In this document: positions 1 through 36,808 of the stretch, one piece after another
Layout: every line of letters starts with the position of its first letter
Position numbering within the stretch: position 1 is the stretch's first letter
Assembly: GCA_947176295.1 (NCBI GenBank)
Contig: CAMWQB010000012.1
Span: forward strand, 1 to 36,808
Direction of reading: 5' to 3'
DNA: 36,808 nt
DNA from: an uncultured Porphyromonadaceae bacterium
GTDB lineage: Bacteria; Bacteroidota; Bacteroidia; Bacteroidales; Muribaculaceae
The notes under the pieces: model-generated
What the model was told of the DNA's origin: nothing
Database searches by the model: none
What the model saw: only the letters and a program-made list of their open reading frames with translations
Program-made: the position numbers and the translations under genes

Positions 1-50
1 GCGTCGGATTCATAACCCGGAGGTCCCGAGTTCAATTCTCGGTCCCGCTA
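1..50 (+). tRNA. tRNA-Met (CAU), 5' part outside the window
   Basis: Only the 3' half is visible. A seven-base anticodon loop (9-15) has CAT at 11-13. The T stem is CCGAG (26-30) with CTCGG (38-42) around the loop TTCAATT. The 3' acceptor strand is 43-49 and the discriminator A is at 50. CCA is not encoded. The bases around the anticodon arm and the AGGTC variable loop resemble bacterial initiator tRNA-fMet, but the arm has an A-C opposition next to the loop and the diagnostic 5' end is missing, so initiator versus elongator is not settled. Confidence 0.85.
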
Positions 51-54
51 CAAA

Positions 55-86
55 AAGGAAGCCTCAGCTATGAGGCTTCCTTTTTT
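55..86 (+). terminator. Rho-independent terminator of the tRNA-Met transcript
   Basis: A perfect 12-bp stem (55-66 with 71-82) with loop GCTA is followed by a T run to 86. It starts 4 nt after the tRNA, so it ends that transcript. Confidence 0.9.
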
Positions 87-155
87 GTCATATCCTTTGG
101 TTCGCGACATTCCTCCGGCCATGAGTGTGGACGGGGGGGGGAGTTCGTGAATAGA

Positions 156-180
156 GCCGCAGGTCGGGACGACCTGCGGC
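156..180 (-). repeat. Dispersed palindrome, type B, copy 1
   Basis: A perfect inverted repeat has 11-bp arms (156-166 and 170-180) around a 3-nt loop. Its core GCAGGT/ACCTGC is shared with copies at 11359, 30677 and 33608. Read on the minus strand the hairpin is followed by a pyrimidine-rich tail (TCTATTC), as in the other copies, so it may act as a terminator for the leftward sigma factor gene. Confidence 0.75.
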
Positions 181-267
181 CCCCAACGCGCATGCCTAAT
201 TAAGTCGCCTCGACAAGTCTGAGTTGTCAGAATGCTGAATCACTCGACTTAACCACTTAGTTAGTAT

Positions 268-290
268 GGTTGTGCCTTCGGCGCGTTGGA
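268..290 (+). repeat. Dispersed element, type A, degenerate copy
   Basis: The core TGTGCCTTCGGCGCGTTGGA matches the type A element at 11440-11469 with a few changes, including two in the palindrome arms. It lies about 90 bp from a type B copy, the same A+B association seen at 11359-11469 and 30622-30698. Confidence 0.5.
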
Positions 291-435
291 AGTGGTAGAG
301 TAAAAAAGGAAAGCCCCTGCTCCCTCACGTTCGCAAAAAAAACGCGGCGCCGCGAGGGTTGCTCGCAGCGCCGGCCTGTATGGTGCGCAAAATTATGTTA
401 TTGGCGGAGAGAGGAGATATTTGTGGGGGATGAGA

Positions 436-939
436 TTAGCGGTAGTCGGCGAAACGCTCCTGGAGGCGCTTGCGGGCCGAGAAGATGCGGCTCTTCACCG
501 TGCCGAGGGGGAGATTCATCTCCTGAGCGATTTCTTCATACTTGTAGCCTGCAACGTGCATCGAGAAGGGGATGCGGTATTCGTCAGAGAAGGAGTTGAT
601 GGCTGCCGTGATTTCGTTGGCCGTGTAGGTCCCGTCGGGTGTCTCGTGAGCGGCTTCGGCAGAGATGTTGATCAGATACTGGTTGTCCGTGGTGTCAACT
701 ACAGTTGCAGCGCGGCTGGCGCGACGGTAGTTGTTGATGAAGAGATTACGCATGATGGTGAAGACCCATCCCTTCAGGTTCGTTCCTTCTTCATACTTTT
801 CTTCATTGTCAAGAGCCTTGAGCGTTGTGTCCTGAAGCAGATCGTATGCATCGTCGCGGTTGGAGGTGAGCATGAATGCGAAATTAAGCATGTTCGACTG
901 AAGGCTCATAAGACTGGATTGGAATTTTGCGCTTGCCAT
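436..939 (-). CDS. ECF-family RNA polymerase sigma factor
   Basis: A 167-residue sigma-70 protein of the two-domain ECF type. It directs RNA polymerase to a specific promoter set. Region 2 covers about residues 12-75, including DLLQDTTLKAL and the helix LKGWVFTIMRNLFINNYRR; region 4 covers about 107-160 with the helix-turn-helix YEEIAQEMNLPLGTVKSRI. The length is normal for the group. It starts at ATG 939. No anti-sigma gene lies beside it, and it is monocistronic: the next leftward feature is the spacer and tRNA-Met. A TAnnTTTG promoter lies at 1002-1033. This type of stand-alone ECF factor is widespread in Bacteroidales; its regulon cannot be inferred here. Confidence 0.93.
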   Translation of the reverse strand: MASAKFQSSLMSLQSNMLNFAFMLTSNRDDAYDLLQDTTLKALDNEEKYEEGTNLKGWVFTIMRNLFINNYRRASRAATVVDTTDNQYLINISAEAAHETPDGTYTANEITAAINSFSDEYRIPFSMHVAGYKYEEIAQEMNLPLGTVKSRIFSARKRLQERFADYR

Positions 940-1001
940 ATTGTTTAGTTTTTTAGGTGTTCGTGATTAAATTTTTGAGGTGTCTTTTGTTGTTCGACGC
1001 T

Positions 1002-1033
1002 CAAAATTACGATGCATCTCACCGATATGCAAG
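1002..1033 (-). promoter_or_regulatory. Promoter of the sigma factor gene
   Basis: On the minus strand a -7 box TAATTTTG (1002-1009, fits TAnnTTTG) is preceded after 20 nt by CTTG (1030-1033), close to the -33 consensus TTTG. Expected leader is about 55-60 nt. Confidence 0.6.
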
Positions 1034-1121
1034 TTTTTAGTGTTAACAAATGTAAAAATTGAAAATTAACCGAATAATAGGAGGTAATATGCAGTAAATC
1101 AGCAAAATAAATTTTGACAAA

Positions 1122-1190
1122 ATTGTTACACGATTGTTACAAGGCTACAAATTTTTTAAAATTGCGCATTCTTTGTAACGCGTATGTAAC
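1122..1190. promoter_or_regulatory. Possible operator array of four GTTACA half-sites
   Basis: ATTGTTACA occurs at 1122-1130 and 1133-1141, so GTTACA repeats with an 11-bp period. The inverse, TGTAAC, occurs at 1174-1179 and 1185-1190, again with an 11-bp period. Two direct pairs facing each other is an operator-like layout. It lies upstream of the sigma factor promoter. The surrounding DNA is AT-rich, so chance is not excluded. Confidence 0.35.
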
Positions 1191-1287
1191 ACCAAAAACG
1201 GACCCGATAACATGAAAAAAGCTGCGCCGAAACAGACACAGCCTTTCTCCCTCCGTCATCAGCCGGGATATATGTTTCTCCTCGCCT

Positions 1288-2589
1288 TTACAGCCCGTTT
1301 GTCCGGTAGAATTGCAGGATTTTGTGGCGCAGAAGATATTCGTAATGAGCTTGAATGCGGTTCACCTCCGTGCGGAAGAGATTGTTTTTAGCAATTTCGA
1401 AATCCTGCGGCGTGGCTCGCCCCAGCGAATATTTCTCGCGTGTAGCCTCGAACGATTGCATCGTCTTAGACAGAGTTTCCTCCGACGTGAGGTAGCGCTC
1501 TTGCGCTCCGAGGGCCTGATAATAAGCAAGCTGAATATTTTTGAAGAGCTCAGTCTCCTGCTGCTCGAGCTGCAGCTGCGCGTTAAGCCGGTTCACCCTC
1601 GCCGTCCTCACATTGTTGCGCGTCGAGAAAGCATCGAAGATAGGCACACGCAGCGAGAATCCCAGATATGTCGAGTAATTGTTGCGCATCTGTCGCCCGA
1701 ACGGATCGTTGTTGAGCCCGTTCAGATAGAAGTAACTCGAGCCCAGCCCCGCATTGAAGCTCAGGGTGGGGATATATCCCGTCTTCGCCAGGGCCACGCT
1801 TTCATCCGCTGCAAGCACTGCCTTGCGGGCGCCGAGCAGAGTATTATTCACGCCCATAGCCTCGTTAAACACAGCCTCCGGCCTCGGAAGCATAGGCTCG
1901 TCGCCTTGCAGAGGCCCGACATCGAAGCCATCCACCTCGCGAAGCTGTAGGAGATTCGCAAGATTCACGAGAGCCATCTGCGTGTCGTTGCGGGCCTGCA
2001 CAAGCTGAAGGGCGTCCTGAGCAGCCTGAGCCTCCGCATCGTAGAGATCGGCCTCGGCCACCCGGCCTTCAGCCACGAGCTCTTTCTGGCGTCCGACTTC
2101 ATAGGCCGAGTATCCGGCCTGCGATTCCGCGCTCTTCTCCACCTCCTTGCAGTAAAGCACCTGAAGGTAGAGCGAAATCACGTTCAGAGCCACGTTGTCC
2201 TTCGCCGCCTCGTGTTCATAGAGCATCTGCTCCAGAGACGTCCGCGCCATCTTAAGTCGCTTATACTCGCCCAAGCCCTGGAAGAGCGGCATGTTCAGAT
2301 TGAATCCCCACTGGAAGTTGCTTGTATTCCTGTCCGCGTAGATGTTTTCCGCCGTCAGGCCGCGTCCGAAATTGAAGGATTGCGAAGCCGAGCCCTCGAG
2401 GCGGGGTAGGAAAGCATCCTTGGCCGAAGTCAGCTCGTTTTCCGCGCTCGTTATGCGGGTGGCCGCCGAGCGCACGGATATGTTGTGTTCCCGCGCGTAA
2501 TCCACACAGCGCTCAAGGGTCCATTCCTCGCCCCGGGCTGTAAAAATTCCTGCCGAAAGGGCCGCAAATATTAGAATCCTGGTCTTCAT
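1288..2589 (-). CDS. TolC-family outer membrane efflux protein
   Basis: A 433-residue outer membrane channel of the OEP/TolC family, the exit duct of a tripartite exporter. A signal peptide covers about residues 1-20 (MKTRILIFAALSAGIFTARG). The mature part shows the two related OEP repeats: long heptad-rich helices (for example 105-220 and 325-425) and short beta segments such as GRGLTAENIYADRNTSNFQWGFNLNMPLFQG and NYSTYLGFSLRVPIFDAF. The length is typical. It is the last gene of a five-gene minus-strand operon, 43 nt after the adaptor gene. Substrate unknown. Confidence 0.93.
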   Translation of the reverse strand: MKTRILIFAALSAGIFTARGEEWTLERCVDYAREHNISVRSAATRITSAENELTSAKDAFLPRLEGSASQSFNFGRGLTAENIYADRNTSNFQWGFNLNMPLFQGLGEYKRLKMARTSLEQMLYEHEAAKDNVALNVISLYLQVLYCKEVEKSAESQAGYSAYEVGRQKELVAEGRVAEADLYDAEAQAAQDALQLVQARNDTQMALVNLANLLQLREVDGFDVGPLQGDEPMLPRPEAVFNEAMGVNNTLLGARKAVLAADESVALAKTGYIPTLSFNAGLGSSYFYLNGLNNDPFGRQMRNNYSTYLGFSLRVPIFDAFSTRNNVRTARVNRLNAQLQLEQQETELFKNIQLAYYQALGAQERYLTSEETLSKTMQSFEATREKYSLGRATPQDFEIAKNNLFRTEVNRIQAHYEYLLRHKILQFYRTNGL

Positions 2590-2632
2590 ATCGTTATGTT
2601 CGAAAGAAAAATGAGAATGGGGAGGATCAGTA

Positions 2633-3727
2633 TCAGCGTTTGTTGCCGCGCAGGGCCTTGTCGGTGCTGAGGCTCTTGTCCTTCACCTCCACCTTTATGC
2701 CGTCGGAGATACCCGTGGCGATGGGCGTGCGCTCGAAGTTCTGCTTCCCGACAGTGTCGCTCAGCACATACACGAAGGCCGAATCGCCAACATACTCCAC
2801 TACACTTTCCGGCACAGTCAGCGCCTCCGTGGCCTTCTCGAGAATGATAGTCGCATTCGCGCTGTAGCCCGCACGCAGTTTCCCCGTATCACCCGAGCCC
2901 AAGGCAGCCTTGACCTCGAATGTATTCGTCCCGTTGTCGTCCGTAGCCATCGGCGCAATCTTCTCCACCCTCGCGGGGAAGTCGCTCCCGGCGATGGCGC
3001 CCACGGAAATGCGCACATCCATGCCCTCGCTCAGAAGGTCCACTTCCGTTTCGTCGATTTTACCCTTGAAGATAAGGTCCGTCATGTCGGCCACCTTCGC
3101 TATCGTCGTCCCGTCGTTGAAGGTATTGGCCTGAATCACCGACGAGCCCACCTTCACCGGCACGTCAAGAACCACGCCCGTTACGGTCGATCGCACCAGT
3201 GTATTCGATGCCTGAGCATTCGCCGCCGACACACCGTCGCGCACGATTGTCAGCTGGTCGCGGGCCTGCGCGAGGTCCTGCTCCGCATTTTTGTAGGCTG
3301 CCAGGTCGCTCTCGTAGCGCTCGCGGCTTTCATATTTTTTCTCGTAGAGGGCCAGCGTGCGCTCGTAAGTCTGACGCGCTTTTTCCAGATTTATCTCCGC
3401 AACCTTCACGCGGCTCTCCGCGCTCGACAGCTGCGTTTCCTCCGGTATGATTTTTATGCGAGCTATCACGTCGCCGTTGTTCACGTGGTCACCGGCCTCC
3501 ACGAGGATCTCGCTTATGATGCCCGAAATCTGAGGCTTGATTTCGATCTCGTCGCGAGGCTCGATTTTGCCCGTCAGCACCGTCGTGCGCTCCACATCGC
3601 AGATCTCGGGATGAACGGTGTCGTAGACGGTCTCCTTCGGCCGGGAATTGAGGTAGAGGTAGACAAACGTGCCCGCGAAAATCACGCCCACAAGCACCCA
3701 GAGCAGGATTTTGAAAAATTTCTTCAT
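2633..3727 (-). CDS. Periplasmic adaptor subunit (HlyD/MacA-type membrane fusion protein)
   Basis: A 364-residue adaptor that would link the inner membrane ABC transporter to the TolC-like channel. An N-terminal membrane anchor covers residues 6-26. The first lipoyl half (about 60-92, VEAGDHVNNGDVIARI) is followed by a coiled-coil hairpin (about 97-166), the second lipoyl half (about 178-205, VRSTVTGVVLDVPVKVGSSV) and beta-barrel/membrane-proximal domains. This order is that of MacA/RND-like adaptors. It lies 66 nt after the second permease gene, and the TolC-like gene follows. Confidence 0.93.
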   Translation of the reverse strand: MKKFFKILLWVLVGVIFAGTFVYLYLNSRPKETVYDTVHPEICDVERTTVLTGKIEPRDEIEIKPQISGIISEILVEAGDHVNNGDVIARIKIIPEETQLSSAESRVKVAEINLEKARQTYERTLALYEKKYESRERYESDLAAYKNAEQDLAQARDQLTIVRDGVSAANAQASNTLVRSTVTGVVLDVPVKVGSSVIQANTFNDGTTIAKVADMTDLIFKGKIDETEVDLLSEGMDVRISVGAIAGSDFPARVEKIAPMATDDNGTNTFEVKAALGSGDTGKLRAGYSANATIILEKATEALTVPESVVEYVGDSAFVYVLSDTVGKQNFERTPIATGISDGIKVEVKDKSLSTDKALRGNKR

Positions 3728-3793
3728 ATCGGTTATAAGGTTATTGTTTTCAGGATTGGAATTAGCTTTTGGATGGAAAGAGGGAGGGATACC

Positions 3794-5044
3794 TTATTTG
3801 TCGTTCAAGGCTTCGATTGGTTTTATCTTCATGGCTTTGAGCGAAGGAATCAGGCCTGCAAGCGTCCCCAGCACCACGAAAGTCGCAAGGATGCTCATAG
3901 CTGTCCCGAAGCTCATCTGCACATTCGTCGGCTGCTCCATACTCAGCGCCATGCTGGCCACGCCCAGCACGAGCGCCGCAAAGCAAATGCCCGCCGTGCC
4001 TGCCACGATCGTCAGCACAGCCCCCTCCGAGAGCACCTGGGCCACTATATCGCGGGGCTTGGCTCCGATGGCCCGGCGCACGCCTATCTCCTGCGTCCGT
4101 TCCTTCACGATCACCCACATGATATTGCCCACACCGATTATCCCGGCAAGCAAGGTGGAGATGCCTATGAACAAGGCAAGCATACGCACACCCGAAAATA
4201 GTGTGCCTATCTGTTCGAACATTTCCGAAACATCGATTACCCATACCGCGCTTTCGTCATCCGGGTGGATCGCATGACGGCGGTAGATTGTGGAGCGGAT
4301 GCGGGGGAGCACATCCTTGATTTTAACCCCGTCGCGCGCAACGAACGTCAGGAAGTCTACCTTATCGGCTCGCCCGAAGGCCTTGCGGAAAGTCGACGAT
4401 GGCAGAACCACCTTCTCGTCGAGCGGCCCGTTTATAGAGGCCTCGCTATAGTTGCCAGCAACGCCCACGATCGAGTAAGTAACGCCGTTTATCTGCACCT
4501 TTCGCCCCGTCGGGTCAGGGTCGCCTGGAAAGATTTCATTTGCCACCTTTTTTCCAAGCACCACGACCTTGCGCTCCTGAGCCTCGTCTGCGGCGTTGAT
4601 AAAGCGCCCGCCGTAAAGCCTGGGCAAATTCACTTCCGCATATTCAGGCCCGGCTCCCTGTGCGGTCGCCGAAAATGTGTAGCGCCCGTTGCGGCACGAC
4701 GCGCTCCCCCAGCTCTGGAAAATAGGCACCACAGCCTTCAGCTCCGGCACGCTCTGCTTCAGGCGCTCGACGTCGGTCAGGTCAAGGCTCCAGCGGCGCC
4801 CCTTGGCATTTCCCTTATAGGGTAGGGTAGTGCTGTTGGTGATGATGGCTCCGGAGTTGGAGGCGAAGCCATCGAAATTCCGGCTCAGAAGCACCTGCAG
4901 CGTCCCCGCTCCTCCCAGCAGAAGGGCAAGCATCGCCACGCCCCAGAATATTCCGAAGCCTGTCAGGAAGGTACGCGTCTTGTTGCGCGAGAGCGTTGCC
5001 CCGATTTCCTTCCAGTTCTCAATGTCGAAAAGCGCTGTCTTCAT
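3794..5044 (-). CDS. MacB/FtsX-type ABC transporter permease (second of two)
   Basis: A 416-residue permease with one N-terminal membrane helix (about 25-46), a large periplasmic MacB-PCD domain (about 50-285) and three C-terminal helices. The cytoplasmic coupling motif VKERTQEIGVRRAIGAKPRDI is diagnostic of the FtsX/MacB superfamily. The frame is open well upstream, but the family-typical start is MKTALFDIENW at 5044, whose ATG overlaps the TGA of the preceding permease gene by 4 nt (ATGA), implying translational coupling. It lacks an ATPase domain and probably pairs as a heterodimer with the permease encoded just upstream. Confidence 0.93.
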   Translation of the reverse strand: MKTALFDIENWKEIGATLSRNKTRTFLTGFGIFWGVAMLALLLGGAGTLQVLLSRNFDGFASNSGAIITNSTTLPYKGNAKGRRWSLDLTDVERLKQSVPELKAVVPIFQSWGSASCRNGRYTFSATAQGAGPEYAEVNLPRLYGGRFINAADEAQERKVVVLGKKVANEIFPGDPDPTGRKVQINGVTYSIVGVAGNYSEASINGPLDEKVVLPSSTFRKAFGRADKVDFLTFVARDGVKIKDVLPRIRSTIYRRHAIHPDDESAVWVIDVSEMFEQIGTLFSGVRMLALFIGISTLLAGIIGVGNIMWVIVKERTQEIGVRRAIGAKPRDIVAQVLSEGAVLTIVAGTAGICFAALVLGVASMALSMEQPTNVQMSFGTAMSILATFVVLGTLAGLIPSLKAMKIKPIEALNDK

Positions 5045-6270
5045 TCGTCTCTTAGGGCTTCTACGGGTTTCACTTTCAGGGCACGCATGGCCGGAAACAT
5101 GCCCGCCAGTGCGCCCGCAATTACAAGGACGGCCGTTACCTGGAGAGCAATCGAGAGGCTCACCGTCGGGTTCCTGAAGCCCTGCTCCGGTGTCAGAAAC
5201 AGCGATAGCCCCTGAGTTACGGCCGTGCCGAGAACAATACCGATGTATCCGAAAAGCACCGTTATCGCCACACTCTCTGCTATCACCTGCGTCAGGATCG
5301 ACCGCGGCTTCGCTCCTATGGCCCTTCGGATGCCTATCTCGTGCGTGCGCTCGCGCACGCTCACAAACATTATATTGCTTATCCCCACCACGCCCGTCAG
5401 AAGCGTCAGCACTCCCAGAATCCATACCGACATATTCAGTATCCCCGTGGCCATTGCCCCCTTGAGGCTGCTCACGAAGCGGTTGCTTATCCATAGCGCG
5501 CTTTCGTCCTTAGGGTCGAAGGTGTGAAGCTGCGCCAGAGTGTTGCGCACGCCATCCTCAGCCCGCATCCCGTCCTCCTCGGTGCTCACATTCCGCAAGT
5601 TCACGGTCAGCGCCCCCACCTCGTCCTTCTTCTCGGCCATCATCTGGGCCGTGGTGAAAGGAATGTATATCGAGCGGTCGAAGCGCCCGTCATACACCCC
5701 CACGATCGTAAACGACAGCCCTCCGCAGTTCGCCCGCCTCCCGATGATTGCATCCGGAGGCATCCCCGGGAAAAACAGCGTGGCATATTCCTTCGGCAAA
5801 AGCAGCACCTTAGCCCTCGTCTTCAGGTCGCGGTCCGTAATATTCCGGCCGGCCAGAAGCTGCGATATGCCGCGGTTCCGCAGATTGTCGGGATACACAC
5901 CCGTCAACCCCGCCTGCACGCTCTCGCTGCCTATCGACATCGTCAGGGAATTGCCGTAGATTATCGAACTCACATTCTCCACGAAGTCCTCATGTTCATC
6001 CTTCAGCGCTTGCATATCGCTCGACCTGAATTCGATATATCGCCCCTCGCGGTTGCCCTTGTAAGGCTTGGACGTCCGACCGCTCCACACCTCGATACGT
6101 GCCTGCGACGAATTGCTCATGTTCTCCTCGAAGTTGTTGGTCATCCCCCGTGCAAGCCCGAGCAATACAATCAGCATGAAGATGCCCCAGCTCACCGACA
6201 GCCCCGTCAGAGCCGTCCGCAGCTTGTTGTGGCGCAAGGCCTCCATTATTTCGCTGAACAGGTCTCTCAT
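5041..6270 (-). CDS. MacB/FtsX-type ABC transporter permease (first of two)
   Basis: A 409-residue permease with the same plan as its neighbour: helix at about 20-42, periplasmic MacB-PCD domain, and three C-terminal helices. The coupling motif VRERTHEIGIRRAIGAKPRSI is nearly identical to that of the second permease, while the periplasmic domains differ, which suggests a duplicated pair that has specialised. It overlaps both neighbours by 4 nt (ATGA at 6267-6270 and 5041-5044). Confidence 0.93.
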   Translation of the reverse strand: MRDLFSEIMEALRHNKLRTALTGLSVSWGIFMLIVLLGLARGMTNNFEENMSNSSQARIEVWSGRTSKPYKGNREGRYIEFRSSDMQALKDEHEDFVENVSSIIYGNSLTMSIGSESVQAGLTGVYPDNLRNRGISQLLAGRNITDRDLKTRAKVLLLPKEYATLFFPGMPPDAIIGRRANCGGLSFTIVGVYDGRFDRSIYIPFTTAQMMAEKKDEVGALTVNLRNVSTEEDGMRAEDGVRNTLAQLHTFDPKDESALWISNRFVSSLKGAMATGILNMSVWILGVLTLLTGVVGISNIMFVSVRERTHEIGIRRAIGAKPRSILTQVIAESVAITVLFGYIGIVLGTAVTQGLSLFLTPEQGFRNPTVSLSIALQVTAVLVIAGALAGMFPAMRALKVKPVEALRDE

Positions 6271-6971
6271 GCCTCGGTAATAATCCGGTTTGTATCACAC
6301 CCGTCTGCGATCACCCCGTCGCTGATGCGGATCAGGCGGTCCGTCTGAGCCCCCACGCCCGGGTCGTGCGTTACGATTACAGTCGTCATCCCCTCCTCGC
6401 GGTTGAGCGCCTTGAAGATTTCCATCACGTCGGCCGACGTCCGCGAGTCCAATGCCCCGGTCGGTTCGTCAGCAAGGATTATCGAAGGCTTCGTTACGAG
6501 CGCGCGCGCTATGGCCACCCTCTGTTTCTGTCCCCCCGAGAGCTCGCCCGGGAGATGATGCGCCCGGTCCGCAAGCCCCATGCGCTCAAGCTGCTCCATA
6601 GCCAGGGCATTCCGCCGTTTGCGCGACATCCCCTGGTAGAACAGCGGCAACGCCACGTTCTCCACAGCATTCTTGTAGTTGATGAGATTGAAGCTCTGAA
6701 ACACAAATCCTATCATCCGGTTGCGGTATTCCGCCGCCCGGTTCTCGCTCAGGTCCTTTATCAGCGTCCCGTCAAGATAGTAGTCTCCCGAATCATAATT
6801 GTCCAGGATGCCCAGTATATTCAGTAGGGTCGACTTTCCAGACCCCGATGCTCCCATGATGCTCACGAGCTCGCCCTTGCGGATCTCGAGATTGATGCCT
6901 TTAAGAACATGAAGAGGCACCGCGCCGGGATAGGTCTTGTTCACGTCCCGCAGGCTTATCATTGCGTCCAT
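6267..6971 (-). CDS. ABC transporter ATP-binding protein (MacB/LolD-type)
   Basis: A 234-residue ATPase that powers the exporter. Walker [10 protein letters not shown] (40-48), Q-loop Gln92, signature LSGGQ (144-148), Walker B IILADE (164-169) and switch His202 are all present, so it should be active. Sequence and size fit the MacB/LolD group, which drives mechanotransmission-type transporters. It is the first gene of the operon. The start is ATG 6971; an in-frame ATG at 6962 is possible. No clear TAnnTTTG box for this operon is seen in the 156-nt divergent spacer. Confidence 0.94.
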
Positions 6972-7086
6972 AGTTGTATTATTGGAAATGGAGATAATGT
7001 GTGAGAATGTGTAGCAGTTGTAATTGTTGTAGATTCATTATATATGACGCAACCCGGGGCGTTTTATTACAGCCAAAATAATTTTT

Positions 7087-7120
7087 TTTGCCCGAATACC
7101 GTTTTTTTTTCGTATCTTTG
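7087..7120 (+). promoter_or_regulatory. Promoter of the second ECF sigma operon
   Basis: TTTG (7087-7090), 22 nt, then the -7 box TATCTTTG (7113-7120). The start codon is at 7128, only 7 nt after the box, so the mRNA should be leaderless or nearly so. Confidence 0.75.
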
Positions 7121-7127
7121 ACGTGGA

Positions 7128-7685
7128 ATGGCAGAAATCCCCGTGCCCGATGAGGCCCTGATCCAACGTCTCCGAGACCCTGCAACGGTTCGGGATGCTT
7201 TCGCTGAAGTGATTAATCTCTTCAGCGAGCCCCTCTATTGGCAGATACGACGCATGGTCCAGAGCCACGACGACACAAACGACATCCTCCAGAACACCTT
7301 CCTGAAGGCTTGGGGTTCTGTCGAGAATTTCAGAGGAGATGCCAAGCTCTCGACATGGCTCTATAAAATTGCTGTCAATGAGAGTATTACATTCCTTGCT
7401 CGCGAGCGAAAGCGTGCCGGAATTTCCCTCGACGATCAGGAAGCCGCTATCATAAACACTATCGAGGCCGACAAGGATATCGACGGCGATCTCCTCTCCC
7501 TACGGCTCCGGAAAGCAGTCGCTTCCCTCCCCGAGAAGCAGCGCCTCGTCTTCAACATGAAATACTACGACGATATGAAATACGAAGACATTTCCGAGAT
7601 TCTAGGCACATCAGTCGGAGCCCTCAAAGCTTCATACCACCTCGCCGTAAAAAAAATCGAACAATTTTTTTCGGACGATGATTAA
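7128..7685 (+). CDS. ECF-family RNA polymerase sigma factor
   Basis: A 185-residue ECF sigma factor, only distantly similar to the one at 436-939. Region 2 is at about residues 25-95 (HDDTNDILQNTFLKAWGSVENFRGDAKLSTWLYKIAVNESITFL), with a linker containing an acidic stretch, and region 4 is at about 125-180 (LPEKQRLVFNMKYYDDMKYEDISEILGTSVGALKASYHLAVKKIE). It heads a three-gene operon with a small membrane protein and a Spy-like periplasmic protein, the usual setting of an envelope-responsive sigma factor. Confidence 0.94.
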   Translation: MAEIPVPDEALIQRLRDPATVRDAFAEVINLFSEPLYWQIRRMVQSHDDTNDILQNTFLKAWGSVENFRGDAKLSTWLYKIAVNESITFLARERKRAGISLDDQEAAIINTIEADKDIDGDLLSLRLRKAVASLPEKQRLVFNMKYYDDMKYEDISEILGTSVGALKASYHLAVKKIEQFFSDDD

Positions 7686-7781
7686 ACCTTCTTTCCCGCC
7701 CGAAGTCATATATTCCGAAGGCTTCGCCCCGCAAAGGGTCGTCGAGCCTCGCATTCTCCTCTCTCCAAACTCAATCGTACA

Positions 7782-8249
7782 ATGAAGCAAAACACCGACA
7801 TCCTCGAAAAAATCCGCTCAGCTAATGGCGGGATGACTGTGCCGGAAGGCTATTTTGCCGACTTCAATCGGCGGATGGCCGCTTCATTGCCCGAGCGTCC
7901 CGAGCTCGAGCATCCCGCAGCTCCCGCCGTCGATTTCCCCCGACGTTCCCTCTGGCAGAGGGTGCGCCCATACGTCTATATGGCTGCCATGTTTGCCGGT
8001 ATATGGCTCATGCTCCAGCTCTTCAATATCGTCTCTCACCCCGGCGACCTCAGGCCCATGGAGGCGAATCCCGTCATGGCCGAAGCCCTCGGAAACGAAG
8101 ATTTCATGATCGACTACATCATCAACGATGCCGGCATCGATCAGTGGGACATCATCGACGAAATGGCTGCCGACGGCTCTCTCTCCGACTGCGACTTCTC
8201 CGGCCTGGCCGACCCTGCCGAAAATTCTTCTAACGATATCCAAGAATGA
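7782..8249 (+). CDS. Small single-pass membrane protein, possible anti-sigma factor
   Basis: A 155-residue protein without a family I can name. Residues 1-58 are polar and predicted cytoplasmic, one membrane helix spans about 63-83 (YVYMAAMFAGIWLMLQLFNIV), and residues 85-155 are acidic (many Asp/Glu) and predicted periplasmic. Position directly after an ECF sigma gene and the topology (cytosolic N-terminus, one helix, periplasmic C-terminus) fit an anti-sigma factor, but no ZAS/HxxxCxxC motif is present. It overlaps the next gene by 4 nt (ATGA). Function is inference from context. Confidence 0.8.
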   Translation: MKQNTDILEKIRSANGGMTVPEGYFADFNRRMAASLPERPELEHPAAPAVDFPRRSLWQRVRPYVYMAAMFAGIWLMLQLFNIVSHPGDLRPMEANPVMAEALGNEDFMIDYIINDAGIDQWDIIDEMAADGSLSDCDFSGLADPAENSSNDIQE

Positions 8250-8749
8250 AAAAATCTCTTCTTCTCATCGTTCTGCTCATAGCCGCCGCTGCTTCTGCCT
8301 TCGCTCAGCAGCCGCCCTCCGATCTCTCGGAGGCCCGTCGCGACAAGTATATCTCGGAAATCCGGCAGTATAAGCACGAGTGCATCGCCCGGGAGCTCGA
8401 CCTCACGAAAGAGCAACAGCGCGAATTCTTCCCCGTTTACGACGAAATGGAAGACCAGATCATGAAGCTCAGCAACGAAACAAGGGAGCTCGAACGAAAA
8501 ACCGACGCAAACCCGGATGCGTCCGAAGCCGAGCTCGAAGCTGCCGCGATAGCCATCTATTCCCAGCGCCTCAAGGAAGGACAGATCGAAATGGCTTTCT
8601 ACGAAAAATTCTCGAAAATTCTTAACAATCGACAGATACTGCGCCTCAAAAACACCGAACGCAAGTTCACCCAAAGGCTCATGAAGCATCATCGAAATGC
8701 CCGAAAGGACGCATCCGCAAGAGATGCTTCTTCAAAACGCCAAAAGTAA
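8246..8749 (+). CDS. Spy/CpxP-like periplasmic protein
   Basis: A 167-residue exported helical protein. The signal peptide is residues 1-20 (cleavage after AFA). The segment LDLTKEQQREFFPVYDEME (51-69) matches the LTxxQ motif of the Spy/CpxP fold, and the rest is charged helix ending in a Lys/Arg-rich tail. Members act as periplasmic chaperones or stress sensors. In Bacteroidetes such proteins commonly sit in ECF operons, so it may report envelope stress or be a target of the pathway. It is translationally coupled to the upstream membrane protein. Confidence 0.82.
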   Translation: MKKSLLLIVLLIAAAASAFAQQPPSDLSEARRDKYISEIRQYKHECIARELDLTKEQQREFFPVYDEMEDQIMKLSNETRELERKTDANPDASEAELEAAAIAIYSQRLKEGQIEMAFYEKFSKILNNRQILRLKNTERKFTQRLMKHHRNARKDASARDASSKRQK

Positions 8750-8759
8750 TAAAGCAGCA

Positions 8760-8820
8760 AGGACTACGCTTCAAGGCATCTAAATCCCTTTAATGCCCGG
8801 GCGTAGTCCTCTTTCTTTCT
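8760..8820 (+). terminator. Terminator of the ECF sigma operon
   Basis: AGGACTACGC (8760-8769) pairs with GCGTAGTCCT (8801-8810), with an inner stem GGCAT/ATGCC, followed by a T/C-rich run CTTTCTTTCT. Confidence 0.75.
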
Positions 8821-8863
8821 AAACCAATCAATCCCACAGAATTTTTTTCTTATTACAGACAGA

Positions 8864-9667
8864 ATGCCTGTACGCACACCCGACGAAACGCTCAAAGCCG
8901 GATTCGACGCCGGCACGCGAAAAGCAGCCCTCACCTCCCGCGGCTCCTTCGGACGCTTCGCCGTCCTCTCGATCCTTGCCGGTGCATACATCGCTCTCGG
9001 CGGCGTCCTTTCCCTCATCGTTGGCTACGGATTCCCTGAAGCCACAGCGGCAAACCCCTCCCTCCAGCGCCTCCTCAGCGGCCTCGTCTTTCCCATCGGC
9101 CTTATGCTCGTGGTCGTGCTCGGTGCCGAGCTCTTCACCGGCAACAACGCTCTCCTCATGCCCCCGCTTATATCCCGACGCTTGACCTTCCTGTCCGTTG
9201 CCCGAAACTGGACACTCGTCTGGATCGGAAACTTTATCGGAGCCTTCGCAGTCGCCTGGTTCATGGTCTACCTCTGCGGCCTTACCACACCCGAGCCTTA
9301 CCACGGAGCCATTTGCCGCATTGCCGAAGCCAAGGTCTCCGCTTCCCCCGCTGTCATCTTCCTCAAAGGCATAGGCGCAAACTGGTGTGTCTGCCTGGCC
9401 GTCTGGCTCGCCCTCTCCGGGCGGCGTCTCTCCGAGAAGCTCATCGCCTGCCAGATTCCGGTCATGGCCTTCGTAATCCTCGGATACGAGCACTGCGTGG
9501 CAAACATGTTCTTCATCCCCCTGGGCATGATGGAAGGAGCTGACGTCAGCATCTACGACCTCTTTGCCGCCAACCTCCTCCCCGCCACCGTCGGAAACAT
9601 CGTCGGGGGTGCCGTATTCGTCGGATGTGCCCACTACTACTTATACCATAAGAACATCGAAAAATAA
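8864..9667 (+). CDS. Formate/nitrite transporter (FNT) family channel
   Basis: A 267-residue inner membrane protein of the FNT family (FocA, NirC, HSC), pentameric channels for small monovalent anions such as formate, nitrite or hydrosulfide. Six hydrophobic helices are visible. Family landmarks are AELFTGNN (88-95), Lys169 before GANWCVCLA (171-179), and the central histidine in GYEHCVANMF (His210). The substrate cannot be assigned; no pyruvate formate-lyase or nitrite reductase gene is adjacent. Its TAA overlaps the ATG of the next gene by 1 nt. Confidence 0.92.
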   Translation: MPVRTPDETLKAGFDAGTRKAALTSRGSFGRFAVLSILAGAYIALGGVLSLIVGYGFPEATAANPSLQRLLSGLVFPIGLMLVVVLGAELFTGNNALLMPPLISRRLTFLSVARNWTLVWIGNFIGAFAVAWFMVYLCGLTTPEPYHGAICRIAEAKVSASPAVIFLKGIGANWCVCLAVWLALSGRRLSEKLIACQIPVMAFVILGYEHCVANMFFIPLGMMEGADVSIYDLFAANLLPATVGNIVGGAVFVGCAHYYLYHKNIEK

Positions 9668-10347
9668 TGCAGGCCCCCAACTTTAGCTTCAGCATAGGCG
9701 ACGACATTCGCGCCGCCGCCCCGCGATACACCCTCCTCGCCATAGAACTCGATATCGACAACAAGCCCACATCCGATGCGCTCTGGTGCGAGATTCAGGC
9801 GGCAGCAGCAGCCGTAGCCCGCGATTTCCGCATGGAAGAAATCCGTCTGCGACCTGCAATAGATGCCACCCGCATCGCCTACAAAGCCCTCGGCAAAGAG
9901 CCCAACCGCTACCGCCCCTCAGCCGAAGCCCTCAGCCGTCGTGCAGTAAAAGGCCTCGAGCTCTATCGCACCCTCACCGCCATCGACCTCATTAATCTCA
10001 TATCTCTGCGCACGGGCATCAGCATCGGCGGATTCGACGCCGACCGCATCGACGGTACCCACCTCGCATATGGCCGCGGCCGCGTAGGAGAGCCGTACGA
10101 AGCCATCGGTCGCGGCCCCCTGAATATCGACGGCCTCCCCGTCTGGCGCGATGCAATAGGCGGGATAGGCACCCCCACATCCGACAACGAGCGAACAAAG
10201 CTCTCCGAGCACACCCGTCGCCTCCTTATGACCGTCAATATCTATCACGAAATGACCCGCAACGAAATCGACGCCCTCGCCTCCGAGATCATAGCCGCAT
10301 TCGAGCGCCACGCCGCCGCCACAAATCCCCGGGTAGCAGTAATTTAA
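9667..10347 (+). CDS. B3/B4 (PheRS beta-like) domain protein
   Basis: A 226-residue soluble protein made almost wholly of a B3/B4 domain, the fold found in the beta subunit of phenylalanyl-tRNA synthetase, where it edits Tyr-tRNA(Phe). Matching parts are RIAYKALGKEPNRYRPSAEALSRRAVKG, the helix DLINLISLRTGISIGGFD, and the C-terminal TPTSDNERTKLSEHTRRLLMTVNIY. Stand-alone members are common in bacteria and of uncertain role; editing of mischarged tRNA or amino acids is one proposal. It starts inside the stop codon of the FNT channel gene, so the two are co-translated. Confidence 0.85.
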   Translation: MQAPNFSFSIGDDIRAAAPRYTLLAIELDIDNKPTSDALWCEIQAAAAAVARDFRMEEIRLRPAIDATRIAYKALGKEPNRYRPSAEALSRRAVKGLELYRTLTAIDLINLISLRTGISIGGFDADRIDGTHLAYGRGRVGEPYEAIGRGPLNIDGLPVWRDAIGGIGTPTSDNERTKLSEHTRRLLMTVNIYHEMTRNEIDALASEIIAAFERHAAATNPRVAVI

Positions 10348-10360
10348 AATTCAGGCACGT

Positions 10361-10410
10361 AAAAAAATCCCGCCCGAATGTCGTGGCATAGGCGCGACAT
10401 CCCGGCGGGA
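10361..10410 (-). terminator. Terminator of tpx, possibly bidirectional
   Basis: GGCGGGA (10404-10410) pairs with TCCCGCC (10368-10374), with an inner stem CGACAT/ATGTCG. Read on the minus strand it ends in a run of seven T. It lies between two convergent genes and may also stop the plus-strand FNT operon. Confidence 0.85.
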
Positions 10411-10455
10411 ATTCCCATCTCTTGAGGAGAGAGGAGAATAAGAAAAATCGTATGA

Positions 10456-10968
10456 TTAATAGAACTTGCCCTCGAGCACGCGGATAGCAGCATCGTAGTC
10501 CGGTTCCATCGTAATTTCGTTCACGAGGTCCCTGAATTCAACCTTGCCATCCTTATCGATTATCAGAACGCAACGAGCCAAAAGCCCTTCAAGAGGACCA
10601 TCAACAAGCTGTAGACCATATTCCTGGGCGAACTTAGGCGAGCGGAACGCCGAAGCCACCACAACATTGTCCAGACCCTCGGTCGTGCAGAAGCGGCTCA
10701 TGGCGAACGGAAGGTCCATCGACACGCAAACCACCACAGTATCCTTCAGCTTTGATGCTTCCTGGTTGAAGCGGCGAACCGAAGCAGCGCACACTGGCGT
10801 GTCGAGGCTCGGAAATACATTCAGAACAACCGTCTTACCCTTGAAGTCATCAAGGCTGATCTCATTCAAGTCCTTTCCGATAAGTTTAAAATCAGGTGCC
10901 TTCGAACCAACAACAGGCACCTCGCCGTATGTGTGGCACGGCTGGCCGTTAAAATAGATTGTTTCCAT
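10456..10968 (-). CDS. tpx: Thiol peroxidase
   Basis: A 170-residue atypical two-Cys peroxiredoxin that reduces hydrogen peroxide and alkyl hydroperoxides in the cytoplasm, using thioredoxin. The peroxidatic cysteine is Cys60 in PSLDTPVCAASVRRFN and the resolving cysteine is Cys94 in SRFCTTEGL, both at the positions known for E. coli Tpx. Full length, monocistronic, with its own terminator. An imperfect -7 box TGTATTTG lies at 11008-11015 on the minus strand. Confidence 0.96.
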   Translation of the reverse strand: METIYFNGQPCHTYGEVPVVGSKAPDFKLIGKDLNEISLDDFKGKTVVLNVFPSLDTPVCAASVRRFNQEASKLKDTVVVCVSMDLPFAMSRFCTTEGLDNVVVASAFRSPKFAQEYGLQLVDGPLEGLLARCVLIIDKDGKVEFRDLVNEITMEPDYDAAIRVLEGKFY

Positions 10969-11051
10969 GAGGGAGTATTCAGTTATTTAGAGTTTCGTTT
11001 AAATTCACAAATACAACAAATCCGCCCCCCCAACGGTTCATCCCACATAAG

Positions 11052-11083
11052 TTTGTATAGTCCAAAAAAAATTACTACCTTTG
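11052..11083 (+). promoter_or_regulatory. Promoter of the tRNA-Arg gene
   Basis: TTTG (11052-11055), 20 nt, then TACCTTTG (11076-11083), a full match to the Bacteroidetes consensus. The expected start is about 105 nt before the tRNA. Confidence 0.7.
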
Positions 11084-11136
11084 CCCCGCACTTCGAGAAA
11101 AGGCATCCCAAAAGTCGAAAACTCGACCGTACTCAC

Positions 11137-11164
11137 TTGTAGGGACGTGCCTCCGGCACGTTTC
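11137..11164 (+). repeat. Dispersed element, type A
   Basis: TTGTAGGGACGTGCC begins the element; ACGTGCC and GGCACGT form a perfect 7-bp stem around TCC. It lies inside the predicted 5' leader of the tRNA-Arg transcript. Confidence 0.7.
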
Positions 11165-11195
11165 CAACACCCGCAAAAGCGAACATAAATAACAA

Positions 11196-11267
11196 GGCTT
11201 GGTAGTTCAACGGATAGAACAAGGGTTTCCTAAACCTTAGATCGGGGTTCGATTCCCCGCCGAGCTA
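11196..11267 (+). tRNA. tRNA-Arg (CCU)
   Basis: A complete cloverleaf: acceptor GGCTTGG with CCGAGCT (two G-T pairs), D arm with TAGTTCAACGGATAGAACA, anticodon stem AGGGT/ACCTT around the loop TTCCTAA (anticodon CCT), T stem with GGTTCGATTCC, and discriminator A at 11267. CCA is not encoded. Confidence 0.93.
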
Positions 11268-11358
11268 CAAATATCTGTAGATAAACAGCTTACGCTTGTA
11301 GAGCCTCTCCCCGGATGCCTCCTCTCATGCAGCGATGTGATTGCGATTAGAAAGGAGA

Positions 11359-11411
11359 GCAGGTCGTCTTGCTAACGCAAGCGGCTCACGCCGATAACCC
11401 GACCTGCGGCC
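11359..11411 (-). repeat. Dispersed palindrome, type B, expanded branched copy
   Basis: The outer stem GCAGGTCG (11359-11366) pairs with CGACCTGC (11400-11407). Inside are two perfect hairpins: CTTGC/GCAAG (11368-11381) and CGGC/GCCG (11382-11393). The result is a three-stem junction. As in the other copies, the minus strand continues into TCTCCTTTCT. Confidence 0.7.
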
Positions 11412-11439
11412 CCAAAAGGCGACAACCCGACCATTCCCG

Positions 11440-11469
11440 TTTGTAGGGACGTGCCTTCGGCACGTTGGA
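11440..11469 (+). repeat. Dispersed element, type A
   Basis: TTTGTAGGGACGTGCC is followed by a perfect palindrome ACGTGCC-TTC-GGCACGT and TTGGA. It is nearly identical to the copy at 11137-11164. Confidence 0.75.
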
Positions 11470-11528
11470 CGCAGAGAGTAAACCAAAGTCGCTAACAATC
11501 CCCCAAGTTAGAGTTTTCAGAATCGTCA

Positions 11529-11554
11529 GACAAGTCCGACTTGTCCGACAAGTC
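11529..11554. repeat. Alternating inverted octamers
   Basis: GACAAGTC (11529-11536), GACTTGTC (11538-11545) and GACAAGTC (11547-11554) alternate in orientation with a single C between, giving a 9-bp period. Looser versions flank it and a diverged version lies at about 205-250. Confidence 0.6.
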
Positions 11555-11617
11555 AGATCCGTCCGACCCCATTAGCTTGTCGGCCCCGCTAAAAACGAAA
11601 CTGAGAGCGGCAATGGC

Positions 11618-12106
11618 TTAAATCCTATAAATCAACGCCGACGCCTGCGCCGCTATACCCTCCCCGCGGCCCGTAAAGCCAAGCCGCTCCGTAGTCGTAG
11701 CTTTCACCGATACATCCCCCGGTTCCACGCACAGATCCGTCGCAATACGCGATTGCATCTCAGCAATATAAGGCCGCATTTTAGGAGCCTGCGCGATGAT
11801 GCTCACGTCCACATTTCCCACGCCCCAGCCTTCGCGTTCGAGAAGAGCGCGCACCCCACGCAAAAGCTTCCGCGAATCCACATCCTTCCATTCCGGGTCC
11901 GTATCAGGGAAGTGCGCCCCTATATCTCCCAGAGCCGCAGCCCCCAGGAGAGCATCGATAAGCGCATGGATAGCCACATCTGCATCGCTGTGGCCCAGCA
12001 GTCCCTTCTCATATGGAATTTCCACGCCGCCGATTATGCAGCGCCGCCCCTCAGTGAGGCGATGTACGTCGAAGCCCGTGCCCGTACGGAATGTCGGTTT
12101 TCCCAT
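11618..12106 (-). CDS. ispF: 2-C-methyl-D-erythritol 2,4-cyclodiphosphate synthase
   Basis: A 162-residue enzyme of the MEP isoprenoid pathway. It cyclises CDP-methylerythritol 2-phosphate, releasing CMP. Metal ligands are Asp13 and His15 (GFDVHRL) and His47; the GHSDADV loop (38-44) and the C-terminal [19 protein letters not shown] motif are intact. The ATG at 12106 is chosen because the longer frame would need a TTG. It lies 25 nt after porV and is probably read from the porV transcript. Confidence 0.95.
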
Positions 12107-12131
12107 TGTCGCGTCAGCCAAAAATTATATC

Positions 12132-13328
12132 TCAACGTTTGCCAAGGAGATCCTTTAGGCCATCCATGTCGAAAGTAAGGGTAAAGCGCAGCGTCTGGTC
12201 AAGAGGAGACGTCTGAGCCGTGGCAAGCATATACGACGCATCCAGTCGCACCACGTTCAGCGAGAAGCCCGCGCCAAAACCGAAATACTGGCGGTTGCCC
12301 TTGAATTCATTTTCGTAATAGTAGCCCGCACGCACAAAGAATTGCTGATTGTAGCTGTACTCGGCGCCGAAGCTCACGTTGATTTCGCGCATCTCCTCGC
12401 CGAATCCCCCCGGCGCATCGCTGAAACTCTTGAAGATACCCGTAAACGGGCTCATGTTCTTCCAGTCCTCGAGCGCGTTCAGGTAATCCCGCTGGCCCTC
12501 GGTCGTGTCCATATCGTAGTCAGCCTCGCGGGGACGCGCCGGCACCAGCAGCTTGTTCAGGTCCACCCCCAGCGAGAGTGTGTGGTAGTCAGCCAGCGGA
12601 AACATAAAGTTCGTGCCTATCTTCAGGTTCGTGGGAAGGAAGGCCGGATCCTCGCCGTTGTTGAAGGCTACCTTCGTACCGATGTTCGAGATATTCCATC
12701 CCCACGACCATTGGCACTCGTTCCGGCCGATGATAGGGTAGGTCGTGAAGTAGCCCGCGAGGTCGGCCGAGAAAGCCGAAGCCCCGGTGGTCTGGTCGCC
12801 GGCATACGAATCGCTGAAGCCCAGGTCCGAATAGATATAGCGGAACACCACACCCATCGAGAACTTCTCCGACAGCTTGCGCGAGTAGCCCATATCGAAG
12901 CTCAGCTCGTAGGGGTTGAGCGTCTGCGTGGCAGTCTCCGACGGGTCCTGCGACGTTACCTCACCCAGCGAGAAGTAGCGCAGCGAAGCGCTCACGGCCT
13001 GGTTGTCCGAGCTTCCCACCTTCCAGTAGCCCGCAAGATTGGCCAGGAATATGTCATTCACCAGTTTGCGCAGCCACGGCGTGTAGCTCAGGCTCACGCC
13101 CGCCGACGAGTACGCAAACGCATATTTCGACGGATTCCAGAACTGAGAGTTCGCATCCGGGTCCGTGGCCGCGCCAAGGTCGCCCATCGACGCCCCGCGC
13201 GCATCAGGTGCGATGCTCAGCGACGTTACGCCCGTTTCAATAGGGTTGAATTCATTCTTTTGAGCTCCGGCTCCGATGCTCGTCAGAGCAGCCACTGCCA
13301 GTATGATTGCAAGAATTTTAGTCTTCAT
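12132..13328 (-). CDS. porV: Type IX secretion outer membrane protein PorV (LptO)
   Basis: A 398-residue FadL-like beta-barrel protein. The signal peptide is about residues 1-22. The family hallmark follows directly: GVTSLSIAPDARGASMGDLGAATDPDA, then NSQFWNPSKYAFA. Alternating aromatic strands fill the rest, ending in LRFTLTFDMDGL near the C-terminus. PorV shuttles type IX cargo from the translocon to the PorU sortase. It lies downstream of a PorU-like gene, as porU-porV do in Porphyromonas gingivalis; a hairpin separates the two genes here. Confidence 0.92.
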   Translation of the reverse strand: MKTKILAIILAVAALTSIGAGAQKNEFNPIETGVTSLSIAPDARGASMGDLGAATDPDANSQFWNPSKYAFAYSSAGVSLSYTPWLRKLVNDIFLANLAGYWKVGSSDNQAVSASLRYFSLGEVTSQDPSETATQTLNPYELSFDMGYSRKLSEKFSMGVVFRYIYSDLGFSDSYAGDQTTGASAFSADLAGYFTTYPIIGRNECQWSWGWNISNIGTKVAFNNGEDPAFLPTNLKIGTNFMFPLADYHTLSLGVDLNKLLVPARPREADYDMDTTEGQRDYLNALEDWKNMSPFTGIFKSFSDAPGGFGEEMREINVSFGAEYSYNQQFFVRAGYYYENEFKGNRQYFGFGAGFSLNVVRLDASYMLATAQTSPLDQTLRFTLTFDMDGLKDLLGKR

Positions 13329-13372
13329 CTATATTTGCTTCTTGGAAAATTCAATAGTATGCTTATAAAATA

Positions 13373-13406
13373 ACTCCCCGGAGCACGATTTATTGCCCCG
13401 GGGAGT
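13373..13406 (-). terminator. Hairpin between the PorU-like gene and porV
   Basis: ACTCCCCGG (13373-13381) pairs with CCGGGGAGT (13398-13406), a perfect 9-bp stem. On the minus strand it is followed by TATTTTAT, a weak tail, so it may attenuate reading from the PorU-like gene into porV. The plus strand has a better T run (AGATTTTTTT) but no plus-strand gene feeds it. Confidence 0.55.
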
Positions 13407-13427
13407 AGATTTTTTTAGGATTGGCTC

Positions 13428-16400
13428 TTATTTAAGCACCATGAATTCCACCTGTTCGCTGCTTCCGAAGAGGTTGCCGCTGCTCAGCATGGCCTTTGCG
13501 CGATAGATGCCGTCGGCAACCGGAGCTCCCGAATTGTCTTTCAGGTTCCACACATAGGGGAAGCTCACGCCGTCGGCGCTGAACACCGTGTGGCCCAGCG
13601 AATCGAAAATCAGCAGGCGACAGGCAGGTGTCGATTCCCCGTTGTGCGTCATATCGAAGCTTGCTTCCGTGCGCACCGGAGCCGAGCCGTCGGTTTCATC
13701 CTCAGTTGCCCCGGCATCCTTGCAAGTCAGCTCGCCCTTGAGATCGGAGCTCAGGACGTAGAAGTCGAGTTCGGCCTCGCCCGTGCTGCCAAGATTGCTC
13801 TGCAGCGAGAGTTTCAGCGTGTGGCGTCCGTCCGACAGGCCCTCGAACTTACGGCTCAGTATCACCGTGCCTCCGTCCGTATATTCTGCTCCGTTGTAGA
13901 TGTCGCTGTAGCTCGTTGCCACATCGAGTGTCAGGCGTCCGGTCGTCGTCAGCCCGTTGTTGGCCATGTTGAGGCCGCTATCGGGGATTCGCACCACGGC
14001 ATAGAGCGTGAAGGCCGGGCCCGTCAGGTCGCCGTGGCCGAAGTCAGGACGGTCGATATACATCGACAGTATCTCCGGAGCCTCTGGATTCAGGCTCGAC
14101 TCAAAGTCCTCGCCCGGCTCGGCCAGATAGAGATTCGTCGCCGTCGTGGCGGCCATGTCGCCCGTAGTAGGATTCGTCGCCGTCAGAACCATGCGGTTGA
14201 GATCCCCGTAGTTCACGAGGTCAGGCAGCACAATCTCAGCTTCGAAGCGGCCGCCTTCCACCTCGAAGGGTGCCTCGCCGAGGGTCTGATGGTCGAGCTT
14301 CGAGCGCACCTTCAGCGTCTGAGGCTGCCCGTTGCCGGCCTTGTAGTCGGGATTGCTTACGCTCATTTCGTTGCCCTTACGAGGGGTTTCATACACTTCC
14401 ACCAGACCCGAACCCGAGAAGCCGGCCCCGCTCTTTCCGTCCTTGCGCACGATGTGGCCCGCAATCTTTATGGGGCTCAGAGGCGATATGCTCATCTTCT
14501 GCGATGCATCGTACGGGTTTCCGTCGATGGTTTCGATCACAAGCTCATAGGCAGGTACAGGCATCGGCACGGCCGGGTCGCCAAGATAATTGTAGCAGAG
14601 CGTATTCGTTACCGAAGCTGCGCTTGCGCCGGGCGCCGTAACAACCTCATTGCGTGCCTTCCGGAAGATTTCGCCGTAGGTCATGCCGGGAGTAGCATTT
14701 GCGTAGTGGCGGCAAACGGCCAGATACAGAGGCTGGTTGTACTCGAGATATACCGAGCGGGATGCGCCCACGCCGCCGATGATACCACCGCGCGAAAGCG
14801 ACATCATCGCATCCATAAGCGACGAACTACGGTCGAAGCAGAAGAGGTCGCACGACGAGAAGTGAGCGAACACAGGCGTGTCATACAGTTCGCGTCCCGT
14901 CTGGGCCATGCCCAAGATTCCCACGCCCGACACTCCCGTGGGGCCGCCGTGGCCCGAGTAGCCGAAGAAGCCTTGTCCGCGACGGAACCCGTCCATTATC
15001 ACGGTATGCGCCTCCGAAACTCCGCCCGTGATAGGATAGTCCACCGCATGTGCGCGGGTTACGGTCGCCCCGGGCATGGTCTTTTCAAGTTCCGCAGCGG
15101 CCTCTTCGCCCTGCTGGTAGTGTGCGTTCGAGTCGCCCTGGTCGCTCGACACAACCATGCGGAGATACTCCGCCGGGCTCGGCGGGTTCTGCATGAAAGC
15201 TTCGATTTTCGAATTGGCCGACTGTGCCTGCTGAGGAGTAGGCAAATTCAAACGTCCAACCGTGATGTTCGATTCCGTATAGTGGATCTGCGCAGGGTTG
15301 TAGGTGTCCTGAAGCATGCCGAAATACTGGTCCGACGTATAGCAGCGGTGGAGGTCGCGGGCATGTTCGGCAATTTCTACCTGGAAGGTAAGGAGGCGGT
15401 CCTCAGGCTCTATCACGATGCCGCGGTTGTCCCACGAGCCCGATCCGTACAGAAGAAGATATTTGAACACATCCGATTCACGGTCGTAGAACATCTTCGC
15501 CATGCGGCGGTAAGCCATCGGAGTGCGGGCGCCCGAGGAGAACTCATTGAACACGTCGTCCTGAACGAATACGCCCACGCGGATGCCCTGATACTTCTCG
15601 TGGATTGCCGCAAGAGCACGGGCCTCGTTGGCGAGAGATGCCGTGGTGATGATAGCCATCTCCGGCGTGGCAGTGCCGTGGATGTTGGTGTTGGCCACAT
15701 CCCCGCAGTAGCTCACCGCAGCATGCGTGGCCGACGGCGAGAAAACAACCATGCGACAGGGCTTTGTCTGCTGCGAATAGTAGTGGGGGAACGAGACGGT
15801 CAGGCGCCCTTCTTCGATGTTGTCGTTGCGGCGCACCTCATAGCTCGTGATGTTGAAAGGGTTGTCCACGTTCCAAACCACCGCGTCTAAGGGTGTGTCG
15901 CGCACCTGCACGCGCTGAAGCTCCTTGGCGGCATAGTAGTGCATGATGAGCTGTCGCTCATCGCCTAAGCGCGACTTGCGCGGATAGCACAGATACACCC
16001 TGTCTATCGCCGCGTAGGTCGACTTTGTCCCCGACGGCAGCGTCAGTTTCAGCGTTACGTCTTCGTCTTGGAGCGCGTCTGCAGAGCCATCAGGCTTGCG
16101 GAAACGCTTCTGGCCGTTGGCAATAGCGGAATAGCGCCAGTTGGCGTTCGTGTTCGAGTTGCACTTCCCGTCCTGGCTGTACGTTACTTTCACGTTACCC
16201 GTAACTTCGCTCTCAAGCGCCTCGGCCTGAGGCGAATTCATGTAGAAGTAATACGTGAAGTACGCATCATCCATCTTCACGTTGTTGCGGTCGCTCGGGT
16301 CGAAGTCCTTGATACGAAACGTGATTTCGCGGCTCTCGCCAGGAGAGAGGGCCTTGTCGTGATAGTACACGCCTGCCTTCATAGGGTTCTGTGCCTCATT

Positions 16401-16943
16401 CTCGTAGTAGTTCAGGCTGTAGTGGGAATAGAAGGTTGGATAATCTGCCGAGGTCGACGTTATCTTGTAGGCCGTGGTCTCTATTTTTTTCTGCGGCTGC
16501 GAATCCGTCAGGAAGTAGTAGCCCTTGCGGTCGTAGTAGTTGCGAGTCATCAGCCACGACTCATTGTGGATCGGCGACAGCTTTGCATCGCTCTCCCCGT
16601 AGAAGAGCACGCGCCCGTCTTCCGTATGGAGGCACGCCGTTTGCGGAAGGTCGTCTACATGTGTCGTCGTAAAGGTACCCCCGGTGTCCACAAGGGGGCT
16701 GTAGCCGAAGACTGTTACCTTCGTCGGGTCGTCGAAGCCCCACGAGCGCAGCTCGTCGTAGCTCACCTGGAAGATGCCTTCGCCTTCAACGGAAATTTTC
16801 ACCCAGTGGCCTTTCGAGAGTATCGACTCCGATTTGTAGTAGCTCAGAGGGTATGCCTCGGCCGTCGGAGAGGTGCCCGCAAGGGCAAGGACCACTCCCG
16901 CAACGGAAGCCGATAGTGTGTTCTTCAGTTTGAATGATGCCAT
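13428..16943 (-). CDS. PorU-like C25 cysteine peptidase, divergent paralog
   Basis: A 1171-residue exported protein of the gingipain (C25) family, PorU branch. The signal peptide is about residues 1-30. The N-terminal part (31-420) is beta-rich. The peptidase core follows, with VFNEFSSG (464-471), His665 in GYSGHGG and Cys698 in HFSSCDLF as the probable catalytic dyad. Ig-like regions and a FlgD-like C-terminal domain (VWNLKDNSGAPVADGIYRAKA) end it. PorU removes the C-terminal signal of type IX cargo and attaches A-LPS. Compared with the canonical features of the paralog at 18373-21834, the region around the dyad is altered (GHGGPTGVSG, SSCDLFCFD). It lies upstream of porV, which argues for a role in secretion. 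Confidence 0.85.
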   Translation of the reverse strand: MASFKLKNTLSASVAGVVLALAGTSPTAEAYPLSYYKSESILSKGHWVKISVEGEGIFQVSYDELRSWGFDDPTKVTVFGYSPLVDTGGTFTTTHVDDLPQTACLHTEDGRVLFYGESDAKLSPIHNESWLMTRNYYDRKGYYFLTDSQPQKKIETTAYKITSTSADYPTFYSHYSLNYYENEAQNPMKAGVYYHDKALSPGESREITFRIKDFDPSDRNNVKMDDAYFTYYFYMNSPQAEALESEVTGNVKVTYSQDGKCNSNTNANWRYSAIANGQKRFRKPDGSADALQDEDVTLKLTLPSGTKSTYAAIDRVYLCYPRKSRLGDERQLIMHYYAAKELQRVQVRDTPLDAVVWNVDNPFNITSYEVRRNDNIEEGRLTVSFPHYYSQQTKPCRMVVFSPSATHAAVSYCGDVANTNIHGTATPEMAIITTASLANEARALAAIHEKYQGIRVGVFVQDDVFNEFSSGARTPMAYRRMAKMFYDRESDVFKYLLLYGSGSWDNRGIVIEPEDRLLTFQVEIAEHARDLHRCYTSDQYFGMLQDTYNPAQIHYTESNITVGRLNLPTPQQAQSANSKIEAFMQNPPSPAEYLRMVVSSDQGDSNAHYQQGEEAAAELEKTMPGATVTRAHAVDYPITGGVSEAHTVIMDGFRRGQGFFGYSGHGGPTGVSGVGILGMAQTGRELYDTPVFAHFSSCDLFCFDRSSSLMDAMMSLSRGGIIGGVGASRSVYLEYNQPLYLAVCRHYANATPGMTYGEIFRKARNEVVTAPGASAASVTNTLCYNYLGDPAVPMPVPAYELVIETIDGNPYDASQKMSISPLSPIKIAGHIVRKDGKSGAGFSGSGLVEVYETPRKGNEMSVSNPDYKAGNGQPQTLKVRSKLDHQTLGEAPFEVEGGRFEAEIVLPDLVNYGDLNRMVLTATNPTTGDMAATTATNLYLAEPGEDFESSLNPEAPEILSMYIDRPDFGHGDLTGPAFTLYAVVRIPDSGLNMANNGLTTTGRLTLDVATSYSDIYNGAEYTDGGTVILSRKFEGLSDGRHTLKLSLQSNLGSTGEAELDFYVLSSDLKGELTCKDAGATEDETDGSAPVRTEASFDMTHNGESTPACRLLIFDSLGHTVFSADGVSFPYVWNLKDNSGAPVADGIYRAKAMLSSGNLFGSSEQVEFMVLK

Positions 16944-17070
16944 GTGTCTGTGATTGGTATGTCTTCTAAGAAGGAGTAAGTGTTTGTGTTGTGAGTGTGA
17001 TGATTGGAGAGTGAGGTATCTCGTTTGCGGCGCCCGGCGGCCTTGTTTATACCGCTCGCCGCTGATTGGT

Positions 17071-17634
17071 TCATTTCATTCGCAGATGCAGCTGCGGACC
17101 CGGGCTCAGCTCTGCCCGGAGTTCTGTGTCGGGCTCGAGAGCTATACTCTCCGACCCCAGGCCGCTCAGAGCCACAAGATCGCCCGTCTTGAAGGTGCAG
17201 TAGCGCGACAGCTCATGCACTGCTTCCTCAAAGCTTCGCCGCAGACCTTCGAAGCGGTATTGTCGGCGCCCTTCGCTGCTTTCTATTGTCAGCACGGAAG
17301 CCTCGTCGCTCAACGCCTCGCTGTCCGTCCCTTCGCCCGGAGCTATCGAGCGGTCCAGCAGCCCCACGACCCCGGAGGGCAGCATTTCGGCCTTCAGAGG
17401 GCTCACCACTGCCGCAAGAAGCATGGTGTCGAAGTAGCGGCCGGCAGATTTCCGCGGTATGTTCGTGCCCAGGCGCGAGATTCGCACCGCCGGACATATC
17501 TCGCCGATCCATTGCCCCAAATGGTCGGCCACAAAAAGTGGCTCCCCGGTGCGTAGTAGCGTCGAGTCTGTGGCAACGCGCACGCTCTTTATGCCGCCGC
17601 AGTCTTCGTGCATTCTTACTACTATCGCTTTCAT
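17071..17634 (-). CDS. Degenerate fumarylacetoacetate hydrolase-fold protein
   Basis: A 187-residue protein resembling the small FAH-family proteins of Bacteroidetes. Recognisable parts are EPLFVADH, RISRLGTNIPRKSAGRYFDTMLLAAVVSP (about 45-80) and SRYCTFKTGDLVALSG near the C-terminus, which match the family's ISKLGKNI, RYYDE and F-TLKTGDLLFTGTP. In active members the metal is bound by an E-x-E motif and a later Asp; here the second Glu position reads Cys (EIC) and no Asp follows RYFDTMLLAAVV in the expected place, so hydrolase activity is doubtful. The start at 17634 overlaps the rex stop codon by 1 nt (TGATG). Assignment rests on remembered family patterns. Confidence 0.7.
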   Translation of the reverse strand: MKAIVVRMHEDCGGIKSVRVATDSTLLRTGEPLFVADHLGQWIGEICPAVRISRLGTNIPRKSAGRYFDTMLLAAVVSPLKAEMLPSGVVGLLDRSIAPGEGTDSEALSDEASVLTIESSEGRRQYRFEGLRRSFEEAVHELSRYCTFKTGDLVALSGLGSESIALEPDTELRAELSPGPQLHLRMK

Positions 17635-18326
17635 CAGTCCGCTTGGCTGTGGGCCATGGTGGCCAGACGGTTGTACATCAGTGCAAGGTGCGAGTAGATC
17701 GACGTATTGGCCACCACGGTATTGTCCGAGCAAACCCGGATTCGCCGAGGCGTGAAGTTCCACAGACCTCGCACGCCGGCCGCCACGAGCTCATCAGCCA
17801 CGTCCTGCGCAGCATCGAAAGGCACAGTCAGGATGCCGACGCTCACTCCGAGTTTCTTCACGAGCGTCGGAAGCTCTTCAGGCGATACAACGGGAATGCC
17901 GCAAACGGTGCTTCCCTGAAGCTCGGGATTGATGTCCACCCCCGCAACCACGTTCAGCCCGTAGCGCTGCAGACCCTGGTCGCTCATAAGCGCTCCTCCG
18001 AGGGAGCCAACGCCTGCCACCACCGCATTGTGCCGGAGATCGAAGCCCAGAAAGTCTCGGAGCTTCCGCTCGAGGGCCGCCACTTCATAGCCTATGCGCG
18101 TTTTCCCGCGAAGGTTCAGGAAGTAGAGGTCCTTGGCTATCTGAGAGGCATCCACATTCAGCTCCCGCGCTATCTGTGTCGACGACACGTGGCTCACCTT
18201 TCGGGCCTTCAGCGTCGACAGATAGGCCAGATACCACGGAAGACGACGCAACGTGGGCTCGGGAAGAATCACGCTCTCTCCTCCCGACGCCACTTCGCTT
18301 ATGCCGTGTTTACCCGTCTGTGCCAT
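17634..18326 (-). CDS. rex: Redox-sensing transcriptional repressor Rex
   Basis: A 230-residue repressor that binds DNA when the NADH/NAD+ ratio is low and lets go on binding NADH. The winged helix covers about residues 22-85 (PTLRRLPWYLAYL, then VSSTQIARELNVDASQIAKDL), and the Rossmann domain begins with VVAGVGSLGGAL (102-113), followed by GVDINPE and the C-terminal swapped helix (VVANTSIYSHLALMYNRLA). The start at ATG 18326 is preferred over an upstream TTG, because a promoter box lies across that TTG. It is co-translated with the FAH-like gene. Confidence 0.94.
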   Translation of the reverse strand: MAQTGKHGISEVASGGESVILPEPTLRRLPWYLAYLSTLKARKVSHVSSTQIARELNVDASQIAKDLYFLNLRGKTRIGYEVAALERKLRDFLGFDLRHNAVVAGVGSLGGALMSDQGLQRYGLNVVAGVDINPELQGSTVCGIPVVSPEELPTLVKKLGVSVGILTVPFDAAQDVADELVAAGVRGLWNFTPRRIRVCSDNTVVANTSIYSHLALMYNRLATMAHSQAD

Positions 18327-18338
18327 TTTTTCAACTTG

Positions 18339-18370
18339 CAAATATACAAATTATTTTCCGAATAGACAAG
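18339..18370 (-). promoter_or_regulatory. Promoter of rex
   Basis: On the minus strand CTTG (18367-18370), 20 nt, TATATTTG (18339-18346). The start codon is 12 nt after the box, so the leader should be only about 5-8 nt. The promoter lies just after the stop codon of the upstream porU gene. Confidence 0.65.
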
Positions 18371-18372
18371 AT

Positions 18373-21300
18373 TTATTCCGCAGTTACGGCTATGCGCCGC
18401 GAAGCCGTTTCATACGTCTCGCCATCGGCCTGTATCGTCGCACGATACACGTAGATACCGCGCTCTACACGGCGCCCTGAGTAGTCGCAGAGATTCCAGC
18501 TTACAGGCACCGACTCAAACATATCGCTTGGTCCCTGTGCCGCCCCGGTCCACACCGGCTTGCCCATCAGGTTGTAAACCGTTATCGTTACCGTGGCCAT
18601 GGATTCGGGCCGGTCGTGGCTGACGTAGAAGTTTGCAACGGTCGACGCCGGATTCGTGTCGGTGTAAACGTCGTATATCACAGGAGCTTTTTCGTTGTCC
18701 ACAAAGAACTTGATGCTCCGCACGGCGCGATTGCCCGACGTGTCCCAAACTTCCATCTCCAGCGTGTGCGCTCCCTGGGCCAGGTTGTCCATCGTGTAGA
18801 CGATGCGACCGCCGATGCGCCCGTCTTCAAAGGGCGTATAGCCCGTATAGAGCTGGCTGTAGACCGTCCGCCCGTCGAGCACGGCTCTCATCTGCCGCCC
18901 AAGGCCCGTGGTCGAGATGTTGATGCCCACGTTGTCGCTCACCTCCGCGATGATTACCGGAGAGGGATTCACTACCGACCCGTCCGTGAAACTTCCGTGG
19001 TTCAGCACAAGGGTCTCGATGCGCGGAGCCTCCGTGTCGGGCGTCTCGCTCGCAGTCTCGCCGAAAACGTAGAGTTTGCGGAAGAGCCCGGCTGCCTCGG
19101 TCTTGCGCGAGGTGTTTGCCTCGGCCGTGCTGCTCACCGCATAGAGCGAGAGCGTGGCCGGACGATAGTTCTGCCCCACAACCTCAGGCATGGCCACATG
19201 CAGTTCAAATGTCCCGTTTTCAACCTTGGTAGCGCCTCCGGTCAGGAGCGAGCCGTAGTCCTCATACAGGCATTCCTTGCCGTCGCCCCATCCATAGGTC
19301 GTTACGGAACGCTCTGCGTCGTAGAGCTCTGCAAGAAGGCTGCCGTTGAAGTCCGTCAGCGTCTCGCCCGTCAGCGGGTCCGTGATGCGGCCGGTCAGCG
19401 TGTAGCTGCCCCCGGCACCAAGCACGAGGTCTGTCCCGTCCTCAGGAAGGTCGATATCCACCACATTGTCCGGGATGGCGAGTTGAAGCGCCGGATCGCC
19501 CATGAACACATAGCGGAGCCTGTTGGAATTGTCCACTCGCTCGCCGTGCGAATTGCGGATGTCGTTTTTGGCCCGGCGATATATTTCGCCCGGCGTGAGG
19601 AAGTGGCCCTTGGCGTCGCGTTGGGCCAGTGCGCGGCCCATAGCTGCCGAGAGCATACCGTTGTCCGAGATATACACCGGGCGCACAGCGCTTATCGCGC
19701 CGATGCTCCCGCCGTGGCGTTCGAGGAATATAAGCTCGCCGCCGCTCACGGAGTTCGAGTCCCAGCGGAGGAAATCGCACGTCGCCGTGTAGAGGAAAGG
19801 CCAGTGCCGCAGATACATGTTGTTCATGTCCGTGAAGGTCAGCAGCCCGTTGCCCGTCCACGATGTCGTGTTTGCGTGGCCTATGAAGTTCCACCAAACC
19901 ACACCTTCCTCCAGGTAGCGGAAAAGGTCCTTGCGCGCGTCGGGATAGTTCGTGCCGACGCGCCCGTATGCGTCAAGATATATTTTCCTGAGGAAATGTT
20001 GCTGGCCCTCGGTTGCTTCGATGCCCGCGAGGAAGGCCTCGGTCTGTTGCAGATGGATGCCGCTGTCCTCATCGTCGGCAGTGAAAAGAAAACGGTGTTT
20101 CCATAGCCCCGTCCGTGCCTTCGTGCTGTATTCTATGATTTTATCCACCACCGACGAAGCTTGCGTGGCCGACGTGATGGGGATGCGGCCCACCGCTACG
20201 CTCAGGTAGTCAAGGCCAAGCCGGGTGCCCGTGCCATCTTCAAGCATGGCAATGAAGTCGTCGGTCGTGAAGCCTTCCGTGTCCGACAGCGACGAGCGGT
20301 TCTCCCGTGGCATCCACATCGGAAGGGTGGGGTAGTCGGCCGTGGCCATCGACGTAGTCAGGTGCCGGGGGTCGTAAGTCGGGCGCGAGAAAAGCATCAC
20401 ATAGCGCAGCGGTGCTTCCGCATTCGCCGCCTTCGAGCGGTCGTAGAGCATCTTGAGATACTTCCTTATGCCGGAAGGATCGGGCGCTCCCGACGAGAAC
20501 TCGTTGTAGATTTCCTCGGGGTCGGTGATTACCACGCTCATTCCCTCCGAGCTATGATGCTTCGCCAGGCGCTCGGCTGCCTGGCGGTACGACCCGGGGG
20601 CAATTATCACCATCTCCGGATACACCGCCATAGGCGCATGCAGGTTTTGCGGCTGCACGCGCTTGAAGTTGCTTGGCTCAGGAAGAGCTGCATCGGGTTT
20701 CCACGCCGCATAGTCGCGCATGCCGTTGTAGGGCGTCGACCATTGCAGCCCTCCGTTTCCGCTCACGGCGCCCAAGGTTCGGATTTTTGTCGGGTCCGTT
20801 ACGTCCCACACCCGCGTATCCGTTGTGCCGTCGGCAAGGATGGCGCCCGTGCCGGAAACGCTGAACCTCAGGTATCCTTCCTTCGGAAGACGCAGATTCC
20901 GTTCGTAGTTCACCGAGAGGTAGTTCAGGTTGGCCGACTTTACCGATGTCCCGTTCAGAAGCCGGACGCCCACCGTCAGCTTCTTTCCCGAAGGAAGAGC
21001 ATATGTGTGGCGCGTTATGTTTTCAACTCCGTGATAGTGCTGGCTGTTGGTGGAGGTGCCCAGTGCATCGCTGCTCGCGCTCGCAAGCGTCGTGCCGTTG
21101 ATGGTGAATTGCAGGCGCGGCCCCGGTGTCAGCGACTTGGCCACGAAGGAGCATTCGAGCCAGCCCCCGGGCGCAGCTTCCGAATCAGTTGCCGGGTCGA
21201 TAAGCGTGAAGTCGAAGCTCCGCGATGTATTCGTCCGATAATCTTCGCCCACAAGAAGCGGGCCCGCTTCTCCGGGCGATACGAGATCCTTTTCGTGGTG

Positions 21301-21834
21301 TGCACGTTCCATGAAGGTCGTGGCCGCACGGTTCCCCGGCTCACCCGTGCCTATCTTTTCAGCCTTGGCTCGCTCGCTCCCCTCAGGGCCCTCGCTCAGG
21401 AAGTAGTAGCTCCATTCTGTATATGGGTTCACCTCATACCGGTAGAAGTCGCCTTGCGACTGCACCCAGCGCCCGCTCCCCGTGGCATAGAACACCAGTC
21501 CGCGACCCTCCACATACTCCGAGTAGACTTCCGGAAGGTCGTCCGTATAGTTCTCGAGCGTCAGGGCATCGGCAATCCTGCGTCCGCCATAGCCGAATAC
21601 ACGCACCTTCGACGGGTTCGTGAAGCCAAGCGTGCGCAGACGCGCCGGAGTGATGATATACAACCCCTCGTCCTCAACGCCCACGCGCACCACCGGCGAG
21701 CCTCCAGCAAGGAGCGAACGCTCCGTGTAGGTGCTCAGCTCAAAAGCCCTCAGGGACGGCGCACACGCTATCGTTAAGGCACAGAGCAGGAAAATGGGTA
21801 ACAATCGATATATTTTCTTTGTCCTAATATGCAT
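18373..21834 (-). CDS. porU: Type IX secretion sortase PorU (C25 peptidase)
   Basis: A 1153-residue exported C25-family peptidase. The signal peptide is about residues 1-30. Features close to canonical PorU are IYNEFSSGAPDPSGIRKYLKMLYDR (442-466), WWNFIGHANTTSW with catalytic His653, TATCDFLRWD with catalytic Cys686, then SVSGGEL, VYISDN and the helix GEIYRRAKND. The C-terminus is a FlgD-like domain (FYVSHDRPESMATVTITVYNLMGKPVW, VSWNLCDYSGRRVERGIYVYRA). It should cleave the C-terminal signal of secreted cargo and link it to A-LPS at the cell surface. It is separated from porV by rex, the FAH-like gene and a paralog. Confidence 0.88.
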   Translation of the reverse strand: MHIRTKKIYRLLPIFLLCALTIACAPSLRAFELSTYTERSLLAGGSPVVRVGVEDEGLYIITPARLRTLGFTNPSKVRVFGYGGRRIADALTLENYTDDLPEVYSEYVEGRGLVFYATGSGRWVQSQGDFYRYEVNPYTEWSYYFLSEGPEGSERAKAEKIGTGEPGNRAATTFMERAHHEKDLVSPGEAGPLLVGEDYRTNTSRSFDFTLIDPATDSEAAPGGWLECSFVAKSLTPGPRLQFTINGTTLASASSDALGTSTNSQHYHGVENITRHTYALPSGKKLTVGVRLLNGTSVKSANLNYLSVNYERNLRLPKEGYLRFSVSGTGAILADGTTDTRVWDVTDPTKIRTLGAVSGNGGLQWSTPYNGMRDYAAWKPDAALPEPSNFKRVQPQNLHAPMAVYPEMVIIAPGSYRQAAERLAKHHSSEGMSVVITDPEEIYNEFSSGAPDPSGIRKYLKMLYDRSKAANAEAPLRYVMLFSRPTYDPRHLTTSMATADYPTLPMWMPRENRSSLSDTEGFTTDDFIAMLEDGTGTRLGLDYLSVAVGRIPITSATQASSVVDKIIEYSTKARTGLWKHRFLFTADDEDSGIHLQQTEAFLAGIEATEGQQHFLRKIYLDAYGRVGTNYPDARKDLFRYLEEGVVWWNFIGHANTTSWTGNGLLTFTDMNNMYLRHWPFLYTATCDFLRWDSNSVSGGELIFLERHGGSIGAISAVRPVYISDNGMLSAAMGRALAQRDAKGHFLTPGEIYRRAKNDIRNSHGERVDNSNRLRYVFMGDPALQLAIPDNVVDIDLPEDGTDLVLGAGGSYTLTGRITDPLTGETLTDFNGSLLAELYDAERSVTTYGWGDGKECLYEDYGSLLTGGATKVENGTFELHVAMPEVVGQNYRPATLSLYAVSSTAEANTSRKTEAAGLFRKLYVFGETASETPDTEAPRIETLVLNHGSFTDGSVVNPSPVIIAEVSDNVGINISTTGLGRQMRAVLDGRTVYSQLYTGYTPFEDGRIGGRIVYTMDNLAQGAHTLEMEVWDTSGNRAVRSIKFFVDNEKAPVIYDVYTDTNPASTVANFYVSHDRPESMATVTITVYNLMGKPVWTGAAQGPSDMFESVPVSWNLCDYSGRRVERGIYVYRATIQADGETYETASRRIAVTAE

Positions 21835-21882
21835 ATCTTGATAGTTTTGCTGATAGATATAACGGACTTTCAGCCCCTATTA

Positions 21883-21914
21883 TTGTGTTTCGACAAGTTT
21901 TTTGTGTACCTTTG
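21883..21914 (+). promoter_or_regulatory. Promoter of the dGTPase operon
   Basis: TTG (21883-21885), 21 nt, then TACCTTTG (21907-21914), a full -7 match. The candidate start codons lie 6 and 15 nt downstream. Confidence 0.7.
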
Positions 21915-21920
21915 CAGTCT

Positions 21921-23270
21921 ATGGAAAAAATGAACTGGCATCGCCTCGTCAACGACAAGAGATTCGGCCTCGAAAACTACCACGACCCGAAGAAAAATCT
22001 TACTCGCACCGACTTCCGGCGCGACTACGACAGACTCGTATTCTCCTCTCCCTTCCGTCGTCTCCAGAACAAGACGCAGGTATTTCCTCTCCCGGGAAGC
22101 ATTTTTGTCCACAACCGCCTCACTCATTCCCTCGAAGTCTCGTGCGTCGGCAAAAGCATAGCCGAGCTCGTGGCCGTTGGCCTCAGGGAGAAATACGACG
22201 GCGCCCCGGAAGGAACCGAACATTTCGACCACCTCGGCGACATTGCCGCAGCAGCATGCCTGGCCCACGACCTTGGAAACCCGCCATTCGGACACAGCGG
22301 CGAGACGGCCATCGGACGTTTCTTCAGCGAAGGCGCCGGCCAGGAGCTCCGCTCAAGCCTCTCCCCCGAAGAGTGGTCCGACCTTATCAACTTCGAAGGA
22401 AATGCAAATGCTTTCCGCGTCCTCACCCATCAGTTCAAGGGGCGGCGCGAAGGAGGCTTCGCAATGACCTATTCCACCCTCGCCTCGATCGTGAAATATC
22501 CCTACGAGAGCTCCCTCGCCGGCGACAAAGGCAAGTTCGGTTTCTTCATCAGCGAGCGCGAAAGCTATCTCCGCATGGCCTCCGAGCTCGGAATCCTGCG
22601 CCTTTCAGCGCCGGGCGAGCCGCTTCGCTTCGCCCGCCATCCGCTGGTCTACATCGTCGAAGCTGCCGACGACATCTGCTATGAAGTCATGGATATCGAA
22701 GACGCCCACAAGCTCAAGATTCTTTCCACCGACCAGGTTATCTCCGCCTTCATGGCTTTCTTTCCGGAATCGGAGCATTCCCGTATGAACTCCATCATGG
22801 ACTCCGTCGACGACCCCAACGAAAAAATAGCCTACCTCCGCTCTTGCGTCGTCGGTCGCCTCGTCGAGCGTTGTTCCGCCGCCTTCCTCACCAACGAGGA
22901 AAGCATCCTCAGCGGCTCCTTCAGCGGCTCCCTTCTCAGCCACATCCCCGAACTCGAGCGGAAAGCATATCAGCAGTGCACGTCAATCTCTTGGGCGAAA
23001 ATATACCGCGCCGCCGAAGTCGTCGATGTCGAACTCGCAGGTAACAGAATCATCACATTCCTCCTCGAAAAGCTCATCGAAGCCGTCATCCACCCCGAGC
23101 TGTATTATTCCCGCCTCTTGCTCGCCAAATTTCCCGAGCAGTACGACGTCCATTCCCCATCCCTCTACGGCAAGATTCAGGCCGTCCTCGACCACGTCTC
23201 CGCCATGACCGACGTATACGCCCTCGATCTCTATCGCAAACTTAAAGGCCTCTCCCTCCCGGCTGTATGA
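21921..23270 (+). CDS. dgt: dGTP triphosphohydrolase
   Basis: A 449-residue HD-superfamily enzyme that splits dGTP to deoxyguanosine and triphosphate. The metal site is built from His69 in HNRLTHSLEV, His116-Asp117 in AACLAHDLGNPPFGHSGE and a later Asp in EAADDICYEVMDIEDA. The frame is open upstream, but the -7 box at 21907-21914 excludes earlier starts; ATG 21921 (MEKMNW) is used and ATG 21930 (MNWHRL) is also possible and resembles homologs. It overlaps the next gene by 4 nt (ATGA at 23267-23270). Confidence 0.93.
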   Translation: MEKMNWHRLVNDKRFGLENYHDPKKNLTRTDFRRDYDRLVFSSPFRRLQNKTQVFPLPGSIFVHNRLTHSLEVSCVGKSIAELVAVGLREKYDGAPEGTEHFDHLGDIAAAACLAHDLGNPPFGHSGETAIGRFFSEGAGQELRSSLSPEEWSDLINFEGNANAFRVLTHQFKGRREGGFAMTYSTLASIVKYPYESSLAGDKGKFGFFISERESYLRMASELGILRLSAPGEPLRFARHPLVYIVEAADDICYEVMDIEDAHKLKILSTDQVISAFMAFFPESEHSRMNSIMDSVDDPNEKIAYLRSCVVGRLVERCSAAFLTNEESILSGSFSGSLLSHIPELERKAYQQCTSISWAKIYRAAEVVDVELAGNRIITFLLEKLIEAVIHPELYYSRLLLAKFPEQYDVHSPSLYGKIQAVLDHVSAMTDVYALDLYRKLKGLSLPAV

Positions 23271-24562
23271 ATATCCTCATGAACCCTAATCGTCTTCTCC
23301 CGATTCTTTGCGCACTCATTCTCGCAGTGCTCGCCTCCGCGCCGGCCCTCGCCCGCGAATACACTCCTCAGGAAGTCCCCAACGTCCAGCTCGCCGACTC
23401 CGGCGCATACGTCGCCGACCCCGACGGCATCCTCCATGAATCCACCATAGCCCGCCTCAACGACATGGCTTCTGAAATAAGATCCATATCCACAGCGGAG
23501 CCCTATATCGCCGTCATAGGCTCCACCGGCGGTCGCGACATCGACGACTTCGCCACGGAGCTCTTCGGCGAGCTCGGGCTCGGAAAAGCCGACAAAGATA
23601 ATGGAATCCTCATTGTTGTAGCCAAGGACGACCGTCGCGCCGCAATCCGAACAGGCTACGGCCTTGAGGGCGTCCTCCCCGACGTCGCCCTCAGCCGCAT
23701 CCTACGCCGTCAGGCATTTCCCCTCTTCAAGGAAGGGCAGTACGATCAGGGCATCATCCGCACCTTCTCGTCCATTCATTCCGTCCTTACCGACCCCGAA
23801 AATCTCGACGAAATCCGCTCGGGAATCCCCGACAACCGTCCCGGACGCAACTCCTCAGATGGCGAGGACTTCGATTTCTTCAACGTATATCTCATTCTCG
23901 CCGGGGTGCTCGCAGCGGTGATGCTTCTCTTTTTCATCGCTGTCCTCGCCGGCAACAAAGGAAAATCCGACTTCGATAAATACATGGCCTGCGAGCGCCT
24001 TCGCGCCCCTTACCTCGCCCTGTCCTTCCTGGGCCTCGGCATCCCACTCGTCGCCGCGATTCCTCTCGTCATACTCCTTCGCCGCTGGCGCGACAAACGT
24101 CGCTCATGCCCCAATTGCGGCCACGCGATGGTCAAGATCGACGAAGTCCACGACAACGATTACCTCACCCCCGCTCAGGACGCCGAGGAGCGCATCGGAA
24201 GCGTCGACTACGACGTCTGGCGCTGTTCCCAATGCGGCGAAATGGAAATCCTCCCATACGTCAATCGACGCGCCCCATTTGAAGAATGCGAGCGGTGCCA
24301 TGCTCGCACCGCCCGCTTGACAGGGTCTCATATATTACGTCAGCCAACCACCGTCGCCGAAGGCATCGGCGAACGCACATACACATGCCTCCATTGCAAT
24401 CACACTATGCGCCGCCCGTTCAAGATTGCCCGCCTCGCCCCGATGGTGATCGTCGGAGGCAGCTCCGGCAGAGGATTCGGTGGCGGCGGTGGCGGCGGTT
24501 TCAGCGGTGGCGGTTTCGGCGGTGGTTTCACCGGAGGCGGTGGCGCCTCCGGCGGTTGGTAA
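23267..24562 (+). CDS. TPM-domain membrane protein with zinc ribbons and Gly-rich tail
   Basis: A 431-residue protein. The signal peptide is about residues 1-29. A TPM (TLP18.3/Psb32/MOLO-1) domain covers about 43-178: YVADPDGILHESTIARLNDM, then DNGILIVVAKDDRRAAIRTGYGLEGVLPD. Two membrane helices follow (206-228 and 249-271). The cytoplasmic part has four Cys pairs: CPNC (281-284), CSQC (320-323), CERC (341-344) and CLHC (374-377), able to form two zinc ribbons. It ends in a Gly/Phe/Ser tail (398-431), a common ending in this family. Function unknown; TPM proteins are linked to membrane complex assembly. A start at 23279 is also possible. Confidence 0.88.
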   Translation: MNILMNPNRLLPILCALILAVLASAPALAREYTPQEVPNVQLADSGAYVADPDGILHESTIARLNDMASEIRSISTAEPYIAVIGSTGGRDIDDFATELFGELGLGKADKDNGILIVVAKDDRRAAIRTGYGLEGVLPDVALSRILRRQAFPLFKEGQYDQGIIRTFSSIHSVLTDPENLDEIRSGIPDNRPGRNSSDGEDFDFFNVYLILAGVLAAVMLLFFIAVLAGNKGKSDFDKYMACERLRAPYLALSFLGLGIPLVAAIPLVILLRRWRDKRRSCPNCGHAMVKIDEVHDNDYLTPAQDAEERIGSVDYDVWRCSQCGEMEILPYVNRRAPFEECERCHARTARLTGSHILRQPTTVAEGIGERTYTCLHCNHTMRRPFKIARLAPMVIVGGSSGRGFGGGGGGGFSGGGFGGGFTGGGGASGGW

Positions 24563-24565
24563 TAC

Positions 24566-25615
24566 TTACAGAATCAGCATTGTGTCGCCGTATACCCCGA
24601 AGCGATATTGATTCGACACTGCCTCCTCGTATGCCCGCATCACAAGGTCATACCCGCCGAAGGCTGTTACCATCATCAGCATAGTGGAGTAGGGCATGTG
24701 GAAATTCGTCAGTAACGACGTGCACACATTGAAGTCGTAGGGCGGGAAAATAAACTTGTTGGTCCACCCCGAATAGGTCTTCATGTGTCCGCCCATGCTC
24801 TCGGCAGTAGAAATAGCGCGAAGCACCGACGTGCCCACTGCGCACACCTGTCGCCCGTGGTCCTTGGCATTGTTCACCGTAGCCACAAGCTCCGGCGAAG
24901 CCTCCATCTGTTCCGAATCCATGCGGTGTTTCGTCAGGTCTTCCACGTCAATTTCGCGAAAAACTCCCAGACCGCTGTGAATCGTTATGTCGGCACGTTT
25001 GATGCCCTTGATTTCGAGACGCGTCAGCAGTTCGCGTGAGAAGTGCAGTCCGGCGCCGGGGGCAACCACAGCGCCCTCCACATCCGCGAAGATACACTGG
25101 TAGTCGTCCAGGTCGCGGGGCTCCGGTTCGCGTTTTATATAGGGCGGCAGCGGCATGTGCCCAAGGGCATACAAAGCTTCCTTGAACTCATCGTGAGGCC
25201 CGTCGTAGAGAAATCTCAGCGTTCGTCCGCGCGAGGTCGTATTGTCGATCACCTCGGCCACGAGCGAATCATCGTCGCCGAAATATAGCTTGTTGCCTAT
25301 GCGGATTTTGCGTGCCGGTTCCACCAGCACATCCCAGAACTTATTTTCTGCGCTCAGCTCCCGCAGAAGAAACACTTCGATTCTTGCCCCGGTCTTCTCC
25401 TTGTTGCCGTAGAGAAGGGCCGGAAAGACGCGCGTATTGTTGAATACCATTACGTCGTCTTCATCATAATAATCCAGTATCTCCGTAAAGATGTGGTGGC
25501 TTATTTCCCCCGTCTTGCGGTCCACCACCATCAGCCGCGCCTTGTCACGCTCGGCAATGGGGTGTTCGGCAATCAGTTCCTCCGGCAAGTCAAAGTTGAA
25601 TTGTGATAATTTCAT
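24566..25615 (-). CDS. queA: tRNA preQ1(34) S-adenosylmethionine ribosyltransferase-isomerase
   Basis: A 349-residue enzyme that moves the ribosyl part of SAM to preQ1 in tRNA to make epoxyqueuosine, the penultimate step of queuosine synthesis. Family motifs are FDLPEELIAEHP (N-terminus), VFNNTRVFPALLYGNKEKTGARIEVFLL, GHMPLPPYIKR, AVVAPGAGLHFS and the C-terminal TNFHMPYSTMLMMVTAFGG. Full length. It is the last gene of the ftsX cluster, and its stop codon is only 3 nt from that of the convergent TPM gene, with no terminator between. Confidence 0.97.
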   Translation of the reverse strand: MKLSQFNFDLPEELIAEHPIAERDKARLMVVDRKTGEISHHIFTEILDYYDEDDVMVFNNTRVFPALLYGNKEKTGARIEVFLLRELSAENKFWDVLVEPARKIRIGNKLYFGDDDSLVAEVIDNTTSRGRTLRFLYDGPHDEFKEALYALGHMPLPPYIKREPEPRDLDDYQCIFADVEGAVVAPGAGLHFSRELLTRLEIKGIKRADITIHSGLGVFREIDVEDLTKHRMDSEQMEASPELVATVNNAKDHGRQVCAVGTSVLRAISTAESMGGHMKTYSGWTNKFIFPPYDFNVCTSLLTNFHMPYSTMLMMVTAFGGYDLVMRAYEEAVSNQYRFGVYGDTMLIL

Positions 25616-25651
25616 TTCTTGGTTTATCTGTGTGTATGTAACGGTAAGATT

Positions 25652-26356
25652 TTATGATTCCGGCATCTCTATCTCGACGCACTTTATCAGCTCCACGATC
25701 TGCTCCATGTTCAGGCAGTCGTCAATTCGCGTGTCGCCTACTCGCGTGCGCCGCAGCGCCGTCAGATGAGCTCCCGAGCCCAAGGCCGCGCCTATGTCGC
25801 GCGCAAGCGCTCGGATATAGGTGCCCTTGCTGCACACCACGCGGATTTTTATCTCTGTCGGGCTGAAACTCATAAGTTCGATTTCGTCTATAACGAGCGT
25901 CTTTGGCTTCAGCTCCACCTCCTGCCCTTTGCGCGCCATGTCGTAGGCGCGCTTTCCGTCAACCTTGCAGGCCGAGTAAGCCGGGGGCACCTGCTCGATG
26001 CGGCCCGTAAATTGTTTCAGCGTCTCCTCCACCATTTCGCGAGTGATGTGTTCGGTCGGGTAGGTCGCGTCGATTTCCGTCTCCAGGTCAAACGAGGGCG
26101 TCGTCGCCCCCAGAGCCAGCGTGGCCTCATATTCTTTCACTCCCGCCTGCAGCTCCTCGATGCGTTTGGTGGCTTTGCCCGTGCACACGATCATCACCCC
26201 CGTAGCCAGAGGGTCAAGCGTGCCCGCATGGCCCACTTTCAGCTTCCGGATGTGCATCCTGCGCGTCAGAGCCGCCCGCACACGCTTCACCGTGTCGAAC
26301 GACGTCCACTCCAGAGGCTTGTCTATATAGAGTACTACTCCGTCTATGAAATTCAT
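25652..26356 (-). CDS. truB: tRNA pseudouridine(55) synthase
   Basis: A 234-residue enzyme that makes pseudouridine 55 in the T loop of tRNAs. The catalytic Asp48 lies in GHAGTLDPLATGVMIV. Other family motifs are YIDKPLEWTSFD, QVPPAYSACKVDGKRAYDMAR and CSKGTYIRALARDIG. The short length means it lacks a C-terminal PUA domain, as in many Bacteroidetes. The start at 26356 is 2 nt after the uppP stop; a longer open frame exists but runs through uppP and does not match the family. Confidence 0.96.
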   Translation of the reverse strand: MNFIDGVVLYIDKPLEWTSFDTVKRVRAALTRRMHIRKLKVGHAGTLDPLATGVMIVCTGKATKRIEELQAGVKEYEATLALGATTPSFDLETEIDATYPTEHITREMVEETLKQFTGRIEQVPPAYSACKVDGKRAYDMARKGQEVELKPKTLVIDEIELMSFSPTEIKIRVVCSKGTYIRALARDIGAALGSGAHLTALRRTRVGDTRIDDCLNMEQIVELIKCVEIEMPES

Positions 26357-26358
26357 TA

Positions 26359-27216
26359 TCAGAGCACTCCGTAGTTCTTCAGTATGCACGCCAGGCCTAC
26401 TACAAGGCAGTAGAGCGCAAACCACACAAGTTTTCCCTTACGCACGATGGCAAGCATCCATTTGCAGGCGATGCAGCCCACGACAAAGGCTGCGATAAAG
26501 CCCGTCAGCAGAGCTGCCCAGCCCACTGTGGCCTCGCCGGCAGCGGCGGCCTCGCCCCCGAGTATGTCCTTCATCTGCAGAAGGGCTTCGCCGAGGATGG
26601 GGATAATCACCATCAGGAAGGAGAATTTTGCCACCTGCTCGCGCTTATCCCCCAGGAGGATACCGGTGGCAATGGTCGTGCCCGAGCGCGAGAGCCCCGG
26701 AAGGATGGCCACCGACTGGGCGCAGCCGATGATGAATGCATCCTTGTAGCTGATGTCGCGCGGAATGTAGGCTTTCTTCCCGGGCTTCGAGTCGTCCAAA
26801 GGACGAGTGCGGAAGAAGTACGAGAAGCTCAGCAACGCGGCCGTCGCAATCAGGCACCAGCCCACAACCTTCAGCCCCTGGCCGAACAGATATTCCTCGA
26901 TCGCATCCTTGAAGCAAAGGCCCACGATAAGGATAGGTATGCACGACACAAGGATCTTGCACACATAGTAGAAGTGCGAATCCTTGCGCCACGTGAAGAA
27001 GCTCACAATCATAGGCCAAAGCTCTTTCCAGAGCACAACCACCGTGCTCAGCACCGTGGCCGCATGGAGTATCGTGTCGAACTCGAGGCTTTCGGCCCCG
27101 TCGAGCTGCATGCCTAAAATCTGGCGGAAAATCTCAAGATGCCCCGATGAACTGATGGGCAGATATTCGGCAAGCCCCTGTACGATGCCGAGGATAAGGG
27201 CGGTAAGTATATCCAA
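26359..27216 (-). CDS. uppP: Undecaprenyl-diphosphate phosphatase
   Basis: A 285-residue polytopic membrane protein (BacA/UppP family) that removes a phosphate from undecaprenyl diphosphate to recycle the carrier lipid for peptidoglycan and O-antigen synthesis; its activity gives bacitracin tolerance. The first active-site motif is GLAEYLPISSSGH (14-26, with Glu17), the second PGLSRSGTT (173-181, with Arg177). The only start fitting the family N-terminus (MDILTALILG) is a TTG at 27216; no in-frame ATG is close. Confidence 0.95.
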   Translation of the reverse strand: MDILTALILGIVQGLAEYLPISSSGHLEIFRQILGMQLDGAESLEFDTILHAATVLSTVVVLWKELWPMIVSFFTWRKDSHFYYVCKILVSCIPILIVGLCFKDAIEEYLFGQGLKVVGWCLIATAALLSFSYFFRTRPLDDSKPGKKAYIPRDISYKDAFIIGCAQSVAILPGLSRSGTTIATGILLGDKREQVAKFSFLMVIIPILGEALLQMKDILGGEAAAAGEATVGWAALLTGFIAAFVVGCIACKWMLAIVRKGKLVWFALYCLVVGLACILKNYGVL

Positions 27217-27254
27217 TGTAGTGTCGGAAATAAAGTTTCTTTTTTACGTATGTC

Positions 27255-27515
27255 TTATTTGCGCCCGAAGCGGCAGATGATGGCCACGGCCATGCCCACA
27301 AAGCCTGCGAAAGCTATCAGCGGGCCCACAACTATACGGCGTGTGCTGAAGATGTCCGGGTTGAACGTCCCGTCGGTGCCGTTCCCGCTTCCCAGCATCA
27401 GCAGGAATCCCGCCACTATCATTGCCCCGGCTATGCCCATGGCAATGAAATTCTTGCGCCCTAAGGGCTTGTCCGACGCGCTTTCGCGTTGCAGTGTCTC
27501 TTTTTCTGTTTTCAT
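27255..27515 (-). CDS. DUF3098 small membrane protein
   Basis: An 86-residue protein with a charged N-terminus, two membrane helices (about 24-42 and 62-82) and a loop with FNPDIFSTRRIVVGP, which matches DUF3098. The family is typically found directly after ftsX in Bacteroidetes, and here the start overlaps the ftsX stop by 4 nt (ATGA). Molecular function is unknown; coupling suggests a partner of FtsX. Confidence 0.88.
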   Translation of the reverse strand: MKTEKETLQRESASDKPLGRKNFIAMGIAGAMIVAGFLLMLGSGNGTDGTFNPDIFSTRRIVVGPLIAFAGFVGMAVAIICRFGRK

Positions 27516-28393
27516 TTCAGGAATAATTCATCGTAGGTCCGGCGAAGCTGGCGGCTCGTGGCGAAGAGCGATGCCGCGGCGCATACAAGCACCCCCGACA
27601 ATATCGTCCCCCCAAGTACGTAAGCCATCATCGGCCACCAGGGGAGGGCATGCTCTATCAGTCCGGGCTCGGCATTGCCGGTCCAGAATCGCAGACCCGC
27701 AAGGATCGCCGACGCGATAAGACCCGCAATCAGCCCGTTGCGGCAGCCAGACAGCACAAACGGACGCCGGATAAATCCGCCCGTTGCGCCAACAAGTCGC
27801 ATCGTGTGGATCACAAACCGCCGCGAGTAGATCGACAGGCTCACCGTATTATTTATCAGAACGAAAGATATGAACAATAGTACTCCGGCCACGGCAAGAA
27901 GCACGCCGGATATCCGCCGGAAGGTCGTGTCCACGCCGTGGATCACGTCTGCCTCCGTTATCACTTCTTCTACTCCCGGAATAGTGCGCACTTCATACAC
28001 TATCCGTTCGATACTGTCGATATTGGCATACGCCGGGCGGACCTTCACGTCGAATTCGCTGCTGTAGGGATTGATTTCCACAAGCTCAGCTATGTCCTCG
28101 CCCAATAAGGCGCTTTCGCTCGCCATGATGTCGTCGGCCGATGAGTAAACATAGTGCTCTACATACGGAGCCCCGCCAAGCACTTTCTTGGCCTTGTTCA
28201 CCGCCGCTTCCGGTGCATCTCGCTCCATCTTCACGATGAAGCCTATATTGCGTCGCACCTCGTCCGTGAGCCCACGCCCGGCAAGGCCGGTCATGGCCAC
28301 AATCCCCAGAAGCAGTAGCACCAGGGAGACACTCACAATCGACGTCAGTTGCGACCCGAAAGTCGATATGCGTTTCGAACGCTTGTTACTCAT
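27512..28393 (-). CDS. ftsX: Cell division ABC transporter subunit FtsX
   Basis: A 293-residue membrane protein. Helix 1 is at 17-37, the extracytoplasmic domain at about 40-160, and helices 2-4 at about 162-182, 214-235 and 256-276. The coupling segment after helix 2, SRRFVIHTMRLVGATGGFIRRPF, is typical. With FtsE it controls cell wall hydrolases at the division site. No ftsE is in the window, so the ATPase is encoded elsewhere. It is the first gene of a cluster with DUF3098, uppP, truB and queA. Confidence 0.93.
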   Translation of the reverse strand: MSNKRSKRISTFGSQLTSIVSVSLVLLLLGIVAMTGLAGRGLTDEVRRNIGFIVKMERDAPEAAVNKAKKVLGGAPYVEHYVYSSADDIMASESALLGEDIAELVEINPYSSEFDVKVRPAYANIDSIERIVYEVRTIPGVEEVITEADVIHGVDTTFRRISGVLLAVAGVLLFISFVLINNTVSLSIYSRRFVIHTMRLVGATGGFIRRPFVLSGCRNGLIAGLIASAILAGLRFWTGNAEPGLIEHALPWWPMMAYVLGGTILSGVLVCAAASLFATSRQLRRTYDELFLK

Positions 28394-28434
28394 GTATTTG
28401 CACTTAAGCGGCTTTAAATCACTCGGATTTGTGC

Positions 28435-28452
28435 CGATTTTACCTAAAATCG
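28435..28452. promoter_or_regulatory. Perfect 18-bp palindrome at the ftsX transcription start
   Basis: CGATTTTACCTAAAATCG is an inverted repeat with 8-bp arms around CC. It lies 2 nt downstream of the -7 box, so it covers the expected start site. The flanks (ATTTGTGC and GTGCAAAT) extend the symmetry imperfectly. It could be an operator or a 5' RNA hairpin. Confidence 0.5.
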
Positions 28453-28454
28453 TG

Positions 28455-28486
28455 CAAATTTAGCTATTATCGAAGCCAAAACCAAA
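28455..28486 (-). promoter_or_regulatory. Promoter of the ftsX cluster
   Basis: On the minus strand TTTG (28483-28486), 20 nt, TAAATTTG (28455-28462): both boxes match fully. The same octamer recurs at 28483-28490, so a second start 28 bp upstream is possible. Expected leader about 55 nt. Confidence 0.75.
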
Positions 28487-28487
28487 T

Positions 28488-29657
28488 TTAGCGCGTTAAA
28501 CAAACTGAAAATCCCCCCGTTTCACCCACTTCCGCGAAAAATCCCGTAGCATACTCCGTGGGGTTGAGCCTCAGCAATCCTCGCCGAAGGCGCCCGTCCT
28601 TAGTCTCGGCCTCGCCCGCGCGCCCGGTCGCTCCTCCCTCTATGTAGAATCTGCCCATGCTCCCGGGCTCGCAGTAGTGCTCGTGAAGCCTCCGGGCTAC
28701 ATGTCCCATCGTCATTCTCAGATTCAGCTCCACGCAGGCCACGATCTTCCTCCCTCCGTCGTCCCCCTCCACGGTCATCATATCAACCCCCAGCGGCCCC
28801 TCGTAATCGCCATCTAACAGTGCCTCCAGAGCCCTGCACTGTACATCGGCAATAGCCTCGAGCTGGGCGCCCGTTTCCGCATCTCCGCCTTCAAGCATAG
28901 CCCTCAGCATCTCCTCCGAAGCAAGCACATTTCCCGCATAGTCCCCATTGTCAGCAGTCTTGAAAATCGACAGTCCAGCATATTCCACCTTTCCGCCATT
29001 GGCCTCGAACAGATGTGCGAAGTCCATTATCTTCTTTCTGTGGAAGGGCTCGGCCGTAAGGAATCCGTAGCGCCTCAGAGCCCCCGCAATCGCCTGCCGG
29101 CGTGCCTCGAAATCGCACTCCCCGTTCACTCTTATCTGCCCCCGGCCGCTCGACGACCAAGGCAGTTTGAACAGAGCATCCGGATGTCGCAGCGTATACT
29201 CGCGTGCCTCGGCCTCGTTTCGGATTTCCTCCGCAACCATCGCCTCCGGCATCAGTCCCTCAGCCGCAAGTGCCCTTCCCAATATGCATGCGCTCCTGCG
29301 CCCGGAGAGTTCTCGCAGTCGGTCGAGGGTGCAATCGTCAGGCATAGCGTCCCCGCCGAATCCAAGCCGTCGGAAGTAGCGTCGCGAAGCTCTCGACCAG
29401 CCCCATGGAGCCGGCATGATGCCCTCTGTCTCATGGCGCCATGGGCTCACCTCGCAGCCAAAAGTATCGCGCATCTCGTTTAGCCATCGCGCATTCACGC
29501 CCTCCGACACAAACTCATCCCCCCCCTCGCCATACCACATCGGCAGGCCCGCACCGGATCGCGCCAGCACCGTAGCCGCCGCCGGCGCGGTATAGTTTTC
29601 AAGATTCTGCGCCAGGGCCAGGTCGTTTTGAGGGTAGAATATGTGAAGCCGTCTCAT
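28488..29657 (-). CDS. Uncharacterised ATP-grasp-like protein
   Basis: A 389-residue soluble protein I cannot assign to a named enzyme. It has ATP-grasp-like marks: LFKLPWSSSGRGQI (162-175), with Lys164 and a flexible SSSGRG loop as in the ATP-binding beta-hairpin; then YEGPLGVDMMTV (285-296) and ACVELNLRMTMGHVARRL (307-324), resembling the E-x-N-x-R metal and phosphate site. The N-terminus (RLHIFYPQNDLALAQN) may be a pre-ATP-grasp domain. ATP-grasp enzymes join a carboxylate to an amine or thiol. The start at 29657 overlaps the EamA transporter stop by 4 nt (ATGA). Substrate unknown. Confidence 0.72.
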   Translation of the reverse strand: MRRLHIFYPQNDLALAQNLENYTAPAAATVLARSGAGLPMWYGEGGDEFVSEGVNARWLNEMRDTFGCEVSPWRHETEGIMPAPWGWSRASRRYFRRLGFGGDAMPDDCTLDRLRELSGRRSACILGRALAAEGLMPEAMVAEEIRNEAEAREYTLRHPDALFKLPWSSSGRGQIRVNGECDFEARRQAIAGALRRYGFLTAEPFHRKKIMDFAHLFEANGGKVEYAGLSIFKTADNGDYAGNVLASEEMLRAMLEGGDAETGAQLEAIADVQCRALEALLDGDYEGPLGVDMMTVEGDDGGRKIVACVELNLRMTMGHVARRLHEHYCEPGSMGRFYIEGGATGRAGEAETKDGRLRRGLLRLNPTEYATGFFAEVGETGGFSVCLTR

Positions 29658-30526
29658 CGTCTCTTCGAATATATCAGGAGCATCACAGCCCCGATTATCA
29701 GAGCCATCCCTGCCAGGCTGCGCCCTGTCATGATTTCTCCGAAAAACAGAATCCCCACCAGGCTCCCCGTGATAGGCTCCAAAGCTCCGAGAATCGACAC
29801 AGGCACGGCTCCTATCTCCTGAATGGCAACATTCACGGCCACAAGCGAAATTATCGTCGGCACTGTCGCAATCCCCGCCACGCAAGCAATATTCGTGGCA
29901 TTCAGCTCAACGCCCTGCACATCTGCAAAACCCCGCGTAGCGAAAGCAAATACAATCATCCCGAACAAAAGGGAATAGAACGTAAGCTGCGGCCCACCGA
30001 TTTTTCCCGCCTCGGATTTATTCACCATCGCCATATACACCCCATACGAAAACGCCGACAGAATCACAAGCACTATCCCGCGCACCGACACATTAGCTCC
30101 CGCTCCCGGATTGCAGAGTAGTCCTATTCCTGCCGCGCAGACAATTATGGATACAATTGTAGTCCTCCCCAGGCGTTCCCGAAACACCACCCGCATTATC
30201 AGAGCCAGAAACACCGGCTCCAGAAAAAGGAGCGTCGAAGCTATCCCCACATCCATAAACCTGTACGACTCGAATAAGAGCAACGACGACAGCGCAAACA
30301 CAATCCCCATCACCACCAGAGGAACCACCGTCCGACGTGGAAGCCGGAAACTCTCGCCACGCAGAAAAATGATGAGCCCCAACAGCGCCGCCGCAATGCT
30401 GTATCTGTAAAACAGCACCGATTCAGTGCTTAGTCCTTCATTATAAAGAGGCACGGCAAACAAAGGGTTAGTCCCATAGCTCACCGCCGCCAAAACACCC
30501 AAAGCAATACCCTTGCCCGTCTTCAT
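29654..30526 (-). CDS. EamA/DMT-family transporter
   Basis: A 290-residue protein with about ten membrane helices in two EamA repeats (about 1-135 and 148-290), each with the conserved LEPVF / LEPITGSLVG segment at its fourth helix. Family members export metabolites or amino acids, a few import. The start at 30526 (MKTGKGIALG) is chosen because the first helix begins there; the longer frame enters the repeat region. It is translationally coupled to the ATP-grasp-like gene, so it might move that enzyme's substrate or product. Confidence 0.9.
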   Translation of the reverse strand: MKTGKGIALGVLAAVSYGTNPLFAVPLYNEGLSTESVLFYRYSIAAALLGLIIFLRGESFRLPRRTVVPLVVMGIVFALSSLLLFESYRFMDVGIASTLLFLEPVFLALIMRVVFRERLGRTTIVSIIVCAAGIGLLCNPGAGANVSVRGIVLVILSAFSYGVYMAMVNKSEAGKIGGPQLTFYSLLFGMIVFAFATRGFADVQGVELNATNIACVAGIATVPTIISLVAVNVAIQEIGAVPVSILGALEPITGSLVGILFFGEIMTGRSLAGMALIIGAVMLLIYSKRR

Positions 30527-30621
30527 AACAATCAAAGCACCAATCCAAAAACACGTATTTAATACCCCCCGTTTTGCAGACATCCCGACGTCGCCCGCCA
30601 TCGCACGACCGCCCCACCGCC

Positions 30622-30651
30622 GTTTGTAGGGACTTGCCTTCGGCACTTTTC
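30622..30651 (+). repeat. Dispersed element, type A
   Basis: TTTGTAGGGACTTGCCTTCGG matches the copies at 11137 and 11440, with G to T changes in the palindrome arms. A type B copy begins 26 bp further on. Confidence 0.65.
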
Positions 30652-30676
30652 AAAAGAGAACCGCATGCAAAAGAGA

Positions 30677-30698
30677 GCAGGTTCTCCGAACCTGCGGC
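30677..30698 (-). repeat. Dispersed palindrome, type B, copy 3
   Basis: GCAGGTTC (30677-30684) and GAACCTGC (30688-30695) pair around a 3-nt loop. On the minus strand the hairpin is followed by TCTCTTTTG, so it looks like a terminator for the FKBP-LemA-glyS transcript that ends at 30766. Confidence 0.7.
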
Positions 30699-30765
30699 CA
30701 TACCGGCAATCGCCCAAGGGCTCTAACCGAACCAGCGGCCATGCCACCGCATGACCGCTCCGCCC

Positions 30766-31326
30766 TTACGGCAAAGTCTCGTAGTTCGTAATGTCCACCA
30801 GACGGATATTGAATCTCAGATTAGAGTAGGGGAGAATCGTACCCGTATTCTGCGCCCCATAGCCAAGACCGTAAGGCACAAGCACCTCAGCCGTGTCCCC
30901 GCAACGCATATCCATCAGGGCGATAGCATAGCCCTGCACATTGCCCGACACCTGGCTGCGGTAAATGCCCTGCACACCCGTCTGCATCACGAAAGTCGAC
31001 GAATCGATTCCCGTCCCATTGCAGTCGTGAAGCTTGTAGCGGGTATCCGTGAAACTCGTGTAGAGAGGCGAGAGCTTGCCCTCCGTCTCTGCGCGATCAT
31101 TGAAGTAGTGGATAAGTACGAACGTCGCAGGGTTCCATTCCGGAATTATCACCTTGTAGTAAGGCGTCCCGTCAGGATTGGTCTTCGTCTGCATCTCCGC
31201 AAGCCACGCATTGTTCAGCTCGCGCCAGTCCTTATACTTGTCCCATGTCGTCTGCTCATCGTTCGAGCAGCTCCAGCCGGCCGAAAGGCCTGCAATTAAG
31301 GCTATGGCAATCAGTAGCTTCTTCAT
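30766..31326 (-). CDS. FKBP-type peptidyl-prolyl isomerase lipoprotein
   Basis: A 186-residue lipoprotein: signal peptide with lipobox AGWSC, lipidated Cys20. The C-terminal half (about 75-183) is an FKBP-like domain: NPATFVLIHYF near its start, then VQGYAIALMDMRCGDTAEVLVPYGLGYG and ILPYSNLRFNIRLVDI. It would assist folding of envelope proteins; several residues of the classic active site cannot be matched by eye, so isomerase activity is uncertain. It is 2 nt after lemA in the same operon. Confidence 0.85.
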   Translation of the reverse strand: MKKLLIAIALIAGLSAGWSCSNDEQTTWDKYKDWRELNNAWLAEMQTKTNPDGTPYYKVIIPEWNPATFVLIHYFNDRAETEGKLSPLYTSFTDTRYKLHDCNGTGIDSSTFVMQTGVQGIYRSQVSGNVQGYAIALMDMRCGDTAEVLVPYGLGYGAQNTGTILPYSNLRFNIRLVDITNYETLP

Positions 31327-31328
31327 CG

Positions 31329-31949
31329 TCAGAACTGTACTTTCGGAGCATGTGCGGCTTCAGGGTCAGCTTTGAACTGCGCCCGCGCATCAAAGCCGAA
31401 AAGCCCTGCCCAAAGATTCGCCGGGAAAGTCTTTACACTCACGTTGTAGGCCTGCACAGCCTTCGTATACCGTTCGCGCTCGGTGGCTATGCGGTTTTCC
31501 GTGCCCTCCAATTGTGCCTGAAGGTCAGCAAACTGTTCGTTCGCTTTCAGGTCGGGATAAGCCTCGCGCACAGCGTTCACGTAGATGTTGAGCGCTCGCT
31601 GAAGCTCCTGCTGGCTGGCCTGGAAATCGTCCAGAGCCTCCTGCGACGATGGTGCCACGCTCCCTCCCATGCTCTGCTCCGAGGCTTTGTTGTAGGCTTG
31701 CGACAGTCCCGCACGCGCCTCCGTAACCTTCTCGAAAGTCTCGCTCTCGTGCTTGGCATATCCTTTGACGGCCTCAACAAGATTGGGTATCAGGTCCAAG
31801 CGGCGCTGATACTGATTTTCTACCTGGCTCCACGTCTGGTCCACGCTCTCCTGCTCCACCACAAACTTGTTGTAGTTCCTTTTTCCGGAGAAGAAGACAA
31901 GAAGCCCGAGTACTGCTAATACTCCTATGATTATATAAGCTTTTTTCAT
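31329..31949 (-). CDS. lemA: LemA family protein
   Basis: A 206-residue membrane protein. One N-terminal helix (about 4-20) is followed by a long helical domain. LemA marks are YNKFVVEQESVDQTWSQVENQYQRRLDLIPNLVEAVKGYAKHE and, later, ENRIATERERYTKAVQAYN with FPANLWAGLFGF. Function is poorly known; it is often near envelope genes. Its ATG overlaps the glyS stop by 4 nt (ATGA at 31946-31949). Confidence 0.95.
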   Translation of the reverse strand: MKKAYIIIGVLAVLGLLVFFSGKRNYNKFVVEQESVDQTWSQVENQYQRRLDLIPNLVEAVKGYAKHESETFEKVTEARAGLSQAYNKASEQSMGGSVAPSSQEALDDFQASQQELQRALNIYVNAVREAYPDLKANEQFADLQAQLEGTENRIATERERYTKAVQAYNVSVKTFPANLWAGLFGFDARAQFKADPEAAHAPKVQF

Positions 31950-33490
31950 TTCAGTTTGCGTAAGAGAGATGTAAGGCTCACGTTTTCATGTATCAGGCGG
32001 TGGAGGTCGGCGATAGCCACTCGCTTTTGCTCCATGCTGTCGCGTTCGCGAAGAGTTACTGTGTTGTCCTCGAGCGTCTGGTGGTCCACCGTTATGCAGT
32101 AGGGAGTGCCGATGGCATCCTGGCGGCGATAGCGCTTGCCGATCGTATCCTTTTCCTCGTAGTGAGTGGCGAAGTCGAATTTCAGATCGTCTACGATTTC
32201 GCGGGCCTTTTCAGGAAGCCCGTCCTTGCGCACAAGAGGAAGCACAGCACACTTCACCGGTGCAAGCGCCGCCGGCAGATGGAGCACCACGCGCGTGTCG
32301 CCGCCCTCCAGAGCCTGCTCCTCATAGCTCGAGCACATCACCGACAGGAACATTCGGTCCACACCGATCGACGTCTCGATCACGTAAGGCGTGTAGCTCT
32401 CGTTCAGTTCGGGGTCGAAATACTGGATTTTCTTGCCGGAGAACTTCTCGTGCTGCGAAAGGTCGAAATTCGTACGCGAGTGGATACCCTCTACTTCCTT
32501 GAAGCCGAAAGGCATCTGGAATTCGATGTCCGTTGCCGCATTGGCGTAGTGGGCAAGTTTCTCGTGGTCGTGGTAGCGATACTTCTCATCGCCCAGCCCC
32601 AGAGCCTTGTGCCAGCGCAGACGCCATTCCTTCCAGTGGGCGAACCATTTCATCTCCTCGCCCGGGCGCACGAAGAACTGCATTTCCATCTGCTCGAATT
32701 CGCGCATGCGGAAGATAAACTGCCGCGCCACGATTTCATTGCGGAAGGCCTTGCCTATCTGTGCTATGCCGAAAGGTATGCGCATACGGCCTGTCTTCTG
32801 CACATTCAGATAGTTCACGAAGATGCCCTGAGCCGTCTCCGGTCGCAGATACACCGTCATGGCGCCGTCGGCCGTCGAACCCATCTCCGTCTTGAACATC
32901 AGGTTGAACTGGCGGACCTCCGTCCAGTTCTTCGTTCCCGAGATAGGGCAAACGATTGCCTCGTCAATGATTATCTGGCGAAGCTCGTCGAGATTGGAGT
33001 CGTTCATCGCCTGCGCGAAACGCTCGTGCAGTGCGTCCCGCTTAGCCTTGTGCTCGAGAACTCGAGGATTGGTCGTGCGGTAGAGCTCCGCATCGAAGCT
33101 GTCGCCGAAGCGCTTGGCTGCCTTCGCTACCTCCTTCTCGATTTTTTCATCATATTTGGCAATCTGTTCCTCGATGAGAACATCCGCGCGATAGCGCTTC
33201 TTCGAATCGCGGTTGTCGATCAGAGGATCGTTGAACGCATCCACGTGTCCCGATGCCTTCCAGATCGTCGGGTGCATGAAGATAGCCGAGTCGATGCCGA
33301 CGATATTCTCGTGGAGAAGCGTCATCGCCTCCCACCAGTAGCGCTTGATGTTGTTTTTCAGCTCAACACCATTCTGCCCGTAGTCATAGACTGCCGACAG
33401 ACCATCATATATTTCGCTCGACTGAAATACAAAGCCATATTCCTTTGCGTGCGATACTATCTTCTTGAACACGTCTTCTTGCTGTGCCAT
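31946..33490 (-). CDS. glyS: Glycyl-tRNA synthetase (class II, dimeric type)
   Basis: A 514-residue synthetase of the eukaryote-like single-chain (alpha2) type that charges tRNA-Gly. Class II motif 2 is seen in AQIGKAFRNEI and motif 3 in VIETSIGVDRMFLSVM; the N-terminal GFVFQSSEIYDGLSAVYDYGQNGVELKNN and the TAQGIFVNY segment are typical. The C-terminal anticodon-binding domain (APVKCAVLPLV onwards) is complete. It is the first gene of an operon with lemA and the FKBP gene. Often named glyQS or glyS. Confidence 0.97.
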   Translation of the reverse strand: MAQQEDVFKKIVSHAKEYGFVFQSSEIYDGLSAVYDYGQNGVELKNNIKRYWWEAMTLLHENIVGIDSAIFMHPTIWKASGHVDAFNDPLIDNRDSKKRYRADVLIEEQIAKYDEKIEKEVAKAAKRFGDSFDAELYRTTNPRVLEHKAKRDALHERFAQAMNDSNLDELRQIIIDEAIVCPISGTKNWTEVRQFNLMFKTEMGSTADGAMTVYLRPETAQGIFVNYLNVQKTGRMRIPFGIAQIGKAFRNEIVARQFIFRMREFEQMEMQFFVRPGEEMKWFAHWKEWRLRWHKALGLGDEKYRYHDHEKLAHYANAATDIEFQMPFGFKEVEGIHSRTNFDLSQHEKFSGKKIQYFDPELNESYTPYVIETSIGVDRMFLSVMCSSYEEQALEGGDTRVVLHLPAALAPVKCAVLPLVRKDGLPEKAREIVDDLKFDFATHYEEKDTIGKRYRRQDAIGTPYCITVDHQTLEDNTVTLRERDSMEQKRVAIADLHRLIHENVSLTSLLRKLK

Positions 33491-33525
33491 ATCTCTTTTT
33501 GGGGTTTATTTCGTTTATTTGCAGA

Positions 33526-33556
33526 CAAAGTTACACATTTTTCTCCTCCCCGCAAA
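33526..33556 (-). promoter_or_regulatory. Promoter of the glyS operon
   Basis: On the minus strand TTTG (33553-33556), 19 nt, TAACTTTG (33526-33533), matching the consensus at both boxes. Expected leader about 30 nt. Confidence 0.75.
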
Positions 33557-33607
33557 ATCTTCCCCTGTTATTATAGGTTAACAACCATCCTCCCGCCCCA
33601 AAGGAAA

Positions 33608-33659
33608 GCAGGTTGTCCCCAACCTGCGCCCCCAAAGGCGACACCTCCAACCTGCGGCC
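33608..33659 (-). repeat. Dispersed palindrome, type B, copy 4
   Basis: GCAGGTTG (33608-33615) pairs with CAACCTGC (33620-33627). A second CAACCTGC followed by GGCC lies at 33648-33659 and could pair instead, giving two alternative hairpins. On the minus strand the element ends in TTTCCTTTGG. Confidence 0.7.
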
Positions 33660-33707
33660 ACAAATTACCCTGCATCGCCAAATCCCGCTCAATGCCACCC
33701 TCCGGGA

Positions 33708-33749
33708 AAAAAACAACACCCCGGGGCTCGCCAAAAACGCCCCCGGGGT
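33708..33749 (-). terminator. Terminator of the serine palmitoyltransferase gene
   Basis: ACCCCGGGG (33718-33726) pairs with CCCCGGGGT (33741-33749); on the minus strand the stem is followed by GTTGTTTTTTT. Confidence 0.88.
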
Positions 33750-33774
33750 ATCGCTCAATATATTGTCTGTTTTT

Positions 33775-34959
33775 TTAAATCACTCCATTATTTCGGAATA
33801 CCTTCTCGATTTTCTCAAGAGCCTCAGTTACCTGCTCCTTCGTGTGGGTAGCCATCAGACTGAAACGGATAAGAGTATCCTGCGGCGCAACAGCCGGAGA
33901 AACTACCGGATTCACGAAGATGCCCTCGTTGAAAAGATCAGTCGTAATCTTGAATGTCTTGAAGTTGTCGCGGATGTAGAGCGGAATGATAGGCGTCGAA
34001 GTGTTGCCGATTTCAAGACCCATCTCGCGGAAGCCCTCAAGAGCATAGTTCGTAAGGTCCCAAAGATTCTTCTGGCGCTCCGGCTCCTCGATCATGATGT
34101 CTATAGCCTTCAGAGCAGCTGCCGTCGATGCCGGAGTGATCGATGCCGTGAAGATATAGGAACGAGAGTGGTGGCGCAGGAAGTTCGTTATCTCCTTGTC
34201 CGTAGCTATGAAGCCACCGAGCGAAGCAAAGCTCTTCGAGAACGTGCCCATCACCAGGTCCACGTCGTCAGTTACTCCGAAGTGGTTGCAGACGCCTCGG
34301 CCGCCTTCGCCGAACACGCCTATCGAGTGAGCCTCATCCACCATCACGGTCGCATTATATTTCTTGGCAAGCTCCGTGATTTTCGGCAGGTTGGCAACAT
34401 CGCCCTCCATCGAGAACACACCGTCCGTTACAATCAGTTTCACCTTGTCCGGAGCGCATTTCTGCAGCTGGGCCTCAAGGCTCTCCATGTCGTTGTGCTT
34501 GTATTTCAGCGACTGAGAGAACGAAAGACGACGACCCTCGATTATCGAAGCATGGTCCTGCTCGTCCCAGAGGATGTAGTCCTCGCGGCCCGTCAGACAC
34601 GACACCACACCGAGGTTCACGCCGAAGCCCGTGGAATAAATCATCACGTCCTCCTTGCCGATATACTCGGCGATGCGAGCCTCGAGCTGCTTGTGCAAGT
34701 CAAGTGTGCCGTTGAGGAAGGGCGAGCCTGCGCAGCCAGTGCCATACTTCCGGATGGCTTCCATGGCTGCCTCTTTGATGCGCGGATCGTTCACGAGACC
34801 CGTGTAGCAGTTCGAGCCGAACATCAGCACTCGCTTGCCGTTGATTAATACTTCGGGGTCCTGTTCCGACGATATTGCGCGGAAATACGGGTAGATACCT
34901 GCAGCTTTCGCTTCCTGAGGCGCCGTATACTTGGAGAGCTTTTCTTGAAGGAGCTTCAT
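33775..34959 (-). CDS. spt: Serine palmitoyltransferase
   Basis: A 394-residue PLP enzyme of the alpha-oxoamine synthase family. It condenses L-serine with an acyl-CoA to give 3-ketosphinganine, the first step of sphingolipid synthesis, a hallmark of Bacteroidales. Marks are YGTGCAGSPFLNGT (72-85), DEAHSIGVFGEGG (208-220) and the PLP lysine Lys242 in GTFSKSFASLGGF. It closely follows my memory of the Bacteroides enzyme (MKLLQEKL N-terminus, CNHFGVT, ARSYIF-like segment), so this is preferred over 2-amino-3-ketobutyrate CoA ligase. The ATG at 34959 fits that N-terminus; the longer frame would start in the leader. Monocistronic. Confidence 0.9.
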   Translation of the reverse strand: MKLLQEKLSKYTAPQEAKAAGIYPYFRAISSEQDPEVLINGKRVLMFGSNCYTGLVNDPRIKEAAMEAIRKYGTGCAGSPFLNGTLDLHKQLEARIAEYIGKEDVMIYSTGFGVNLGVVSCLTGREDYILWDEQDHASIIEGRRLSFSQSLKYKHNDMESLEAQLQKCAPDKVKLIVTDGVFSMEGDVANLPKITELAKKYNATVMVDEAHSIGVFGEGGRGVCNHFGVTDDVDLVMGTFSKSFASLGGFIATDKEITNFLRHHSRSYIFTASITPASTAAALKAIDIMIEEPERQKNLWDLTNYALEGFREMGLEIGNTSTPIIPLYIRDNFKTFKITTDLFNEGIFVNPVVSPAVAPQDTLIRFSLMATHTKEQVTEALEKIEKVFRNNGVI

Positions 34960-35020
34960 AATATGCTTGTGATTGGTCTGGAAATTTTCGGCTTGCAAAT
35001 CCTTTTGCCAAGTCAGGCTG

Positions 35021-35028
35021 CAAAGTTA
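35021..35028 (-). promoter_or_regulatory. -7 box of the serine palmitoyltransferase gene
   Basis: TAACTTTG on the minus strand matches TAnnTTTG fully, about 62 nt before the start codon. No good TTTG is seen at the -33 position. Confidence 0.55.
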
Positions 35029-35086
35029 CAATTTTTTTTTCGCATTTCACCCCTTTCCGTCCAAAAAAAACATTTAACACTCGATT

Positions 35087-35851
35087 TTACCCTGCCGTCA
35101 GGCCTCCGTCTATCGTGTAGAGGCCCCCTGTGCAGAAGCTCGATTCTTCCGAAGCAAGGAAATATACAAGCCTCGCCACTTCCGACGCCTCCCCCACGCG
35201 ACCGAGCGGAAACAACGACGCCTCCTCAGCCCATAATTCAGCCTCGCTCCCCGCCCCCGAGGCCGCGCACCGGGCGAATATAGCGTCCACCATCGGCGTT
35301 CGGATTGTCCCGGGGCATATCGCATTCACCCTCACGCCCTTTCCCGCCAAGTCAAGCGCCAGGCTCTTCGTCATCTGCCCGAGAGCCCCCTTCGTCAGCC
35401 CGTAGGCAAAGCTGTGCGGCTTCCCGATCAGCGACTGGTCCGAAGCGTTTATCACCACTGCCCCTCCGCCGCTCTTTAATATCAGCGGAATACATGCCCG
35501 CAGCGTATTGAATGTCCCCATTATGTTGATTTCCATCACCCGCCTCAACTCATCTTCCGATACATCCATCAGCGTATCCGAATGATGCACCCCTGCACAG
35601 GCAAACACAGCCCCGAGTCCCCCGAGGGCCTCGGCTGTCTCCTCGGCCGCAGCCTTCAAAGCCTCCGCCGAGCGCGTATCGCCCCCGTGATATGCGAATC
35701 GCCCGGCCCCGTATTCTCCTGTCAGCCCGTCCACCAGCGCCGTGCGGTTCAGGTCATAAACTCCAACGTTCCATCCCCGCTCCAAAAAGAGAGCGGCGCT
35801 CGCGCCTCCTATTCCAGAGGCTCCTCCGGTAATAAAAATACTCTTTCTCAT
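35087..35851 (-). CDS. SDR-family oxidoreductase
   Basis: A 254-residue classical short-chain dehydrogenase/reductase. The nucleotide-binding motif TGGASGIGG is at 8-16, the structural motif CAGVHH at 85-90, and the catalytic Ser137, Tyr150 and Lys154 lie in VVINASDQS and YGLTKG. ICPGTIRTPM follows, and the C-terminal GGLYTIDGG is typical. Asp33 after the second strand (VYDLN) suggests NAD(H) preference. Substrate unknown. The start at 35851 is fixed by a -7 box 6 nt before it. It is divergent from the lipoprotein gene, with 40 nt between start codons. Confidence 0.93.
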   Translation of the reverse strand: MRKSIFITGGASGIGGASAALFLERGWNVGVYDLNRTALVDGLTGEYGAGRFAYHGGDTRSAEALKAAAEETAEALGGLGAVFACAGVHHSDTLMDVSEDELRRVMEINIMGTFNTLRACIPLILKSGGGAVVINASDQSLIGKPHSFAYGLTKGALGQMTKSLALDLAGKGVRVNAICPGTIRTPMVDAIFARCAASGAGSEAELWAEEASLFPLGRVGEASEVARLVYFLASEESSFCTGGLYTIDGGLTAG

Positions 35852-35857
35852 AGCACG

Positions 35858-35865
35858 CAAATTTA
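35858..35865 (-). promoter_or_regulatory. -7 box of the SDR gene
   Basis: TAAATTTG on the minus strand ends 6 nt before the ATG at 35851, which predicts a leaderless mRNA. No clear -33 TTTG. Confidence 0.6.
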
Positions 35866-35878
35866 CGAAAAAATCCCT

Positions 35879-35886
35879 TATCTTTG
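35879..35886 (+). promoter_or_regulatory. -7 box of the beta-propeller lipoprotein gene
   Basis: TATCTTTG ends 5 nt before the ATG at 35892, which again predicts a leaderless mRNA. It lies 13 nt from the -7 box of the divergent SDR gene. Confidence 0.6.
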
Positions 35887-35891
35887 TAGCC

Positions 35892-36808
35892 ATGAACTCC
35901 ATTTTCCGCCACCTCATCCCGGCCCTCCTTCTCCTGGCCCTCCTCCCGGCCTGCCGACACGACGAAATCGTCATCATCCCCGAAGGCGAGACCATCATCG
36001 ATTTTCCCGCCGAAGACTCCCGCATCGCCGGATTCTACCTCCTCAACGAAGGCAACATGGGCTCAAACAAATGCACCCTCGACCGTTTCTCTTATTCCAC
36101 AGGTCTTTACGAACGGAATATCTACGCTCGCGAGAACCCTACCGTGGCCATGGAGCTCGGCGACGTCGGCAACGACATAGCCATCTATGGCTCAAAGCTC
36201 TATATCGTCGTGAACTGCTCCCATAAGCTCGAAGTCCTCGACCTACCCACTGCCCGACGCCTCGCCATGATCGACATCCCCAACTGCCGCTACCTCGCAT
36301 TCAGCGGCCCCAACGCCTACGTCAGCTCCTACATCGGCCCCGTCGGCGAGGATCCCGACTGTCCCCTCGGAGCAGTCTTCCGTGTCGACACCCTCACCCT
36401 CTCCATCACAGGACGGTGCACCGTCGGCTATCAGCCTGAAGAAATGGTTGTCCTCGGCCGCAAGCTTTTCGTCGCAAACAGTGGAGGCTACCGCCCGCCC
36501 GTCTACGACCGCACTGTCTCCGTCATCGACATCCCCTCATTCTTCGAAGAGCGCAAGATCGACGTAGCCATCAACTTACATCATCTCCGCGCCGACTCCC
36601 GAGGGCGCCTTTGGGTAAGCTCGCGGGGCAACCGCGAAGGCTCCGTCCCGTCCGGCCTCTATATGCTCGCTCCCGACGCTTCAGGCTCCGAAAGCACCAT
36701 GGCCCTCGCTGCCTCATTCCCCGACGTCCATGTCTCAAACATGGCCATTCATGCCGACAGGCTCTACTACTTCTCCGCCCCCGCTCCGGGGAAGGCAGAA
36801 TATGGCAT
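35892..36808 (+). CDS. YncE/DUF5074-like beta-propeller lipoprotein, 3' end outside the window
   Basis: The first 305 codons are visible, with no stop. A lipoprotein signal ends in the lipobox LLPAC (Cys at residue 21). The mature part has propeller-type repeats: GFYLLNEGNMGSNKCTLDRF, then GNDIAIYGSKLYIVVNCSHKLEVLD, YQPEEMVVLGRKLFVANSGG and TVSVID. This fits the YncE/DUF5074 type of Bacteroidetes surface lipoprotein. The cobamide-binding BtuG proteins have this architecture, but no btuB-like gene is in view, so ligand and role are open. Confidence 0.82.
   Translation, partial: MNSIFRHLIPALLLLALLPACRHDEIVIIPEGETIIDFPAEDSRIAGFYLLNEGNMGSNKCTLDRFSYSTGLYERNIYARENPTVAMELGDVGNDIAIYGSKLYIVVNCSHKLEVLDLPTARRLAMIDIPNCRYLAFSGPNAYVSSYIGPVGEDPDCPLGAVFRVDTLTLSITGRCTVGYQPEEMVVLGRKLFVANSGGYRPPVYDRTVSVIDIPSFFEERKIDVAINLHHLRADSRGRLWVSSRGNREGSVPSGLYMLAPDASGSESTMALAASFPDVHVSNMAIHADRLYYFSAPAPGKAEYG

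Follow-up and report, generated by a model that had tools for sequence, protein, structure and literature searches.

Most knowledge of surface display by the type IX secretion system (T9SS) comes from a handful of species in which one PorU has been studied. According to two papers (PMC10202324, PMC5562754), PorV brings cargo to PorU, which cuts off the CTD and attaches the cargo to A-LPS that PorZ supplies, and PorU is itself held via PorV; the former states that how PorU decides which effectors to release and which to attach "remains to be unravelled" (PMC10202324). The closest described protein to those treated here is PorU (NF033707; PDB 6za2, from P. gingivalis), and related C25 proteins include PorU2 (NF052324, a putative T9SS sortase) and the gingipains RgpB and Kgp.

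The window, which is the whole stretch of 36,808 nucleotides analysed here and comes from a bacterium of the family Muribaculaceae, contains two porU genes. They are named PorUa, for the copy on the porV side, and PorUb, for the copy upstream of rex, and this genome (94% complete) has no other C25 match. A first-pass annotation of the sequence had described two divergent PorU-type peptidases flanking rex and an FAH-like gene, and the neighbours are as it proposed.

Two PorU proteins in one locus

All genes of the locus are on the minus strand. The diverged paralogue PorUa (13428..16943, 1171 aa) adjoins porV, which encodes the outer-membrane shuttle of the T9SS (12132..13328; NF033710, 496 bits, cut-off 250), and canonical-like PorUb (18373..21834, 1153 aa) lies upstream of rex, the gene for a redox-sensing repressor (17634..18341; NF003994, 254 bits). 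The two porU genes are separated, in a conserved order, by rex and a gene derived from the FAH family (17074..17646; PF01557, 16 bits, below the cut-off of 23.9), and ispF (11618..12121; PF02542, E 2.6e-69) ends the conserved rex-FAH-porU-porV-ispF block. A pattern scan gave six terminator-like sites in the region, against 8.2 expected in shuffles, the longest stem being that between porUa and porV (13373..13406, minus strand; 13 pairs and then a T-rich stretch), so that porUa and porV may be separate transcription units.

The FAH-like gene has kept its reading frame and is without the NY..HN.E, YETE and FTGTP stretches that are kept by relatives at the same locus and that we take to be active-site stretches of the FAH family. 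Against PF01557 the two Muribaculaceae copies scanned score 16-21 bits, versus 155-171 bits for single records of Parabacteroides, Coprobacter and Barnesiella. From its sequence it looks like a former FAH-family enzyme.

Both window proteins pass the NCBIfam PorU model NF033707 (cut-off 420), PorUa with 453 bits and PorUb with 797 bits, and they score 183.6 and 267.4 bits, respectively, as Peptidase_C25 and match P. gingivalis PorU (PDB 6za2) at E 8.6e-67 and 1.5e-120. The C25 plan, the NEFSSG motif and the His/Cys dyads noticed in the first pass are present in both, with H665/C698 of PorUa and H653/C686 of PorUb in the same alignment columns. The FlgD-like C-terminus that had also been described stands less firmly, as FlgD_ig and CHU_C do match the C-termini of both copies but at sub-threshold scores (13.7-15.3 bits, cut-off 27). 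The AlphaFold model of PorUa (pLDDT 85.9) has its best Foldseek match in 6za2, along its entire length (E 1.5e-64), with 849 residues, from 28 to 1067, aligned in the VIA alignment, and gingipain matches cover the catalytic half; the full PorU fold is predicted for PorUa, the copy modelled. Membership of PorU2 was also considered, and since the scores of 80 and 76 bits are far under the cut-off of 450, PorUa and PorUb are not members. By model score, His/Cys dyad and place in the tree, both copies are assigned to PorU, the T9SS signal peptidase/sortase.

Gene order, trees and the duplication

A single porU in the order rex-FAH-porU-porV-ispF is found in Parabacteroides, in some Coprobacter and Paludibacter records and in others, with rex not always seen, whereas the order in the window's family is often porU-rex-FAH-porU-porV-ispF. 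There are 41 loci (39 distinct) with the order porU-rex-FAH-porU and 13 (11 distinct) with all six genes in order, and some relatives have their two porU copies far apart or on different contigs (such as genome G002). The same porU-rex-FAH-porU arrangement is seen in a Candidatus Barnesiella record (L147) and in locus L107. This order across relatives places the diverged PorUa at the ancestral porU site and the canonical-looking PorUb at a new one; the porU/porV order that the first-pass annotation suggested comparing is conserved, but it is the odd copy that has the ancestral site and the canonical copy that has the new one.

In a FastTree analysis of 278 PorU sequences (open frames of at least 900 aa and PorU segments of at least 700 aa, rows with an identical inner segment being dropped), one clade comprises the rex-upstream copies (80 rows, support 0.989), and a second comprises the copies lying downstream of FAH (95 rows, 0.851; 93 rows and 1.0 without L107 and L147). 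The 93 rows are those used below for PorUa, and the two downstream copies excluded, from L107 and L147, also keep His and Cys. An IQ-TREE analysis of 51 chosen rows by the quick method gave SH-aLRT values of 100 for PorUa (20 rows), 95 for PorUb (16 rows) and 97 for PorUa with L107 and L147, with single-copy Coprobacter-type PorU as sister; in this tree L164 was flagged for the long branch of its PorUa, and 15 rows for an odd letter composition. The two clades are most simply read as the outcome of one old duplication that preceded the split of the family. The AU test does not reject a separate duplication in the Barnesiella-type rows (p 0.147), and a single event is favoured over it because the gene order is shared. 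The earlier proposal of a true PorU duplication with one canonical-like and one diverged copy is supported.

It is also conceivable that PorUa is a secreted surface protease, itself a T9SS cargo like gingipain-like C25 peptidases, and is no longer a sortase. This is unlikely, given that PorUa matches both the PorU model and, over its whole length, 6za2, that its locus still adjoins porV, and that a C25 tree (59 chosen rows, quick method) splits 45 PorU rows, PorUa among them, from 14 non-PorU C25 domains with an SH-aLRT of 99, although it leaves the L107 and L147 copies from downstream of FAH unplaced. A place outside the PorU clade had been named in the first pass as the outcome that would count against duplication; the 13428 copy stays inside it, and a gingipain-like origin of this copy was rejected on the same split. 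CTD loop length was tried as a mark of cleaved cargo. In 77/80 PorUb one spacing in the CTD is 21 residues, and among the 89 PorUa (of 93) with both anchors it is 14 in 82, but PorZ of related genomes has the same 14-residue spacing and 7/37 single-copy PorU have 15, and since PorZ shows it, the spacing is no mark of cleaved cargo and does not speak for a secreted protease.

Constraint on PorUa and its one-sided loss

The catalytic His and Cys of PorUa are kept in 37/37 rows of its clade A1 and 56/56 of its clade A2 (93/93 in total), and a reading of PorUa as an inactive copy was rejected on this invariance. Among PorUb rows, His is present in 78/80 and Cys in 79/80, L143 being without both and L101 being unread at His. 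Judging by residue conservation, PorUa is probably active as an enzyme. PorUa is under purifying selection, with dN/dS of 0.09-0.15 in A1 (five close pairs) and 0.10-0.19 in A2 (14 shown of 29 close pairs), that is, 0.09-0.19 in the pairs shown; the values for PorUb are 0.06-0.16 (14 shown of 55 close pairs). PorUa evolves faster than PorUb, its identity being the lower of the two in 520/528 comparisons among 33 loci. The altered sequence around the dyad that had been remarked on in the porV-side copy is real, and H and C are kept there: near the dyad PorUa carries L700, at a position occupied by F in 93% of PorUb and 88% of single-copy PorU, and the alignment shows PorUa to be without several residues conserved in other PorU. 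In the A2 clade the active site reads Cys-Cys in 92%, as against Thr-Cys in most other PorU.

The first-pass expectation that a single PorU is the norm does not hold in the window's family. Among 137 family genomes (the window's own 94% complete, the others at least 95%), 35 have one C25 match, 60 have two and 42 have three to nine, some matches not being PorU, so at least two matches occur in 102/137, with not every match confirmed as PorU. PorUa is repeated two to four times in tandem in some gut and rumen lineages. Loci L104 and L119 each have four tandem PorUa, of clade A2, between FAH and porV, and the same-position copies of both records mostly group together. No PorU match was found in family genome G084, which is 62% complete.

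Loss in the single-copy genomes is one-sided. The survivor is PorUb in 32/32 of the single-C25 genomes examined (of 35, with G411, G417 and G432 left out of this check), including one in which it is in two frames (G077), and an apparent exception (G408) has a PorUb-like gene with one end on each of two contigs. PorUa is hence the dispensable member of the pair, and PorUb, as the survivor in every single-copy genome examined, is most likely the housekeeping or general sortase. PorV is above its cut-off in 28/28 single-copy genomes searched, and in 20 porV regions the order is rex-FAH-porV without PorUa in six (L319-L323, L326) and FAH-porV in two (L324, L338), with no FAH directly adjoining porV in the other 12.

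Such losses raise the question of whether PorUa is simply a redundant or decaying duplicate with no role of its own. Its faster evolution, the occurrence of single-copy genomes in 8/20 sampled genera and a stop codon inside the PorUa of one relative (G089) all fit this, but decay is hard to reconcile with an invariant dyad, with dN/dS below 0.2 in the pairs shown, with the abundance of genomes with at least two C25 matches (102/137) and with the tandem PorUa copies of some lineages, and we regard it as very unlikely. Nor is one of the two copies decayed in all related genomes, the second outcome that the earlier annotation had set against its proposal.

Proposed roles of the two proteins and comparison with known systems

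The partners of a T9SS are present alongside the pair. In the window's genome PorZ was found, as were eight matches to the type A CTD model, which also matches 2/14 control genomes, and PorV is in the window itself; PorZ and type A CTD matches were found in 13/13 genomes searched. The presence of PorUa showed no trend with the number of type A CTD proteins in the ten family genomes among these 13. Genome G017 is unusual in having four C25 matches and three PorZ above cut-off, two of them in tandem (contigs C14, C20 and C49), versus one PorZ in each of the other 12.

With moderate confidence we favour a reading in which PorUa and PorUb are old paralogues, PorUb being the housekeeping sortase and PorUa a specialised second peptidase/sortase for PorV-borne cargo. 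An ancestor of the Muribaculaceae and some close relatives, having the rex-FAH-porU-porV-ispF block, would have gained a second porU upstream of rex. PorUb would have kept the more canonical sequence, and most likely removes the CTD of cargo borne by PorV and links that cargo to surface glycan. PorUa, left beside porV, would have diverged and kept its catalytic dyad and PorU architecture, and is most likely a second, specialised signal peptidase/sortase that shares the PorV-fed site with PorUb and serves some of the cargo or another acceptor. In this scheme we infer catalysis, docking on PorV and specialisation. The one-sided loss, with PorUa lost and PorUb kept, fits specialisation and does not distinguish between a different cargo, a different acceptor glycan and a non-sortase role.

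In another reading PorUa would be a partner or regulator of PorUb, in mixed dimers where one subunit restrains or positions the other and there is no separate cargo line. The P. gingivalis PorU is described as a dimer in which a hairpin of one monomer inhibits the other (PMC10202324; title of PDB 6za2), PorU:PorV subcomplexes are estimated at about 2:2 (PMC5562754), and no genome with PorUa but without PorUb was found, with multi-copy genomes classified in part. Furthermore, an extra PorUb-clade copy (L143:8784-12227) has Arg for His and Ala for Cys and is in effect a natural dead sortase, with intact PorUb and PorUa copies on the assembly's other contig (L141), so catalytically dead and intact PorU can occur together. 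However, a purely regulatory protein would not have to retain the two catalytic residues, as PorUa does in 93/93 rows, and the 32 single-copy genomes examined have kept PorUb in the absence of PorUa, and a regulatory role therefore seems improbable.

Gram-positive bacteria have both housekeeping and specialised sortases. By analogy, and tentatively, the preferred reading of a general PorUb and a specialised PorUa could be extended to a two-sortase T9SS in the Muribaculaceae, in which PorUb would anchor cargo generally and PorUa, which some lineages have amplified, might open another path of anchoring or release for cargo or an acceptor of its own. One genome with such amplification also has three PorZ matches above cut-off. 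An old and conserved second PorU in a gut family is a natural system for asking what sets PorU specificity, and the repeated losses of PorUa in close relatives allow matched comparisons with and without it.

Each protein alone is of a known kind, and what appears to be new is the asymmetric PorUa/PorUb pair; this arrangement was not found in the literature searched on PorU paralogues or on PorU and Muribaculaceae, in which few subscription journals were covered. Direct porU-porU tandems occur in 14 chosen genomes of other Bacteroidales families (L189-L202), with porV adjoining in the 11 of these 14 loci where porV was seen, and four copies scanned from L190 and L200 score 1222-1374 bits as PorU. 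These pairs differ from the window pair in having a separate place in the tree and no rex or FAH between the copies. The gingipains RgpB and Kgp match chiefly the catalytic part, and non-PorU C25 domains are separate from PorU in a tree in which the gingipains themselves are not rows. With PorU itself the window proteins have in common their length, domain order, C25 domain, His/Cys dyad, C-terminal T9SS-type domain and porV neighbour, but PorUa is 19-22% identical to 6za2 in the structural alignment and has lost several PorU-conserved residues, and the window's genome has two diverged copies.
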